Source of the DNA: Rhodothermus profundi
Lineage (GTDB): Bacteria > Bacteroidota > Rhodothermia > Rhodothermales > Rhodothermaceae
DNA: 64,000 nucleotides
Assembly (NCBI RefSeq): GCF_900142415.1
Contig: NZ_FRAU01000005.1
Span: 161,854-225,853, forward strand
Direction of reading: 5' to 3'
Below are positions 1-64,000 of the stretch, piece after piece. Each line of letters starts with the position of its first letter. The stretch's first letter is position 1. The notes below the pieces were generated by a model, which was not told the origin of the DNA, ran no database searches, and worked only from the letters and a program-made list of their open reading frames with translations. The position numbers and the translations under genes are program-made.

Positions 1-606
1 CGCTGCCGTAAATCGATCGGGCCGCAGATGGGCATCTCCCGGAAAGAACAGACCGCCTATCGCGCGCACCTCCATGCCCGCCAGCTCATTCAACCGATCC
101 ACCGGAACCCACTCATGGGTCATGCCCAACCGCGCTGCCTCTCGGGCCAGTTGTTCACACTCGCCTCGCCCTTCTTCACTCTGGTAAGGCATCAGCAGGC
201 CGTCCTGACGCAACTCAAAATCCTCCGTTACGTCCTGGATCTGGGCTGTCAGATCGCGACTGCGCTCCAGCAGCGCCTGCAATACCGGAGCACTGCGCGT
301 TACATGCGTTGCCGTGGCCGACCGGCGAAAGCGCCAGAGCCACCGGAAAAGCTCCAGATCCCATCGAGGCCGAATATAGAAAGGGCTTTCTGGATCCAGC
401 AGCCAGCGCAATCCTTTTCCAATCACGCCAGGTGCTGCAAGCGGTACCATGTGACTCGGACTCAAAAATCCGGCGTTCCCGTAGGAACAGCCATTGCCAA
501 TAGGGCCCTGGTCCAGTACCGTAATGGAAAAAACTCCCCGTCGATGCAGAAAAAAGGCGGACGCCAACCCGATAGCGCCGCCTCCTACAATAACAACCGA
601 TGCCAT
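1..606 (-). CDS. FAD-dependent D-amino acid dehydrogenase-like protein, partial (runs off left edge)
   Basis: The minus strand encodes about 202 residues without a stop up to the window edge. It starts MASVVIVGGGAIGLASA, a Rossmann dinucleotide-binding GxGxxG motif typical of DadA/glycine oxidase-type flavoenzymes. A GCSYGNAGFLSPSH segment follows near residues 40-53, as in D-amino acid dehydrogenases. The family oxidises D-amino acids to imino or keto acids with FAD. It lies 53 bp downstream of a proline racemase-like epimerase on the same strand, so cis-4-hydroxy-D-proline is the likeliest substrate; this is inferred from context. The C-terminus is outside the window. A long open frame on the opposite strand over the same bases is an antisense shadow. 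Confidence 0.85.
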   Translation of the reverse strand, partial: MASVVIVGGGAIGLASAFFLHRRGVFSITVLDQGPIGNGCSYGNAGFLSPSHMVPLAAPGVIGKGLRWLLDPESPFYIRPRWDLELFRWLWRFRRSATATHVTRSAPVLQALLERSRDLTAQIQDVTEDFELRQDGLLMPYQSEEGRGECEQLAREAARLGMTHEWVPVDRLNELAGMEVRAIGGLFFPGDAHLRPDRFTAA

Positions 607-659
607 ATCCTGCCAATCGGATGGTTACCTCTAGCTTCTTTTTATCATTTTAATTTAAT

Positions 660-1661
660 TTAGAGCACCTGAAAGCCATGACAGTATGGATCAGCTTCAT
701 CAATGAAAATCGTGTTGAATCCGATCACCCGGGCCCATCCTTCAATGCTGGGAATGATGGCAGGGTATTCTCCCACGCGCGCCGTCGCTTCAACACGCCC
801 GATGAACAGGCTGCCGATAATGCTCTCGTGCACAAAGCTGTCCCCTACGTTCAGCTTCCCTTTCGCGTAGAGCTGGGCCATCCGAGCTGACGTGCCCGTC
901 CCACAGGGCGACCGGTCGATGGCTCTCCTGCCGTAAAAGACCGCGTTGCGGGCATTGGCTTCCGGATGACGCGGCGGACCGGTCCACATGACATGACTGA
1001 GCCCCGAAATGCGTGGATCTTCAGGGTGCACAAAACGGTGCGCGGCATTCAACCGCTCCCGAATCACCGGACTCCAGCGCAGTATGTCCAGCGCCGAGAT
1101 GGCCTCCAGGCCCGGATAGTTCTCCTGGGGATCAATAATCGCGTAGAAGTTCCCGCCATAAGCCACGTCTACCCGTAACACGCCCAGCTCCGGACACTCC
1201 ACGCAAAGGCCCTCTGCATAGAGAAACGAAGGCACGTTGACAATGCGCACCGCCTCCACATAGTCACCGACCTTCCGATAGTAGGCCTCTACGCGGCCAG
1301 CAGGTACTTCAAGCGCCACGACCCCTTCCCTTCGGGGACGCACCAGACCATGTTCCAGCAGCACCGTGACCGTTCCGATCGTTCCATGCCCGCACATGGG
1401 CAGGCAACCGCTTGTCTCAATAAAGACCAGCCCTATATCGCAGTCAGGCCGTTGCGTCGGGTAAAGCAGACTGCCCGACATCATGTCGTGGCCGCGCGGC
1501 TCAAACATTAACCCGGTGCGAATCCAGTCGTAACGTGCCATAAAATCCAGCCGCTTTTCGGCCATCGTATCGCCCTGCAACGGGGGCGCTCCCCCTACCA
1601 CAACCCGCACCGGATTGCCACAGGTGTGCGCATCAATGCACCAGAACGTGTAGCGCGCCAT
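660..1661 (-). CDS. Proline racemase family protein, probable 4-hydroxyproline 2-epimerase
   Basis: The 333-residue length is right for the proline racemase/hydroxyproline epimerase family. Both catalytic cysteines are visible: Cys90 in MCGHGTIG and Cys253 in SPCGTGTSA, which fits an epimerase or racemase rather than the trans-3-hydroxyproline dehydratase branch, where the first Cys is replaced. The enzyme would convert trans-4-hydroxy-L-proline to cis-4-hydroxy-D-proline. The FAD dehydrogenase downstream and the GntR/FCD regulator upstream make up the usual hydroxyproline catabolic arrangement. Proline racemase activity cannot be excluded from sequence alone. Confidence 0.88.
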   Translation of the reverse strand: MARYTFWCIDAHTCGNPVRVVVGGAPPLQGDTMAEKRLDFMARYDWIRTGLMFEPRGHDMMSGSLLYPTQRPDCDIGLVFIETSGCLPMCGHGTIGTVTVLLEHGLVRPRREGVVALEVPAGRVEAYYRKVGDYVEAVRIVNVPSFLYAEGLCVECPELGVLRVDVAYGGNFYAIIDPQENYPGLEAISALDILRWSPVIRERLNAAHRFVHPEDPRISGLSHVMWTGPPRHPEANARNAVFYGRRAIDRSPCGTGTSARMAQLYAKGKLNVGDSFVHESIIGSLFIGRVEATARVGEYPAIIPSIEGWARVIGFNTIFIDEADPYCHGFQVL

Positions 1662-1724
1662 CTTTCCGCTGCCTTGCTCAGCCTACTGGCGGACGTGCTG
1701 CCACATGCCCCGCCAGGCAGTCGC

Positions 1725-2378
1725 TCAGGGCGCAACCGTTCGCTGAATCACCCGATGCGTAAAACGCTCCATCGCCCGAATTAATTCCTCAGAAGCTGCT
1801 TCGGCCGCCTCAACCGCCTCTTCTGCAATGCACTCCATCAATTGCGTATGCAGTTGAATGGCCTCTTCCAGGTCGCCTTCATGATGATAGGCATACCAGA
1901 AACGGCGGCTCAGCGTATGCAGCGGCGCTACTGCCCGAACCGCAAACCGGTTGTGGCAGGCCGCCTCAACCAGATGATCAAATCGACGGTCTAACTGCAT
2001 GAACGCGTCCAGGTCCGGCTCCTGCAACTGACGCATGGCCTGCGCCAGACGGGCAAACTGCGCGCGCTCCTGCGGACGAGCCAGCCGGGCAGCCCGCCGT
2101 ACCATCAGCCGGTCTAGCTCCCGTCGCACTTCCAGTACGGCCAACTGCTCCGTCAGGTTAATCTCTGAAATGTAAATCCCTTTGCGCGGCAATACAGTTA
2201 CCAGGTGCTCCTGAGCCAGGCGAAGCACAGCCTCCCGCAACGGCGTGCGACCAATGCCAATGTCCTCCACCAACTCCTGCTCCGTAACCACAGTGCCCGG
2301 TACAAGCCGAAGCGTCACGATGCGATGCTCCAGGGCCTCGTAGGCCTGATCGGCTAAACTTATGCGACGTACTCTCAT
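1725..2378 (-). CDS. GntR-family (FCD domain) transcriptional regulator
   Basis: A 217-residue regulator. An N-terminal winged helix (about residues 5-75; SLADQAYEALEHRIVTLRL and GRTPLREAVLRLAQE) is followed by an all-helical FCD ligand domain, the FadR/VanR subfamily plan. I place the start at MRVRRISL; a GTG 60 bp further upstream also opens the frame but would lie inside the palindromic operator. It is the first gene of the operon with the epimerase and FAD dehydrogenase, so it probably controls hydroxyproline catabolism and itself. The effector is unknown. Confidence 0.85.
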   Translation of the reverse strand: MRVRRISLADQAYEALEHRIVTLRLVPGTVVTEQELVEDIGIGRTPLREAVLRLAQEHLVTVLPRKGIYISEINLTEQLAVLEVRRELDRLMVRRAARLARPQERAQFARLAQAMRQLQEPDLDAFMQLDRRFDHLVEAACHNRFAVRAVAPLHTLSRRFWYAYHHEGDLEEAIQLHTQLMECIAEEAVEAAEAASEELIRAMERFTHRVIQRTVAP

Positions 2379-2421
2379 GACTCCGTAAACTTCAGGTGCG
2401 ACATAGTAAATTCTGATCGAC

Positions 2422-2440
2422 GTGTGCAATTTCTGCACAC
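2422..2440. promoter_or_regulatory. Perfect inverted repeat, likely GntR operator
   Basis: The repeat reads GTGTGCA-N5-TGCACAC with no mismatch, 43 bp upstream of the chosen GntR start. A third partial copy (TGCAGAAA on the minus strand) lies next to it at about 2444-2452. Dyads of this size upstream of FCD-type regulators are usually their own operators. That the linked regulator binds it is inferred. Confidence 0.6.
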
Positions 2441-3702
2441 ACTTTTCTGCACTTCGCGACTATAGCCCATCTCCCGCTCCCCCACGAAACATGAGTTTCC
2501 TCCCTCAAAAAACCGTTTCCAGGGCCCACCTGCCTGCGCCAGTGCAGGGAACGGATGCATTGGCATGAGCGCATGAAAACGCTAACCGACAGGCTATATC
2601 CCGCAGCCAGCGCCGCCTGGTGCGTGCACATGCAGATAAGCGTCACGATGAACACCAGAATTTCCCTCTAATTGGTGGCACACCCGTATTTACCGCTCCA
2701 TCGCTGCCTGCGCCGGCTAACCAAACAACCACTACGCGTCTGGACAACTCAATGTAATAAATCGCGTTGCATCGAATCTTCCCTCAATAACCGGTCCAAT
2801 ATGGTGCCCCTGATTCCGCCAACCGTTCAGAAACTCCATCCCCACCGTGAAATGCCAGGCTGTTGCGCAGCATCCATTGTCGGGTCAAGTCCCCGGCCAA
2901 CTGTCGCAAGTGCCTGATCCGCTCAGAGCAGCCGACCCAACACGGACCCCCCCACCACGGTCCGCTACGAGCCAGAACTGATCGCCTGCTCCAGGCGAGG
3001 CCCAACCGTCACAACGCTCTCGCCCAGCACATCTCCTCCCGCCCCCTACTTGCCCTGCTTACGCTACCGGTACTTCTCCACACGACACGTTACCCTTTTC
3101 CAACGTTTCGGAGCCGTCGAATTCCCCTCATCCAGAAAATGTACCGGCCCGTATGCCCGAGCACGCCCCCCTGAACGGCCTCCACCGACAATGCGTAGCA
3201 GTCGAAGTCTGTGCTCGTTCTGCGATGAAGCGGTTGTCTGGAATACTACAGTATGCACACGCGATATATCAATCCCAGAGACCAGTACCCCGAAGGTATC
3301 CGTTGCTTACCTGCCGCTTTCCAAAGAATTTCATGATCTTCCGTACAATACCTTTCCATGTCCCGTAGCGTCTCAGCTTGCATCATCCCACCGCTCCCAG
3401 AGCGCTTGCGATCCACAGCTCAGAAGCCATGTGATTTTCTCACTGAAACCGTTCGAAATGCCCCCGTATAGCCTTCGCGCCTCGTTTTCTTACCTGCTGG
3501 CACACGTTAGCTACATGCCTATCTCTCAGGACCTCAGAAAAGTGTCGGCATTCATCCAGAGCTGCTCAGCCCCCGACTGCTTTTCTACCATAGGATGTGC
3601 TTATCTGTCGCTCCAGAGACGTTACGTCCTTTTCCAGCGGCCAGGCGTACCCTGCCCGTTCCGCTTAGCGGATATACCATCCTGACCGGTCGATGCTGGG
3701 TG
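2441..3702. other. Gene-poor stretch; possible decayed coding sequence
   Basis: No intact gene could be supported here. On the minus strand between about 3660 and 3070 one frame stays readable with only a few stops, with runs such as RHFSEVLRDRHVANVCQQV and LRLLRIVGGGRSGG, separated by stops and frame changes. This resembles a decaying protein gene. The family was not recognised and no terminal inverted repeats were seen. The plus-strand frame over 3050-3685 has an unusual Ser/Cys/Pro-rich product and is probably its antisense. Confidence 0.35.
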
Positions 3703-3888
3703 CTATACCCGTAGATCAATGTGACGGCCGGTATCGCCTACGGAAGAAGTACCGGAAGCATGCGACGTTTTACGAACTTTTTTCTTACGACGTCGCCGAT
3801 GCGCCGGCTCCTCCTTCGCACGGTATTGCTCCCGGTCGGTCGCCACTTCGGTAACCCGGGGCATCCAGCCAATGTCACCGGGACGCAT
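3703..3888 (-). CDS. Small basic hypothetical protein (61 aa)
   Basis: Starts MRPGDIGWMPRVTEV, then an extremely basic stretch HRRRRKKKVRK (about residues 30-40), and ends GDTGRHIDLRV. The family is not recognised. Reality is supported by a purine-rich CAGGGG a few bases before the ATG and a perfect palindrome 32 bp upstream. The composition suggests a nucleic-acid or ribosome contact, which is speculative. A frame on the other strand overlaps it but has no comparable upstream signals. Confidence 0.4.
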   Translation of the reverse strand: MRPGDIGWMPRVTEVATDREQYRAKEEPAHRRRRKKKVRKTSHASGTSSVGDTGRHIDLRV

Positions 3889-3919
3889 GGTAACCCCTGT
3901 AAATTGATAAACATCTTTC

Positions 3920-3938
3920 CGAAATATCGCATATTTCG
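3920..3938. promoter_or_regulatory. Perfect palindrome CGAAATAT-CGC-ATATTTCG
   Basis: Two 8-base arms with a 3-base spacer, AT-rich inside GC-rich DNA, between the end of the EamA gene and the start of the small basic protein. No T-run follows on either strand, so it is more likely an operator or promoter element than an intrinsic terminator. Confidence 0.45.
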
Positions 3939-3954
3939 TGCCTTAGTTAAACTT

Positions 3955-4839
3955 CTACGACAGAGAAACGGGAAGTCGGCGCGTAAAAGGACGCAACTGT
4001 GAAAGCAGCATGCCTCCCAGCATCAGCATGCATCCCAGAAGCTGGCGCGTTGTGAGCGTTTCGTTGAGCAACCACCACCCTCCAAGCGCTGCAAAAACCG
4101 CCTCCAAACTGAAAAGAATCGCTGCATGCGTGGGATGTGCTTCGCGCTGAGCCACCACCTGCAACGTGTATCCAATGCCTACGGAAAGAAACCCGGCATA
4201 GAGTAATGCCCCCCAGGCATTACGTTCGGTTGGCAACACAGGCGTCTCGACCACCGCAGCCGTCAGCCCGCTTAGCAGAGCACATGCGACAAACTGGGTA
4301 AACGCCAGCCGAAAAGGAGGCATGCGGTGGGCATAGCGATCGATTAGATGAATATGGAAAGCCCAGCAGACAGCGCTCGCCAGCACCAGCATATCTCCCG
4401 GATTGACGGTAAGCGTTTCCGCCACACTGAGCAAATACATCCCGGCGGCCGCTAACATTGCTCCCAGCCAGGCATCCAGATAAGTATGCTGCCGCCAGAA
4501 AATGCCCAGAAGGGGCACAAAAATCACGTAGAGGCCGGTTATGAAGCCAGCCTTGCCCGCAGTCGTATAGACCAGACCAATCTGCTGCGCAGAAGCGCCG
4601 AGGAAGAGAATCAGACCTGCCAGCAATCCCACCCGCAACTGTACGCTGGGAGGGATTTCGGCAGAACCACGCTGGGCGAGCAGGGGCACCAGGACAAGAC
4701 TACCCATCGTAAATCGCAACGCATTAAACCAGAACGGCCCCATGTACTCCATACCGACGCGCTGCGCCACAAAGGCAAAGCCCCAGATGGCCGTGGCCAG
4801 CAAAATGAGCAGGTCTGAGCGAAGCGTACGGGTTTTCAT
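3955..4839 (-). CDS. EamA-family (DMT superfamily) transporter
   Basis: A 294-residue inner-membrane protein with about ten hydrophobic helices arranged as two EamA repeats; the first begins LLILLATAIWGFAFVAQR and the second near LVLASAVCWAFHIHLIDR. Family members export amino acids, nucleotides or metabolites; the substrate cannot be read from sequence. The start MKTRTLRSD, with AGGGAG just upstream, is preferred over an ATG 57 bp earlier that adds a Cys/Lys-rich tail without homology. It is divergent from the RsmB-like methyltransferase. Confidence 0.87.
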   Translation of the reverse strand: MKTRTLRSDLLILLATAIWGFAFVAQRVGMEYMGPFWFNALRFTMGSLVLVPLLAQRGSAEIPPSVQLRVGLLAGLILFLGASAQQIGLVYTTAGKAGFITGLYVIFVPLLGIFWRQHTYLDAWLGAMLAAAGMYLLSVAETLTVNPGDMLVLASAVCWAFHIHLIDRYAHRMPPFRLAFTQFVACALLSGLTAAVVETPVLPTERNAWGALLYAGFLSVGIGYTLQVVAQREAHPTHAAILFSLEAVFAALGGWWLLNETLTTRQLLGCMLMLGGMLLSQLRPFTRRLPVSLS

Positions 4840-5044
4840 AGCTCCCTGTCTTTTACACTGGTGGCCCATGATACGCCAGACAGCGCTTTTCAGCAATCGG
4901 CTTCAAAAGTCCTTGATGCTCTTCTAAACGCAATGTCAAAGTCAGAACGGAAATCGCTACCTACGGCTGGATGGAATTGCGGCGAGACGTTTTTTCGCGG
5001 CAGACGTTACAGGTCCCTGAGACCAACCCAGACACCGACGCAGT

Positions 5045-6349
5045 ATGTCAACAACAACGTTGCTCCGCGTCTATCCGGTATGGATTGAAGCGGTAGGCAC
5101 CGTCCTTCAGGAGATTTTTCGTTCGCCACTGCCGGCCGACACCATCTTGCAACAGTTCTTCCGAAAACATCGCAAGATGGGCAAACGGGACCGGGCCTTT
5201 GTCGCTGAAACCGTTTACGGAATGCTGCGGCACTACCGACGCCTGGCTTACGCCGCCCGACGCCGCGCCGATGATCTGCGTTTTCTCACCTTGCTCTATT
5301 TAAAAGTGTTTGGCTTCGGAGCGGCCTCGCTCGATCTGCCCGTGCGTCCCTCCGAACAGGGAGCCCTTGAAGCATCGGTCCAGCGGTTTCAGCACCCCTC
5401 GCTTCCGGACGATCCGGTAGCTGCTCTCGGCCTGTGCTACAGCCTGCCCGACTGGCTGATAGCTGCCTGGCTGGACACGCTTCCCCGCGAGGCAGTCGAA
5501 GCCCGCTGCGCCGCCCTGAAAGCGCCGGCCCCGCTGACCATCCGGGTCAACACGCTAAAAACCGACCGCGAGACCGTCCGGCAACGATTGCGGGCCGAGG
5601 GCTTTCCGAGCCGCCCGACCCCTTACAGTCCCGTGGGGTTGATCCTGGAAGAAAAGGCGTTCATTTTCCGCACCCGTGCCTTTCAGGAAGGGCTTTTCGA
5701 GGTGCAAGATGAAGGCAGTCAACTCATCAGTTTTCTCACCGAAGCTCAGCCGGGTCAGGTGGTCGTGGACGGCTGTGCCGGTGGCGGTGGCAAGACGCTC
5801 CACCTGGCGGCGCTCATGCAGGGCAAAGGACGATTGTATGCCTTCGACATCCATAAAGCGCGCCTGCAGGAACTCCGCCCACGAGCACGTCGTGCGGACG
5901 TGCACAACATTCGGCTGCACGTGCTGCCGCACAACCGCGCCTCCATTGTGCGCCGCCTGTATGGCAAAGCTGATGTTGTGCTCGTGGATGCACCTTGCAG
6001 CGGCACCGGCGTCCTTCGGCGTAATCCAGATGCTGCCTGGAAAATGACGCCTGCGCGCGTAACCGCCCTTGTCGAGCAGCAGCGGCAAATTCTTGATGCC
6101 TACGCTCCCCTGGTGCGGCCGGGTGGCCGGCTTGTTTACGCTACCTGCTCGCTATTGCCGGCAGAAAACGAACAGCAGGTGCACGCTTTTCTGGAGCGCC
6201 ACCCGGACTTTGTCCTGGCCCCGGCCACCGATGTGCTATCCCGCCAGGGAATTGTGCTTCCCCATCAACGCGATGCATTTCTCCGCGTGGAGCCTGCCAC
6301 GCATGGAACCGACGGATTCTTTGCAGCCGTACTGCTGCGGCGGTCGTAA
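5045..6349 (+). CDS. RsmB/NOP-family RNA (cytosine-C5) methyltransferase
   Basis: A 434-residue SAM-dependent methyltransferase. Residues 20-140 form an N-terminal NusB-like helical region (RKMGKRDRAFVAETVYGM). The Rossmann core carries VVDGCAGGGGKTLH for SAM binding, DAPCSGTGVLRRNPD with the release cysteine and YATCSLLPAENEQQV with the catalytic TC cysteine. The family makes m5C in rRNA; E. coli RsmB acts on 16S C967. An rRNA target is likely but the exact base is not known. It is followed 75 bp later by the S9 peptidase on the same strand. Confidence 0.9.
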   Translation: MSTTTLLRVYPVWIEAVGTVLQEIFRSPLPADTILQQFFRKHRKMGKRDRAFVAETVYGMLRHYRRLAYAARRRADDLRFLTLLYLKVFGFGAASLDLPVRPSEQGALEASVQRFQHPSLPDDPVAALGLCYSLPDWLIAAWLDTLPREAVEARCAALKAPAPLTIRVNTLKTDRETVRQRLRAEGFPSRPTPYSPVGLILEEKAFIFRTRAFQEGLFEVQDEGSQLISFLTEAQPGQVVVDGCAGGGGKTLHLAALMQGKGRLYAFDIHKARLQELRPRARRADVHNIRLHVLPHNRASIVRRLYGKADVVLVDAPCSGTGVLRRNPDAAWKMTPARVTALVEQQRQILDAYAPLVRPGGRLVYATCSLLPAENEQQVHAFLERHPDFVLAPATDVLSRQGIVLPHQRDAFLRVEPATHGTDGFFAAVLLRRS

Positions 6350-6424
6350 ACGGCTTGTTTTTTCGCGTGCTGCCCTGTAGTATTGATCCAGTGTTTTGTC
6401 TTTCGCCAAACCCAGATGCCGGCT

Positions 6425-8530
6425 ATGCGGTACGCTTTGATTGGCGCATTCCTGTCTCTGTCGGCGCTTGTGCTGCAGGCGCAGCCTTTTTCGCTCGAAG
6501 ACGTGCTGAGCGCTCCCTATGTGGAAGCTGCGGTCTTTGCGCCGGAGGTCCCTCGCGTCGCCTGGGTAGTCAATCAGGAAGGGGTGCGGAACATCTGGAT
6601 AGCCGACGCCCCGGACTTCCGTCCGGTACCGGTAACCCATTACACAGAAGACGACGGACAGGTGCTCGGTAGCCTCGCCTTTACCCCCGATGGTCGCCTG
6701 CTGCTGTATGTGCGCGGCGGCGCACCCAACCGACGGGGGGAATATCCCAACCCCCGGAGTCTGCCCGACGGCGTGCGCCGCGAAGTGTGGGTGGTCGAGC
6801 TGGCTACCGGTCGGACCTGGTCCTTAGGAGAAGGAGCCAACCCGGTGGTTTCACCGGATGGGCAGACCGTACTGTTCAGCCGACGCGGCACCCTGTATCG
6901 CATAGCTCTGCACCCCGACTCAACCGAGGCGCGACCGCTCTTCCGAGCGCGGGGCAGCACTCAGTCGCCTGCCTGGTCGCCGGACGGCCGCTACGTAGCG
7001 TTCGTGAGTAGCCGAGGCGCCTATAGCTTCATCGGCGTTTACGACACCCACGCCCATCGCATTCGGTGGATGGCACCAGGCGTTGACCGCGACATGGATC
7101 CAGTCTGGTCGCCCGATGGCCGGCATCTGGCCTTTATTCGCCAGCCCGGCTTGAAGAAAGGGGAACGCTATAACCTGATGGCCGGCTATCCTTTTCAGAT
7201 TTTGATCGCCGAAGTAGCAACGGGCGAGGCACGCGTCGTCTGGAGGTCGCCGGGTCGCGATGGAGGATTTGCGCAGTACTATCCGGCCGAACCGCTGCGC
7301 TGGGTACGCAATGGCCGACTGCTGTTTTACTCGGAGCATGAAGGCTGGCTGCACATTTACAGCCTGGATCCAGAACAGGGTACGTTGACCGATCTGACCC
7401 CGGGCAAAGCAGAAGCCGAGCACAGCGTTGTGTCGCGCGACGGTGCCTGGCTTTACTTTAGTGGCAACCACAACGATATCGACCGGCGGCACCTGTGGCG
7501 GGTACCAACGACCGGAGGCACTCCTGAACTGCTTACGCCGGGCACCGGCATCGAAACAGATCCCATCATTTCGCCGGACGGTCGCTGGCTGGTTTACCGG
7601 GCCGCTACGGCCCGACGCCCACAGCATCTGGTCGCGCTCGACCTGCAAACGCGCAGGATGCATCGCATCTTTCCGGAGCAGTTACCCGAACGTTTCCCGG
7701 AGGCTTACCTGGTCGAACCAGAGCCTGTGGTTTTCGCTTCCCTGGATGGACTCACGCTTCACGGTCAGCTCTTTCGGCCGCCTGATCTGCGCTCGGGCGA
7801 ACGCCGGCCAGCCGTGATCTTCCTGCATGGCGGCCCTATCCGCCAGATGCTGTTAGGCTGGCATTACCGGGGATATTATGCCCGGGCGTATGCCTTAAAC
7901 CAGTACCTGGCAGCCCGGGGCTATGTGGTGCTGTCGCTTAACTACCGTACTGGGATTGGGTACGGACGAGCGTTTCGCCTGGCTGCGCGTCAGGGACCTC
8001 GTGGCGCTTCAGAATACCAGGACGTTGTAGCAGCTGCGCTCTTTTTGCGTCACCTGCCTGAGGTCGATCCTGACCGCATCGGCCTCTGGGGCGGCTCTTA
8101 CGGCGGCTATCTAACGGCCATGGGGCTGGCCCGCGATTCCGAGTTGTTTGCTGCCGGCGTCGATCTGCATGGCGTGCACGACTGGGCGTTCCGTGCTACG
8201 GACTTTTCGCCCGGCGGCGGCTGGGGCATCGCCAACCATCCTGATAGCCTGGCCCTGGCCTATCGCTCTTCACCCGTAGCCGACATAGATCGCTGGCGCT
8301 CTCCGGTCCTGCTGATCCACGGCGACGATGACCGCAACGTCCTCTTCGAGCAGACCGTGGATCTGGCCCAACGGCTACGGGAACGGGGCGTGCACGTTGA
8401 GCTGCTCGTCCTGCCCGACGAGGTGCACAGCTTTCTGCTGCATGAAAGCTGGCTGCGCGCCTATCACGCCACCGTAGACTTTCTGGACCGTATGCTCCGC
8501 GACCGCACGCTGCCTTTCAGGCACAACTAA
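6425..8530 (+). CDS. S9 family peptidase (prolyl oligopeptidase/DPP IV-like), secreted
   Basis: A 701-residue serine peptidase. A signal peptide (MRYALIGAFLSLSALVLQAQ) is followed by a WD40-like beta-propeller with repeated SPDGR motifs (about residues 60-420) and a C-terminal alpha/beta-hydrolase domain. The triad is visible: Ser in GLWGGSYGGYLTAMG, Asp in HGDDDRNV and His in DEVHSFLLHES. The family cleaves dipeptides or acylated amino acids from short peptides, here in the periplasm. The start was chosen for the clean signal peptide; an ATG 42 bp upstream adds a non-signal tail. Its last codon overlaps the end of the convergent amidohydrolase by 4 bp. Confidence 0.92.
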   Translation: MRYALIGAFLSLSALVLQAQPFSLEDVLSAPYVEAAVFAPEVPRVAWVVNQEGVRNIWIADAPDFRPVPVTHYTEDDGQVLGSLAFTPDGRLLLYVRGGAPNRRGEYPNPRSLPDGVRREVWVVELATGRTWSLGEGANPVVSPDGQTVLFSRRGTLYRIALHPDSTEARPLFRARGSTQSPAWSPDGRYVAFVSSRGAYSFIGVYDTHAHRIRWMAPGVDRDMDPVWSPDGRHLAFIRQPGLKKGERYNLMAGYPFQILIAEVATGEARVVWRSPGRDGGFAQYYPAEPLRWVRNGRLLFYSEHEGWLHIYSLDPEQGTLTDLTPGKAEAEHSVVSRDGAWLYFSGNHNDIDRRHLWRVPTTGGTPELLTPGTGIETDPIISPDGRWLVYRAATARRPQHLVALDLQTRRMHRIFPEQLPERFPEAYLVEPEPVVFASLDGLTLHGQLFRPPDLRSGERRPAVIFLHGGPIRQMLLGWHYRGYYARAYALNQYLAARGYVVLSLNYRTGIGYGRAFRLAARQGPRGASEYQDVVAAALFLRHLPEVDPDRIGLWGGSYGGYLTAMGLARDSELFAAGVDLHGVHDWAFRATDFSPGGGWGIANHPDSLALAYRSSPVADIDRWRSPVLLIHGDDDRNVLFEQTVDLAQRLRERGVHVELLVLPDEVHSFLLHESWLRAYHATVDFLDRMLRDRTLPFRHN

Positions 8531-9978
8531 CGGTCTGTGCGAGCCGGTACAGGTGGAGGCTGGTCGGGAGGCAGCGGCGACTGATAGGGTTTGCCGCCGG
8601 TCAGGCGCAGAAATTCCTCACGGGCAGCCTGAAGCAGCTCAGGCCGCAGCAACATGTCCAGACCTGTGGTGGCAATTACCTTAGCAGCCACTTCGGCGCC
8701 TTTGTAACCGATGGAAGTGCCATGACAGGCCGTGGTGGCCCAGCTATGCCAGGGGACATCTTTCGCAGCCGTGGCCACGCTAAAACCTACCGTTGGCGTA
8801 ATCCAACTAACCTCCGCCACATCGGTCGATCCGCCTCGAGGTGGCTCTGGTCCCTCAGGCAGAGGCTTGATCGTTGTATCCAGACCTACCGGATCTACTT
8901 GCAGAAATTCCTGCAACGCCCGGGCAAACTGTTGCTCTTCCGCATCAAAACGCGGAGGCCCCACCAGCTCCAGGTTGGCCTGGACGGCTTCCTGCAGCGG
9001 CCGGTTCAGAAGCACTTCGTGCACGCCCGTGATGAACTGGATGTCATACTCGGTGCGCGTCATGAGCGCTGCCCCTTCGGCGATTTTCTTCAGCCACTCG
9101 TACATGAACTCGACGCGCTCCCGGTTGATATCGCGGACGTAGTACCAGACTTCAGCGCGCTCGGGCACAACGTTGGGGGCTTCACCGCCGTCTGTAATCA
9201 CATAGTGGATGCGCGCCGTTGGATGAACGTGCTCCCGCATCATATTGGCCGCGTGGTTCATCAACTCGACGGCATCCAGCGCACTGCGGCCGTTCCAGGG
9301 ATCGGCCGAAGCATGCGCCGCCTGACCATAAAAACGCACAATAAAGTTGTTCATGGCCCGTCCCGGCTGGTTGCGCACGGCCGTTTCCGTCCCGGGATGC
9401 CACTCAATGGCCGCATCCAGATCATCGAACACACCTTCGCGGGCCATGTACACCTTGCCCACGACGGTCTCCTCGGCAGGCGTTCCATAGAGCCGAACCG
9501 TTCCGGGGAGCTGATGGCGCTCCATGAGACGCTTTAACACAATGGCGCCCACCGTGGAAGCTGCGCCAAACAGGTTATGCCCGCAGCCATGTCCGCTGGT
9601 CACTGCGTCGGCTCGAGGCTGACGAGAGGGAACCGGTTCGTTGCCCACACCAGGCAGCGCATCGTACTCGGCCAGAATGCCGATAATAGGCCGCCCACTT
9701 CCCCATTCGGCGATAAACGCTGTCGGCATCCCGGCCACGCCCCGCTGCACCCGAAAGCCCTCAGCCTCCAATGCACTGGCCAGCAATTCGGCCGACCGGT
9801 GCTCCTGCAACGCCGTTTCCGCATAGCGCCAGAGCTCCTGCGCTAAATGCTGCAGCGTCTCCCGAAGCTGCTCTGTTTCGCGCAACGCCTCTTGCTTATA
9901 AGCGTCCAGCGTCTGGGCTTCCGCGACCGAAACACTTACAGCCAGCAGTAAGCCCCAGATAATCCCGTAGCGCCGCAT
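8527..9978 (-). CDS. M20 family amidohydrolase (AbgB-like), secreted
   Basis: 483 residues with an N-terminal signal peptide (RRYGIIWGLLLAVSVSVAEAQ). The M20 metal-site motifs are visible: GHGCGHNLFGAA and EETVVGKVYMAREGVFDDLDAAIEWHP, the latter characteristic of AbgB, p-aminobenzoyl-glutamate hydrolase subunit B. A dimerisation domain sits mid-protein (NNFIVRFYGQAAHASADPW). It probably hydrolyses an N-acyl or aminobenzoyl amino acid in the periplasm. An ATG 60 bp upstream would put a hydrophilic segment ahead of the signal peptide. It is convergent with the S9 peptidase, which suggests a shared role in peptide scavenging. Confidence 0.85.
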   Translation of the reverse strand: MRRYGIIWGLLLAVSVSVAEAQTLDAYKQEALRETEQLRETLQHLAQELWRYAETALQEHRSAELLASALEAEGFRVQRGVAGMPTAFIAEWGSGRPIIGILAEYDALPGVGNEPVPSRQPRADAVTSGHGCGHNLFGAASTVGAIVLKRLMERHQLPGTVRLYGTPAEETVVGKVYMAREGVFDDLDAAIEWHPGTETAVRNQPGRAMNNFIVRFYGQAAHASADPWNGRSALDAVELMNHAANMMREHVHPTARIHYVITDGGEAPNVVPERAEVWYYVRDINRERVEFMYEWLKKIAEGAALMTRTEYDIQFITGVHEVLLNRPLQEAVQANLELVGPPRFDAEEQQFARALQEFLQVDPVGLDTTIKPLPEGPEPPRGGSTDVAEVSWITPTVGFSVATAAKDVPWHSWATTACHGTSIGYKGAEVAAKVIATTGLDMLLRPELLQAAREEFLRLTGGKPYQSPLPPDQPPPVPARTDR

Positions 9979-10168
9979 GATGACTATCTGTTTGTTCTGT
10001 TTTTGCGGGAAATTGAGCATTTCCAGGCACTGGTGCAAGCCCTTCCAGCAACAAGTCCCTGCCAGCAGTGCAATTCTTCTCCAGAAGATACGGGCTATAA
10101 CCGTAGGGGAATAGCGCAGCTGAAGGGTATATCCAGTAGCATTCCCTTTAACTCAACCATGCGATGCC

Positions 10169-10537
10169 ATGCGTACCCGGAGCAAGGTAGGTTTTTCTCT
10201 GCTACTGACCGTCCTGTTGCTGATTGGCTTTGTCGCAAACGCAGCGCAGGCTCATCCCAAACGGATAGTGAAAGTGCTTCCGCGTGGTCACGTGATCGTT
10301 CACGTGGGCAAGCTTCGCTACCACTACCATGCCGGCGTCTTTTACCGGCCGGTTCGAGGAGGCTTTGTAGTGGTCCGCGCTCCGGTTGGAGCCATCGTAC
10401 CAATACTGCCCCCGCGCTATCGGGTCGTGCATGTGCACGGACGCGTGTACTACGAACACCGAGGCGTGATTTACCGACCCATTCGACGCCATGGTCACAC
10501 CGCTTATATGGTCGTCAGGCTCCACGTAGACTTGTAG
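10169..10537 (+). CDS. Secreted DUF6515-like protein
   Basis: A 122-residue protein with a signal peptide ending near residue 28 (FVANAAQAHP) and a short beta-rich body in which two similar units are seen: YHYHAGVFYRPVRGGFVVVR and VYYEHRGVIYRPIR, separated by PVGAIVPILPPRYRVVHV. This layout (GVFYRP, PVGA, LPPGY-like) matches what I recall of DUF6515 periplasmic proteins. The function is unknown. It is monocistronic and followed by a clear terminator. Confidence 0.65.
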   Translation: MRTRSKVGFSLLLTVLLLIGFVANAAQAHPKRIVKVLPRGHVIVHVGKLRYHYHAGVFYRPVRGGFVVVRAPVGAIVPILPPRYRVVHVHGRVYYEHRGVIYRPIRRHGHTAYMVVRLHVDL

Positions 10538-10563
10538 GGCCCAATGCCCGAGCTTACGCTACT

Positions 10564-10589
10564 CCGCTTCATGAAGCGGACCGTTTTTT
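10564..10589 (+). terminator. Intrinsic terminator after the DUF6515-like gene
   Basis: CCGCTT-CATG-AAGCGG hairpin followed by ACCG and six T residues, 27 bp after the stop codon. Confidence 0.8.
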
Positions 10590-10926
10590 CTCGGGGCAAG
10601 CAACTTGCATAATCAAAACGGGACGCATTCCGCGTAAGGGAGAATCTCCTGCAACTTCTATCGAATGGGGCAAGTAGCTTTCGCCCTCCAGCCCCTGGTC
10701 TTGCCACGACTGAGCTTCGGCCCACCAGTAGCCCGAAGGTTGTCGCGCGGGCAGAAAGTCAGAATCATACCAAATTCTTTCTGATCTGGAGGAGCAAGGT
10801 AATCTGCCCACCTCCGGTCAGTGGAAGTCTGTCCTGCACTCCTCAGAAAGATTCGAGACTGCCTTGAACCCGGTTGAATCTTTCAAAGCCTGGTGCCGGT
10901 TGTACTTTCAAAAAGCGAATACCGCC
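10590..10926. other. Intergenic stretch, nothing recognised
   Basis: No supported gene, RNA or repeat was found between the terminator and the DUF7009-like gene. The DUF7009-like frame stays open for 63 bp upstream of its chosen ATG without a plausible protein start. Confidence 0.4.
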
Positions 10927-11286
10927 ATGAAACTCCGTCTTACCGAACGCGACCTGCGCCTCCGCCTGGAAGCTGACGATCTGGAAATGTTGCGGCAAAC
11001 GGGCCGTGTGGAACTCGCAACCCCTTTCGATGCACAGACAGCTTTCACCTGCACGCTCCGTATCGATGCGCAGACGGCTGTCCCGGTGGCTCATCTGGAC
11101 GGCTCGCGTCTTACCGTGCTGCTTCCTACCGACGAAGCCCGGCAATGGCTCGACAGTGATCAGATCGGTATTGAAGCGCGCCAGTCGGCCGGTCCCAACC
11201 GCACGCTGAAGCTGCTCATTGAAAAGGATATTGGCTGCCGGCACAAACCACAGGCGCGGCCGTCCGATGCCACCGTTGAACACTGA
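10927..11286 (+). CDS. DUF7009-like protein
   Basis: A 119-residue protein beginning MKLRLTERDLRLRLEADDLE, with a beta-rich middle (FTCTLRIDAQTAVPVAHLDGSRLTVLLPTDEARQWL) and a His/Lys-rich tail. The plan resembles small Bacteroidota DUF7009 proteins; this is from memory of the family and moderately sure. Its 3' end overlaps the mobA start by 20 bp, so the two are probably translated together, which hints at a link to molybdenum cofactor use. Six or seven tail residues contain C and H (DIGCRHKPQ) that might bind metal. Confidence 0.55.
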   Translation: MKLRLTERDLRLRLEADDLEMLRQTGRVELATPFDAQTAFTCTLRIDAQTAVPVAHLDGSRLTVLLPTDEARQWLDSDQIGIEARQSAGPNRTLKLLIEKDIGCRHKPQARPSDATVEH

Positions 11287-11863
11287 CCTGACGGCACTTT
11301 TACTGGCCGGCGGCCGAAGTCGCCGCTTTGGGACCGACAAAGCGCGGGCCGAAGTAAACGGCAGGCCCATGCTCCAACGGGTCTATGACGTAGCCCGGCG
11401 TTTCACGCCGCACGTTCTGCTCAGCGTTCGGGCCGATGGCGACTTTTATTTTGATCTGGTACCGCCAGCCGTTCCGCGCTTGCTGGATCCGGTGCCCGAT
11501 GCCGGTCCGCTGGCCGGGCTGGTTGCAGGACTGCGCACCGCGCGTACGCCCTGGTTGCTGGCCCTGGCCTGCGACCTGCCTTTCCTGACGAAGGAAGCCC
11601 TTCAGCCACTGCTTGAGGCCCGCACTGCTGACGTCACGGCTGTGGTGCCCATTACGTCCGACGGTTACCGTCAACCGCTCTGCGCGCTGTACCATGTAGC
11701 GGCGGTGCGTCCGGTCGCCGAAGCGCAGCTTACGGCTGGTTGCTACGCGCTACAAACGTTGCTTGACCGGTTACGGCTCGCTATCCTGTCCCTGCCGGAT
11801 GCTTCCCTGCGCAATGTCAACGTACCCGACGACCTACGACTCGGAGGCATCGGTCCGGAATGA
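11267..11863 (+). CDS. mobA: Molybdenum cofactor guanylyltransferase
   Basis: A 198-residue nucleotidyltransferase. The nucleotide-binding signature LLLAGGRSRRFGTDKA spans residues 11-26, DPVPDAGPLAGL and the metal-site ACDLPFL follow, and length is normal. MobA adds GMP to molybdopterin-Mo to give the bis-MGD or MGD cofactor in the cytoplasm. The start MPPLNTD overlaps the upstream DUF7009-like gene; a more upstream ATG would extend the overlap and add a basic tail. Its 3' end overlaps the convergent Clp1-like gene by 30 bp. No molybdoenzyme is in the window. Confidence 0.88.
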   Translation: MPPLNTDLTALLLAGGRSRRFGTDKARAEVNGRPMLQRVYDVARRFTPHVLLSVRADGDFYFDLVPPAVPRLLDPVPDAGPLAGLVAGLRTARTPWLLALACDLPFLTKEALQPLLEARTADVTAVVPITSDGYRQPLCALYHVAAVRPVAEAQLTAGCYALQTLLDRLRLAILSLPDASLRNVNVPDDLRLGGIGPE

Positions 11864-12763
11864 GGCTTTTCGGAGAGGAAGGTATTGTCGTTGCATTCCT
11901 GATCTGACCTCCGCCGGATCCAGCCGGAAGCGTCCGAACTGGATCGTGGCAATTTCACGCGCCTGAAAGGGAGGGGCCCAGAGATACAGCCACTGCAGGT
12001 CGGCGTCATACCGGGTTACGATCCCCAGCACCCGGGCGAATCCATATCGATCACAGAGAGCCACCAGGCGATGCCGGACCGCTTCCGGATTGTCCAGCGC
12101 CGGTACCATGCCGTGCAGTCCACGCGCGCGCACCGACAGCCGCCGCAATCGCGCCTCGGCAAAGTAGCGTTGAAATCGGTCGCGGCGGTACGAGCTTCGC
12201 ATCCACCGGTCGCGCTCCTGTACGGCTTCCGCCACTGCCAGCCGAATAATCCGAGGGCGCCGGCTTCTTCGGAAGCACTGGAGCACTGGCTCCAGCTCAG
12301 CATCGCGTTGGAGGGCGACCACATAGTCCGGGCGCAGCACATCCAGCATCTGAAAAAACAGTTCACGTCCAGCTTCGTTGGCCATATGGCCAGGCAGGTC
12401 GATTACCAGCCGCTGCGCCCGATGGCGACGCGCTGCTTCGACCAGGCGCACCAGCCCGCTGAGCATCTGCAGCAGATGTCCCTCCGGCGAAATATGCCCC
12501 ACAAATCGGAGCTTGAGCCAGCGCTCGGGATGAAGCGGAAGCGCGCTCAGCGCCAGCGTAGTCGGTGGACCTATCAGCGATTGCCCTGGATCGGCATCCA
12601 GAAAAAGCGTACGGGTTTGCGCCTGCAATTGCTCGGCCAGCCAGCATGCCAGCGTGGTCTTGCCGGCATTAATCGGGCCTGCCACCATCAGCAGGCGCCA
12701 TGGCCTTCCGTTCAATAACCGCGCGCGCAACGCTTCCCATTCAGCCGGAACGGTAATGTCCAT
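11834..12763 (-). CDS. Clp1/Grc3-like polynucleotide kinase (P-loop)
   Basis: A 309-residue protein with Walker A GPINAGKTT at residues 29-37, a Walker B-like DADPGQ followed by SLIGPPTT, and LVIDLPGHMANEAGRELFFQM. The DxDxGQ...G(P)PttL sequence after the P-loop is the signature of the Clp1/Grc3 polynucleotide kinase family, which phosphorylates 5'-OH ends of RNA in eukaryotes and archaea. A lid-like basic segment (RSSYRRDRFQRYFAEARLRRL) lies near residue 200. It starts 3 bp after the stop of the ABC ATPase, so the pair is one transcription unit. A GTPase or other P-loop role is possible. Confidence 0.72.
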   Translation of the reverse strand: MDITVPAEWEALRARLLNGRPWRLLMVAGPINAGKTTLACWLAEQLQAQTRTLFLDADPGQSLIGPPTTLALSALPLHPERWLKLRFVGHISPEGHLLQMLSGLVRLVEAARRHRAQRLVIDLPGHMANEAGRELFFQMLDVLRPDYVVALQRDAELEPVLQCFRRSRRPRIIRLAVAEAVQERDRWMRSSYRRDRFQRYFAEARLRRLSVRARGLHGMVPALDNPEAVRHRLVALCDRYGFARVLGIVTRYDADLQWLYLWAPPFQAREIATIQFGRFRLDPAEVRSGMQRQYLPLRKASFRTDASES

Positions 12764-12766
12764 GGC

Positions 12767-14515
12767 TCAGGCAGGTGGTTCGACGCGCACCCGAAGCGTC
12801 CGCAGACGGTTCAGCGCAGCCGCCAGCTCTTGCGCGCGAAATCCGGCCAGGTCCAGCAACCCCCGGGGATCCAGCACGTCCAGACCTTGCCGCTCGATAT
12901 CTGCCAGCACAGCCGCCACGATTTCCGGAATCGTGCGGCGGCCATCCATGTAACGCCGACGGGCATAGGCCAGCGCCTGTCCAATAGCTCGCGTCTGTGC
13001 CACGTGCACCAGTTGTTCAACGGCCCGCAGGTCTACAATGGTGGTCCCGAGCTGAAGCGTTTCGCGCCCGCGTGCCCGAACGTAGGACAAACGTTTTCCT
13101 TTCTGGGGCGACACGCTGGATGGATCAGGCACGCGTCGCACAGACGGTTCCCGGAAGGGATTATCCGGAACGGGCGTGCGCTCGCTTGGAAACGCCCGGG
13201 CAATTTCTCGAGCCGCTGTGGTCACGTCTTCCACGCGGTATTCGTGCAGTTTGATGACGGTGTCGGCCACGTCGAAAAAGTCGCCGCTGGAGCCGACCAC
13301 CAGAATCGTACTGACGCCCCGCGTTTCGTAAAGCTGGCGCACGCGGTCAATGAACGGTGTGATGGGCTCTTGAGCGCCGGGCACCAGGCGCTGCATCCGT
13401 CGGTCGCGTACCATGAAGTTGGTGGCCGCCGTATCTTCGTCGATAAGTAGCAGCGAAGTGCCGATTTCCAGCGCCTCCTGGATAGCGGCCGCCTGGCTGG
13501 TTGAACCGCTGGCATTGGCCGTGGAGAACGCGCGCGTATCAATGCCAGAGGGCAGATTGCGAATGAAAGGGGACAGATCCACGCCAGCCACACTCCGCCC
13601 ATCCTCCGCCCGCACTTTGACCGCATCGGGCACGGTCACGACGAACTCCCGGCCGTCGCCCGGCGCATGGTTATAGACGCCGCGTTCCAGCGCCCGCAGG
13701 AGCGTGCTTTTTCCGTGATAGCCGCCGCCCACGATAAGGGTAACGCCGGCCGGAATGCCCATGCCGGTCAGGCGACGACCGCTGGGCAGCACGACCTCTC
13801 GCTGCAGGGAAGGTGGCGCCTGAAACAGCACGGCACCGGTTTCCAGAGGCCGCTCGTCCACGCCGGAGCGACGAGGCAGGCAGGCGCCGTTGGCCACGAA
13901 CGCCACCAGTCCCCAGGACGGCAGTTGCGCCCGCAGCCAGGTAGCGTCTTCGTTCACTTCGGCGAACGTGCGCACGGCGTCCGGATCGTAGGCCGAAAAG
14001 CGCAGGCTTTCGCGCACGACCCGTGGTACGTCTTCCAGCAGCAGAGCCTGGGCCTCGTCGGCAGCAATCCGGCGACCGTAGGCCGGGAGCCCGACGGAAA
14101 AGCGGGCTTCGACGCCTTCGGCCGTTAGCCGCACCGCGGTGCGGGGGAGCACTTCCTGGCCGGGGCAGTCCATTTCGATCCGTCCGCTGTGCCCGCTCCC
14201 TCGCGGACGACTGAAACGTCGAGCTTTCTCAGCAAAGGTGCGGGCCAGCAGATGAGCCACGCCGATCGCCCGCGCCTCCGACTGATAACTCCACACGGGA
14301 AATTGAGCAACCTGCTGGGGGACCCAGACGTGCACGCGGCTGGGCGTGGCAAAGGGATCGCCCTGCACGTGCACCAGATGCAGCACGAAATCTCCTAGAT
14401 CATAGGCTCCCTGCAGCGTCTTGTATGCCTTGTATCCCCGCCCGTCGATGCGCCGGAGCTGCCGTCGCAGGGCTTCGGCCGTCTGCACCGACACCGCATC
14501 CGTTCGCATTCTCAT
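12767..14515 (-). CDS. ABC-class ATPase, MRB1590-like (PF09818-type)
   Basis: A 582-residue soluble protein with an N-terminal domain (residues 1-210), then an ABC ATPase core: Walker A GGGYHGKST at 263-271 and Walker B SLLLIDEDTAATNF. The signature region reads FSTANASGSTSQAAAI. A C-terminal helical domain follows. This architecture fits the predicted ABC-class ATPases related to trypanosome MRB1590, an RNA-binding protein of mitochondrial RNA editing; some databases misname them isomerases. There are no membrane segments, so it is not a transporter. It is coupled to the Clp1-like kinase downstream. Confidence 0.82.
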   Translation of the reverse strand: MRMRTDAVSVQTAEALRRQLRRIDGRGYKAYKTLQGAYDLGDFVLHLVHVQGDPFATPSRVHVWVPQQVAQFPVWSYQSEARAIGVAHLLARTFAEKARRFSRPRGSGHSGRIEMDCPGQEVLPRTAVRLTAEGVEARFSVGLPAYGRRIAADEAQALLLEDVPRVVRESLRFSAYDPDAVRTFAEVNEDATWLRAQLPSWGLVAFVANGACLPRRSGVDERPLETGAVLFQAPPSLQREVVLPSGRRLTGMGIPAGVTLIVGGGYHGKSTLLRALERGVYNHAPGDGREFVVTVPDAVKVRAEDGRSVAGVDLSPFIRNLPSGIDTRAFSTANASGSTSQAAAIQEALEIGTSLLLIDEDTAATNFMVRDRRMQRLVPGAQEPITPFIDRVRQLYETRGVSTILVVGSSGDFFDVADTVIKLHEYRVEDVTTAAREIARAFPSERTPVPDNPFREPSVRRVPDPSSVSPQKGKRLSYVRARGRETLQLGTTIVDLRAVEQLVHVAQTRAIGQALAYARRRYMDGRRTIPEIVAAVLADIERQGLDVLDPRGLLDLAGFRAQELAAALNRLRTLRVRVEPPA

Positions 14516-14552
14516 TGCTTTGCGGCAAACGCGTTGATCCGGAAACGCTCAT

Positions 14553-14594
14553 AAAAAACCGGCCTCACCGTAACGTTCCTGTCGGTGAGGCCGG
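14553..14594 (-). terminator. Strong intrinsic terminator of the receptor/secreted protein/PorV operon
   Basis: A 12-bp perfect stem, CCGGCCTCACCG paired with CGGTGAGGCCGG, with a 12-base loop and six T residues on the minus strand. It lies 28 bp after the PorV-like stop and before the ABC ATPase start. Confidence 0.9.
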
Positions 14595-14621
14595 CCCTAA
14601 CTGAGCGTGGCAAACCGTCCC

Positions 14622-15656
14622 TTAGAACTGTCCGCGCAACGTGAACACGTGGTTGTTCTCGAAGAATTGTGCAGGGATAAAGCCGTAGTCGAACGCCATA
14701 TTCACACCCAGCACAGGACGCAGATTTAGCGTAGCGCCGAAGGCCGGTCGATTATCGAAAGGCCCCTCCAGATTGCCTTGCTTTTGCGTATTCTGGACGT
14801 AGGCGCCCCGTACGATGAGGTAGTCCTGGAAGTTATAGGAAAGCTGGCCCTGCACCTGGCTGGGGCCGTAGGTATTTTCCATATAGGTCAGGCTGACCGA
14901 AAGGCCCTGCCAGACGCGATAACTGACCGCCACATCGACTACGGTCGGCACGTCGGCGTCGGCGGCTACGACTTTGTACTTTGTAACGGACCGTTCTCCT
15001 TCTGTGGTGCGGGCATCTACCAGCAGGGGTGGCCCGTCATACCGCATGGAGGTCCCGATGTTGCGAATGGCCACTCCTATCGAAAGCCCGCCCACTCCCA
15101 GGAAGTTATCGTACTGCACGCCGGCATCGAACGTTACGCCACTGGCGGCGACGTTGGCGAAGCTTTCGTAGTTCAGGTTAACGGTGGCTCCGACTCGAAT
15201 GCGGTCGGTCATAGCCCGGCCGTAAGAGAGGCCCAGCGTAAAGAACGTGGGCGAGAAAGTCTCGCCGGTGCCGTCCATGTTGAATTCATCCGTCTTCGGA
15301 ATATCGCCTATGTCGAAGCTGCGCAGGTGGAGGGCAAGCGCCCCGAGCGTCCCAAAACGCAGTCCGACCGCTGCAAAGTTGATCCCAATGTCCGCGATAT
15401 AATTACGCCGCGAAATCATCACCATCACGTTCCCTTCGCCGTAGTCGAGGCCGGCCGGGTTCCAGAGCACGCTTTCGATGCCCGTGACGGCCGCAGCCGC
15501 GCCTCCGCCTCCCAGGAATTGCCCTCCCAGCGGAATGAGCAGTTGGGAAGCAGCGTTCGTTCCGTTACGGGCCTCCTGAGCTTGCAGCGCCCCGGCTGAG
15601 CTCAGCAGCAGGACCAGCAGTACCAAGAGACCTGTGCGAAGCGATTTGGCTTTCAT
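14622..15656 (-). CDS. PorV/PorQ family outer-membrane protein
   Basis: A 344-residue beta-barrel protein. The signal peptide ends near residue 27 (AGALQAQ). A mature N-terminus GGQFLGGGGAAAAVTGIESVLWNPAGLDY matches the PorV/PorQ family (NPA motif). Alternating strands fill the rest, ending in the aromatic-terminated strand VFTLRGQF. PorV proteins are T9SS components that shuttle cargo to surface attachment. It is last in an operon with a T9SS-like cargo protein and a TonB-dependent receptor, so it probably serves that cargo. A GGAGGG site precedes the ATG. Confidence 0.87.
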   Translation of the reverse strand: MKAKSLRTGLLVLLVLLLSSAGALQAQEARNGTNAASQLLIPLGGQFLGGGGAAAAVTGIESVLWNPAGLDYGEGNVMVMISRRNYIADIGINFAAVGLRFGTLGALALHLRSFDIGDIPKTDEFNMDGTGETFSPTFFTLGLSYGRAMTDRIRVGATVNLNYESFANVAASGVTFDAGVQYDNFLGVGGLSIGVAIRNIGTSMRYDGPPLLVDARTTEGERSVTKYKVVAADADVPTVVDVAVSYRVWQGLSVSLTYMENTYGPSQVQGQLSYNFQDYLIVRGAYVQNTQKQGNLEGPFDNRPAFGATLNLRPVLGVNMAFDYGFIPAQFFENNHVFTLRGQF

Positions 15657-15691
15657 AATCTATGCCCTCCGTTTGGCTTCAACATGATGGC

Positions 15692-18600
15692 TCAATACCG
15701 TTGCAGAATCTGCTCTTCCTGCACAATGGCCAGCTTCAGCACCTTCTCGCCATAGGGGGTTTCTATGTGCACGATGTAGATGCCGCTGGCTACAGGGATA
15801 CCCGATTCATTCGTCAGATCCCACCGCTCAAACTGAGAGGGGCCTTCATGCTCAATCACCTTGACCGGTACCCCCGCCAGCGTAAAGATTCGGATCGTCG
15901 CTTTCTCGGGCAGGTGCGTAAAGGTGACGAACTTCTGGAATCGGTTGGCTTCCAGTCGGCTGAACCCGAAGTAAGGGTTCGGGAACACGTTAATGTCCTC
16001 TACCGCCTGCCGCTTCAGCTCAGGGTCATCCTGGACAATGCCTTCAATGGTGAATTCGTACCGATCATTTGGCGTCAGGGCAATGGCCGGGTAGAAGTAC
16101 AGGCGGAAAGGAGCTTCTAGATATTGAAGGTCTTCGACTAGCTGGGGCCAGAAAGCATACATCACATCCGCTCTCGGCGCCCAGTTGTCGTTGTTATAGT
16201 CAGCTCCTTCGTTGTAGTCGGACTTATGGATAAAGACATATTCCCGTCCTCCTGATTCCTGGCATTCTTCCCGACCGGTAAGCACCCCCAGATCCCATCG
16301 CATGTTGCTGCAGGACAGGTTCAGCTCCACAAAGCTCACGTTCACCTGACGCCGTGAGCCATCTGGCTGGATCTCATAGGCGGCAAACGGCAGGTAGCCG
16401 GTTCCCGCATAGGCATACCCCTGCCCCCGAATATAGACAGCGCCCTTACTGGCCCAGCCGTCAGCCGGTCCGCTTGTGGTGTCGCCCTGGAATTCCAGCA
16501 CGACAGGCGCCAGTTGATCGTCGGGTAGCGTGCTTCCGAAGAAGTGCGATCCGATGGCGGCCCCACCCGACAGGGCTTCGCCGCCCCAGTTAACACCGGT
16601 TATCCAGCAGGTGCTGTCACAGCGCCAGTCGGCAATCTGGGGCACCACGAAGGGGACGTACACCTGCAGCCCTTCAATTACGGGCACAATTTCCTGCGGC
16701 GGAACCGGGCCATCGGGATCAATCTGCGGCATCCAGTCGCTGATGGGCTGTCCGTCCCGAAGGAGGCGCCAGCGCAGTGGCCAGGGATCCCCGAGCTTGA
16801 ACTGGTTCGCCGCGCTGTAGTGCTCATGCTCGAAGAGGCCCTCGACCGCGGTCAACGTATCTTCGGGGGCCAGCGTGGTTTTCGTGGTGCCGGTTGCCGG
16901 GTCATAGTAGGCAAATTCCAGCGTATAGGTGCCGTTTTGCACCCGGGCCGGGTTGACCACCTTGATCTGCACGGCACTGGTGGAAGTCCCCGTATGCTGT
17001 AGCGTCACATCACTTTCAGGCGCCGGTAGCTCTGTTGAACCCGGCCTGGGTGGTTGAGGCGTGGCGGCTACGACCACAGGCGTACTTTCCAGCACGCGGA
17101 AGGGGGCCTCTATATCTTCGGTCAGCACAGCATAAGAGGTAATAGCGAAGTAATAGGTTACCCCGTTAGCGAGCGGACGCTGCCGTATGGCATCCCGCGT
17201 GATGGTAAGGTAGCGTTTGAGCCCTTCATCCGATCCGAACTGGACCGGCTTTTCCAGCACGAAGCCGGTTGCCGGGTCAAACGCGTTGTCAAAGACAATG
17301 GTAATCAGGTTTTTCTTGTCAAAGGTGGCCAGTCGCACCCCATCTGCTATTGAGGCGGTGGGAGAGGGAAGCTGATAGACGTTATAGCCTTCAAATTCAA
17401 ACCCGGAGTCTCGATAGCTTTCGACCTGGGCGACCTGATCCCCATCGAAGCCCCAGTCCAGTACGATTTGCTTGTCCAGCTCTACCACCTGCACAGGAGG
17501 AACGTCTGGAGGCGAGGGCAGGACAAAGTTGTTGTCGTAGGCAAACTGGGCGAACAGGTCGTAGTACTTCAGGAGACTGATGCTGGAGAGATTGTTCGTT
17601 CCCAGGGCAGCGATCTGCCCCACTACGACATCAACCGTATCGCCTTTGTGCATGGTGAAGGGTCCACTGGAGAGGACGATTCGGCGGTCACCGGGAGGCA
17701 ACTCCTGACCGTCGATCCAGCCGCGTCCGGTTACCGGATCGCCGGTCAGGGCAAACTTGGTAGGTTGCCCTGTATTCGGATCAATGAAGGGGTCTCCAGC
17801 GGGATATTCTGGCCGCGGGCGATACCCGCGCATCAGGTTGTACCACTGGAGCGTCCCGCTGTACTCGCCCAGATCCGGGTCGTTGATATCGGAGCCGGCG
17901 GCAAAGTACACAAACGCCGTCATCCCCAGCGTATCGCCCTCCGCATTGACCGGTCCTTGCAGGAAGTCCCAGCCTACCGCCGGTGGGGGCAGGTTAAACG
18001 CTTCGTAGGAGTCATCACGCGGGTTGGCGTTATAAGCATATCCCAGCGATAGCGTCGTGTCGCTGCCGGCAAAGTCGTCCGAATACGTGCCTACGTCTGG
18101 GTCAACCCACCAGACCACAAACATCGAATCGATACGAGCATCCGGAGGCGTGTCGGGCGTGCCCGTGTAGATCAGACGCGCCCGCATAAAGGCGATGTTG
18201 CCCAGCGGGTTGGTGGCTGGAAAGTCGTACCCCCAGATGGTGAGCTGATACTCGATGCCAATGGCTGGCGACCCATAGCTCCGCTCCGAGGTCCCCTGCC
18301 GCAGGTCGTTGGTTACGATCCAGAGCGTCTGATCGGCTCCGGGATAGCCTGGAATATCCCCATCCTCAGGGGAACACTCAAATTCACCATCTTCGTCGGG
18401 ATCCGTCGCAGGCTGGTAGCCTGGGATGCCGTTGCACTCCTGGTAGGGCGCGCCCCACTCGGCCGGCCAGTTGTTCCAGTCATATTCGTATTGATCTAGG
18501 ATGGCCTGGCGTTCCTCCTCTGTAACCTCGCTCGGATCTTTACCGAAGAAGTAAGCAGCGGCCGCGGTCACGTCGAACGAGCTAGACTTCCAGCGGCGAT

Positions 18601-19033
18601 GGACGCGCCAGACGTGGTACTTTTCCAGGCTGATCTCGTCGGGCCCTTGCACGGTCCCGGTCACGGGATCCCAGAGCACCCGGCCCGGATCCAGGCCGGT
18701 TTCATAGGTGCTCCCGTTTACCCGCACGACCGGCATTTTACCATCCATTACCTTCCCGCCCCACACAAACCCCTGCGCAAAAACCGGCCCAGCTGTGCGT
18801 TTGGGCATCGTGCCATTGACCCCGGAGAAGGGGTCAATCCAGTCAAATTTTCCGTCATTCCGGATCCAGACGGTTGAGTTGTTCACATCCAGTACCGAAA
18901 AGCGTGGATGCTGAGGTTGCGCCACAGCACGGGGCTGCTTCATGAGAGCGGTTTTATCCTGCGTCCAGGCAATGCCGGGTACCAGCAAGAGCAGCCCCAG
19001 ACCTACGAGCAGTCGCTTTATTTTCGCGTACAT
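15692..19033 (-). CDS. Large secreted protein with T9SS-type C-terminal domain
   Basis: 1113 residues. The signal peptide is LLVGLGLLLLVPGIAWTQ. The body is Asp/Pro-rich with beta-sandwich (fibronectin III-like) sections near residues 520-670. The C-terminal 90 residues begin INVFPNPYFGFSR and contain ATIRIFTLAGVPVKVIEHEG and WDLTNESGIPVASGIYIVHI, close to the T9SS type A sorting domain or FlgD-like tail. It is therefore predicted to be exported across the outer membrane by T9SS. The function is unknown. It follows the TonB-dependent receptor by 49 bp and precedes PorV by 35 bp. GGAGGAG precedes the start. Confidence 0.8.
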   Translation of the reverse strand: MYAKIKRLLVGLGLLLLVPGIAWTQDKTALMKQPRAVAQPQHPRFSVLDVNNSTVWIRNDGKFDWIDPFSGVNGTMPKRTAGPVFAQGFVWGGKVMDGKMPVVRVNGSTYETGLDPGRVLWDPVTGTVQGPDEISLEKYHVWRVHRRWKSSSFDVTAAAAYFFGKDPSEVTEEERQAILDQYEYDWNNWPAEWGAPYQECNGIPGYQPATDPDEDGEFECSPEDGDIPGYPGADQTLWIVTNDLRQGTSERSYGSPAIGIEYQLTIWGYDFPATNPLGNIAFMRARLIYTGTPDTPPDARIDSMFVVWWVDPDVGTYSDDFAGSDTTLSLGYAYNANPRDDSYEAFNLPPPAVGWDFLQGPVNAEGDTLGMTAFVYFAAGSDINDPDLGEYSGTLQWYNLMRGYRPRPEYPAGDPFIDPNTGQPTKFALTGDPVTGRGWIDGQELPPGDRRIVLSSGPFTMHKGDTVDVVVGQIAALGTNNLSSISLLKYYDLFAQFAYDNNFVLPSPPDVPPVQVVELDKQIVLDWGFDGDQVAQVESYRDSGFEFEGYNVYQLPSPTASIADGVRLATFDKKNLITIVFDNAFDPATGFVLEKPVQFGSDEGLKRYLTITRDAIRQRPLANGVTYYFAITSYAVLTEDIEAPFRVLESTPVVVAATPQPPRPGSTELPAPESDVTLQHTGTSTSAVQIKVVNPARVQNGTYTLEFAYYDPATGTTKTTLAPEDTLTAVEGLFEHEHYSAANQFKLGDPWPLRWRLLRDGQPISDWMPQIDPDGPVPPQEIVPVIEGLQVYVPFVVPQIADWRCDSTCWITGVNWGGEALSGGAAIGSHFFGSTLPDDQLAPVVLEFQGDTTSGPADGWASKGAVYIRGQGYAYAGTGYLPFAAYEIQPDGSRRQVNVSFVELNLSCSNMRWDLGVLTGREECQESGGREYVFIHKSDYNEGADYNNDNWAPRADVMYAFWPQLVEDLQYLEAPFRLYFYPAIALTPNDRYEFTIEGIVQDDPELKRQAVEDINVFPNPYFGFSRLEANRFQKFVTFTHLPEKATIRIFTLAGVPVKVIEHEGPSQFERWDLTNESGIPVASGIYIVHIETPYGEKVLKLAIVQEEQILQRY

Positions 19034-19082
19034 TGCTCCTCCGAGTCCTTTCGTTCAGACGGTTGTTATTGGATATGCTGCC

Positions 19083-22000
19083 TTAAAATTCCACCCGCAA
19101 TCCGAGCCGGACCTGACGAGGCCGGTCAAAGAGATCTACCCCTTCATCGGCGATGTAATGCTGCCGGTTGCGCAGGTTGATCTGCTGATAGTAGTAGACA
19201 TAGTCCGGTCCCTGTCCCTGCACAATCTCTTCGCTCAACTCCGGATTGCTCAGGAACCCGTCATCGAAGGGGTTCCCGGTGCGCAGGTACACGTTGATCG
19301 GGTTGCGCCGGTTGAGCAGATTTTCAATGTACATGTAGGCGGTAGCTGTAGCCCGTCCCAGCGCAAATCCTTTCTCAATGCGCAGGTCGGTGCGGAAGTA
19401 CCAGGGCGTTGTGGAGGCGTTCAGCGGTTCCAGCGGCACGCGGTTCCGCGGGTCACTCCCCGTCAACAACGCTCCCTCATCGGCTCCCCGCTGCCCCACG
19501 CCTCCCGTGCTGCGCGTAAAGCGATGTCCACTGTTAAAGGAGAACAGCAGGTTTACGGACAGATGCTGCAATACCACCGGCTGATCAGCCCCTGTTCGGT
19601 AGTCCAGCACAATTGCTCCCCGATGGCGCTGCTCAAATGACAGGGGTTGCAGCAGCGATGGGGGCGCTGTCCCGTTCTCCAGGGCCGAGACCTGTCCCCC
19701 AGGCTCCGAGTTCGTCCCCTTCGCATCGGTGAGCGTGTAGTTGAACATGGCCATCACGCCCCCAATGCGCCGCGTGCGCAGGCTGATTTCAATGCCTCGG
19801 GCGATGGAGAAATCGCCATTGGTGAACAGGTTGTACGGATTGGCTGAAGAGGTGGGATCGGTATTGATCCGAATAATCTCAATCTGCCCTTCGGTCTTCC
19901 GATAGAAAGCCGTGATATCAAAGGCCGAAAAGTCCGTAAACTGATGGCTGAAGCCAATCTCGTACTGCGTCGTTTTGATCGGCTCCAGCTCAAAGGCAAA
20001 GGGATGGGCAAAGAAGAACCGGCCGCTGAAGATCAGCGCCATGCGCGAGCGCCGGGTATAGGCAAAGCCCATATCCGGCATCTGGGCGAACTTCCCGTAC
20101 TGCAGGTGAAACACCGTCCGATCGGTCACCGGGAAGGAGAGTCCGAGGCGCGGCTGCAGCACCGATTTAGCGGGCGCTGCCTTCAGCCCATTGGGAATTC
20201 CCGGACCTGCTCCCAGTACGGTTGCCTGGTTTGGATCATAGGCAGGATTGCGTCGATCTTCCACCGTCCACAGATCCATATCAAAGTAATCCCACCGCAA
20301 TCCAGCATTTACAATGATGTCGTTGAATTCAATTTTGTCGTTAATGTATAGCGAGGCAGTAACCGGGCGCTTGGGGCCGTCCAGACCCCTATTCAGCTTG
20401 TTCATGAACTCGTCGTATCCATACCCGCCCCATCCGTCCTGGCGAATCCGAAATGCAACTTCATCGGCCTCTGCCTGAATCTTCTGGATATAGCTCGGGT
20501 CGTTTTGCAGAATAGAGGCCAAACCGCTACCGCTGAGCACGTACTCACGAAGCGTCCAGCGCTGGTAATGCCCCCCAATGCGCAGCTCGTGATTCCCCTG
20601 CTGCGAAACCAGGCCCAGCGCAATGTTCCAGTATGACTGTTCGCGCCGCTGATAGGTGGTCAATACCCGTCCCGGACGATGGAAGCGGAACGTGTGGAAT
20701 CGATAAAGCGGGGGTTGCTGATACTGCCCCTGCCAGAACCGCGTATAGAGATCAGCTACCTCCGGGTCGCTGCTCAGGGCCTCCCGAACGGCCTCCCGGT
20801 TGTAATAGTTCACGACATTGAGGACGGCTCCGCCTTTTCCATCTGCCCGGGGAGGATCAAACAGCGGGTCGTAAATCTCAAAGTTGTACTGGAAGAATCC
20901 CAGCGTTCCTTCCAGGTAGGTATTGCTGCTCAGGAAGTAGGTAGCCTGCAGGCTGGCCAACCAGCGCAGGTCGTCCCGACGGGGCAGCCGCTTCTGGTTG
21001 TAGAAGTTCCGGATGGGCAAATTATTGAGCCGTCGATTCCCGGTCAGCAGCGCTCCCCCCAGCCGCACGCGTAGCGGATTGAAATCAAACAACAGCGTGC
21101 CATTGATCCGCCACACTTCCAGGGGCCGTCCAATTCCCGGCAGCTTACCATCTTCCCACCGAAGAGGCGCTACCGCCGTATCTCCTCGAATATCATCAAT
21201 CGGGGGGATGCACTCCTGATCGGGGTCGTTGACGCACAATCCCCCGTTCTTGCTGTAGTCCAGGTTGGCGCCATACCAGAACAGGGGATTATAGTTGTCT
21301 GTGCTCCGTCGATTGACGGCGATGAAAAAGCGATGCTGCTTCCATACCAGCGGTCCCCCCAGCGTCAGGGTCAGATCGTTATATCCGTACGCATACGTGT
21401 TGTTAAATGCATCCGCGACAAAGTCGCTTTCGTACTGCACCATTCCGCTGAGCCGGGGCCCACCGGTCCGCAACACCTGCTGCACAATGCCCGCGTTGGC
21501 TCCTCCCAGCTCAGCACTATATCCCCCGGCGAAGACCTGAATCTCTTCAAGGGCCTCGGGAATGACCGGAATCACGTTGTCCGTCCCAATCAGGCTGCGC
21601 GCGCTGATGCCTTCCAACAGATATTCCGTCTCATCGGGACGTCCGCCGCGGATGTAAACCTCGCCATTGAGCAAGGTAACGCCCGGTTGAATGGCATAAT
21701 AGGTGGCCACACTCCGGGTAGGAAGCTTCTCAAACGCCTCGCGGTCGAGGCGGCGCACTGCATTGGTCGCTGTGGGATTAATCAGCGGCCGCGCTGCCAC
21801 CACGACAATTTCCTCGCCTTCAATGGTTGCAGGCCGCAGTTCGAAGTCCAGCCGCGTGGTAATCCCTGCAATGACCTGTACATTTTCCTGCCGCACTGTC
21901 GCATATCCCACAAAGCTGGCTACCACCGTATAGGTGCCCGGTGGCACCTCAAAGATGGTGTATTCCCCACTGACGTCGGTCGAGGTGCCCAACGTTGTCC

Positions 22001-22148
22001 CTTCCAGAAACACGTTGGCCCCTGGAAGGGGTTCGCCCGTACTGGCATCGATGACTCGTCCCGCTAGCTTTCCTGTGTTCTGGGACCATGCTAGTGCAGG
22101 GAAGAGCAGGAATGTCAGCAGTTGTAGCATCCATGTGCGCAACATCAT
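19083..22148 (-). CDS. TonB-dependent receptor with carboxypeptidase-regulatory-like domain
   Basis: 1021 residues. A signal peptide ends at WSQ (about 23). A carboxypeptidase-regulatory-like domain at 27-110 (GRVIDASTGEPLPGANVFLEG) is followed by the plug (about 130-235; RSVATYYAIQPGVTLLNGEVYIRGGRP) and a C-terminal 22-strand barrel ending in aromatic-rich VRLGLRVEF. It is not SusC-type and no SusD lies next to it. It probably imports a ligand with the secreted protein encoded next, or acts in surface display. GGAGGAG sits 4-5 bp before the ATG. It is the first gene of the operon. Confidence 0.9.
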   Translation of the reverse strand: MMLRTWMLQLLTFLLFPALAWSQNTGKLAGRVIDASTGEPLPGANVFLEGTTLGTSTDVSGEYTIFEVPPGTYTVVASFVGYATVRQENVQVIAGITTRLDFELRPATIEGEEIVVVAARPLINPTATNAVRRLDREAFEKLPTRSVATYYAIQPGVTLLNGEVYIRGGRPDETEYLLEGISARSLIGTDNVIPVIPEALEEIQVFAGGYSAELGGANAGIVQQVLRTGGPRLSGMVQYESDFVADAFNNTYAYGYNDLTLTLGGPLVWKQHRFFIAVNRRSTDNYNPLFWYGANLDYSKNGGLCVNDPDQECIPPIDDIRGDTAVAPLRWEDGKLPGIGRPLEVWRINGTLLFDFNPLRVRLGGALLTGNRRLNNLPIRNFYNQKRLPRRDDLRWLASLQATYFLSSNTYLEGTLGFFQYNFEIYDPLFDPPRADGKGGAVLNVVNYYNREAVREALSSDPEVADLYTRFWQGQYQQPPLYRFHTFRFHRPGRVLTTYQRREQSYWNIALGLVSQQGNHELRIGGHYQRWTLREYVLSGSGLASILQNDPSYIQKIQAEADEVAFRIRQDGWGGYGYDEFMNKLNRGLDGPKRPVTASLYINDKIEFNDIIVNAGLRWDYFDMDLWTVEDRRNPAYDPNQATVLGAGPGIPNGLKAAPAKSVLQPRLGLSFPVTDRTVFHLQYGKFAQMPDMGFAYTRRSRMALIFSGRFFFAHPFAFELEPIKTTQYEIGFSHQFTDFSAFDITAFYRKTEGQIEIIRINTDPTSSANPYNLFTNGDFSIARGIEISLRTRRIGGVMAMFNYTLTDAKGTNSEPGGQVSALENGTAPPSLLQPLSFEQRHRGAIVLDYRTGADQPVVLQHLSVNLLFSFNSGHRFTRSTGGVGQRGADEGALLTGSDPRNRVPLEPLNASTTPWYFRTDLRIEKGFALGRATATAYMYIENLLNRRNPINVYLRTGNPFDDGFLSNPELSEEIVQGQGPDYVYYYQQINLRNRQHYIADEGVDLFDRPRQVRLGLRVEF

Positions 22149-22345
22149 ACGTCTCCTCCGTGATTGGCTCAGACTTAGGAAAAAGCGCTCTCAGAAACGG
22201 CGCTATAGAATCTGAATCCTCCCTCACGAAAGGCCTATCTCCTACGGGCGGAGGTAATGTATACCATGCGTCCCTGTTGTGCCAGCCTTCTGGCTGACAA
22301 CCTCCCAAAATCGATGTTCAATGGTCGTTTTGGGGACTTGAATGG

Positions 22346-23791
22346 TCAGGAGGCCCAAATGGGCTTCCACTGTCGCAGCCGATCTTTGATGTAGGAGAGG
22401 AGCTGGGTTTCATGAACGCGCTCCTGCTGCATCGTGTCGCGGTCGCGCACGGTAACAGTACCATCTTCTAGGGTCTGGCTGTCGATCGTCACGCAGAAGG
22501 GCGTGCCCACCTCGTCCATGCGCCGGTAACGCCGACCAATTGCCCCTTTTTCGTCATAGAACGTGTTCAAGAACGGCCGCAGCTCGCGCACCAGCGCCTG
22601 CGCGCGCTCGGGCATCCCATCTTTGCGCACCAGCGGGAGCACCGCCACTTTAATAGGCGCCAGCCGTGGATGCAGCCGGAGCACCACACGCGTTTCCCCT
22701 TGCACTTCCTCCTCGTCATACGCCTCGCAGAGCAGCATCAGGATCGTGCGGTCCAATCCAGCCGACGTCTCCACCACGTACGGGATATAGCGCTCCTGCG
22801 TCTGCGCATCAAAGTACTCCATCTTCTTCCCGGAAAACTCCTGATGCCGCCGCAGATCGTAGTCCGTCCGCGAATGTATACCTTCGACTTCCTGCCACCC
22901 CATCGGAAACAGGTACTGGATGTCGACGGCCGCATCGGCATAATGCGCCAGCTTCTCATGCACATGGAAGCGCAGATGATCGGGGCGAATGCCATTCTCA
23001 ATGTGCCACTGCAGCCGCTTTTCCTTCCAGGCTTCGAAGGCTTCCATCTGCGTGCCCGGCCTGACGAAATACTGCATCTCCATCTGCTCAAACTCGCGCA
23101 TCCGAAAGATGAACTGCCGGGCTACAATCTCATTCCGAAATGCTTTGCCAATCTGCGCAATACCAAAGGGAATCTGCAGCCGCGAGGAATCCTTTACGTT
23201 GTGAAAGTTGACAAAAATGCCCTGGGCCGTCTCCGGGCGCAGATATACCTTGGTCTCTTCCGAAGCGACCGGCCCGACGTGCGTTACGAACATCAGATTA
23301 AACTGGCGCACTTCGGTCCAGTCAAAGGCCCCTGAGTCCGGAGACGGAATGCGCTCCTCCATGATGATCTGATAGAGCGCGCGCGGCATGTCGTCAGCAT
23401 TCAGCGCTTCAATAAGCCGCCGATGCAGCGCTTCGGCCCGTTCTGTTTCCCCCCGGGCCCGAAGTTTCTCGATGTAATCTTCAATAAGCTGATCAGCCCG
23501 ATAGCGACGCTTCGACCGTCGATCGTCAATGAGCGGATCATTAAAGGCATCCACGTGGCCTGACGCCTTCCAGACCATGGGATGCATCAGGATCGCGGCG
23601 TCCAGGCCGACAATGTTCTCGTGCTCATAAACCATGGCCTCCCACCAACGCTGCTGCACGTTTCGTTTCAGCTCAACGCCCAGGGGGCCATAGTCGTACA
23701 CAGCCGCCAGTCCCCCATAAATTTCCGACGAAGGAAAAATGAATCCGCGTCGCTTGCTGAGCGAAACAATCTTTTCGAGCCGATCCTGCAT
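22346..23791 (-). CDS. glyS: Glycyl-tRNA synthetase (alpha2 type)
   Basis: A 481-residue class II synthetase of the single-chain (GlyQS) type. Motifs include SLSKRRGFIFPSSEIYGG near residues 7-24, a motif 1 region ending AVYDYGPLGVELKRN, and catalytic-domain signatures such as LRPETAQGIFVNF and FGIAQIGKAFRNE (motif 2). The C-terminal anticodon domain begins around residue 385 (PIKVAVLPLVRKDG). It charges tRNA-Gly in the cytoplasm. The start MQDRLEK fits the family; a longer N-terminus would run through the promoter. Confidence 0.95.
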   Translation of the reverse strand: MQDRLEKIVSLSKRRGFIFPSSEIYGGLAAVYDYGPLGVELKRNVQQRWWEAMVYEHENIVGLDAAILMHPMVWKASGHVDAFNDPLIDDRRSKRRYRADQLIEDYIEKLRARGETERAEALHRRLIEALNADDMPRALYQIIMEERIPSPDSGAFDWTEVRQFNLMFVTHVGPVASEETKVYLRPETAQGIFVNFHNVKDSSRLQIPFGIAQIGKAFRNEIVARQFIFRMREFEQMEMQYFVRPGTQMEAFEAWKEKRLQWHIENGIRPDHLRFHVHEKLAHYADAAVDIQYLFPMGWQEVEGIHSRTDYDLRRHQEFSGKKMEYFDAQTQERYIPYVVETSAGLDRTILMLLCEAYDEEEVQGETRVVLRLHPRLAPIKVAVLPLVRKDGMPERAQALVRELRPFLNTFYDEKGAIGRRYRRMDEVGTPFCVTIDSQTLEDGTVTVRDRDTMQQERVHETQLLSYIKDRLRQWKPIWAS

Positions 23792-23829
23792 GGTTGTTTC
23801 GTATCCTCTTACAGAGCAAACGGAGTTTT

Positions 23830-23860
23830 CAAAGGTAGGCCGCCCATGCGCCGGACGCAA
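23830..23860 (-). promoter_or_regulatory. Bacteroidota-type promoter of glyS
   Basis: On the minus strand TTG (23860-23858) is followed by 20 bases and TACCTTTG (23837-23830), matching the Bacteroidota -33 TTG and -7 TAnnTTTG consensus. Predicted transcription begins roughly 30 bp before the glyS ATG. Confidence 0.7.
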
Positions 23861-24361
23861 CGTATTCCTGTTGAATTCCTTTCAAACCCCACAAAAATAG
23901 GATTTCTGCTTCTCGTTGTCTTCTTGCTGGGATTGACGGCCTGCGCCTCCGAATCCCCACCCCGTCCCCGAACGTTCCTGTTCGTGCATACGGCGACAGG
24001 GGCACTATTCCGGGCGCAGACGTCCGTGCCCGAAGTGATCGCCCAGGCAGAAGCCGAGCTGAACCGTCCTTTCCACGACCGACACCTGTTCCCTAATGGA
24101 CTCATCGCTCGCGGCGACGGCGGCCACAATGCGCCCTGGTCCTGGCATTTTGTGCCAGACCAATGGGAGCTGACCGAGGTCAGCATCGAAGTCTGCGATG
24201 CTACTCCCGAGTACGTCGAAGCCAACGTGGACTATTTTGTCGATACGCTGGGTCGGTACTGCCCCTGGGGGGCCCGTCTGGTGCGCACGCCCGATGAAGC
24301 CCGCCTGCTTGTTACAGCACGCCTCGCTCTGCCAGGGATGTGTACGTGGTGCCCGCAATAA
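23846..24361 (+). CDS. BP74-related lipoprotein
   Basis: A 171-residue protein with a lipoprotein signal (FLLLVVFLLGLTACAS, Cys about residue 31). The mature part reads FLFVHTATGALFRAQTSVPEVI, then GLIARGDGGHNAPWSWHF and DYFVDTLGRYCPWGARLVR, matching what I recall of BP74-type small domains (GDGGxNAPWSWH, YCPWGARV). The function is unknown; a role at the envelope is inferred from the lipobox. The start was set at MRRTQRIP, since the upstream extension would run antisense through the glyS promoter. It overlaps convergent radC by 50 bp. Confidence 0.62.
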   Translation: MRRTQRIPVEFLSNPTKIGFLLLVVFLLGLTACASESPPRPRTFLFVHTATGALFRAQTSVPEVIAQAEAELNRPFHDRHLFPNGLIARGDGGHNAPWSWHFVPDQWELTEVSIEVCDATPEYVEANVDYFVDTLGRYCPWGARLVRTPDEARLLVTARLALPGMCTWCPQ

Positions 24362-25043
24362 TGATGTGATCGTGCACAGGAATCCCCAGCAGACGTCCCG
24401 CTTCGGCAAGCTGGCGTGTAATCCGAATGTCCTCAGGGCTGGGCTCTGGATTCCCGGAGGGGTGGTTGTGCAGGCAAATGATCCCGGCTGCGTTGTCCAG
24501 AATGGCCCGCTGAAAGACTGCCCGGGGTTCCACAATGCTTGCCGCCAGCCCGCCTTCGCTGATCGTGTAGTCGGCAATGATATAGTTGGCCGCATTAAGC
24601 AGAACAACCTTGAAAACTTCGCGCTTGAGATCGCGAAGAAGAGGTCCGTAGCAGGCAACAACGTCGTCCGGCGTGCGCACCTGGATGCGCTGGCCTGGGC
24701 GCTGCGCTTCAACGCGGCGGCCGATCTCAAAAGCCGCCACGAGCTGGACCGCCTTGGCTGGTCCGACCCCGGCCACGCGGGTCAGTTCTCTCAGATCGCG
24801 CTGCGCCAGTGCATAGAGCGAGCCATAGGCGCGGAGCAAAGCCTGTCCAAGCTGCACTGCTGAGATAGGTCCATGCTTCGTGCGCGTGCCACTGCCAAAA
24901 ATCAGCGCTATCAGTTCAGCATCAGAAAGTGCCGAAGGTCCGCGACGCATAAGTTTTTCGCGGGGGCGATCCGCTTCATCCCACTGGTTGATGGGCACCT
25001 GGTAGCGCACGAAGGGCTCTTCCGAATGCGCCTCGCGAGACAT
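24312..25043 (-). CDS. radC: RadC family (JAB/MPN domain) protein
   Basis: A 243-residue protein. The N-terminal helix-hairpin-helix region (LTRVAGVGPAKAVQLVAAFE) and the JAMM metal motif CLHNHPSGNPEPSPEDI are clear, the latter with the two His and the Asp expected of the JAB1/MPN-like fold. RadC was once thought a DNA repair protein; its role is uncertain. I chose the ATG giving MSREAHSEEPF. It overlaps the BP74-like gene at the 3' end. Confidence 0.9.
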   Translation of the reverse strand: MSREAHSEEPFVRYQVPINQWDEADRPREKLMRRGPSALSDAELIALIFGSGTRTKHGPISAVQLGQALLRAYGSLYALAQRDLRELTRVAGVGPAKAVQLVAAFEIGRRVEAQRPGQRIQVRTPDDVVACYGPLLRDLKREVFKVVLLNAANYIIADYTISEGGLAASIVEPRAVFQRAILDNAAGIICLHNHPSGNPEPSPEDIRITRQLAEAGRLLGIPVHDHIIIAGTTYTSLAERGVL

Positions 25044-25607
25044 GGATCTTTCTGTGTTTTTCTCCCAACAGACACCCGCACCGACCACCTGTTACCTTTT
25101 GTGCAAATGAATGTCCCTTTCAGGCTGCCGCACTCCTAAGAGGGTAGTCCAGCGCTTTACCTTCCCGCCTTCCTTTCCTCTAGGGAGCGAAAAGAAAAAA
25201 AGGTTGGTAGCTGATGCGGGGACTGTCTGGATATGCGTGCTGCGGGGACAAACCAGCTTCGCATGCCCCAAAAGCAAGGAAGCAGCTACCTCGAAGGCGC
25301 GAAGGCGTGGCTTGCGAAATCTCGAAGAAACGGCCCAGCCCGACCCGGCCTGACGAGCGCCCATCCAGCACATGTGCGTCTCCTTGCCGGATAGCTGTCC
25401 GCAGAAGATCACAAACTGCTGCCTCACGCCGCCGAACATACCGAGAAAAGCGATAAAATCCACGCAAATGCCTGAGGTCAGCACTGCTTCTACAGAGAGT
25501 TGCTTCCGAGCGACCGCGGAGGTAATCCCCGTAGCAACCGCTGACGCCGGAGCCGGAGGAGTTCAGCGGGAAAGCCTCTGCCGCGGCTTTCCTTCAAGGT
25601 GATCAGA
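25044..25607. other. Rho-radC intergenic region
   Basis: A 564-bp gap downstream of rho and upstream of radC on the minus strand. It contains the long-range hairpin with a T-tract described separately and no supported gene. The size is unusual for this compact window. Either a small RNA gene or simply an intergenic spacer is possible. Confidence 0.4.
25190..25290 (-). ncRNA. Candidate structured RNA 3' end with terminator-like T-tract
   Basis: On the minus strand GGTAGCTG (25290-25283) pairs perfectly with CAGCTACC (25213-25206), followed by AACC and a 12-base T-rich tract with one C (25201-25190). Inside the 69-base loop a second pairing CGCAT/ATGCG and a GGGG/CCCC stem appear. This looks like the 3' end of a folded transcript, or a complex terminator. 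It does not match tmRNA, RNase P or SRP signatures that I could check by eye. Confidence 0.35.
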
Positions 25608-26720
25608 TTACTCCACAGGCACCAGGCTGTTAAGCAGTTCTTCGTTGGATTCTGTTTGCTGCATATGACGCAGCAGGGCTTGCATGGCCTCAATTGGGGG
25701 CCGCGAGTTCAATGCCCGGAACAGGCGATGATGCTGTTCGACCCGATCCCCGAGGAGTCGCTCTTCATTCCGCGTACCGCTTTTGCGCAGGTTGATGGCC
25801 GGATAGATGCGCTTGTCGGCCATCTCGCGGTCCAACACGATTTCTGCGTTACCAGTGCCTTTGAACTCCTCGTAGATCACTTCGTCCATTCGGCTGCCCG
25901 TTTCAATGAGCGCCGTCGCAATGATGGTCAAGGACCCCCCGCCTTCAATATTCCGGGCCGCTCCGAAAATGCGTCGCGGGATTTGCAATGCCCGCGCATC
26001 CAGACCACCTGAGAGCGTACGGCCGCTGCTTTCAACGTACAGGTTGAACGTGCGCCCCAGCCGCGTAAGCGAGTCGAGCAACAACACGACGTCATGCTTC
26101 AACTCAACAAGCCGTTTGGCAAACTCCAGCGCCAGCGTGGAAACGCGGATGTGGTTGTCTTCCTCTCGATCGTTGGATGACGCAAAAACGACAGCGGGCG
26201 TCGAACGCCGAAAGTCGGTCACCTCTTCAGGACGCTCGTCCACCAGCAGGGCGACCAGCTTGACTTCTGGATGGTTCTGGGCAATACCGGCGGCAATTTG
26301 CTTAAGCAGCACTGTCTTACCGGTGCGCGGTGGGGCCACAATCAGAGCACGCTGTCCCTTGCCAATCGGTGCCGCCAGATCGACCACGCGCATCGCGTAG
26401 TCTGTGGGCCCCGTCACTAGGTTGAACTTTTCGTCGGGATAGACGATCTGCCCGGACTCAAAATCTTCAGTCTTCGCCCATGCTTCAGGCGAAACCCCCA
26501 TAATTGAGTGGATTTCATCCACCTGCATATCGCCTTTGCGGCCCGGGCGCAGCGTGCCTTCAATCAGTACCCCGTCCCGCAGCTTGTAGTGCCGAATAAC
26601 CGGTGGGGCAACGAAGGGATCATTCTTGCCCTTAGGCAGATCGGGACGAAACTCGCGCACAAAGCCAAACTTTTTGTCCCCGATCAGTTCTAAAATGCCT
26701 CGAAACGTTTGTCCGTTCAT
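25608..26720 (-). CDS. rho: Transcription termination factor Rho (short form, divergent Q-loop)
   Basis: A 370-residue RNA-dependent ATPase. It has a cold-shock-like RNA-binding domain (GFVREFRPDLP, about residues 20-75) and a RecA-type motor with Walker A APPRTGKT (129-136) and Walker B VVLLLDSLTRLGR. A GARNxEGGGSLTIIATALIETGSRMDEVIYEEFKGTGN block is near-identical in the family. It is shorter than the 419-residue E. coli protein because the N-terminal helical domain is missing. The segment after Walker A reads ASSNDREEDNHIRVS, where E. coli has ASTFDEPASRHVQVA. An ATG nine bases after a GTG was used as the start. Confidence 0.92.
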   Translation of the reverse strand: MNGQTFRGILELIGDKKFGFVREFRPDLPKGKNDPFVAPPVIRHYKLRDGVLIEGTLRPGRKGDMQVDEIHSIMGVSPEAWAKTEDFESGQIVYPDEKFNLVTGPTDYAMRVVDLAAPIGKGQRALIVAPPRTGKTVLLKQIAAGIAQNHPEVKLVALLVDERPEEVTDFRRSTPAVVFASSNDREEDNHIRVSTLALEFAKRLVELKHDVVLLLDSLTRLGRTFNLYVESSGRTLSGGLDARALQIPRRIFGAARNIEGGGSLTIIATALIETGSRMDEVIYEEFKGTGNAEIVLDREMADKRIYPAINLRKSGTRNEERLLGDRVEQHHRLFRALNSRPPIEAMQALLRHMQQTESNEELLNSLVPVE

Positions 26721-27015
26721 AGATGCCACGTTTACTGCTTCAATTCATACACCTGGAAGCTCTCGATTGGATGCTATCTATCCAACAGAAAGTACATGCA
26801 TGTTTTACCGAATGCAATGCGCGGAAGACATACGTATCAACTCTCTGCCCCCGCTCGGGGCCTGCCACAGATCTCGGATCCGTCCCCACCAACCACGGAA
26901 ACTCGTTGGCCGACGGATAGAGAGGGAAACCTGAACCAACCGAACCGGTCCCTGCTGCATGTTGGAACGACAGCCGTGCTGGTTGGTTTCCCGACCCAAT
27001 CCATGACGCTGCTCC
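26721..27015. other. rho/hydrolase divergent intergenic region with a hairpin
   Basis: A 295-bp spacer between rho and the divergent hydrolase. It holds the inverted sequences GGGAAACC...ACCAACC (26924-26941) and GGTTGGTTTCCC (26981-26992), able to form a hairpin with a 40-base loop. No gene is recognised. Since rho genes are often autoregulated, a leader element is possible. Confidence 0.35.
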
Positions 27016-27846
27016 ATGCAAACGGTTGAAGTGTCTGCTGCCTCCCAGCACATTCTGCCAGCCTGGACGAAGCGGCTGCACCTGGACGTGCAGGGCCCAG
27101 AAAATGCACCGCCCGTGCTGTTGCTGCACGGATGGGGGAGTAGCGCGCAGCTCATGGCGCCTATTGCAGAAGCGCTGGCCGATCGCTATCGGGTGTTCAA
27201 CGTAGACCTTCCGGGGCATGGGCTTACGCCGCCCCCACCTGAACCATGGGGCATTCCCGAACATGCTGCTCTGGTTGCCCACCTGATCCGCACCCGCATT
27301 GGCCGCCCCGTTGCGCTCATTGGTCACTCCAACGGCGGCCGCATCGGCCTCTATCTGGCCTCCGAACCAGAAGGGAAGGAGCTGCTGCGGGCCCTTGTGC
27401 TGATCAGTCCGTCCGGCATGCGCCCCCGTCGCCCCTGGCACTATTACGTGCGCACAACGGTGGCCCGCCTGCTCAAGGCGCCTTTTCTGGCGCTGCCACA
27501 ACCACTTCGGGAGCCTGCGCTCGACTGGCTCCGGCATACGGTCGTCTGGAAGGCGCTGGGATCGTCGGACTACCGCCGGCTCGAAGGCGTCATGCGGGAA
27601 ACCTTTGTGCGGGTCGTCAACACCTACCTCGAAGATCGGCTCGACCGCATCTCAATCCCTGTCCTGGTCTTCTGGGGCGAACGTGACCGAACCGTCGGGC
27701 GCGAACAGATGGATCGGCTTGTCCATAGCCTCCCCGATGCCGGTCTCGTCGTCCTGCGCAATGCCGGCCACTACGGCTATCTGGACGATCCCGATACGTT
27801 CATCGCCGCCACCCGGTATTTTCTGGAACACCTGCCGAAAGACTGA
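27016..27846 (+). CDS. Alpha/beta hydrolase
   Basis: A 276-residue alpha/beta-hydrolase-fold enzyme. The oxyanion motif LLLHGWGSS (about residues 36-44), nucleophile elbow GHSNGGRIG, acid region [10 protein letters not shown] and a catalytic His in [11 protein letters not shown] are present. The Asn after Ser in GHSNGG is typical of epoxide-hydrolase/esterase relatives. No signal peptide is seen, so it is cytoplasmic. The substrate is unknown. It is divergent from rho and followed by a ROK kinase remnant. Confidence 0.85.
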
Positions 27847-27847
27847 G

Positions 27848-28086
27848 ATACCTGCTGCTTTCAAAGACCCCGACGTGCCCGCCGCTCTGGGCGAGTATCG
27901 CTGGGACGCCGGCCGCGGACTGTACACCTTCGTCTATCTGACCATCGGCACCGGCATCGGCGGCGGGGCTATCGTGAACGGCCAGCGCCACCACGGCCAC
28001 CAGCACCCTGAAATGGGCCGCCTGCTCCTGGCGACCGCGCTGGCGTTCTGGGCGCCCTGGCCCTGGCCGAAGAAGTGCTCGCCTGA
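27848..28086 (+). pseudogene. ROK-family sugar kinase remnant (internally deleted)
   Basis: One frame encodes [15 protein letters not shown], then [18 protein letters not shown] and HPEMG, which match the C-terminal half of ROK fructokinase/glucokinase proteins. After GRLLL the frame drifts, but the next frame reads [17 protein letters not shown] and stops at TGA (28084-28086), exactly the usual ROK C-terminus. The N-terminal half and the region between, including the expected zinc site, are gone. This shows a broken, partly deleted kinase gene at the border of the accessory cassette. Confidence 0.8.
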
Positions 28087-28109
28087 AAGCCCCCTTTCTC
28101 CGCTGCCCA

Positions 28110-29231
28110 TTATTGCCGGAGCACTACCCGGTAGCGCCCGATCAACCGACGATCCGGCTCGTCCGACAACCGAATGTAAAGATGATAGGCCGCGTCCCGC
28201 CCCAGCACCGGGCCCGGAAGCTCCAACGCCTGCTGCCACCTGCCCGACGTCGAAACAAGCACCCCATAAGGCGCAATCGCCGCATCCTCCCAGCCCGGAC
28301 GCTCATAAAAATCCACCTTCTTGTTGTAAAAATACGCCAGCACCAACGTATCGGCTACAAAATACGCCCGGCTCATCCATGAAGCCCGCCGCATGAGTTC
28401 GTTATACCGCGCACGGTTTTCTACCGCCAGACGTGCCGGCAACTCTTGCGGCGGATCCCGCCAGGCAGGATGACGCAACACCACACGACGCAACAACACC
28501 CCACCTGTGTCCGATACCGCATAAAACTGCACCTCCGAAGACAAGCCATACACCGCTACCGCAAGTCCCCCGTCAACCTGCACGTCTATCTCAGCAGCAC
28601 GCGCAGCATAATTCCCCTCCCAGTACATTTGAGGATACACCCCAAACCGACCCGTAACGCGTCCCAGCCCGGTATCAACCACCGAAAACACCCGCGTCTC
28701 GGCACACACCGGCTCCCACACCGAACTGCACGGCTCGGCGTAACTAAACGACGGGACCACCAGATGCCCCGCATCTAACAACCTAAACCCCAGCGTAGCA
28801 GGATCATACCCCTCCGGAAAACGAAGCCGATCCATGAAGCGTCCAGCACGATCAAAACGACTGATTATGCCATATTGCTGGAGCACATAGATAAACTTCT
28901 CATGTAAGAGCACCCGATATGGAGGATATAGCGCCCCTGGTCCCTCGCCGCGATGTCCAATTACCTGAACGGGACGCCCACTGCTATCGTAGACCACCAC
29001 GCGTCCCAGCCGAAAATCCGGCACATACAATCGAAATGGCTGCAGAGCTACCTCAATCCATAGAAACTCCCCCAGAAACAGCGTGTCCGGCTCCGCAAGC
29101 CGAATCGTATCGACCAAAACCAGCTCGGCCCGGAGCTCGGCAGGCTTTTCCGCACCACACCCGCACAAAAGGGCCCCGGTGACCACCACCCACAGCCACC
29201 GGAGCCCCTTGTTATCAGTCCCTAAGCCCAT
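28110..29231 (-). CDS. Beta-propeller lipoprotein (6-bladed, TolB-like)
   Basis: A 373-residue lipoprotein; the start MGLGTDNK was chosen because it precedes a lipobox [13 protein letters not shown]. Repeated blades such as [32 protein letters not shown] and [16 protein letters not shown] suit the 6-bladed beta-propeller lipoproteins of Bacteroidota. These are commonly found next to very short exported peptides (NVEALA type in Bacteroides). Here they are preceded by three small peptide genes on the same strand. A function in recognising those peptides is inferred. Confidence 0.72.
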
Positions 29232-29280
29232 CACTGCGGCGTAATGATGATCGATCGAATGGGCTTTTACTAAACCTGGC

Positions 29281-29667
29281 TCATCCAGGAGCAGCGACAT
29301 CGGAACGCTTTGCTGGCGGAAGTCCTGCCCTGTACTCCTTAAAGAGGATGTAGCTGAGATCTATGAACAGCACCAGCAACACAATATAGGACCACATCGG
29401 GAAATCATGTGCCGCAAGCACATACAATGCAAAGACGAACATCGCTAGTGCGAGCGTCTCCGCCACAAAAAAGATAGGCAGAGATAGCGAGCGAAAAGGA
29501 ATATCTCCCCGCATTTTACGACCCAATAAATACACCAACCATCCTATTAGTGGAGATAGGGCAAGGATTATCACTTCGGGAATCGTATTCCATACAACAT
29601 AGGCCATAAATGCACTTGCGACCAGAACAAATATGGTTACATGAAGTAAATGTTCTCTCGTATTCAT
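29281..29667 (-). CDS. Four-helix membrane protein (128 aa)
   Basis: A hydrophobic protein with about four membrane segments (HVTIFVLVASAFMAYVVW, VIILALSPLIGWLVYLLG, FFVAETLALAMFVFALYVLA, YIVLLVLFIDLSYILF) and a short basic tail. The family is not recognised. It lies between the 58-aa hydrophobic peptide and the propeller lipoprotein on the same strand and is more AT-rich than the window average, which suggests joint acquisition. A transporter or immunity role for the neighbouring peptide is speculative. Confidence 0.6.
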   Translation of the reverse strand: MNTREHLLHVTIFVLVASAFMAYVVWNTIPEVIILALSPLIGWLVYLLGRKMRGDIPFRSLSLPIFFVAETLALAMFVFALYVLAAHDFPMWSYIVLLVLFIDLSYILFKEYRAGLPPAKRSDVAAPG

Positions 29668-29701
29668 TTTTATTCTTGTGCTTTGTTTATAAAGATTATA
29701 T

Positions 29702-29878
29702 CTAGGCACATACTACCGCTCCAACCACTCCTATTGCAAATCCTACGAGAGCAGTTGTTCCGGCTGAAATTCCCCCAAGTGCTAGGGCATACCCTATCCA
29801 GGCACCATATTGTGCAAAGCCTATTCCACATATCACACTTTCTAACTTACCCCTGACCTCGTTGTTATCTGCTAACAT
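29702..29878 (-). CDS. 58-aa hydrophobic, glycine-rich, two-cysteine peptide (bacteriocin-like)
   Basis: Starts MLADNNEVRGKLESVICG and continues as a Gly/Ala-rich hydrophobic body (GALVG and GAVVCA-like), with cysteines at residues 17 and 57. The short charged head and GxxxG-type body resemble small class II or circular bacteriocins, but no GG leader site was found. I chose the ATG at residue 26 of a longer frame because the upstream part shows no homology and overlaps the neighbouring peptide. Membrane activity is inferred, not shown. Confidence 0.45.
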   Translation of the reverse strand: MLADNNEVRGKLESVICGIGFAQYGAWIGYALALGGISAGTTALVGFAIGVVGAVVCA

Positions 29879-29928
29879 GTTCTCTGCTTTATAATTTGAC
29901 AAGGAGAATAGAAATGATAGGTTATTTA

Positions 29929-30027
29929 TCAAGGCATAGTTAGCGCTATACAATCCATATTTTTTATAGCATTCATGGCTTCTCTAAGAAGCGTTGTAAG
30001 TTCTTCCTGGAAGAAATTTTCTTGCAT
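29929..30027 (-). CDS. 32-aa peptide gene
   Basis: The protein reads MQENFFQEELTTLLREAM... with a single Cys, ending ALTMP, just 5 bp downstream of the lipoprotein stop. An amphipathic helix (residues 2-20) is apparent. The tight spacing in an otherwise consistent operon argues it is translated, but so short a frame is weak evidence. The function is unknown. It is a candidate signal or leader peptide of the cassette. Confidence 0.35.
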   Translation of the reverse strand: MQENFFQEELTTLLREAMNAIKNMDCIALTMP

Positions 30028-30032
30028 CTTAC

Positions 30033-30221
30033 TCACTGTTTTACTATGAAAAAATTAATTGTAAATTTCATCAATTCTATCTGCTGATGAATGGCGTTTT
30101 CTATATACGGATTTTCCCAATCCTCTTCCACAGGCGAGACGGTTTCGCTGCATCCAGCATTACCCAGAAACCCAGCGATTAACATTGCCGAGATAAAGAG
30201 CGTATTCTTTCGGCGCTTCAT
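30033..30221 (-). CDS. 62-aa lipoprotein
   Basis: Starts MKRRKNTLFISAMLIAGFL with lipobox NAGC and a mature part of about 40 residues (PVEEDWENPYIENAIHQQ). A strong AGGAGGT site precedes the ATG by 4 bp, which supports expression. No known domain is recognised. It is the first gene after the truncated redoxin of the cassette. Confidence 0.6.
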   Translation of the reverse strand: MKRRKNTLFISAMLIAGFLGNAGCSETVSPVEEDWENPYIENAIHQQIELMKFTINFFIVKQ

Positions 30222-30261
30222 AGCTACCTCCTAGTTTCCAACCGCTAAATGCCACCAAAGG

Positions 30262-30570
30262 CTATCTCCCTGATAATCTGCCAACACCAAACCGATTCGC
30301 CTCCACACCACACGCGCCCTCCGATCCCTCCATCCAGAACGCCGCCGTGCGCGCCACCGTCTGCCCGCATTCGTCCGGGCTGAAAAACAGCAGCACCTCG
30401 CCCCGAGCAACGGCCGTTGCGCTCGAGGCTCCCCGAGGCGACCAGACCGGCACGAACGCCTCGGACGGGAAGGGCACCTGCGGCAGGCGTTGCTGCGTTT
30501 GCCAGCCGTAGAGGCCCCAGCTCAAGGCGACAAGCAACAGGCCCAGACCGATTTTCCAGGCCGCCGACAT
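30262..30570 (-). CDS. Truncated thioredoxin-like membrane-anchored protein
   Basis: A 102-residue protein with an N-terminal membrane anchor (WKIGLGLLLVALSWGLYGW) followed by VLLFFSPDECGQTV, which resembles the strand and CxxC site of periplasmic redoxins, but with Thr where the second Cys would be. The frame ends soon after, at about half the usual length. I read it as a redoxin that has lost its C-terminal half. It might still be made. Confidence 0.45.
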   Translation of the reverse strand: MSAAWKIGLGLLLVALSWGLYGWQTQQRLPQVPFPSEAFVPVWSPRGASSATAVARGEVLLFFSPDECGQTVARTAAFWMEGSEGACGVEANRFGVGRLSGR

Positions 30571-30908
30571 GGCCGAAATGCTTCAAAGGGAACCGTACCT
30601 CGGCTTTGAGAAGCTGCTATTAAATTACACACACCCAGGATTTGTCAAGTAGGAGGGTCGACATAAAATGTAACTTTTTTACCTTCATATACTTGAATAA
30701 ATATATAGGATGCGTAGTTGGTTGGAGCGTGAGGGTTTGCAGGCGTGGCCTTTCAACAGAGCGATGGATTTATTCCGGCCCCCCTGCTGCGTCGGCCTGC
30801 CCAAAACTGAGGCACCGGATAGCAGGTATGAAAACATCGCGTTGAGTGGGCCTGGCGTTTCATTGCGGGTCGTGCGTCCGTATCTTGAGCACCGGTCATT
30901 CGAGTTGC
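30571..30908. other. AT-rich intergenic region upstream of the Mur ligase
   Basis: 338 bp. The first third is AT-rich, including TTGAATAAATATATAGG (about 30693-30709), which could provide a plus-strand promoter for the Mur ligase gene. No gene is supported. Confidence 0.4.
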
Positions 30909-32534
30909 ATGCGGCTTATGCTCTGGCTGGTTGCCCTGCTGGCTACGCTGTTCGCGGGTTGGCGCGCCATGCGCCGACTCCTGTTCTTTTTGCACCTGTT
31001 CCAGCTTGAAGGCTACAAGCCGATCCGCTTCGTGCGCTGGCTGCAGCGACACCCTGATGTGCTGCTGCGGCGTTCGCATGCGGCCGGTGCCCTGCTGCTG
31101 GGAGCAGGTGCGCTGGCGTTTTCGCTGCTGGGTCCCTTCTGGACACCGGTTCTGGTGCTGCTGGGCTGGTGCGTCGCCTTTGCGTCGTCGCGCCGCTACC
31201 GCCGCGACCGTCCGAAAAAGCCGCTGGCCTTTACGCCGCGCATGCGTCGCCTGCTGAGCGTAGCGGCCCTGCTCACGCTAACCGGCCCCTTCGTCGGGGG
31301 GCTGCTGGGCTACGACGCGGGCGCGGTCGGCTGGCTGTATTACCTGGGCGGCTGGCTTGCGGCAGACCTGGGCGCACCGCTCTGGGTATTGGTGGCCGGA
31401 TGGCTGCTCTGGCCGGTCGAACGCGCGATCCAGGAGGGATTCAAACGCAAAGCCCGTCGCAAGCTTGCGGCCCATCCCGACCTGACCATCATCGGGATCA
31501 CGGGCTCCTACGGCAAAACCAGCACGAAATTTATCCTGGCCGAAATCCTTCGCCTGCGTTACCAGGTGCTGGCCACGCCAGGCTCTTACAACACCCCCAT
31601 GGGTATCTGTAAGGTGATCAATGAGCAGCTCCGCCCCGAACATCAGGTGCTCGTACTGGAAATGGGGATTCGGCATCCCGGTGATATCCAGGAGCTGTGC
31701 GCCATCGCCCGACCGGACATTGGCGTGGTGACGACCGTAGGCCCCATGCATCTGGAAACCATGGGGTCGCTGGAGGCCATCGCCCGGGAAAAGAGTGAAC
31801 TGGTGGCCTGCACCCGGCCGGGCGGCCCCGTCGTGCTGAACATAGATAATCCGCACGTAGCGGCTATGGCCGAGCGGGCCCGGGGACCGGTCTGGCGCGT
31901 GTCGGTCGAAGGACACCCGGAAGCCGACCTGAGGGCCTGTGACATTACCTATGGGCCCGAGGGCACCCGCTTCGTCGTGCGCGCAAAGGACGGAACCGAG
32001 CAGACGTTTCAAACCCAACTGCTGGGTCGCCACAATGTGCTGAATATCCTGCTGGCGCTGGCCGTCGGACGCATCTTTGGCCTTCGGCTGCGCCAGATGG
32101 CCCATGCTGTCTCCCGGATTCGCCCTGTCGCGCACCGCCTTCAACTGCGCCGGGAAGGCCCTATTACGGTGATCGATGATGCCTTTAATGCCAACCCTGT
32201 CGGTGCCCGCAACGCGCTGGAGATCCTGGGTCAATTCCGAACCGGCCGTCGCATTGTGGTTACCCCGGGCATGATTGAACTCGGCGCGCGCGAAGCCGAA
32301 GAAAACCGGGCACTCGGCCGCTTCATGGCCCAGCATGTGGATCTGGCCGTGCTGATTGGTCCACGCCGCACGCAGCCCATTCAAGAAGGACTGCGCGAAG
32401 CTGGCTTCCCGGAAGACCGGATTCGCGTGTTCAAAAGCCTCTTTGAGGCGCAGGATTTTCTTAAAACGTATCTTCAGCCAGGCGACGTGGTCCTCTACGA
32501 AAATGACCTGCCCGATCAGTACGACGAAACCTGA
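30909..32534 (+). CDS. MurF-like Mur ligase with N-terminal membrane domain
   Basis: A 541-residue protein. About 190 N-terminal residues hold several membrane helices (LWLVALLATLFAGWRAM, ALLLGAGALAFSLLG, VGWLYYLGGWLAA, LWVLVAGWLLWPV). The Mur ligase core begins after this with ATP-binding ITGSYGKTST (197-206), substrate-domain NMEMGIRHPGDI and C-terminal FNANPVGARNALE. The usual N-terminal UDP-substrate domain of MurF is absent. Either a membrane-tethered MurF (adding D-Ala-D-Ala) or a related Mur-family ligase is meant. The following gene is rnhB. Confidence 0.72.
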   Translation: MRLMLWLVALLATLFAGWRAMRRLLFFLHLFQLEGYKPIRFVRWLQRHPDVLLRRSHAAGALLLGAGALAFSLLGPFWTPVLVLLGWCVAFASSRRYRRDRPKKPLAFTPRMRRLLSVAALLTLTGPFVGGLLGYDAGAVGWLYYLGGWLAADLGAPLWVLVAGWLLWPVERAIQEGFKRKARRKLAAHPDLTIIGITGSYGKTSTKFILAEILRLRYQVLATPGSYNTPMGICKVINEQLRPEHQVLVLEMGIRHPGDIQELCAIARPDIGVVTTVGPMHLETMGSLEAIAREKSELVACTRPGGPVVLNIDNPHVAAMAERARGPVWRVSVEGHPEADLRACDITYGPEGTRFVVRAKDGTEQTFQTQLLGRHNVLNILLALAVGRIFGLRLRQMAHAVSRIRPVAHRLQLRREGPITVIDDAFNANPVGARNALEILGQFRTGRRIVVTPGMIELGAREAEENRALGRFMAQHVDLAVLIGPRRTQPIQEGLREAGFPEDRIRVFKSLFEAQDFLKTYLQPGDVVLYENDLPDQYDET

Positions 32535-32541
32535 AACCTTT

Positions 32542-33138
32542 ATGCCCGGGAACGCTCCGGAGTTTGACTGCTGGAACCGGGGGTATCGATATGTAGCCGG
32601 TGTGGATGAAGTCGGACGCGGCTGCCTGGCCGGTCCCGTTGTGGCAGCTGCCGTTATTCTTCCGCCCCACTTTCAGCTTGATGGTCTGCGCGACAGCAAG
32701 CAACTCCGCCCTGCAGTGCGCGCCCAACTGGCTACCGCCATCCGTGCCCAGGCGCTGGCCATCGGGATCGGGCTGTGCACGCCGGCAGAAATCGACCGCC
32801 TGAACATTCTCAACGCGGCGCTGGAGGCTATGCGCCGCGCCGTAGCCAACCTGTCTCAAAAGCCAGACTATCTGCTTATCGATGGCAACCGTTGCTTTCC
32901 TGATCCCCCCTGCCCTGCAGAGCCTGTTGTGAAAGGCGACCAGCAAAGCGCCCTTATTGCGGCCGCTTCCATTCTTGCCAAAACCACCCGCGATGCCTTG
33001 ATGCAACGGCTACACCAGGAATTTCCGGTCTACGGCTGGGATCGGAACGTGGGCTATCCAACGCGAGCCCATTACGAGGCGCTGGCGCGCTATGGCCCCT
33101 CCCCTTATCACCGACGTTCATTTCGGCTATCGCGATAG
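32542..33138 (+). CDS. rnhB: Ribonuclease HII
   Basis: A 198-residue nuclease. The acidic catalytic motif GVDEVGRGCLAGPVVAAAV and DSKQL, LLIDGN and AAASILAKTTRDA are visible. RNase HII removes ribonucleotides and RNA from RNA-DNA hybrids in the cytoplasm. The start MPGNAPEF is 7 bp after the Mur ligase stop. Its 3' end overlaps the convergent aroK by 31 bp. Confidence 0.93.
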   Translation: MPGNAPEFDCWNRGYRYVAGVDEVGRGCLAGPVVAAAVILPPHFQLDGLRDSKQLRPAVRAQLATAIRAQALAIGIGLCTPAEIDRLNILNAALEAMRRAVANLSQKPDYLLIDGNRCFPDPPCPAEPVVKGDQQSALIAAASILAKTTRDALMQRLHQEFPVYGWDRNVGYPTRAHYEALARYGPSPYHRRSFRLSR

Positions 33139-33686
33139 GTGCGAAGCGCATGCAATACGGCCTCGACCGTCTCCGCGATCGACAGCCCGTCGGCAGCGAC
33201 AACATGGTGCGCCCGCTGATACCAGGGCACGCGGCGAGCCAACAGCGTGGCGATGCGTCTGCGCAGGGCCGCTCCCCTTAACGGACGTCCATACCGGTCC
33301 TGCAGGAGGGGGCGCCCGGCCGCCCGAGGCGCCAGCCGTCGGACCAGTTCATCGACCGATACCTGCAGGTACACCACCCGTCCGTTGCGAAGGGCCCACG
33401 CCAGGTTGTCGTCCGAAACCAGCGTTCCTCCACCCGTAGCGATGACGTAGGCGTCCATCATTGCTGTCTGGCGCAAAGCTTTGCGTTCCAGCGTCCGAAA
33501 GGCAGCTTCTCCGCCCGCAGCAAAAATCTCTGGAATCGAACATCCTGCCTGCTGCACAATCAGTGCATCCAGGTCTAGAAATGTGTAGCCCAGACGTCGC
33601 GCCAACAGGGGCCCGATGGTGCTTTTGCCACAGCCCATAAAACCGGTCAGATAGATGCGCGTAGGAAAGGCCGCCAGAAACTGCAT
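33108..33686 (-). CDS. aroK: Shikimate kinase
   Basis: A 192-residue kinase with Walker [10 protein letters not shown] (15-23), the shikimate-binding DLDALI and GEAAFRTLE, a Gly-rich ATGGGT motif and a lid with RPLLQ. It phosphorylates shikimate at the 3-position in aromatic amino acid synthesis. A second pathway enzyme, aroA, lies 11 kb away. It is convergent with rnhB and divergent from truA (9 bp apart). Confidence 0.93.
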
Positions 33687-33695
33687 CGGGAGTCA

Positions 33696-34448
33696 ATGCC
33701 TACGTATCGGTTGTTGATCGAATACGACGGAACCGACTTCAGGGGCTGGCAGATCCAGCGCAACGGTCCCAGCATCCAGGCTGCGCTGGAAGAAGCGCTG
33801 GCCATCGTGCTGCGCGAGCGCGTGCGCGTTACCGGATCCGGCCGCACAGACGCCGGTGTCCATGCCCGTGGCCAGGTGGCTCATTTCCGCACGCAGCAGC
33901 CTGTGGACCCAGAGCGGCTGCAGGGTTCCTTAAATGGTCTGCTGCCACCCAGCATTGCGATCCGAGCGGTCACGCGGGCTCCCGACAACTTCCACGCCCG
34001 TTACGATGCTCGCTGGCGTCGGTATCACTACTACGTTGCTACCGTTCCCTGCGCGCTGGAGCGACACCTGCGCTGGTATCTGCGTCCGGCCCCCGACTTT
34101 GAGCGCATGAACCGGGCAGCACAGGACCTGATAGGTACCCATGACTTTTCTACGTTCTGCCGTACCCAGAGCGCCACGCGCAACCGCATGTGCACGGTGT
34201 ACCTGGCCCGATGGGTACCGGATCCTCGCCCCGGCGACTGGCATTTTGAAATTGTAGCCGACCGGTTCCTGCATGGCATGGTGCGCGCGATTGTGGGCAC
34301 GTTGATTGAAATCGGGCGGTGCCAGCGTGCCGAAACATCTATCCCGGAACTGCTGGCCCGCCGCGACCGTCGCCTGGCCGGTCCTGCCGCCCCAGCCCAT
34401 GGGCTGGTCCTGGAGGCTGTTGGGTACGAAAACGATCCGCCTCTCTGA
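33696..34448 (+). CDS. truA: tRNA pseudouridine synthase A
   Basis: A 250-residue enzyme. The catalytic Asp52 lies in [13 protein letters not shown]; the conserved [10 protein letters not shown] near residue 10 and RYHYYV and [18 protein letters not shown] are also present. It makes pseudouridine at tRNA positions 38-40. Its stop codon overlaps the ATG of the kelch-like lipoprotein gene (TGATG). Confidence 0.95.
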
Positions 34449-35755
34449 TGAAGTCGCCTGTCGCCCTGGCCCCGCTGCTGATGCTGCTCGTGGCCTGTGA
34501 GCGGCCATTTGTACCGGTGCGCGCGCCTGAGATTGAGGTGGTAACGCCCGATCTTACGGAAGTCCAGACCAACGCGCGCCTGAAGCTCGCCGTGCGGGCT
34601 ACCTCGTTCCGCGCTATCGCGCACGTAGAAGTCGAGGGTCGGCCGATGCGCTACGACAGCCTGCGCGACGTGTGGGTTGGCGAGGTTTCGCTGCAACATG
34701 GCCTGAATCGCCTCCGAATTACGGCAGTAGATGAAAAAGGCGTAGCGGCCACCGATACGGCCTGGGCCCTGCATCTACAGGCAACGGTGCAGCCGGGGCC
34801 GCCGCTGCCTGCCGGACGTGGCGGGGGACGGTTGCTGCGCCTGAGCGACGGGCGGGTGCTCTTCGCCGGAGGCGCTGAAGTGTGGACCGGCCCTGCCAGC
34901 CATGATCTGTATGTCTGGACACCTGAAGCCCCTACCTTTGAGCGCCTGAACCCGGGCCTGCGTGCACCGCGGGCCGGTCATACGGCCACCCTCCTATCTG
35001 ACGGACGCGTCCTCTTGCTGGGCGGTAGCGTCCGGGGACGCCCGGCCCTCGCCGAGGAGCTGCGTTCCGATGCCGAGCTGCTGGATCTGGAGAAAAGCGC
35101 GCGCCAACTGCTGCCTATCGTCGCCAGCGCTGCCCGCGCCTGGCACGCAACGGCACTGCGCCGGTACGAAGGCCGGCGCTTCCTGGAGGTGCTGGGCGGC
35201 TACCGCCGGTTGCGCAGCGGCTCTCCTGACCTGGGCGCCGCAGCCGACCTGATCACGTTCGAACTGAAAGAAGATTCCCTGGTATTGCTGACGCCCGGTC
35301 TTGGACTCTACCTCACTCCGCTGGCCGCCCACATCATGGCCCCACTCGACGCAGCGGGCACCCGCTTTCTGGTAGCCGGATCGCTGAGCATGCCGGGGGG
35401 TTATCTTGAAACCCAGACGTTTCGGCTGGTGCTAGAACCTGCCGGTTGGGTTGACACGCTTGGCGCACCTCCTCTTCCTGAACCCCGCCAGTTTGCTACG
35501 GCCGTTATGCTTCGACCGGGCGTCGTGGTTCTGATAGGCGGCTATGCGGATCAGTTTCTCCAACCTTATTCCTACGTACTCTTGTATTTAGAGGCGGCCA
35601 ACCGTTTCTTTCGCTTTCGAGCGCTGCCGTTGCAACCGCGCTTCGATGCCAGTGCAACCTTGATCGGCGACTTTCGAATACTGGTTACGGGCGGCTTCGG
35701 CCCGAATGGGCAGGGGCTTTCACAAACCGAAATCGTGGCGTTTATGCCATTTTGA
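34448..35755 (+). CDS. Lipoprotein with kelch-like beta-propeller
   Basis: A 435-residue protein with a lipoprotein signal (APLLMLLVACERP), an N-terminal immunoglobulin-like sandwich (residues 25-115) and then repeats with the kelch pattern LLSDGRVLLLGGS, RFLEVLGGYRR, VVLIGGYADQ and ILVTGGFGPNG. Kelch propellers usually bind ligands or proteins. It overlaps truA by one base and so may be translationally coupled; there is no obvious functional link. Confidence 0.72.
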   Translation: MKSPVALAPLLMLLVACERPFVPVRAPEIEVVTPDLTEVQTNARLKLAVRATSFRAIAHVEVEGRPMRYDSLRDVWVGEVSLQHGLNRLRITAVDEKGVAATDTAWALHLQATVQPGPPLPAGRGGGRLLRLSDGRVLFAGGAEVWTGPASHDLYVWTPEAPTFERLNPGLRAPRAGHTATLLSDGRVLLLGGSVRGRPALAEELRSDAELLDLEKSARQLLPIVASAARAWHATALRRYEGRRFLEVLGGYRRLRSGSPDLGAAADLITFELKEDSLVLLTPGLGLYLTPLAAHIMAPLDAAGTRFLVAGSLSMPGGYLETQTFRLVLEPAGWVDTLGAPPLPEPRQFATAVMLRPGVVVLIGGYADQFLQPYSYVLLYLEAANRFFRFRALPLQPRFDASATLIGDFRILVTGGFGPNGQGLSQTEIVAFMPF

Positions 35756-35770
35756 AAATCCGGACGTGCT

Positions 35771-35956
35771 ATGGATCTGCAGCAGGTATTGCGCGGACTG
35801 ATCGTGGTTATCGTATTGCTGGTGGCTGCCGTACTACTGGGCGTGATTCTTCAGGTCGCCACCGCGCTGTTGAAGTTTGCCCTGAAGGTATTGCTCATCC
35901 TGATGGTTGTGCTCATCGTGCTCCGCTTTTTGGAAATGCTTCGCCGTCGGGTCTGA
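35771..35956 (+). CDS. Small membrane protein (61 aa)
   Basis: Begins MDLQQVLRGLIVVIVLLVAAVLLG and has two hydrophobic helices, ending in a basic RFLEMLRRRV. No family is recognised. It is 15 bp after the kelch-like gene and probably in the same transcript. Confidence 0.6.
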   Translation: MDLQQVLRGLIVVIVLLVAAVLLGVILQVATALLKFALKVLLILMVVLIVLRFLEMLRRRV

Positions 35957-35976
35957 TCTTCAAAACGCTTCCGACG

Positions 35977-35984
35977 TATCTTTG
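35977..35984 (+). promoter_or_regulatory. TATCTTTG promoter -7 element for the arginine deiminase gene
   Basis: TATCTTTG fits the Bacteroidota -7 consensus TAnnTTTG, 32 bp before the ATG of the deiminase. No good TTG lies 20 bases upstream, so the call is tentative. Confidence 0.45.
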
Positions 35985-36016
35985 CACGTCGTCTCTTTGA
36001 CCAACTGAAAAAAGAA

Positions 36017-37315
36017 ATGTCCACCACGGCCTCGCTTCCGACGGTTTCGTTTCGCTTTGCCATAACCTCGGAAATCGATCCGCTGCAGCAGGTGATCGTC
36101 CATACGCCCGGCGCCGAGCTCGAGCTGGTGATCCCTGAACAGCGGCTAACGTTGCTTTTCGATGACATTCTATTTCTGGAAGAAGCCCAGGCCGAACATC
36201 GACAGATGTGTGCGCTGTTCGAAAAAGTCGTTGGCTCGCAAGGCGCCGTGCTCCAGATCACCGATCTGCTGCGGACGGCCTTCGCCTCAGAGGCAGCGCG
36301 CGAAGCGTTTATCGAGCAACTCTGTCGCCTGCAGCCGGAAGCCAACTTGCAGGCCTTTGCCCGGGAACTGACCCGCCTGGAGCCAGACGAGCTCCTGCAT
36401 TTTGCGCTGACCGGACAGAGCCCGCTGCCGCTCAATGCGTCTCCGCTCCCTAACTTACTCTTTACGCGCGATCTGGCCGCTGTCGTCAACGATCATCTGA
36501 TCGTCAGCCATCCGGCTACCGCTGCCCGCGCCCGCGAAAGCCTGATCCTGCGCATCATTCTGGAATATCACCCGGGGTTTGCGGCGCTGCGTGACCACAT
36601 CATTTACCTGCCCGAAGGCGTTACCTTTGAAGGCGGCGATCTGCTGGTAGCCTCTCCCGAGGTGGTGCTGCTGGGGCATTCGGAGCGGACCTCACTGGGT
36701 GGGGTGGCCCACGTAGCCCGGTCGCTGTTCAGCCGCACGGCCGTTCGACACGTGCTCGTGGTGGATCTGCCCAAACAGCGCGCTTCCATGCACCTCGATA
36801 CCGTCTTCACGTTCGTCTCGGCCGATGAATGCGTCGTTTTCCCCCCGCTGCTCCATCAGGAAGGTAATGTGTTGCACCTGATGCCCGGTGATACGCCCGA
36901 GCAGTTCGTCACCGAAATGCCAGCCGATCTGAAGACAGCCCTGGAAAATCTGCTGGACCGCCCCCTGACGTTCATTCCCTGCGGCGGCGACAATCCGGTT
37001 CACCAGAAGCGCGAGCAGTGGACTGATGGGGCCAACTTCTTTGCCCTGGCTCCCGGCGTGGTAGTGGGATACGAGCGCAATCATTACACCTTCGAAGAAA
37101 TGCGGCGCCACGGCTACCGTGTCGTTACTGCCGAAAGCTTCCTGTCCTATTACGCCGAGAGCCCCTTCGCACCGGGCGCCGAAAAACTCGCCATCAAGCT
37201 GGAAGGAAACGAACTGTCGCGCGGCCGCGGCGGTCCCCGGTGCATGACCCTCCCGCTGGCCCGGCAAGTCATGCCCCCGGAGGCGAAGGCCTCTACGGCC
37301 CCTCAGCAGCGGTAG
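36017..37315 (+). CDS. arcA: Arginine deiminase family enzyme
   Basis: A 432-residue amidinotransferase-fold hydrolase with LFTRDLAAVV, EGGDLLV and SMHLDTVFTF containing the substrate-binding and catalytic His, and the nucleophile Cys409 in GRGGPRCMTLPL. It converts arginine to citrulline and ammonia in the cytoplasm. No carbamate kinase or ornithine carbamoyltransferase is next to it, so it may serve nitrogen use or pH defence. Its 3' end overlaps a convergent AT-rich gene by 23 bp. Confidence 0.88.
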   Translation: MSTTASLPTVSFRFAITSEIDPLQQVIVHTPGAELELVIPEQRLTLLFDDILFLEEAQAEHRQMCALFEKVVGSQGAVLQITDLLRTAFASEAAREAFIEQLCRLQPEANLQAFARELTRLEPDELLHFALTGQSPLPLNASPLPNLLFTRDLAAVVNDHLIVSHPATAARARESLILRIILEYHPGFAALRDHIIYLPEGVTFEGGDLLVASPEVVLLGHSERTSLGGVAHVARSLFSRTAVRHVLVVDLPKQRASMHLDTVFTFVSADECVVFPPLLHQEGNVLHLMPGDTPEQFVTEMPADLKTALENLLDRPLTFIPCGGDNPVHQKREQWTDGANFFALAPGVVVGYERNHYTFEEMRRHGYRVVTAESFLSYYAESPFAPGAEKLAIKLEGNELSRGRGGPRCMTLPLARQVMPPEAKASTAPQQR

Positions 37316-37712
37316 ACGCGTACTTCAACGAAATCGTCCAGAATACACCAAAAAACAGCACGGCAAGGATAAGTATTAAATAAATGAAGGAAGCTATCTC
37401 CATAAAAGGATCTCTAAACAATTGAATTATAATAACAGGCATGGCAAGCAAGATGGCAGCATAGCTGGCAAAAAGTCCTACTATAATAGTTTTTTCACCC
37501 TTGTTAACATTTAGCCGTTTATTTACACCGATCCATAATTTTAAGGCACACATTTCACCCGCTATTCCAACTCCACTCATCAAAATAGCAACCATGTTTT
37601 CATCATAATCGCTTATTTTCATAACAATCTTAATCACAAGATAATACAGTAAGGATAGTACAATCCATCCCACAATATAAGCAACGATCTGCTTAATCCT
37701 GGTTTGCATCAT
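37293..37712 (-). CDS. AT-rich membrane protein, about 139 aa
   Basis: Four hydrophobic segments (YIVGWIVLSLLYYLVIKIVM, MVAILMSGVGIAGEMCALKLW, IIVGLFASYAAILLAMPVII, FIYLILILAVLFFGVFW). Codon and base composition are clearly AT-rich compared with flanking genes. The family is not recognised. It overlaps the next upstream gene by 20 bp, and the two have a similar layout (four helices, charged hinge), so they may be diverged duplicates. Confidence 0.6.
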   Translation of the reverse strand: MMQTRIKQIVAYIVGWIVLSLLYYLVIKIVMKISDYDENMVAILMSGVGIAGEMCALKLWIGVNKRLNVNKGEKTIIVGLFASYAAILLAMPVIIIQLFRDPFMEIASFIYLILILAVLFFGVFWTISLKYASTAAEGP

Positions 37713-38175
37713 CTTTGCTGATCAATTTAAAACCGATCTTCGAGCTGAGCATAGACCGTGGAAGCAGTAAACTGGTCAGGTAAACAAGTATAAAAATGAC
37801 TACAAATAAAATTACAATGATAAAATAATCCACTTCATCCCATATAGTCCTATTCCAGATTTTCAGTTCAAAAAATATCAAAAACATGGCAAACACAGAT
37901 AGAACCAGTGCATATATATGAGACACAATTTGACTTATTCTTTTATTTTCCAATTCATAAGCTATAGTCAGAAGAAAATGAGCGAATCCAACGCCCGCGA
38001 GATTGATCACAGCAGCCCTTCCCAAAGCATTGAAGATTATCTTTAGATGAAATGCAGAACTTTCTTCCGAATTTGAATAGAATATAAAATCATTTATTAG
38101 AAATAATATTGACAGAATAAGCCAGTTAATCATGTAGAATAGAAAGGGCCTTCTCTGTAAAAACTTGCGCCACAT
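37693..38175 (-). CDS. AT-rich membrane protein, about 160 aa
   Basis: Starts MWRKFLQRRPFLFYMINWLI, with four hydrophobic helices and a C-terminal SSKIGFKLISKDDANQD. I set the start at an ATG preceded by AAGAAAGAG; the long open frame upstream of it runs antisense through tadA. The AT-rich composition sets it apart from its surroundings. The function is unknown. The pair sits between arcA and tadA. Confidence 0.6.
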   Translation of the reverse strand: MWRKFLQRRPFLFYMINWLILSILFLINDFIFYSNSEESSAFHLKIIFNALGRAAVINLAGVGFAHFLLTIAYELENKRISQIVSHIYALVLSVFAMFLIFFELKIWNRTIWDEVDYFIIVILFVVIFILVYLTSLLLPRSMLSSKIGFKLISKDDANQD

Positions 38176-38290
38176 TACTCTTTCTTTCTGAATAGCCACC
38201 CATATTTTCTGAATTTTAACGAAAATATCTATTTCACATTTATTCAAAACAATTTTTATTTGTCTTTTTAAAAGACCACAGAATGCAACC

Positions 38291-38764
38291 ATGAGCCTGC
38301 ATCGTCTGCTGGAGGCGCATCGGCGCTGGATGGCGGCTGCGCTCCGCGAAGCGGAGCAGGCCTTTGACGAAGGCGAAGTGCCCGTCGGCGCCGTCATCGT
38401 GAAAGACGGTCGGATTGTCGGGCGCGGCCACAACCGCGTTGAGCAGCTCAACGACCCTACGGCCCACGCCGAAATGCTGGCCATCACGGCTGCCTGCTCC
38501 ACGCTGAACACGAAATACCTGAACGGCTGCACGCTCTACGTGACGCTTGAACCCTGTCCCATGTGCGCCGGCGCCATGGTGTGGGCCCGGCTGGACCGGG
38601 TCGTCTTCGGCGCATTCGACGAAAAGGCCGGGGCGGCCTCCACGCTGTACAATATCCTGCAAGACCCTCGCCTGAACCATCGCGTGGAAGTTATCTCCGG
38701 GATAGAAGCCGACCGCGCAGCCGCGCTGCTTCAGCAATTCTTTCGCCAGCGCCGCACCGAATGA
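38291..38764 (+). CDS. tadA: tRNA-specific adenosine deaminase
   Basis: A 157-residue zinc deaminase. The catalytic His59 and Glu61 lie in AHAEM, and Cys89 and Cys92 in EPCPMC. It makes inosine at the wobble position of tRNA-Arg(ACG). It is the first GC-rich gene after the AT-rich membrane pair and is followed by ypdA 94 bp later. Confidence 0.93.
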   Translation: MSLHRLLEAHRRWMAAALREAEQAFDEGEVPVGAVIVKDGRIVGRGHNRVEQLNDPTAHAEMLAITAACSTLNTKYLNGCTLYVTLEPCPMCAGAMVWARLDRVVFGAFDEKAGAASTLYNILQDPRLNHRVEVISGIEADRAAALLQQFFRQRRTE

Positions 38765-38858
38765 AAGATGCTTTACGCAACACTTCATGGCTCAGCTCGA
38801 AACCCAACTGCACGCTCTCGGTACAGCCAGCAAGTTGTAGTAACAGCAGCCTGTGGCC

Positions 38859-39866
38859 ATGTGGGATGTCATCATCATCGGGGCAGGCCCTATTGGTCTG
38901 GCCTGCGGCATTGAAGCCCGCCGGCGTGGCCTCCGGGCGCTCCTCATCGAAAAAGGGGCGCTGGTGAATTCCTTTCTGGGATATCCTACCAATATGGAAT
39001 TCTTCTCGACCCCGGAGCTGATGGAAATTGGCGGGCATCCTTTTCCCACCCGTGGCTACAAACCCACCCGCGAGGAAGCCATTGAATACTACCGACGGGT
39101 AGCTGCAGTAGAACAGCTTCGCATTCGGCTCTATGAGCGCGTGTTGCGCGTGGACGGCTCGGACGGCAACTTCACGGTCGTTACGGAGAAAGGGACCTAC
39201 CCTGCCCGTAAAGTGGTGGTGGCCACCGGCTTCTTCGATATCCCCAACTATCTGAACGTACCGGGCGAGGATCTGCCCAACGTCACTCATTACTACAAGG
39301 AACCGTTTCCTTACAGTGGTCAGAAAGTGGCCGTTATCGGCGGGCGCAACTCAGCAGCCAAGGCGGCGCTGGACTGCTACCGGCACGGCGCTGAGGTGAC
39401 GCTCATCCACCGCGGACCGGCGCTGTCGGATAGAATCAAATATTGGATCCGCCCGGACATTGAAAACCGCATCCGCGAAGGCAGCATTCGGGCTTTTTTT
39501 AACACGCGTGTGCTGGCAATTCGGCCCGATAGCCTGCTGATTCAGACGCCCGACGGACAACGCGAACTCGAAAACGACTGGGTGCTGGCCATGACAGGCT
39601 ACCGGCCTGATCTGGATTTTCTCGCCCGACTGGGCATCCAGATCGGCGACGATCCGGCTCGCACGCCCTGTTATGACCCGGAAACTTTCGAAACCAACCG
39701 ACCCGGTCTGTACCTGGCCGGAACGGTCTGTGGCGGGTTGAACACAAGCCGGTGGTTTATTGAAAACGGTCGGCTGCATGCACCCCGCATCATGGAGCAC
39801 ATCGCTACCGGCCGCGTCGTCGAAGCTCCTGCCCTCGACGGCAGGCACTGGAAAACCGCAGAATAG
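38859..39866 (+). CDS. ypdA: YpdA-type bacillithiol disulfide reductase
   Basis: A 335-residue flavoprotein. The FAD motif IIIGAGPIGLACGIEARR starts near residue 5 and the NAD(P)H motif VAVIGGRNSAAKAALD sits near 162; a C-terminal PGLYLAGTVCGG follows. The order and the lone Cys in TVCGG distinguish YpdA from thioredoxin reductase, which has a CxxC. It reduces bacillithiol disulfide in the cytoplasm, so the organism probably makes bacillithiol; no biosynthetic gene is in the window. Confidence 0.87.
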   Translation: MWDVIIIGAGPIGLACGIEARRRGLRALLIEKGALVNSFLGYPTNMEFFSTPELMEIGGHPFPTRGYKPTREEAIEYYRRVAAVEQLRIRLYERVLRVDGSDGNFTVVTEKGTYPARKVVVATGFFDIPNYLNVPGEDLPNVTHYYKEPFPYSGQKVAVIGGRNSAAKAALDCYRHGAEVTLIHRGPALSDRIKYWIRPDIENRIREGSIRAFFNTRVLAIRPDSLLIQTPDGQRELENDWVLAMTGYRPDLDFLARLGIQIGDDPARTPCYDPETFETNRPGLYLAGTVCGGLNTSRWFIENGRLHAPRIMEHIATGRVVEAPALDGRHWKTAE

Positions 39867-40288
39867 CACAGAGGCGATCCCTCCTTGCGCCGAGAAAAAT
39901 CCAAAAAACAGGGGACACTTCCCGGGCAGGCTGCCGGCAAACAGCAGGGCATGCCAGGAACCACCCGTGGTGCAAAGAGCGGACGTTCGGCTTGCCTGTT
40001 CCTCGGAAGCAACGTACGATTCCAGCAGCAATGCTGACTCAGCGCGGCTGCCTGCGTCGGAGGCGGCTCAGAGAACCAGCAAGCATTTGCTGCCCAGCAT
40101 TTTCCCGGGACAGAGCGTGCTCATCGCATGAGGCGTCCTTTTTCGGCAGGGAAATGTAAGCTAATAGCGCGGTCTCCGTTCGAGCCAGGCTGCGCCTCAA
40201 TCCAAATCCCGCTGCAAGTCGCCCAGAACCGCGCACCACGCCGGGAGATGCCGGTGTTTCTCGGTGCTGCCCCCTGCGTTGAGTTCGT
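39867..40288. other. Intergenic region downstream of ypdA and engB, nothing recognised
   Basis: A 422-bp spacer between convergent ypdA and engB with no supported gene, tRNA-like fold or riboswitch signature. On the minus strand GGGA-AGTG-TCCC before a T-run (about 39905-39925) could be a weak terminator. Confidence 0.35.
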
Positions 40289-40885
40289 CTATGTTTTCCC
40301 CACTGTCACCTGCTCGATCCAGCGCCAGAGATCACGAAGGCCCAGACCGGTATGCGCTGAGGTCGGGATGACCGGTACCTCCATAGCACGCGCCTGCAGG
40401 GCCTGCTTGACTTCCCGCACGGCCTGAGTGCGCCGATTGCCCGACACCTTGTCGGCCTTGGTAAGCGCAATCAGATAGGGAACGTGCTGGCCGCGCATCA
40501 GATCCATCATCGCTTCGTCGAGCGGGGTGGGCGGATGCCGACTGTCAATCAGGTGGACAACGAGTGCCAATGCCGAGCGTTCTTGCAGGTAGCGTGTAAT
40601 CAGTCGTCCCCACAGCCGCCGCTCTGCTTGCGAAGTGCGCGCAAACCCGTAACCGGGCAGATCTACAAAATAAAGCCGTTCATTAACCCGGTAGAAGTTG
40701 AGCTGGCGCGTTTTGCCGGGTGTGCTGCTCGTGCGTGCCAGTCCGGGAGCCCGAAGCAGTGCATTCAGCAGCGAGCTCTTGCCCACATTGGAACGTCCCG
40801 CAAAGGCGACCTCAGGCAATCCGTCGTCGGGCAGATCCTCCCACCGCGTCACACTCCGGACAAAACGTGCTGCCGGTTTTTTCAT
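40289..40885 (-). CDS. engB: Ribosome biogenesis GTP-binding protein (YihA/YsxC)
   Basis: A 198-residue GTPase with G1 GRSNVGKSS (30-38), G3 DLPGYGFA, G4 LTKADKVSG and the family pattern STPGKTRQLNFYRV. It acts in assembly of the large ribosomal subunit. It starts 12 bp after sucD, so they probably share a transcript. The typical length supports this start. Confidence 0.94.
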   Translation of the reverse strand: MKKPAARFVRSVTRWEDLPDDGLPEVAFAGRSNVGKSSLLNALLRAPGLARTSSTPGKTRQLNFYRVNERLYFVDLPGYGFARTSQAERRLWGRLITRYLQERSALALVVHLIDSRHPPTPLDEAMMDLMRGQHVPYLIALTKADKVSGNRRTQAVREVKQALQARAMEVPVIPTSAHTGLGLRDLWRWIEQVTVGKT

Positions 40886-40897
40886 GGCAGCTTACTG

Positions 40898-41776
40898 TCA
40901 GGCCAGCGCGCCCAGGTGCTCCCGTACCGTCTCACCAATCAGGGCAGGATTACGGACAACCACCGCACCGGCGGCCTCCAGCGCCTTAAATTTCTCCTCG
41001 GCCGTTCCTTTCCCTCCTGCGATAATGGCTCCGGCGTGGCCCATGCGGCGTCCCGGAGGCGCCGTTGCCCCGGCAATGAAGGCAAAGACCGGCTTGGTCA
41101 TATGCTCCTTAATGAAGGCCGCCGCTTCCTCTTCGGCCGTTCCTCCGATCTCTCCAATAAGCACCACGGCTTCCGTTTCCGGATCGTTCTGAAACAGTTG
41201 AAGCGCGTCGGTGAAACGCAGCCCGATGATCGGATCGCCGCCGATCCCCACGGCAGTACTCTGCCCCAGGCCCAGACGCGTCAGTTGATCAACGGCTTCG
41301 TAGGTCAGGGTGCCCGAGCGCGAAACGACCCCGATGGGTCCTGCTTTAAAGATGGTGCCCGGCATAATTCCCACCTTGGCCTGTCCAGGTGTAATGACGC
41401 CGGGACAGTTGGGACCGATCAGCTTGGCGCCCTTCTGCCGGACGTAGTGATAGACCGGAATCATGTCACGTACCGGAATACCTTCCGTGATGCAGACGAT
41501 CACCTCAATGCCTGCATCGGCCGCTTCCAGAATGGCATCAGCGGCAAAAGCTGGCGGAACAAAAATGATGGATGTATTGGCCCCTTCCTTTTCGACGGCC
41601 TCAGCTACAGTGTTAAAGACGGGACGATCCAGATGCTTCTGCCCACCCTTCCCCGGCGTTACGCCAGCGACCACGTTGGTCCCATAGGCGATCATTTGCT
41701 CGGTGTGAAAAGTTCCTTCCTTACCGGTAATGCCCTGCACAACCAGGCGCGTGTTACGATCAACTAGAATACTCAT
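40898..41776 (-). CDS. sucD: Succinyl-CoA synthetase, alpha subunit
   Basis: A 292-residue CoA-binding subunit. N-terminal [15 protein letters not shown], CoA-binding [10 protein letters not shown] and the phosphorylated His247 in RMGHAGAII are present. It makes succinate and NTP from succinyl-CoA in the TCA cycle. The beta subunit gene (sucC), its usual neighbour, is not next to it. It lies between gatA and engB on the same strand. Confidence 0.95.
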
Positions 41777-41841
41777 GGGTCTTGCTCTTTGGCTCGTGGC
41801 GTTGGGTGCTTTTCAGAATTACGAAAAATGAACGCACTTTT

Positions 41842-43317
41842 TCACGCCGTCCCGCTTATTTCCATCAACGCCTGTCCTACCTGCAGCAGGGTAGCCTCGT
41901 CGAAGTGGCGTCCCAGCAACTGGGCGCCTACCGGGAAGCCACTCGAATGCGTTCCGATCGGCACCACCAGCCCTGGAACGCCGGCCAGGTTAGCGGTTAC
42001 GGTATAAATGTCATTCAGGTACATTTCGAGGGGATCATCCAGCTTACTGCCCAGCGGAAACGGGGGCGTTGGGGTAGCCGGGGTGAGCAGCACGTCGACC
42101 TGTTCGAAGGCCCGATCAAAGTCCTGGCGGATCAGTCGGCGCACGCGTTGCGCTTTGGCATAGTAGGCTTCGTAGTAGCCGGCCGACAGCACATAGGTCC
42201 CCAGCATGATGCGGCGTTTGACTTCCGTGCCAAAACCTTCGCTGCGCGACCGCACGTACAGTCGGTAGATGACCGAGTCGTCGCTGTCGCTTTCGGCCAG
42301 CTCCCGCCGAATCTGCTGCACATCGGCCCGGTATCCGTACCGGATACCGTCGTAGCGCGCCAGGTTACTGGAAGCCTCGGCCGTAGCCAAGATGTAGTAG
42401 GTCGCAATGCCGTATTCCGTGTGGGGCAGCGACACTTCTTCTACGATCGCGCCGGCTGCCTCAAGCTGGGCGGCCCGTTGCTCAATAAGCTGGCGAAATT
42501 CTGGATCAAGCCCCTCCGCAAAGTATTCACGCGGCAATCCAATGCGAAGTCCTTTAACAGGGCGTTGGAGTGCTGCCAGATAATCGGGGACTTCTACGGG
42601 CGCGCTCGTTGAATCCCAGCGATCCACGCCGGCGATCACCTGGAGAATGCGGGCGGCGTCTTCGACCGTATGCGTCATGGGGCCGATGGTATCGAACGAC
42701 GACGCATAGGCCACCAGCCCGTAGCGACTGACGCGTCCATAGGTGGGCTTCAGTCCCACGATTCCGCAGAAGGCGGAGGGTTGGCGAATGGAACCGCCCG
42801 TATCGCTTCCAAGCGCGGCCTGGCACATTCGGGCTGCCACGGCCACCGCCGATCCGCCCGATGAGCCGCCCGGCACATAATCCGGATTAAGCGGATGGCG
42901 GGCCGGACCAAAGTAAGAGGTTTCGTTCGACGAGCCCATAGCGAACTCGTCGCAGTTGGTCTTGCCGATAAAAATAGCGCCGGCTGCCCGTAGGCGTTCG
43001 ATAACCGTCGCGTCGTAAAGGGAAACGAAGTGTTCCAGCATGCGCGAGCCGCAGGTGACCCGCTGGTCTTTGATGCAGATGACATCCTTGACAGCCAGCA
43101 CCAGGCCTCCGAGCGGCGGGAGTGGCTCGCCGCGGGCCAGGCGTTCGTCCAACGCCCGCGCCTGGGCCCGTGCGCTTTCTGCATCCACCGAGATGAACGC
43201 GTTCAGGCGCGCATTGTCGGCCGCAATGCGTTCCAAAAAAGACGAGACCAGCGCTTCACAACTGGTCTCGCCCTGCTCCAGCGCCCGACGGGCGTCGGCA
43301 TAGGTCAGATATTCCAT
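41842..43317 (-). CDS. gatA: Glutamyl-tRNA(Gln) amidotransferase subunit A
   Basis: A 491-residue amidase-signature protein. The Ser-cis-Ser-Lys site is visible: Lys77 in LAVKDVI, Ser152-153 in GGSSGGSAV and nucleophile Ser176 in DTGGSIRQP. With GatB and GatC it amidates mischarged Glu-tRNA(Gln) or Asp-tRNA(Asn). gatB and gatC are not here. It sits 15 bp downstream of tatA. Confidence 0.94.
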   Translation of the reverse strand: MEYLTYADARRALEQGETSCEALVSSFLERIAADNARLNAFISVDAESARAQARALDERLARGEPLPPLGGLVLAVKDVICIKDQRVTCGSRMLEHFVSLYDATVIERLRAAGAIFIGKTNCDEFAMGSSNETSYFGPARHPLNPDYVPGGSSGGSAVAVAARMCQAALGSDTGGSIRQPSAFCGIVGLKPTYGRVSRYGLVAYASSFDTIGPMTHTVEDAARILQVIAGVDRWDSTSAPVEVPDYLAALQRPVKGLRIGLPREYFAEGLDPEFRQLIEQRAAQLEAAGAIVEEVSLPHTEYGIATYYILATAEASSNLARYDGIRYGYRADVQQIRRELAESDSDDSVIYRLYVRSRSEGFGTEVKRRIMLGTYVLSAGYYEAYYAKAQRVRRLIRQDFDRAFEQVDVLLTPATPTPPFPLGSKLDDPLEMYLNDIYTVTANLAGVPGLVVPIGTHSSGFPVGAQLLGRHFDEATLLQVGQALMEISGTA

Positions 43318-43332
43318 AGGAATCGTCGCTGC

Positions 43333-43617
43333 TCAATGCTGCGTGGGTTCCGAGGGCTGCGACGAACCGGCCGCCGGCTGCTGCGTCGGCGTCGCGGTGG
43401 TCCGTGCCGTCGGCGCTCCCTGCTGCGGCGCCCGAATCTGAGGGGTCTCTTCAACCTCTACAGAAATCTCGCGCGAAATTTCCCGGGTTGCTTCTTTAAA
43501 CTCCCGGATTCCCCGGCCCAGGCCACGCGCAATTTCAGGAATACGCTTGGCCCCAAAAACCAGGAGCACTACCAGAAAAATCAACAGTAATTCGGGCGCT
43601 CCAATGTTCCCAAACAT
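43333..43617 (-). CDS. tatA: Sec-independent protein translocase TatA/E
   Basis: A 94-residue protein. One membrane helix ([17 protein letters not shown]) is followed by the amphipathic helix [20 protein letters not shown], the FG-K hinge being conserved. A Pro/Gln/Thr-rich tail (residues 60-94) is disordered. It forms the Tat pore for folded proteins. TatC is not near. GAGGTG precedes the ATG. It is probably in an operon with gatA. Confidence 0.9.
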
Positions 43618-43828
43618 GGCTTCACCTCAACAGGCATCTGGTGACACATGGCACACGTCGGCATGCAGCCGGCCATTCATAAGTTAAGCGATTCAAGGCC
43701 ACGCGTGCAGGAAAATCCCGCAAAAGCTGCATGCCTCCGACACGTGCGAAACGACTGCTTGAAATCGGGGTTCCGTCGGGCGAAACTCTGGCCGGACGTA
43801 GCCGTTTTTCTCTGGTAAAAAGCCCATC

Positions 43829-44908
43829 ATGGAAGCCCCGACAACGCTTACGCGCGATACGATCCTGACCTGGCCGAAGGCTGAACTGCACTGTCATCTG
43901 GACGGCTCATTGCGCCTGACCACGCTTCTGGAGCTGGCGCGCCAGCAGGGCAAGCTCCGTCTGCTTCCGGCCGACAGTCTCGAAGGTCTCGAAGAGATTC
44001 TGCGGCAGGTGGACACGGCCGACTCGCTGGAAGCGTATCTGGCCTGGTTCCGCTACACGGTGCCGGTCATGCAAACGCGCCAGGCATTGCGCCGCATTGC
44101 CTATGAACTGGCCGAAGACGCCGCCCGCGAAAACGTTCGTTACCTGGAAGTGCGTTACGCACCTGTACTGCACGTCGAAGAGGGCCTGAAGCTTGAACAG
44201 GTCAACGATGCCGTGCTAGACGGTCTGCGGGCAGCGGAACGCGATTTTGGCATTCGCACCGGATTGATTCTTTGCGGCCTGCGCCATTTGCCCGAGAGCG
44301 TCTCGATGCGCACCGCCGAGCTGGCCGTAGCCTATCGCAAGCGCGGCGTGGTCGCTTTCGATCTGGCCGGCGGAGAAGCTGGTCATCCTCCCAAGCACCA
44401 TTTGCATGCTTTTTATCTGGCCCGCAACCACCTGCTGAACCTGACCGTCCACGCCGGAGAATCCTGGGGCCCCGACTCTATCCATCAGGCGCTTTTCTAC
44501 TGTGGAGCCCACCGCATTGGCCATGGCGTTACCTTAGAGCAGGACCCGGATCTGCTTCAGTACGTCATCGATCATCAAATTCCCCTGGAAATCTGTCCTA
44601 CCAGCAACGTGCAGACCAAAGCCGTCGCCGACTATGCTTCGCATCCGCTCCGGCAATATGTTGCGCGCTCGGTACCGGTCACCATTAACACCGACAATCG
44701 TCTCTTTAGCCGCACCACCCTGACTGACGAACTCTGGCGCGTGCATCGCCATTGTGGACTGGACGTGCAGCAGCTCCGAACGGTCGTGCTCAACAGTTTT
44801 CGTCATGCGTTCCTGCACTGGGACGAAAAACAGGAACTGCTGCGCGATGTGGAAGCCAGGCTCAATCAGTTACTGGCTGGCCTTTCGCAACCTTCTCCAA
44901 CTTCCTGA
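43829..44908 (+). CDS. Adenosine deaminase family protein
   Basis: A 359-residue metal hydrolase. Metal and catalytic motifs: AELHCHLDGSLR, VHAGES, HRIGHGV and INTDNRLFS. Adenosine deaminases have TDDP where this has TDNR, a variant common in bacterial ADA-like proteins. It probably deaminates adenosine or a related purine. It is divergent from tatA, and its stop is 15 bp before aroA. Confidence 0.84.
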   Translation: MEAPTTLTRDTILTWPKAELHCHLDGSLRLTTLLELARQQGKLRLLPADSLEGLEEILRQVDTADSLEAYLAWFRYTVPVMQTRQALRRIAYELAEDAARENVRYLEVRYAPVLHVEEGLKLEQVNDAVLDGLRAAERDFGIRTGLILCGLRHLPESVSMRTAELAVAYRKRGVVAFDLAGGEAGHPPKHHLHAFYLARNHLLNLTVHAGESWGPDSIHQALFYCGAHRIGHGVTLEQDPDLLQYVIDHQIPLEICPTSNVQTKAVADYASHPLRQYVARSVPVTINTDNRLFSRTTLTDELWRVHRHCGLDVQQLRTVVLNSFRHAFLHWDEKQELLRDVEARLNQLLAGLSQPSPTS

Positions 44909-44923
44909 AACCAGCCTCTGTCC

Positions 44924-46219
44924 ATGATTCGTCGCGTATTGCCAGCCCGAAGCCTGCTGGGCGTTGTTGAAGTGCCACCGGACAAATCCATTGCCCACCG
45001 GGCAGCCTTGCTGGCCGCGCTGTCCGAGGGCACGTCACGCCTGGTAAATTATTCACCGGCCGCCGACCCCCAGTCCACCCTCTCATGCCTGCGCCAGCTA
45101 GGCGTCTCCATAACAGAAGATGCCCATGGTATCCTGATCGTCGAAGGGCGGGGACTTGAAGGGCTACAACCGCCCGATCGCCCACTTGACTGCGGCAACT
45201 CGGGCACCACAATGCGCCTGCTGGCAGGCATCCTGGCCGGTCAGCCCTTTAACAGTACGCTGGTAGGCGACGCGTCGCTCAGTCGCCGCCCGATGGAACG
45301 CATCGCGGCACCGCTGCGCCAGATGGGAGCTGCTCTGACACTCACCGATGGCCATGCCCCGATCCATATCCGGGGCAACCGCCCGTTGCGCGGTATTACC
45401 TACCGGCTGCCCGTGCCATCGGCTCAGGTCAAATCGTGCGTGCTACTGGCCGGTCTCTTTGCTGAAGGCGAAACGACCGTCATCGAACCAGTTCCTTCTC
45501 GCGACCACACCGAGCGCATGCTGGGGCTGAGCGTTGTCGAAATGAATGGGGAGCGCTACCTGACAGTCCCGGAAGGCCTGCGCATTCCACCACGCACCTG
45601 GACCATCCCGCGCGACTTTTCAGCAGCCGCTTTCTTTCTGGTAGCCGGCACGATTGTACCCGACAGCGAAATTCGTCTGCCCGGCGTGGGGATCAATCCT
45701 TCCCGCGCAGCGCTCCTCGACGTGTTGCGGGCTATGGGCGCCGACATTACGGTCGAAAACGAACGCACATACGGAGGAGAACCCATTGCCGACCTGATCG
45801 TCCGCAGCAGCACACTACACGGCGTGCAGGTGGGCGGCGCGCTCATTCCCAACCTGATCGACGAAATTCCTGTGCTGGCAGTAGCAGCTGCCTGCGCTAC
45901 CGGACGCACCGAAATTCGGGATGCTGCTGAACTGCGCGTCAAGGAAACCGACCGCATTGCGGCCATGGCGGCCAATCTGCAGGCCCTGGGCGCTCACGTC
46001 GAGGTGTTCGACGACGGCCTGGCTATCGAAGGAGGCCATCGCCTTCAGGGCGCGACCGTCCGCAGTTTTGACGATCACCGCATCGCGATGGCCATGGGCG
46101 TGGCAGGACTTGTGGCCGCCGGCGAAACCCTTATTGAAGGCGCCGACTGCGTCCGCATTTCATTTCCCGACTTCTGGGAAGTGCTCAACCACCTGGCCGG
46201 CCACCCGGTGCAGTCCTAG
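44924..46219 (+). CDS. aroA: 3-phosphoshikimate 1-carboxyvinyltransferase (EPSP synthase)
   Basis: A 431-residue enzyme with the two-domain EPSPS fold. VPPDKSIAHRAALLAAL (Lys21), DCGNSGTTMRLLAG, SRDHTERMLG and RVKETDRI match the family. It transfers enolpyruvate to shikimate-3-phosphate. It overlaps the convergent MGMT-family gene by 4 bp. Confidence 0.95.
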   Translation: MIRRVLPARSLLGVVEVPPDKSIAHRAALLAALSEGTSRLVNYSPAADPQSTLSCLRQLGVSITEDAHGILIVEGRGLEGLQPPDRPLDCGNSGTTMRLLAGILAGQPFNSTLVGDASLSRRPMERIAAPLRQMGAALTLTDGHAPIHIRGNRPLRGITYRLPVPSAQVKSCVLLAGLFAEGETTVIEPVPSRDHTERMLGLSVVEMNGERYLTVPEGLRIPPRTWTIPRDFSAAAFFLVAGTIVPDSEIRLPGVGINPSRAALLDVLRAMGADITVENERTYGGEPIADLIVRSSTLHGVQVGGALIPNLIDEIPVLAVAAACATGRTEIRDAAELRVKETDRIAAMAANLQALGAHVEVFDDGLAIEGGHRLQGATVRSFDDHRIAMAMGVAGLVAAGETLIEGADCVRISFPDFWEVLNHLAGHPVQS

Positions 46220-46608
46220 CCACCGCACGTGGTTTCGTCTTCTTCCTGTCCGGGAATCCACAGGTGACGGGACAGATCGACGCGACCGTCTTCGGTGAAC
46301 GTGACTCCTTCGCTGCGCAGGCGCTCCTCCATCACAAAAGGCCCTTCGAAGTGCATGCGGCCGGTCAGTTCACCTCGACGGTTGACGACGCGATGGCAGG
46401 GCAAATCCGATCCCGCAGCAGCGTTGAGCGCCCAGCCAACCGTGCGAGCAGCGCTTCGCGTCCCCAGGTACTCAGCAATATGCCCATAGGTTGTTACCCG
46501 TCCCGGAGGTATCTGCGCTACCACCTCCCACACACGCTCAAAAAAGTCCTTGCGGCCTGCCTGTCGGTTTGCTTGCGCTGCTGACGAAACGCCCTGCCGC
46601 CCCTTCAT
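46216..46608 (-). CDS. MGMT-family DNA alkyltransferase-like protein
   Basis: A 130-residue protein made only of the DNA-binding alkyltransferase domain: QIPPGRVTTYGHIAEYLG, then PCHRVVNRRGELTG with Cys71. Classical MGMT proteins carry an N-terminal domain, absent here, while the ATL subgroup has Trp for Cys. This one is short but keeps the Cys, so repair of O6-alkylguanine by transfer to Cys71 is possible. Its ATG overlaps the stop of the GWxTD gene (ATGA). A typical role in alkylation damage recognition is inferred. Confidence 0.8.
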   Translation of the reverse strand: MKGRQGVSSAAQANRQAGRKDFFERVWEVVAQIPPGRVTTYGHIAEYLGTRSAARTVGWALNAAAGSDLPCHRVVNRRGELTGRMHFEGPFVMEERLRSEGVTFTEDGRVDLSRHLWIPGQEEDETTCGG

Positions 46609-48779
46609 GAGGTCGTAATCTCAAACCGAATGGTTCGGGCTACCTCCTGTCCTGAAACCAGATCCCGCACCCGCACCACCACTTCGACCGAGCGAACCCG
46701 TTTCCATTCCTGAAGATCCAGCACAATATACTCCCGTGCTGTTCGGCTCGTGCCTTCATACACCGTACGCGAGGTAGTCTGCACCGTTCGATCCCGTCGC
46801 AGCAGCCCACCATCTGTTCGCCGTCGCACTTCATAGGATACTTCGTAGCGCGTACGGTCGTTGGTCCCAAAGGTCAGATGGTAGATCTCGAAATAGAGGG
46901 CCAGCGGAACTTCTTGATTCAGGCGAGGGAACGGATAAGGAAGTCCTGGCAGGGTATCGCTCACCGATGGATCATACCACAGGGGCAATAGATCGCTCAT
47001 TTCCAGCGTGGCCGGGTCGGAGTTGAGCGCGTGCAGCGAATCGAACCGAATCGAAGTGATCTTCAGCAGCGGTCCGGGACGCGGCGGCTGCGTGGTACGG
47101 TCCAGAGCAAACTGTGAAATCTGCAACACCAGGTGATAGAGCCCCGTGTCGCCGCGGGCTTCCAGTAAAACAGGATCAACGATTCCTTCCGCATACAAGT
47201 CCTCCTGCCATACTTGCTGTCGCCGCACATGCAGGGTGCGCGTTCGATAGGCCTCGTCGCGCTGAGCCAGGGTCGTGGTTACCAGAAAGTCGGCGCCCAC
47301 CATACCCGTTTCCTTCAGGCGCTTCTGGGCCTGTTTGCCGGGCTGCAAGGCTTTGTTCGAGGCCGACCAGTACAGACGCGTCCGGGTTGTCCCGTCCGGA
47401 TCAAGGAAGCGCGCCAGCCGAACAGAAACAGGCAGAGGCTCCACTTCTTCAAAGAGATTGCTGTAGACCCGGGGCACCTGCTCCTCCCGCCGCATAATGG
47501 CCTCTTCCTCTTCGAGCTTGCCTTCCTGAATCATCCGCAGCGCGAACTGATGGGGCTGCTCGTCCGCAAGGCCCAGGCCGGGATACCGCACGCCGCCCAT
47601 AATCGGGACGCCCATCATCTCCGCCATATTGAGCCGGCGCTGGGTTTCGGGATCCAGTTCATCAGGCAGATCCGTAACCTGGGTGCGAAGGCGCACCCAG
47701 TTAGCCGTTTCCTCTGCCAGTTCCAGCTCATCGAGCCAGACAGCATACGTAGCCAGATCCTGATAGCGCAGGCCAAAGAGCGGGTGGTTTGTTGCGAGCT
47801 GCCCGTACAGTTCGGCCAGGATACGTATAGCCGCCCGTGCCTTTTCCTGTCCCCGCGTGGTTGCGCCGATGCCCGTAAGCAACCATGAAGGCAACAAGTC
47901 AAACGAGGTGCCCAGGCGATACGGCTGGTTGTCGCGGCTGACAAAGACGTACTGCGCATCCCCGTTAATGTGCCGATAAACCCAGAACTCGCCGCGGGGA
48001 AACTGGATTTCCATGAGCGTCGGCATGCGGGCAAAGACTTTGCGCCGGAGCCAGGGACTGCTGACTGAAAGCCGAACGCGCCGCCAGGGCGGCCCCAGCC
48101 GCACATAAATGCGTGCTCGATCATCGAATCCTTTGTCCGGGTCAACAAAGTGCGTTAGCGCATAGCCAACACGCTCCAGATGCTCCTCTAACCGTTCATT
48201 GCGACGGGTGGCAGGAAGCGGATCCTGACTGCGCCACCAGGCCAGCAGCAGGCTGCCCGCACCCGAAGCAGGCTGGCCGGTGAGCACGGCTGCCACAGCC
48301 GGACGGGCCCGCATAGCAGGAGGCAGAATCCAGGACAGTGCTGTCAGATGAGGCTCCAGGAGCTGATAGGTGGCGTCATCCAGCGGTTGATCCAGTAAAG
48401 CCAGCAGTTGCTGATAGACCTGGGCGCCCCGTGCGTACCGGGTTCGGTCTCGAGCTATAAAGACCCCCCGCATGTAAGCTTCCGCCATCCGCACATCCAC
48501 CTGTCCATGGCGCGCCAGCAGATTCAAGCCTCGCTCCCATAATGCAAGAGCTGCCTGCGTGTCGCGCTGGATCCATCGGCTCTGGCCCAGCCAGTACAGG
48601 GCAGCTCCGTGTTGCGGCGATACGTAGCCTGAGTCGCGCTGCACCACCCGCTGAAGTATCACTTCGGCCTTTGCCGGGTGCTGGGGCAACAAAGCCACGC
48701 CCTGTTGCAACCACTGCTCTAGTGAATCGACCGCAGGATTAGCTGCGCTCAGCCATAGTCCCAGAAGGAGTCCCCACAT
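46605..48779 (-). CDS. GWxTD domain-containing protein
   Basis: A 724-residue protein with a signal-like N-terminus (MWGLLLGLWLSAANP) and a TPR-like region (WLGQSRWIQRDTQAALALWERG). The GWxTD-type module follows near residue 230 (KGFDDRARIYVRLGPPWRR). The C-terminal part is beta-rich. GWxTD proteins are common in Bacteroidota/Rhodothermota and of unknown function. I set the start at MWGLLLG; the frame is open 240 bp further upstream but without a signal peptide there. It is the first gene of an operon with the MGMT-family gene. Confidence 0.75.
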   Translation of the reverse strand: MWGLLLGLWLSAANPAVDSLEQWLQQGVALLPQHPAKAEVILQRVVQRDSGYVSPQHGAALYWLGQSRWIQRDTQAALALWERGLNLLARHGQVDVRMAEAYMRGVFIARDRTRYARGAQVYQQLLALLDQPLDDATYQLLEPHLTALSWILPPAMRARPAVAAVLTGQPASGAGSLLLAWWRSQDPLPATRRNERLEEHLERVGYALTHFVDPDKGFDDRARIYVRLGPPWRRVRLSVSSPWLRRKVFARMPTLMEIQFPRGEFWVYRHINGDAQYVFVSRDNQPYRLGTSFDLLPSWLLTGIGATTRGQEKARAAIRILAELYGQLATNHPLFGLRYQDLATYAVWLDELELAEETANWVRLRTQVTDLPDELDPETQRRLNMAEMMGVPIMGGVRYPGLGLADEQPHQFALRMIQEGKLEEEEAIMRREEQVPRVYSNLFEEVEPLPVSVRLARFLDPDGTTRTRLYWSASNKALQPGKQAQKRLKETGMVGADFLVTTTLAQRDEAYRTRTLHVRRQQVWQEDLYAEGIVDPVLLEARGDTGLYHLVLQISQFALDRTTQPPRPGPLLKITSIRFDSLHALNSDPATLEMSDLLPLWYDPSVSDTLPGLPYPFPRLNQEVPLALYFEIYHLTFGTNDRTRYEVSYEVRRRTDGGLLRRDRTVQTTSRTVYEGTSRTAREYIVLDLQEWKRVRSVEVVVRVRDLVSGQEVARTIRFEITTS

Positions 48780-48842
48780 GACAGTTTTTTCTTCAGATGC
48801 GCTGCCCTTCTGGGTTGCACGCTTAATGATTCCAAGAGTTCT

Positions 48843-48878
48843 AAAAAAGGGCCGCCCGGCTCTCTGTCCGAGCGGCCC
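48843..48878 (-). terminator. Intrinsic terminator downstream of the susD-like gene
   Basis: GGGCCGC pairs with GCGGCCC around a 16-base loop, followed by six T residues on the minus strand, about 25 bp after the susD-like stop. Confidence 0.85.
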
Positions 48879-48903
48879 CCTGTTCAGTCTGGTCGGGTAT
48901 TGA

Positions 48904-50166
48904 TCAGAGATTCGGGTTGGCGTTGCGTTCGTTCTGAGTGATCGGCAGGTACATCCACCGTCCTGGCGGCAGGTGCCACCGGTTAAAGCGCCGCTGATCG
49001 GGCAGCCGAGCCCCCTGCACAAACAGCTCCTTATCCCGCTCTTCCAGAATCAGGTCTTCATCTACGATGGTATCCACCGGCAACAGCGTAACGCCATGGC
49101 TCTGCCGCACCTCGTTGATCAGGGCCAGTGGATCCAGGCCACCAATGTCCTGGCCGCGCAGGGCGCCCAGTTCTGCCAGCATCAGGTGATTTTCCTGCCA
49201 GGTCATGAACGGAATGGGCGAGCTCTGATCAGGATATTTATCCTGGATGTAGTAAATCGTCTCGCCATCATTGCCCAGCTTAGTCCACAGCGGAATACGC
49301 GCTGCCTCGGAGGGATCGTCCTCCACATACTGGGCGAAACGCCAGTCCGGCACAAACTGCGTCCGCCCTCGGCCTCCCCCAAAGTAGAAGTCGTTCGGTG
49401 CTTCCACGCTGAACAGCGCCAGGAAGGGCGGATCGCCAGGCTGCATGCCGTTCAGGGCTGCCTGCGTGGCCGCCGCATAGTCTCCTTTATACAGGTGGAC
49501 CCGGGCGATCACCGAGTTGACCACCCGCCGCAATTGCGCTTGCGTGAAGGTGACATTACCAATTTGCAGCTCCTGGGGTAGGTTCTGGAGCGCAGCGTTC
49601 AGCTTCTCCAGGGCCAGATCGTACATCTGATCAGAGGGGATGAATGGCCCCGCATCAATGACCCCACCTCCCTGATCCGGGTTTAGGCCAAAGTAGGTAG
49701 CATAGAAGTAGCGCGCCACGCCGCCATAGAAGTACCCGATAAAGCGTCCCAGCGTCGCCAGGTCGGCGGGGACATCGTCCATATTGTCAATGCGTTCGAC
49801 CAGCTTGTCGGCCAGGAAGCGCAGTTCTCCGACGTCATTATAGACCCCATCGACCGAGTTGTTATCCAGCAGGATGTCCCCCTGATCAATTTCTCGGTAC
49901 GAGGGGAACGTAGCACCTGGTACATTCTGGTCAAAAAAGAGTTCGTCAGAGAGCCCTCCACCTAGTAGAGCCAGTCCCCCGTAGGTATCCGCAAAACGGG
50001 CATGCACGCCGAGTACCAGGAAAGGAATCTGCTCGGGATCGTTCAGCCGTTCGTCCGGAATGGTATCAATCGGGGGATCCACATCTTCCACAAAGGTGTC
50101 GCAGCCAGCCAGTAATCCGACCAGTAGCAACAGGCTGCCGCTCACCCGCACAAGCAGTCGTTTCAT
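48904..50166 (-). CDS. SusD/RagB family nutrient-binding lipoprotein
   Basis: A 420-residue surface lipoprotein with signal VSGSLLLLVGLLAGC and an alpha-helical TPR-like body (SDQMYDLALEKLNAALQNLP, NSVIARVHLYKGDYAAATQAAL). The SusD family binds glycans or peptides at the outer membrane and works with SusC. It is downstream of the SusC gene and ends in a terminator. The start is MKRLLVRVS, within a slightly longer frame. It is shorter than the usual 500 residues. Confidence 0.85.
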   Translation of the reverse strand: MKRLLVRVSGSLLLLVGLLAGCDTFVEDVDPPIDTIPDERLNDPEQIPFLVLGVHARFADTYGGLALLGGGLSDELFFDQNVPGATFPSYREIDQGDILLDNNSVDGVYNDVGELRFLADKLVERIDNMDDVPADLATLGRFIGYFYGGVARYFYATYFGLNPDQGGGVIDAGPFIPSDQMYDLALEKLNAALQNLPQELQIGNVTFTQAQLRRVVNSVIARVHLYKGDYAAATQAALNGMQPGDPPFLALFSVEAPNDFYFGGGRGRTQFVPDWRFAQYVEDDPSEAARIPLWTKLGNDGETIYYIQDKYPDQSSPIPFMTWQENHLMLAELGALRGQDIGGLDPLALINEVRQSHGVTLLPVDTIVDEDLILEERDKELFVQGARLPDQRRFNRWHLPPGRWMYLPITQNERNANPNL

Positions 50167-50247
50167 GGTGCAATTCCACATGGTTGGTTTCACACAACAG
50201 GTTCTGGAAAGAAGGAGGGGTGAGGGACACCCCTCACCCCTGTCTGG

Positions 50248-53163
50248 TTATAGCGTTACGGTAATTGTGGCATAGACGACCCGCGGGATGGGCAGCGTCA
50301 GGAAATCCTGCCCGCGAATCAGTCCGCGGCCACCGGCAAAGTTCAGCTCTGGGTCCATGCCGCTGTATTTCGTGAACAGCGCGACATTCTGGGCCGAGAT
50401 CGCCACGCTCAATCCGCGAATATGCCGGCCTAGCATTGACCGCCGAAGCAGGTCTGTGAAGTCATAGCGGAGACTAAGCTCCCGCAGGCGCAGGAAGTCT
50501 CCATCTTCGACAAAATTGCCATCATAGTTGCCGTCGAGGGCAGCGTGGCGTTCGGCGGCTTCACGATACTCCGGCGTTCCCGGCTGGAGCGGCTGGATAC
50601 CCTTGGTGTACTCAAACCGGTCGGGGTCCAACAGCCCCAGCTTGGCCGCCAGAATATTCCGCTCTTTGTTGCCGCCGAAGCGGACCTGGAACAGCTTGGT
50701 CAGATTGAATACGTTCAATCCCAGTTGCCAGTCGGCCAGCGCATAGAAGGTGAAGTTCCGGAGGAAGCGGAAGCTGACCGAAAACGATCCGCTGTGCTCT
50801 GGATAGGGCGTACCCAGGTAGAAGCGTTTGGCCTCGCCATTTTCGTCCTTAATGACTTCTGAACCCAGGTACTCACCCGTATTGGGGTCAAAGACGGCCT
50901 TGGAGCGGTACGTGTAGAAGGCGGAGCGCGGCAGCCCCTCCTTGATCACGTTCACGTCGAAGGGATCAAAGATAGGCTGCGCACCGCCCAGGTCCTTCAC
51001 CTCGTTCCGGCTCCAGTTCCAGATGAGGGTGAAGTCCAGGCTGTAGTTACGCGTGCGCCAGACGTTAGCTGTCAGGGCAGATTCAATTCCCCATCCCTGC
51101 GACTCTCCCACGTTGAAGGGCACCGCCGAAGCAATCAGCCCGGTGGATGGTGGATTCCGGAAATCAATGATTGAATTGGTGGCCCATTGCCGATAGTAGG
51201 TGAACTCGATACCGATACGGTTGTACAGTTCGGCATCAAAGCCCACCTCCAGTTCCCGCACGCGCTCGGGCTCAATCTCCGGATTCCCGATCTGGTCGGG
51301 CGTTGCTCCGGCGCCGTAGCCGGAAGGTTCAGCGCCAAACAGCAGGGCAAAGCCATCCAGGGGACCGGGCAGCACGCCGGTTTCTCCGTAGGCAATACGT
51401 GGTTTCAGGAGCGTAAAGAAGTCTGGCGTGAAGTCAAACTGATCCAGCCGAAGCGCCATGCTGGCCTTCGGATAGAAGATGCTGGGGGCCTTCCGCCCCA
51501 CCGCACTGGCATAGTCCCGCCGCAGCCCCAGCGAGACAAACAGCCGGTTGGCATAGGCGAATTCCTGCTGCACATAGATTCCCGCCTCCCGGCTGTGGGC
51601 AAAGCCTTCATCGCCGTTGATGAAGTCGGATCCTGCCCCGATGTTGGAGATGAGTTCGCTTACGAAGTTTTCTTTCTGCATGAAGAAGGTGCGCAGGATC
51701 CGGTTAAAGGCCTGCCCACCGACGATGGTTGTTGCTTCCAGCTCGGGCAGAATGTTGTAGCTGTAGCGGGCGTTGAAGTCGTACGTGTACTGCTGGTTGC
51801 GGCGAATAAAGATGGAACGACGGCCATTGGTTGTGACATCAATGCCCCGCGGCAACGTCCGATCTTCCCGGAAGTCCGACCCCTGGTAGCCGATGGAGGC
51901 TCGCACTTCCAGGTTTTCAATCGGGGTATAGGTTACTTCCACCGATCCCAGAAATTCGGTAATCCGTGAGCGGTCTGTAACGTCTACCAGATCGGTGCTG
52001 TCTTCAAAGAGGAAGGGCCGGGTAGCCAGCAACGTATTCCCCAGGAAGCCCAGAATGTTGTTGTCGTTCTGGGGCAGGTCCATTTCGTTATAGGTGTAGC
52101 CTGCACTGGCCCGGACCGTGATCTTATCGTTCGGGAAAGCATCGAAGTTAGCCTGGAAGGTCTGCCGGTCCATGGCATTGTTTCGGATGTGCCCTTCTTC
52201 CTTGCGGCGGTCATACGAAGTGTAGTAGCGCACGTTAGCCGTGCCGCCGCTGATCGAGATGGTATGCTGGCTGATGACCCCGTCGCGGAAGAAGCCATTT
52301 GCCACATCAGGGGTCGGTGAGGTGTCCAGCGTATACTTCTTGAGCTGCTGGTTGGCCCCGACGACGCGTTTGTACTGCACGCGGAAGTCTCCGGTCCGTC
52401 CGCGCTTGGTCCGGATCAGGATGACACCATTAGCCCCACTGGTTCCGTACAGCGCAGCGCCTGCCGGGCCTTTCAGCACCTCGATGCTTTCAATATCCTC
52501 TGGATTCAGATTGGCCAGCATGGAAAATTCCTGCCCTCCTGTGAAAAAGCCAGCGATCTCGGCATTGTCGATGCGGACGCCATCTACATAGATCACCGGC
52601 TGGCCGTTACCGTTTAGCGCTGCGTCAGCCCGCACAATGAACCGCAGCCCTCCTCCAACATTACCGGTTGCCTGCTTGGCCGTCACGCCTGCGATCTTGC
52701 CATTGACGAGCGCCGTGATGTCCTGATAGGCATTTTGCTGGAGCAGCTCTTCCGTATTGATGCGCGAGACGGCTACCTCGGCGCGGGCTTTGGACGTGCG
52801 GGAAGCAATTCCGGTTACTACCACTTCTTCCAGACCGGTATAGTCGGGATCCAGCGCCAGATTTAGCTCCTGCGCGCCACTGCGAATTTCCACCGACTGC
52901 TCCAGCGTCCGATAGCCCACATAAGAAACCCGGAGCGTATAGGTACCCTCCGGGATATCCACGATTTCGTAGTTCCCATCGATGTCCGAGGCGGCCCCCC
53001 GCCGGAGCTCTACCAGCAGAATGTTAGCTCCGGGCAATGGCTCGCCGGTCTCGGCATCGGTAACGCGTCCTCTTAGAATGCCCTGCGCCTGTGCCAAGAG
53101 GGGCACCAGCAGCAGGATACTCCCGAGGATCCAGGCTCTCACTCTGGGTTCCATGGCTGGCAT
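50248..53163 (-). CDS. SusC/RagA family TonB-linked outer membrane protein
   Basis: A 971-residue receptor. A signal peptide (WILGSILLLVPLLAQAQG) is followed by a carboxypeptidase-regulatory-like domain (GRVTDAETGEPLPGANI), plug with LEEVVVTGIAS and VYVDGVRIDNA-like motif, SusC-specific IESIEVLKGPAGAALYG, and barrel to the C-terminal VYATITVTL. It imports the ligand captured by SusD. The ATG nine bases downstream (MEPRVRAW) is an alternative start. It heads the susCD operon and its promoter is visible upstream. Confidence 0.93.
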   Translation of the reverse strand: MPAMEPRVRAWILGSILLLVPLLAQAQGILRGRVTDAETGEPLPGANILLVELRRGAASDIDGNYEIVDIPEGTYTLRVSYVGYRTLEQSVEIRSGAQELNLALDPDYTGLEEVVVTGIASRTSKARAEVAVSRINTEELLQQNAYQDITALVNGKIAGVTAKQATGNVGGGLRFIVRADAALNGNGQPVIYVDGVRIDNAEIAGFFTGGQEFSMLANLNPEDIESIEVLKGPAGAALYGTSGANGVILIRTKRGRTGDFRVQYKRVVGANQQLKKYTLDTSPTPDVANGFFRDGVISQHTISISGGTANVRYYTSYDRRKEEGHIRNNAMDRQTFQANFDAFPNDKITVRASAGYTYNEMDLPQNDNNILGFLGNTLLATRPFLFEDSTDLVDVTDRSRITEFLGSVEVTYTPIENLEVRASIGYQGSDFREDRTLPRGIDVTTNGRRSIFIRRNQQYTYDFNARYSYNILPELEATTIVGGQAFNRILRTFFMQKENFVSELISNIGAGSDFINGDEGFAHSREAGIYVQQEFAYANRLFVSLGLRRDYASAVGRKAPSIFYPKASMALRLDQFDFTPDFFTLLKPRIAYGETGVLPGPLDGFALLFGAEPSGYGAGATPDQIGNPEIEPERVRELEVGFDAELYNRIGIEFTYYRQWATNSIIDFRNPPSTGLIASAVPFNVGESQGWGIESALTANVWRTRNYSLDFTLIWNWSRNEVKDLGGAQPIFDPFDVNVIKEGLPRSAFYTYRSKAVFDPNTGEYLGSEVIKDENGEAKRFYLGTPYPEHSGSFSVSFRFLRNFTFYALADWQLGLNVFNLTKLFQVRFGGNKERNILAAKLGLLDPDRFEYTKGIQPLQPGTPEYREAAERHAALDGNYDGNFVEDGDFLRLRELSLRYDFTDLLRRSMLGRHIRGLSVAISAQNVALFTKYSGMDPELNFAGGRGLIRGQDFLTLPIPRVVYATITVTL

Positions 53164-53191
53164 GTTTAATTTGGTAAATTCATTTATGAAA

Positions 53192-53222
53192 CGAATATAA
53201 TTGTTCTAACAATTGAACACAA
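53192..53222 (-). promoter_or_regulatory. susC promoter with embedded palindrome
   Basis: On the minus strand TTG (53222-53220) is followed by 20 bases and TATATTCG (53199-53192), the Bacteroidota promoter pattern. The spacer holds the perfect palindrome AATTGTT-AG-AACAATT (minus strand; 53199-53214), so a regulator could block the promoter. Confidence 0.65.
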
Positions 53223-53291
53223 TTCCATAGACACAAAAGCTGCTCAATGGTACAAAGTGCTTTTTAAACAGTCATGTAAGCCCTTTCAACA

Positions 53292-53303
53292 GGAAGCGCT
53301 TCC
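53292..53303. promoter_or_regulatory. GGAAGCGCTTCC palindrome, LacI-like operator
   Basis: A 12-bp perfect palindrome with central CG, the pattern of LacI-family operators. It lies 73 bp before murB and about 128 bp upstream of the susC start, at the susC/murB divide. No LacI-family gene is in the window. Confidence 0.45.
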
Positions 53304-53364
53304 AATTTTGAACCAATCGCCTGCTTCCTCGGTATAGGACGGCGAATCCCAAACGCCCCCTGCT

Positions 53365-54369
53365 GTGAAACCGGCCTCCCGCTACACGGCTCTACAACAC
53401 CGGCTGGGCCACCGCGTGCAACAACACGTCCTCCTGGCCCCCTACACAACGTTCAAAATCGGGGGACCCGCCGATCTGTTTTTTGAGGCGCGCACGCGCG
53501 ACGAACTGGCCCAGGCCGTGCAGGCTGCCCGTGAGCTCGACATTCCCTATTTCGTGCTGGGCCTGGGCGCTAATATCCTCGTCGGTGACCGGGGCTTTCG
53601 GGGACTGGTCATCCGCAACGTCGCACGCGCCCACCGCCTGCTTCCCGGCCATCGCCTCTGGGCCGAAAGCGGCGCTATCGTCTATCCTGACCTCATTGAA
53701 GCCGCCGTCAATGCCGGCCTCTCGGGTCTCGAACACTACGTGGGCATTCCTTCTACCGTGGGCGGCGCACTCTGGCAAAACCTGCACTTCCTCTCTCCCC
53801 CTCCCGCCCGCGAACGCACCGTCTTCATCGAAGAAGTGCTGGCCGAAGCCGAAATCCTGACCGCCGACGGAAAGCGCCAAACAGTCGGGCCCGACTATTT
53901 CCACTTCGGCTACGACTACTCCATCCTGCACGAACGCGACGACATCGTGCTGGCCGCTACCTTCCAACTCAAGCCAGGCGACCCGCAACGCATGCGCGAA
54001 ATCATGGCCGCTAACCTCGCCTGGCGACGCGAGCGCCATCCCCCGCTGGAAACCGAACCCAGCGCCGGATCCATTTTCAAAAAAATCGATGGAATCGGCG
54101 CCGGCCGCCTCATCGACCAGTGCGGCCTGAAAGGAACCCGCATTGGCGACGCCGAAGTATCACCCCGCCACGCAAACATCATCGTCAACCGCGGCCGCGC
54201 CACAGCCGCGCAGGTGCGCGCGCTCATCGCCTACGTGCAACAGGTCGTGGAAGCCCGAACCGGCTACCGCCTCGAACCGGAAATTCGTTTTATTGGAGAA
54301 TTCGAGCCCCTTTCCGAAAACAACCGACTGCTTCCTCAAAATGCCGCACCCCACCATCCAGACCGTTGA
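53365..54369 (+). CDS. murB: UDP-N-acetylmuramate dehydrogenase
   Basis: A 334-residue FAD enzyme that starts with GTG. The FAD-binding TTFKIGGPADLF and GLGANILVGDRGFRG, the catalytic Ser in EPSAGSIFKK and Glu in PEIRFIGEF are visible. It makes UDP-MurNAc for peptidoglycan. It overlaps the next esterase gene by 29 bp. It is divergent from susC. Confidence 0.93.
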   Translation: MKPASRYTALQHRLGHRVQQHVLLAPYTTFKIGGPADLFFEARTRDELAQAVQAARELDIPYFVLGLGANILVGDRGFRGLVIRNVARAHRLLPGHRLWAESGAIVYPDLIEAAVNAGLSGLEHYVGIPSTVGGALWQNLHFLSPPPARERTVFIEEVLAEAEILTADGKRQTVGPDYFHFGYDYSILHERDDIVLAATFQLKPGDPQRMREIMAANLAWRRERHPPLETEPSAGSIFKKIDGIGAGRLIDQCGLKGTRIGDAEVSPRHANIIVNRGRATAAQVRALIAYVQQVVEARTGYRLEPEIRFIGEFEPLSENNRLLPQNAAPHHPDR

Positions 54370-55168
54370 CCTGGCCTACCGAAGCTACGGCACGGAAGGC
54401 CCCCCGCTGCTCATCTTACACGGCCTGCTGGGCAGCAGCGGCAACTGGCACACCCTGGCCCGCAACGCCTTTAGCCCACACTTTCGGGTCTTCGCCCTGG
54501 ACCTGCGAGGCCATGGCCGCTCACCCCACGCTCATCCCATCGATTACCCTACCATGGCCGCCGACGTGCAGGCGTTCATGGACCGGCATCACCTCGAATC
54601 AGCGCATGTGCTGGGCCACTCCATGGGGGGAAAAGTAGCGATGGAACTGGCACTGAGCGCCCCGGAACGCGTCCGGCGGCTTGTGGTCGTTGACATCGCA
54701 CCGCGTTCCTACCCGGCCCGTCATCGCACCATTCTGGACGCGCTGCAGGCCATCGATCCCGCCCGTTACGCCAACCGGCAGGCCATTGATCAGGCGCTGG
54801 CCACATACGTCCCAGAGGCTCCGATCCGTCAGTTTCTTTTGAAAAACCTGCTGTATAATCCAGCCACCCGACGATACACCTGGCAGGTGGATCTGGACGG
54901 ACTGGTGCGCTACTACGACCGCATTAACGCAGCTATCACCGACGGCCGTCAGTTTACCGGACCGGTCCTTTTTGTCCGAGGCGCCCGCTCTGATTACCTC
55001 ACCGAAGCCGACTGGCCGACCATCCGTCAGCTTTTTCCAGACGCCTGCCTGGCTACCATCCCGGAAGCCGGTCACTGGGTGCACGCCGATGCTCCTGAAG
55101 CCTTCGCCCACCTCGTTCTGGCGTTCCTGCAGGAAAAAAGCGGATGCGTCTCTTCCAGCAAATCGTAA
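54341..55168 (+). CDS. Alpha/beta-hydrolase (YbfF-like esterase)
   Basis: A 275-residue hydrolase. The oxyanion region LLILHGLLGSSGNW, nucleophile GHSMGGKVAM and catalytic His in EAGHWVHADAPEAF match the YbfF/ABHD11 group of esterases. The start MPHPTIQTVD lies within murB, giving a 29-bp overlap. Its substrate is unknown. The short serine-lysine tail ends just before the terminator. Confidence 0.85.
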   Translation: MPHPTIQTVDLAYRSYGTEGPPLLILHGLLGSSGNWHTLARNAFSPHFRVFALDLRGHGRSPHAHPIDYPTMAADVQAFMDRHHLESAHVLGHSMGGKVAMELALSAPERVRRLVVVDIAPRSYPARHRTILDALQAIDPARYANRQAIDQALATYVPEAPIRQFLLKNLLYNPATRRYTWQVDLDGLVRYYDRINAAITDGRQFTGPVLFVRGARSDYLTEADWPTIRQLFPDACLATIPEAGHWVHADAPEAFAHLVLAFLQEKSGCVSSSKS

Positions 55169-55247
55169 ATGGAAAAGAGGCCGGTCTGTCCCCACCTGTG
55201 ATCCAGTCCCTGTGCTGCTACCAACAGCCACCTCCTGCTGCACAGAC

Positions 55248-55275
55248 AGAGAAGGCGCCCGGAGGCGCCTTCTCT
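55248..55275. terminator. Bidirectional terminator between esterase and dnaJ-like genes
   Basis: AGAGAAGGCGCC pairs perfectly with GGCGCCTTCTCT around CGGA. T residues on the plus side are few (TTT), but both flanking genes end here, the right one with its stop at the stem edge. Confidence 0.85.
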
Positions 55276-56217
55276 TTAAGAGCGAAGCAAACCTGCCTTC
55301 TCAGCAGCTTCGCGCAAAATGCGCTGCTGCTCCCGGGAAAGATGCCGGGGAATTTCGAGTTGCACCTCAACGTAGAGATCTCCCTTGTGCGTCTCCGTCT
55401 CTACGCCATGTCCACGAATGCGCAGCCGCTCGCCTGGCTGCGTTCCGGGAGGGATGCGCAACTTGATCCGGCGGCCGTAGGCGTCCATCAGCTCCCGCGT
55501 GGTGCCCAGCATCGCTTCCAGGGGGTTAATCGTAACCGTCGTGTAGAGATCATCCCCTTCTCGCCGGAAGCGCGGATGCGGCTCGACTTCAAAAATAATG
55601 TACACGTTTCCCTGCGGCACGCCGGCAATCGTCGGCCCTCCATCCTTCAGGCGAATCTTGAAACCAGAGCGGACGCCTTTGGGCACGTTAATCCGTACTT
55701 TCTGGCCATCGGGCAGCGTAATGTCGGTCTTGCCCCCTCGTAAGGCCTGCTCAAACGGCAACCGCACGCGGACTTCAACGTCGCGCGGCCGACGCATCCG
55801 GCTGAACGGATCCTGCCGCGTGCCGGTCCGCCCAAACCCTCCAAAGAAGCGGCTGAACAGATCTCCCAGGCTGCCAAATCCAAATTCTTCGTCCAGCAGA
55901 TCTTCCAGGTTGCCACTCGTCTCGAAGTGGATGTACGTTCCCTCCGGCGTCCGATAAAACCGGCTGCCGTTACCCGAACCGAAAGCCCCAAACGGATGCT
56001 TCCGCATCATATCGTACTGCCGGCGTTTCTCAGGATCCGACAGCACGCTGTAAGCCTCCTGAATTTCTTTAAAGCGTTCCTCAGCGTTCGGCTTGTCCGG
56101 GTTTCGATCCGGGTGCCACTCGCGCGCCAGCTTTCGGTACGCCTTTTTGATTTCTTCGTCCGTAGCGTCTTCCGAAACGCCCAGAATTTCGTAATAGTCC
56201 TTCACAGCCTGCGCCAT
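55276..56217 (-). CDS. cbpA: DnaJ-like co-chaperone (CbpA type)
   Basis: A 313-residue protein with J domain (residues 7-73) including HPD in WHPDRNPD, a Gly/Phe-rich linker ([19 protein letters not shown]) and the two DnaJ C-terminal beta domains. No zinc-finger CxxCxGxG repeats are present, so this is the CbpA/DnaJ class B type. It stimulates DnaK. GGAACC precedes the ATG. Confidence 0.88.
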
Positions 56218-56623
56218 GGTTCCTTACTCCACACAACCCCGTACTGTCGATTTTTCAGCAGACGCGCCGGTTAAAAGAAGCAACGCGCCTGTCTTTGCAG
56301 GCTGCACAGATCGTGCCCGACGGCATGCTGTGCAAAAATGACGCACGTCTGTGCGGCCCTCCCATCTCCATCGCTATGGCATGGTATCGACGCGAGCAGT
56401 CCGGTAGTGTTTCTTATCGCACGCTCATGCCCGTCAATTAATGTTTTTCGCAGCGTTCCGCGGAAAGCCAGCGCGCCGCCTGTCCATCGTTCCCCCACTG
56501 CCCTGCCGGCAGCAAGTCGCCAGGCCGCAGCGTATAAGTGCCTGACCGGAACGTTACTGGAAAAAGCACGCGACACCGGTCCACAACGGCTAACTTTCCC
56601 CAACTGCCACATAACCAACACCG
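56218..56623. other. Intergenic region, nothing recognised
   Basis: A 406-bp spacer between the divergent dnaJ-like and RNB genes. A weak AT-rich patch (TTAATGTTTTT, about 56438-56448) could carry promoter elements. No heat-shock palindrome such as CIRCE was seen. Confidence 0.35.
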
Positions 56624-58603
56624 ATGAAGCCGGGCACGCTTGTTGAGTATCTGGAAGGAGACCGACCACAATTCGCGCTGGTACTGGAATCGCGCGACGG
56701 CGCCGTGCAGGCGCTAACGCCCACAGGCCGCCGCATCCGATTGCCGGCACGCCGCATTGCCATTTGCCACGAACGCACCACAACGGCAGAAACGCTGGCC
56801 GAGATCGCGCGCACACTGGAAACCCGGATTGAAACCCTTCAGGCAGAAATTGACCTGGCGCTGCTCTGGGAAACTGCCCGTGAAGAAGGAGACGCCTTTG
56901 ACCTGAAAGCACTGGCCCACCTCTATTTTGGAGAAAGTGGCCCACTGGAGCAGGCAGCCCTGCTGCGGGCCCTGCTGGCCGACACGCTCTACTTCGGCCG
57001 CCGGGGCCTGACGTTCACGCCCCGCACTCCCGAGCAGGTTGAAGCGCTCCAGACCGCCGAACGCCGGCGCCGCGAACGTGAAGCCGAACGCCAGGCGCTC
57101 CAGACGCAGCTCGAACAACTGCTTGACGCTGAAGCCGACGAACTGTCTGAGGTGCCCACGTCCCTGCTGGACGCCCTGGAAGCCTATCTGCGCCAGAAAC
57201 AACGTTCCGATGCTACGCAGGTACTGGCCGAAGTAGCCCGCAGCCGGGGCATGACCACCCGTGAAGCAGCCCTGAATATTTTGCTGCGCACGGGACGCCT
57301 CGACGCCTCGGTTGATACGTTCGCCCTGCTGGCCGGCATCGAACCCACCTTCCCGCCTGAAGTGCAGGCTGCGGCCGAAGCCCTGGTACCGTTTGCCTCC
57401 GACTCCGACCGCACCGACTTCACCCATTTACCTGCTTTCCATATCGACGATGCAACCACCCGTGAAATTGATGACGCATTTACGGTGGAGTCCCTGCCGG
57501 ACGGCGGCTGGCGCATTGGTATTCATCTGGCCGATGTCCCGCACTTCGTAGCGCCAGACGATGCGCTCGACCAGGAAGCCCGGCGCCGGGGGCTCACCCG
57601 CTACCTTCCCACCGGGGCCATTCCCATGTTTCCCGAACGCCTGAGCCACGAGCTGGCCAGTCTTTGCCCCGATACCGTTCGTCCCACCCTGAGCGTCGTG
57701 GTCACCACAGACGCGACCGGACAGATTCAAGAGGTGCAGCTCACGCAGGGCCAGATCCGTGTGGGGTGCAGCTTCACCTATGAAGAAGCCGATGCCGTCA
57801 TCGCCGGTCGACGCTCCCATGAGCTGGCCGAAGCCCTGCAGGTGCTGGCGCGCCTGGGCCAGAAGCTCACCGAAACGCGCCTGGCTCGGGGTGCCCTGCT
57901 GATCCGCAGACCCGAGCTCAAGGTGCAGGTGGAGGGCAGTACGATTACCCTGAAAGTGATTGATCCCGACACGCCCGCACGGCGCATGGTCAGCGAATGG
58001 ATGATCCTGGCCAACGCTGAAGCAGCCCGGTGGGCCGCAGAGCACGAACTTCCCATGATTTACCGCGTGCAGGACCCACCCGATGATCCCACGCTACAGG
58101 GACAGAAGCTGGACTACGATCCCGTACGGCTTGCCACCCAGTTGCGCAGCCTGCGGCGCACGCGTCTTTCCACGCATCCGCAACCTCACGCTGGACTGGG
58201 CCTGGAGGCCTACGTGCAGATCACTTCCCCCATTCGGCGCTATGCCGACCTGGCCTTGCAGCGTCAGATTGTGGCTGCTCTGGCCCACAGGCCCCTTCCT
58301 TATGACACCACCAGACTCTTCGAGGTGCTGGCTACCGCCGAAGCGGCCGAGCGCGAAGCCCGCGCCCTGGAACGACAGGCCACGCGCTACTGGGCGCTGG
58401 TGTGGCTCAGCCAGCAGGCGGCGCAGTCCTTCGAAGCCATCGTGATCGCTCGCCGCCCGGCCGGCTATCTTGTTGAGCTGCAACCGTATGGCCTGCGGGG
58501 CTTGCTGGCCACGGCTGATGCGCTGGTGCCTGGCGAGCAGGTTACTGTCCGCCCGGAAGCCATTGATCCCCGTCGCGGTCGCCTCCGTCTGCAACGCGCC
58601 TGA
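56624..58603 (+). CDS. RNB-domain exoribonuclease (RNase II/R-like)
   Basis: A 659-residue nuclease. The RNB active-site motif IDDATTREIDDAF (Asp cluster) and SPIRRYADLALQRQ are clear. The N-terminal 220 residues are coiled-coil-rich (QTAERRRREREAERQAL) rather than the usual two cold-shock domains, and the C-terminus ends in a short S1-like strand set. It degrades RNA 3' to 5'. It matches the compact RNB proteins seen in cyanobacteria and relatives more than E. coli RNase R. Confidence 0.86.
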   Translation: MKPGTLVEYLEGDRPQFALVLESRDGAVQALTPTGRRIRLPARRIAICHERTTTAETLAEIARTLETRIETLQAEIDLALLWETAREEGDAFDLKALAHLYFGESGPLEQAALLRALLADTLYFGRRGLTFTPRTPEQVEALQTAERRRREREAERQALQTQLEQLLDAEADELSEVPTSLLDALEAYLRQKQRSDATQVLAEVARSRGMTTREAALNILLRTGRLDASVDTFALLAGIEPTFPPEVQAAAEALVPFASDSDRTDFTHLPAFHIDDATTREIDDAFTVESLPDGGWRIGIHLADVPHFVAPDDALDQEARRRGLTRYLPTGAIPMFPERLSHELASLCPDTVRPTLSVVVTTDATGQIQEVQLTQGQIRVGCSFTYEEADAVIAGRRSHELAEALQVLARLGQKLTETRLARGALLIRRPELKVQVEGSTITLKVIDPDTPARRMVSEWMILANAEAARWAAEHELPMIYRVQDPPDDPTLQGQKLDYDPVRLATQLRSLRRTRLSTHPQPHAGLGLEAYVQITSPIRRYADLALQRQIVAALAHRPLPYDTTRLFEVLATAEAAEREARALERQATRYWALVWLSQQAAQSFEAIVIARRPAGYLVELQPYGLRGLLATADALVPGEQVTVRPEAIDPRRGRLRLQRA

Positions 58604-58611
58604 GGGGGCGG

Positions 58612-58833
58612 TCAGCGCTGCTCATCCTTCCACATCTTCCATCCCACAACCGCCTCAAACGCAGCTCCGAGACGCAGTAACGGTTCGGGCCAGCGCAACA
58701 GCCAGTCCAGCGCCGGTTTATACCAGTGGGGCATCCACCGACGCTGCCACCGCAAAAAACCACGCCCCCAGACCACTGTCATCAGACCATCGGCCAGCAA
58801 AAGCAGGGCAATAGCTCGGCGCACCCACGACAT
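58612..58833 (-). CDS. Small membrane protein (73 aa)
   Basis: Starts MSWVRRAIALLLLADGLMTV and carries a hydrophobic helix, then a Trp/Arg-rich amphipathic region (RGFLRWQRRWMPHWYK) and ends WKMWKDEQR. The Trp content is striking. No family is recognised. It lies 8 bp after the RNB gene on the opposite strand. Confidence 0.55.
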   Translation of the reverse strand: MSWVRRAIALLLLADGLMTVVWGRGFLRWQRRWMPHWYKPALDWLLRWPEPLLRLGAAFEAVVGWKMWKDEQR

Positions 58834-59065
58834 ACTTCCATCCTGGTTGATTCTTGCCTTCGTTCCGAAAAAAACAAAGAGCTGCCCAAATAAGCTCTTT
58901 GGCAAAAACAGCCACCCTGGTGTCCTCCGGGCCCGTCCGCTTCCTCGTCCAGAAAGCGCTGCCTGTGGACCTGGCCGCAGGCACCAGAAAGCCGTATCGA
59001 TTCGCCGCCACCTTTTCTGGAGCCGGCGCCCTGTCCAAACCGGGCACCGTCCCCCGCGGGACAGA

Positions 59066-60010
59066 TCAGAAAAACGCTTCGGCCAGGCGCATGCCCTGCG
59101 TTTCCAGCCACGCGGTCAGGCAACGGATGGCTTCGCGCGTCCCGCGCGTCGAAAGCGGCAATCCGAACGGAAGCACCCGAACCAGCACCTGTCCATCTTT
59201 TGGACGCGCCTCGACCAGCACTTCCTGGGTCAGGTCTTCTTCCTCAATGCGAACCAGAAACAGCAAACCCGCGCCGTCGAGCGACCGGTAGGCTTCCAGC
59301 ACAATCACATGACCGCCCTCAAAAGCATGCACCAGCTTTTCAAAGCGCGTCAGCTCGGGCAGCGAACCTTCCAGCAGAGCGTGATGCATACCGTCGTAGC
59401 GCTTGATGCAAGGAGGAAACGAATCCGCAGCTTCTGCCTGTTTCGTGAAGATCGCATGGTAAATGGATTTCTGCTGCGCCTGCCACTTTCGCGCATATTT
59501 GGTCTGCAGCGTCTCTGGCGGTGGCTTGGTTACTTCGATCCGGAAGAGCCCGGTTTTTTCGGCTTCCTCCAGCGCGAAGGAAAAATACGGCGCATCGTCG
59601 GTAGTCAGCCGGAGCGCTCCGCCGTCAGATAGCCGCGTGGCAAGCAGCATGAAAAACGATGCCTGCAGCAGGCGTCGGTCCTGATGTCGCTTTTTCGGCC
59701 AGGGATCTGGGAAGTTTACGTAAACCAGGGAGAGACTCCGAGGCGGCAGCACATTGCGCACCAGAAAACGGGCCTGTCCCAGGTAAAGCCGCACGTTGGT
59801 CAGGCCGGCCCGACGCACCCGTCCAAATGCCCGGCGCATGGATCCTGGAGAGATCTCCACGCCCAGCACGTTCCAGTCCGGATGGCGCGCCGCCCAATCT
59901 GTGAGAAAGCCCCCATCGCCAAAGCCAATTTCCAGCATAAGCGGGGCCTCCCGCCCGAAGAGCTGGGCAGGCGGCGTTGGGAAGGTGAACTGTCCGGTAC
60001 GCAAGATCAT
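59066..60010 (-). CDS. trmB: tRNA (guanine-N7-)-methyltransferase with C-terminal extension
   Basis: A 314-residue enzyme. SAM-binding LMLEIGFGDGGFLTDWA, VYVNFPDPWPKKRHQDRRL and LTTDDAPYFSFA match TrmB; a further 110 residues at the C-terminus (from about residue 200) are not part of the core. Long C-terminal tails are known in TrmB of some thermophiles. It methylates G46 of tRNA. The start MILRTGQ is within a slightly longer frame. Confidence 0.87.
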   Translation of the reverse strand: MILRTGQFTFPTPPAQLFGREAPLMLEIGFGDGGFLTDWAARHPDWNVLGVEISPGSMRRAFGRVRRAGLTNVRLYLGQARFLVRNVLPPRSLSLVYVNFPDPWPKKRHQDRRLLQASFFMLLATRLSDGGALRLTTDDAPYFSFALEEAEKTGLFRIEVTKPPPETLQTKYARKWQAQQKSIYHAIFTKQAEAADSFPPCIKRYDGMHHALLEGSLPELTRFEKLVHAFEGGHVIVLEAYRSLDGAGLLFLVRIEEEDLTQEVLVEARPKDGQVLVRVLPFGLPLSTRGTREAIRCLTAWLETQGMRLAEAFF

Positions 60011-60131
60011 GGACGGCCCTCCGTTCAACCCTCTGTCTGATGGATCGGTTTATCTGGCGCGTACGTTATAGCCTCAGGTCATGGGGAGTTTCCCCCGAAG
60101 CTGTTTTTTGCAGGGATTGAACCCGAAGCGT

Positions 60132-61697
60132 ATGCCTATGCCGGGAAAACCACGTATCCTCTGGGCCGACGACGAGATCGAACTGCTCCGGCCGCATATT
60201 CTGTTTCTAGAAACGAAAGGCTACGAAGTCACCAGCGTCACGAACGGAGCCGACGCGGTCGAGCAGGTGCGCCGCCAGCACTTTGATGTGGTGCTCCTTG
60301 ATGAGCAAATGCCGGGCATGGGCGGCCTGGAGACGCTCTCAGCCATCAAGGCCATCGCCCCCGAACTGCCGGTCGTGCTGGTTACAAAAAGCGAGGAAGA
60401 ACAGCTCATGGAAGAGGCGCTGGGGCGTCAGATCAGTGACTATCTGACCAAACCCGTCAATCCAAGCCAGATCCTGCTCACCTGTAAACGGTTGCTGGAG
60501 CAGCCGCGCATCCGGAGTGAAAAAGTCTCTCAGGAGTACCTGCAGGCTTTTGCGCGCATTGCTGCCGCCCTGCAGGAGCCGCTGTCCCCCAATGAGTGGG
60601 TGGACCTGTACCGCGAACTGACCCGCTTTGATCTGGAACTCGAAGGCGACGAGGGCGCCCGGCAGATTCTGGAAGATCAGTTCCGTGAGGCCAATCGGGT
60701 CTTCGGCCGCTACGTAGAAGAGGTATACCCTGACTGGCTGGCTTCCGGATCTGAAGTGAAGCGTCCTGTTCTGTCCCACGAAGTGCTCCCGCGCTTTGTG
60801 CTCCCGGCGCTTGACGAAAAACGGCCGGTTCTGCTGTTCGTGATCGATTGCATGCGATTCGATCAATGGCTGGAATTTGAGCGGCTACTGGCCCCTTTGT
60901 TCGATCTGGAGCTGACGTTCTATTACGCCCTGTTGCCCACAGCCACACCGTACGCTCGGAATGCGATCTTCAGCGGCCTGCTCCCCCGCGACCTGGCCCG
61001 GCGGTATCCGGAGGCATGGTCTGAAGCCGAAGACAGCGAAAGCAGCCGCAATCGTAACGAAGAGCTCTTTCTGAAAGACTTTTTTGAACGCCGCCGTCTT
61101 CGCGCCCGCATCCGCTACGAAAAGCTCATCGGTGCAGCCGACGGCCGCGCCTTCGCCCGCCAGGTAAACGACTTTTTACAGCACGATCTGAGCGCCATCG
61201 TGGTGAACTTTGTCGATATTCTGGCCCATAGCCGCTCCGACTCGGACGTGCTCAAGGAAATCGCTCCGGACGAACGCGCCTACCGGGCGCTGACGCGCAC
61301 CTGGTTCGAACATTCCTGGCTTTACCAGGCCTTTCAGGAACTGGCCCGCCAGCGATGCACGATTCTGCTAACTACCGATCATGGCGCCATCCGCTGCCTG
61401 CATCCCACCAGGGTGCTGGGCGACCGAGAGACTTCGACGGCACTTCGGTTCAAATTTGGCCGGAATCTCCGCGGTGACGAACGCCACGCCATTTTCGTGC
61501 GCGATCCGCTGCCCTTTGGCCTGCCCCGAAGCAGCGTAACCACCACCTACCTGCTGGCCAAGGAGGACTATTACTTCGTCTATCCTACCAACTATCACCA
61601 CTACGTGAACCTGTACCGCGACACGTTCCAGCATGGCGGGGTGTCGCTGCAGGAAATGATCGTGCCGTTCATCACCATGCATCCTAAAGCGCTATGA
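60132..61697 (+). CDS. porX: PorX, T9SS response regulator with PglZ domain
   Basis: A 521-residue protein. The receiver domain (residues 7-125) has phosphoacceptor Asp57 in VVLLDEQMPGMGG, and a Lys in LTKPVNP. The rest is a PglZ alkaline-phosphatase-like domain (VLLFVIDCMRFDQW, LLTTDHGAIRC). REC-PglZ is the PorX architecture, the regulator of T9SS genes in Bacteroidota. It overlaps tsaE by 4 bp (ATGA). Its histidine kinase PorY is not in the window. Confidence 0.9.
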   Translation: MPMPGKPRILWADDEIELLRPHILFLETKGYEVTSVTNGADAVEQVRRQHFDVVLLDEQMPGMGGLETLSAIKAIAPELPVVLVTKSEEEQLMEEALGRQISDYLTKPVNPSQILLTCKRLLEQPRIRSEKVSQEYLQAFARIAAALQEPLSPNEWVDLYRELTRFDLELEGDEGARQILEDQFREANRVFGRYVEEVYPDWLASGSEVKRPVLSHEVLPRFVLPALDEKRPVLLFVIDCMRFDQWLEFERLLAPLFDLELTFYYALLPTATPYARNAIFSGLLPRDLARRYPEAWSEAEDSESSRNRNEELFLKDFFERRRLRARIRYEKLIGAADGRAFARQVNDFLQHDLSAIVVNFVDILAHSRSDSDVLKEIAPDERAYRALTRTWFEHSWLYQAFQELARQRCTILLTTDHGAIRCLHPTRVLGDRETSTALRFKFGRNLRGDERHAIFVRDPLPFGLPRSSVTTTYLLAKEDYYFVYPTNYHHYVNLYRDTFQHGGVSLQEMIVPFITMHPKAL

Positions 61698-62161
61698 GCG
61701 CTGCCCTTCTGTCGGATCTGCTGCCCTGCGAAACAAGCAGCCCCGAGGCTACGCACGCGCTGGGCCAACGACTGGCCGAGCGCCTGCAACCCGGTGACGT
61801 GGTAGCGCTCTACGGCGACCTGGGAACAGGCAAAACGCAACTGGTCAAGGGCATAGCCGCCGGCCTGGGTATTTCGGACGAAGCGGTCAGCAGTCCGACG
61901 TTTACCCTCGTGCATGTGTACCCGGGAGGCCGTCTGCCCCTGTATCATTTCGACGCCTATCGGCTGCGTCGTCTGGAAGAGTTCTTTGATCTGGGCTACG
62001 AAGAATACTTCTTCGGCGACGGCATCAGCGTAGTGGAGTGGGCTGACCGCGTTGAACCGCTGCTACCACCACACGCGCTGCGCCTGCGCCTCGAACATCT
62101 GGGAGGCGACCGCCGCCGCATTACCTGGCTGACCTCTTCTTCGGACTCCACCCGTCCGTAA
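61694..62161 (+). CDS. tsaE: tRNA threonylcarbamoyladenosine biosynthesis ATPase TsaE
   Basis: A 155-residue ATPase with Walker A GDLGTGKT (41-48), SSPTFTLVHVY and FDAYRLRRLEEFFDLG. It partners TsaB and TsaD to make t6A in tRNA. It is translationally coupled to porX, an adjacency seen in Bacteroidota. Confidence 0.92.
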   Translation: MSAALLSDLLPCETSSPEATHALGQRLAERLQPGDVVALYGDLGTGKTQLVKGIAAGLGISDEAVSSPTFTLVHVYPGGRLPLYHFDAYRLRRLEEFFDLGYEEYFFGDGISVVEWADRVEPLLPPHALRLRLEHLGGDRRRITWLTSSSDSTRP

Positions 62162-62239
62162 GGCTAATTCTTCCAGAAAAATTTTTCTATTCGTACCTTA
62201 AGCAGCAAGCCGTCAACCAACCTGATAGGATCGACAACA

Positions 62240-63910
62240 ATGCGTCTGTCTCTGTGCTGCATACTGATCGGACTCCTTCCTCTGGCCTGCCAGACAGCCG
62301 ACCCGATTCGGACAGCCCACGAAGCAATCACACCCGAGCTGCTGGCCGAGCACATCCAGGTACTGGCCTCCGATGCATTTCTGGGCCGCGCCCCGGCCTC
62401 ACCAGGCGAAGAGAAGACCGTAACCTACCTGGTCGAGCAATTCCAGACGCTGGGCCTCCGCCCCGGGAACGGCGATCGCTATACCCAGGAAGTTCCACTG
62501 AGTGAAATAACAGCCGATCCGTCCTCAGCGCAAATGGAAGTGCGCGGACGCCGAGGACGGCTGCAGTTTCGCTACGGAGATGAAGCCATGTTCTGGACCA
62601 AACGGCTGGTATCGGACGTGTCGGTCACCGGCAGCGACATGGTGTTTGTGGGGTATGGAATCGTCGCGCCCGAGTACGGGTGGAACGACTATGCCGGGGT
62701 GGACGTGCGCGGCAAGACCGTCGTCATGCTGGTAAACGATCCCGGCTATGCCACCGGCGATTCGACGCTGTTCACCGGCCGGGCCATGACGTACTACGGT
62801 CGCTGGACCTACAAATTTGAAGAGGCAGCGCGGCAGGGCGCCGCCGCAGCGCTCATCATTCACGAGACCGGTCCGGCTGGCTACCCGTGGGCCGTAGTAG
62901 AGGGCTCCTGGTCTGGTCCGCAGTTTACGCTGGTCAATGCACAGCAGAACCGGGACCGGTGTGCCATTGAGGGGTGGCTGACTTATGAGGCAGCGCAACG
63001 TCTGTTTGAGCTGGCCGGGCAAGACCTAACGCAGCTCAAAGCAGCGGCCGCCCGACCGGGCTTTCAAGCAGTGCCACTGAACCTTCGCTTTTCGGCGTCG
63101 CTCCGCAACACCATCCGAGAGGTGCGCTCGCAAAACGTGCTGGCCCTGCTGCCGGGCCGGGAGCGTCCCGACGAAGTGGTGATCTACACAGCGCACTGGG
63201 ATCATCTGGGCGTCGATCCGTCGCTGCCCGGCGACAGCATCTACAACGGCGCCCTCGACAATGCCACCGGCACAGCAGGCCTGCTGGCGCTGGCCCGGGC
63301 TTTCACGGCGCTCCCGGAGCCCCCTGCCCGCTCCGTGCTGTTTCTGGCCGTTACGGCCGAAGAACAGGGCCTGCTGGGCTCGGCCTATTACGCTACGCAT
63401 CCGGTCTTTCCCCCCGAAAAGACCGTAGCCGTGCTGAACATGGACGGCCTGAACGTGCTGGGCCCCATGCGCGACGTAACGGTGATCGGCTACGGCCTGT
63501 CGGAGCTGGACGATTATGCCGCAGCCGCTGCGGAGGCGCAGGGTCGCTACCTGCGACCTGATCCGGAACCGGAAAAGGGCTACTATTACCGCTCGGACCA
63601 CTTCAGCTTTGCCCGCGTGGGCATCCCGGCCCTGTACCTGGACGCCGGCATCGACCACGTCACGCACGGCTCGGAGTGGACGCTGGCCCGACGCGCTGAG
63701 TACGTCGAGCGCCATTATCACAAGCCTTCCGATGAATATGATCCGGCCTGGGACTTACGTGGAGCGGTTGAGGACCTGCGCCTGTTCTTCGACATCGGCT
63801 ATCGGCTGGCCAACGGCACCGACTTTCCCAACTGGCGCGAAGGCACGCCCTTCCGCGCTCTCCGCGACCGGCAACGCGCCCAGGCCACTGCTCCGCCAAC
63901 CACCCCTTAA
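62240..63910 (+). CDS. M28 family metallopeptidase lipoprotein with PA domain
   Basis: A 556-residue protein with a lipoprotein signal (CILIGLLPLACQT), a protease-associated domain region around residues 130-260, and an M28 zinc site: YTAHWDHLG, DNATGTAGLLALA, TAEEQGLLGS, NMDGLN and a final His in DHVTHGSEW. It is an aminopeptidase at the envelope, probably helping peptide use like the S9 and M20 enzymes here. AGAAAAATTTTTCT, a 14-bp palindrome, lies 52 bp upstream (62175-62188). Confidence 0.88.
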   Translation: MRLSLCCILIGLLPLACQTADPIRTAHEAITPELLAEHIQVLASDAFLGRAPASPGEEKTVTYLVEQFQTLGLRPGNGDRYTQEVPLSEITADPSSAQMEVRGRRGRLQFRYGDEAMFWTKRLVSDVSVTGSDMVFVGYGIVAPEYGWNDYAGVDVRGKTVVMLVNDPGYATGDSTLFTGRAMTYYGRWTYKFEEAARQGAAAALIIHETGPAGYPWAVVEGSWSGPQFTLVNAQQNRDRCAIEGWLTYEAAQRLFELAGQDLTQLKAAAARPGFQAVPLNLRFSASLRNTIREVRSQNVLALLPGRERPDEVVIYTAHWDHLGVDPSLPGDSIYNGALDNATGTAGLLALARAFTALPEPPARSVLFLAVTAEEQGLLGSAYYATHPVFPPEKTVAVLNMDGLNVLGPMRDVTVIGYGLSELDDYAAAAAEAQGRYLRPDPEPEKGYYYRSDHFSFARVGIPALYLDAGIDHVTHGSEWTLARRAEYVERHYHKPSDEYDPAWDLRGAVEDLRLFFDIGYRLANGTDFPNWREGTPFRALRDRQRAQATAPPTTP

Positions 63911-64000
63911 GGGAATTCATTCAGGCATTTGCCTGGCGTGTAAAATCTACAGGGCACTGCTGATCGCACTCCTTGCCCTCAAAAGTCAGCCTAGCGCCGC

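Follow-up and report, generated by a model that had tools for sequence, protein, structure and literature searches.

Two adjacent genes in Rhodothermus profundi, one encoding an ABC ATPase of the MRB1590 type and the other a kinase of the Clp1/Grc3 family, raise the question of whether their products act together on RNA ends in a bacterium. The locus was analysed in a window of 64,000 nt (NZ_FRAU01000005.1, positions 161,854 to 225,853), and coordinates are window positions. To our knowledge, no cellular role has been established for bacterial Clp1 kinases or bacterial MRB1590-type ATPases, and none was found in a literature search. The two-gene unit gives each of these orphan bacterial families a concrete, testable partner, although the value of the pair is weakened by its narrow distribution and by a species that manages without the ATPase.

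A probable two-gene unit behind a terminator-like hairpin

The pair and its immediate surroundings contain four features.

11219..11863 (+): MobA-like nucleotidyltransferase gene (NTP_transf_3, E 1e-34), convergent and downstream, outside the unit
11834..12763 (-): Clp1/Grc3-family polynucleotide 5'-hydroxyl kinase, 309 aa (CLP1_P, PDB profile search, motif positions)
12767..14515 (-): MRB1590-type soluble ABC ATPase, 582 aa (PF20446, PF09818 and PF21117; alignments with PDB 5d6a and 4yix)
14550..14600 (-): terminator-like hairpin and T-run between a PorV-like gene and the ATPase gene (RNA folding)

The ATPase gene is the first and the kinase gene the second of the pair, and only 3 bp separate the ATPase TGA from the kinase ATG on the same strand. 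Both open reading frames and their spacing agree with the first-pass annotation of this DNA. The kinase/ATPase gene pair is not a chance pattern. Both genes are under purifying selection, with dN/dS values of ~0.06–0.15 for the kinase and ATPase genes alike in a genus-wide comparison.

The hairpin separates the ATPase–kinase unit from the upstream genes. The 66-nt stretch that contains it has a folding energy of -29.5 kcal/mol and a z value of -3.83. It was detected by folding and was not listed by the terminator scan, whose loop limit is 8 nt. An equivalent hairpin and T-run precedes the ATPase gene in all six genomes that carry the pair. Given the 3-bp spacing and the strong terminator-like hairpin upstream, the pair looks like a two-gene unit, and this organization is supported by a gap of 3–5 nt and a hairpin just upstream in each of the six genomes. 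The gene arrangement suggests that the ATPase and kinase genes are co-transcribed.

The gene upstream of the hairpin differs between species. The window and G003 have a PorV-like gene there, and G004, G005 and G006 have a glycyl-tRNA synthetase gene (glyS); the G002 neighbour was judged to be glyS by matching upstream sequence. In the window, glyS is located further upstream (22346–23860). A same-strand block of genes for a TonB-type receptor, a large T9SS-type protein and the PorV-like protein occupies positions 14622–22148 between glyS and the ATPase gene; the block genes were named by eye, and the PorV-like gene has no Pfam match. Because glyS is far from the ATPase gene in the window and adjacent to it in G004, G005 and G006, the three-gene block is present only in some species. 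The ATPase–kinase unit remains whole despite this change of neighbour, which is modest evidence for the unit.

On the other side, the mobA-like gene overlaps the 3' end of the kinase gene by 30 bp and adjoins it in every genus member with that side sequenced. A DUF7009 gene (window 10864–11286), also kept genus-wide, adjoins and partly overlaps the mobA-like gene. The retention of these two genes calls for caution in reading the conservation of the unit. Rfam searches at gathering thresholds gave no match in window positions 8000–30000, and no tRNA was found in the window.

The kinase and the ATPase

The kinase matches the CLP1_P family (PF16575) with an E value of 1.4e-29 and 103.7 bits (cut-off 26.6) over model positions 1–187 of 188, and the second-best Pfam family reaches an E value of 0.0021. 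In a PDB search with a profile of six relatives, the nine top matches are all Clp1, Grc3 or NOL9 structures. C. elegans and human Clp1 come first and are followed by Grc3 and NOL9, with other P-loop proteins later. The Clp1/Grc3 P-loop set that had been recognized from the sequence at first pass is confirmed. Walker A (GPINAGKTT) is found at residue 29, Walker B (DADPGQ) at residue 56 and the GPPTT motif at residue 65. The defining positions of Walker A, GxxxxGK(S/T), and Walker B, DxDxGQ, do not vary among six kinase sequences. The RxxxR lid is RSSYR (residues 189–193), and its arginines persist, together with Walker A and Walker B, down to a relative of 33% identity in another genus (G122). 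Judged by its family and motifs, the kinase would phosphorylate the 5'-OH of RNA with ATP as the donor.

The clasp of the kinase departs from that of Clp1. The equivalent of the Clp1 motif TPGW/TCGW is LPGH (residues 123–126) in the window kinase and TCGF in G122, so that the clasp tryptophan is replaced by histidine and phenylalanine, respectively. As a result, the substrate preference of the kinase may differ. A C-terminal extension of ~100 aa follows the kinase domain. The AlphaFold model of the kinase is poor (pLDDT 52.6), and Foldseek matches are led by Clp1 structures with TM scores of only ~0.27; these matches were given no weight for this reason. A small kinase tree of the genus members and G122 has poor support and does not separate loss of the ATPase in G001 from its original absence there.

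The first-pass annotation regarded the locus as uncharacterised RNA end-processing in a bacterium, which overstates the novelty of the kinase. A bacterial Clp1, that of Thermus scotoductus (Ts-Clp1), has been characterised biochemically and phosphorylates RNA 5'-OH ends (PMC6777427). Ts-Clp1 and the window kinase are both small CLP1_P kinases of thermophilic bacteria with intact Walker A and B motifs, and their distribution in bacteria is equally sporadic. The window kinase differs from Ts-Clp1 by the ~100 residues after the kinase domain and by the clasp histidine in place of the Clp1 tryptophan; its RxxxR lid is canonical, and the gene immediately upstream encodes an ATPase, two further differences. 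The top PDB profile matches, C. elegans CLP1 (clpf-1, PDB 4ohv) and Grc3/NOL9, align with it at Walker A, Walker B and the lid. In contrast to these proteins, the window kinase has no eukaryotic N-terminal domain, has another residue in place of the clasp tryptophan and is encoded in an operon-like bacterial context. Both protein families are thus known already, and the pairing alone looks new; no description of it was found in a literature search of open-licence full texts.

The assignment of the ATPase to the MRB1590 family of soluble ABC proteins also holds, and the protein is full length, as three Pfam domains are found in one chain, all far above their cut-offs: PF20446 (ABC_N, E 3.1e-51), PF09818 (ABC_ATPase, E 1.3e-122) and PF21117 (MRB1590_C, E 3.3e-30). 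In the PDB, the ATPase matches 5d6a (E 1.3e-121) and Trypanosoma brucei MRB1590 (4yix, E 1.6e-106), with which it has the three-domain architecture and the ABC motifs in common. These motifs are Walker A GGGYHGKST (263), signature ASGSTS (335) and Walker B LLLIDEDT (355). MRB1590 is a dimer with slow ATP hydrolysis and an N-domain cleft that binds ssRNA; its authors suggested that it acts as an RNA chaperone and not as a helicase (PMC4538832). Mutation of R199-R200 lowers RNA binding ~590-fold, and mutation of F95 lowers it ~10-fold (PMC4538832). These cleft residues align with R148-R149 (in GRRI) and F55 (in GDPF) of the window ATPase, whereas the R525-R529 patch of MRB1590 is not conserved. 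By homology, the ATPase is probably a dimer with an ssRNA-binding cleft in its N-domain, and it probably alternates between an open and a closed state depending on nucleotide. Unlike MRB1590, the window ATPase is paired with a kinase gene, and no RNA-editing machinery is claimed for it.

Distribution of the pair

The kinase is present in all seven genus genomes and the ATPase in six, and in those six the two genes are adjacent, 3–5 nt apart. This spacing is retained between paired species with dS values of up to ~1. G001 carries the kinase without the ATPase, and a PorV-like gene and a terminator-like hairpin with T-run are located directly before its kinase gene. In G003, a homopolymer T run with one base more than its window counterpart interrupts the kinase frame (L036 4200-5187), through either a sequencing error or a real frameshift.

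Conservation of the pairing, for which the first-pass annotation had proposed a genome survey, is restricted to one genus among the relatives searched. Among 244 genomes of the class, eight from two genera have the kinase and six from a single genus have the ATPase; the six genomes with both all belong to one genus. The phylum sample comprised 394 genomes; two genera there have the kinase, two have the ATPase, and one has both. The extra genus is represented by G122 for the kinase and by G388 for the ATPase, each with one gene alone, and in G122 there is a 4-bp overlap between the kinase gene and a GBBH-like_N gene. No adjacency was found outside the one genus in either set. The kinase and ATPase are therefore not strictly interdependent, given the single genes of G001, G122 and G388, and the genus-restricted pairing amounts to effectively one evolutionary event. 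Searches of plasmid records, phage records and viral contigs did not find the kinase; ATPase homologues are present on some plasmids, without the kinase and beside unrelated genes. In control searches, Thermus composti and Methanocaldococcus jannaschii each carry both families.

RNA ends and the possible role of the pair

The RNA ligases and RNases of these genomes bear on what a 5'-kinase might do. RtcB was found in 9/9 genomes checked and RNase E/G in 5/5; RNase J gave no match over the cut-off in the genomes checked. RNA_ligase (PF09414) was absent from all six genomes searched and was detected in six control genomes. The Rnl1 family (PF09511) had no match in the genomes or in the controls, so this negative carries no weight. 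RtcB ligation requires 5'-OH ends. Resealing of broken RNA, which had been suggested at first pass, is made less likely by the lack of an RNA_ligase homologue and by the presence of RtcB, the single RNA ligase found, which needs the 5'-OH that the kinase would remove.

We tentatively prefer a reading in which the kinase converts 5'-OH RNA fragments to 5'-P for turnover or processing of the RNase E/G type, with the ATPase holding or remodelling the RNA. The substrates would be 5'-OH fragments released by metal-independent RNases or by heat-driven hydrolysis. With the strand held or remodelled by the ATPase, the kinase would create a 5'-monophosphate end, which is closed to RtcB joining and suits RNase E/G turnover or processing that senses 5'-P. 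With RtcB and RNase E/G present and RNA_ligase not found, production of 5'-P ends by the kinase would divert fragments from RtcB to such 5'-P-sensing pathways. Both the joint action of the two proteins and the decay or processing outcome in this bacterium are what we infer. A stricter version, in which a physical complex feeds ssRNA 5' ends from the ATPase to the kinase and forms a machine choosing between RtcB sealing and 5'-P-dependent decay of 5'-OH breaks, is unlikely.

The preferred joint reading is challenged by genomes with only one of the two genes, the kinase in G001 and G122 and the ATPase in G388, and by the confinement of adjacency to one genus in which the mobA and DUF7009 neighbours are also kept. 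The replacement of the clasp tryptophan by histidine in the window and by phenylalanine in G122 also weighs against it, as substrate preference may differ. It is possible, if somewhat doubtful, that the two enzymes share a promoter and serve separate pathways, one as a general RNA 5'-kinase and the other as a housekeeping ABC protein associated with RNA or the ribosome. Their adjacency would then be an accident of the genus ancestor that general gene-order conservation has preserved. Such independence would fit the single-gene genomes, the unrelated neighbours of the plasmid ATPase homologues and the synteny of mobA and DUF7009 in the genus. However, the 3–5 nt spacing has persisted in six species at dS values of up to ~1, and the unit stays whole while its upstream neighbour varies.

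An RNA repair (healing) module, in which an ATP-dependent ligase seals the 5'-P ends made by the kinase and the ATPase is a tethering or unwinding subunit, is improbable. It is established knowledge that yeast-like RNA ligation draws its 5'-P ends from Clp1/Pnkp-type kinases (outlined in PMC13247085), but the six genomes lack PF09414, and the RtcB that is present uses 5'-OH ends. Little probability is also given to a role in maturation of pre-rRNA or another stable RNA, like that of Grc3/Nol9 at the eukaryotic ITS2, where the kinase would phosphorylate a defined 5'-OH intermediate for trimming and the ATPase would open structured RNA. In published trees, prokaryotic Clp1 branches at the base of the Nol9/Grc3 group, and the possible role named by the authors is pre-rRNA processing (PMC10598085). 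However, a kinase found in only 8/244 class genomes is missing from almost all members and is thus not a general rRNA maturation step in the class. A defence or stress module against tRNA-breaking RNases or phage is very improbable, since the patchy distribution of both families that would suit it is set against PADLOC models that match neither protein, identified neighbours that include no defence genes, a chromosomal place that is fixed in the genus and a kinase not found in the phage, plasmid or viral sequences searched.

With RtcB present and RNA_ligase not found, the system is suited to asking whether bacterial RtcB is counteracted by phosphorylation of 5'-OH ends. Such antagonism has been proposed for CLP1 in animals, and a review (PMC13247085) describes CLP1 as working against RtcB ligation in insect cells. 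RtcB itself varies within the genus. It is split by an in-frame intein-like insert of ~500 aa in G002 (C1:591324-594152), G004 (C1:564597-567425) and G005 (C206:15642-18470), where two PF01139 pieces lie in one open frame of ~1000 aa, whereas the RtcB of other genus members is uninterrupted and ~490 aa long.
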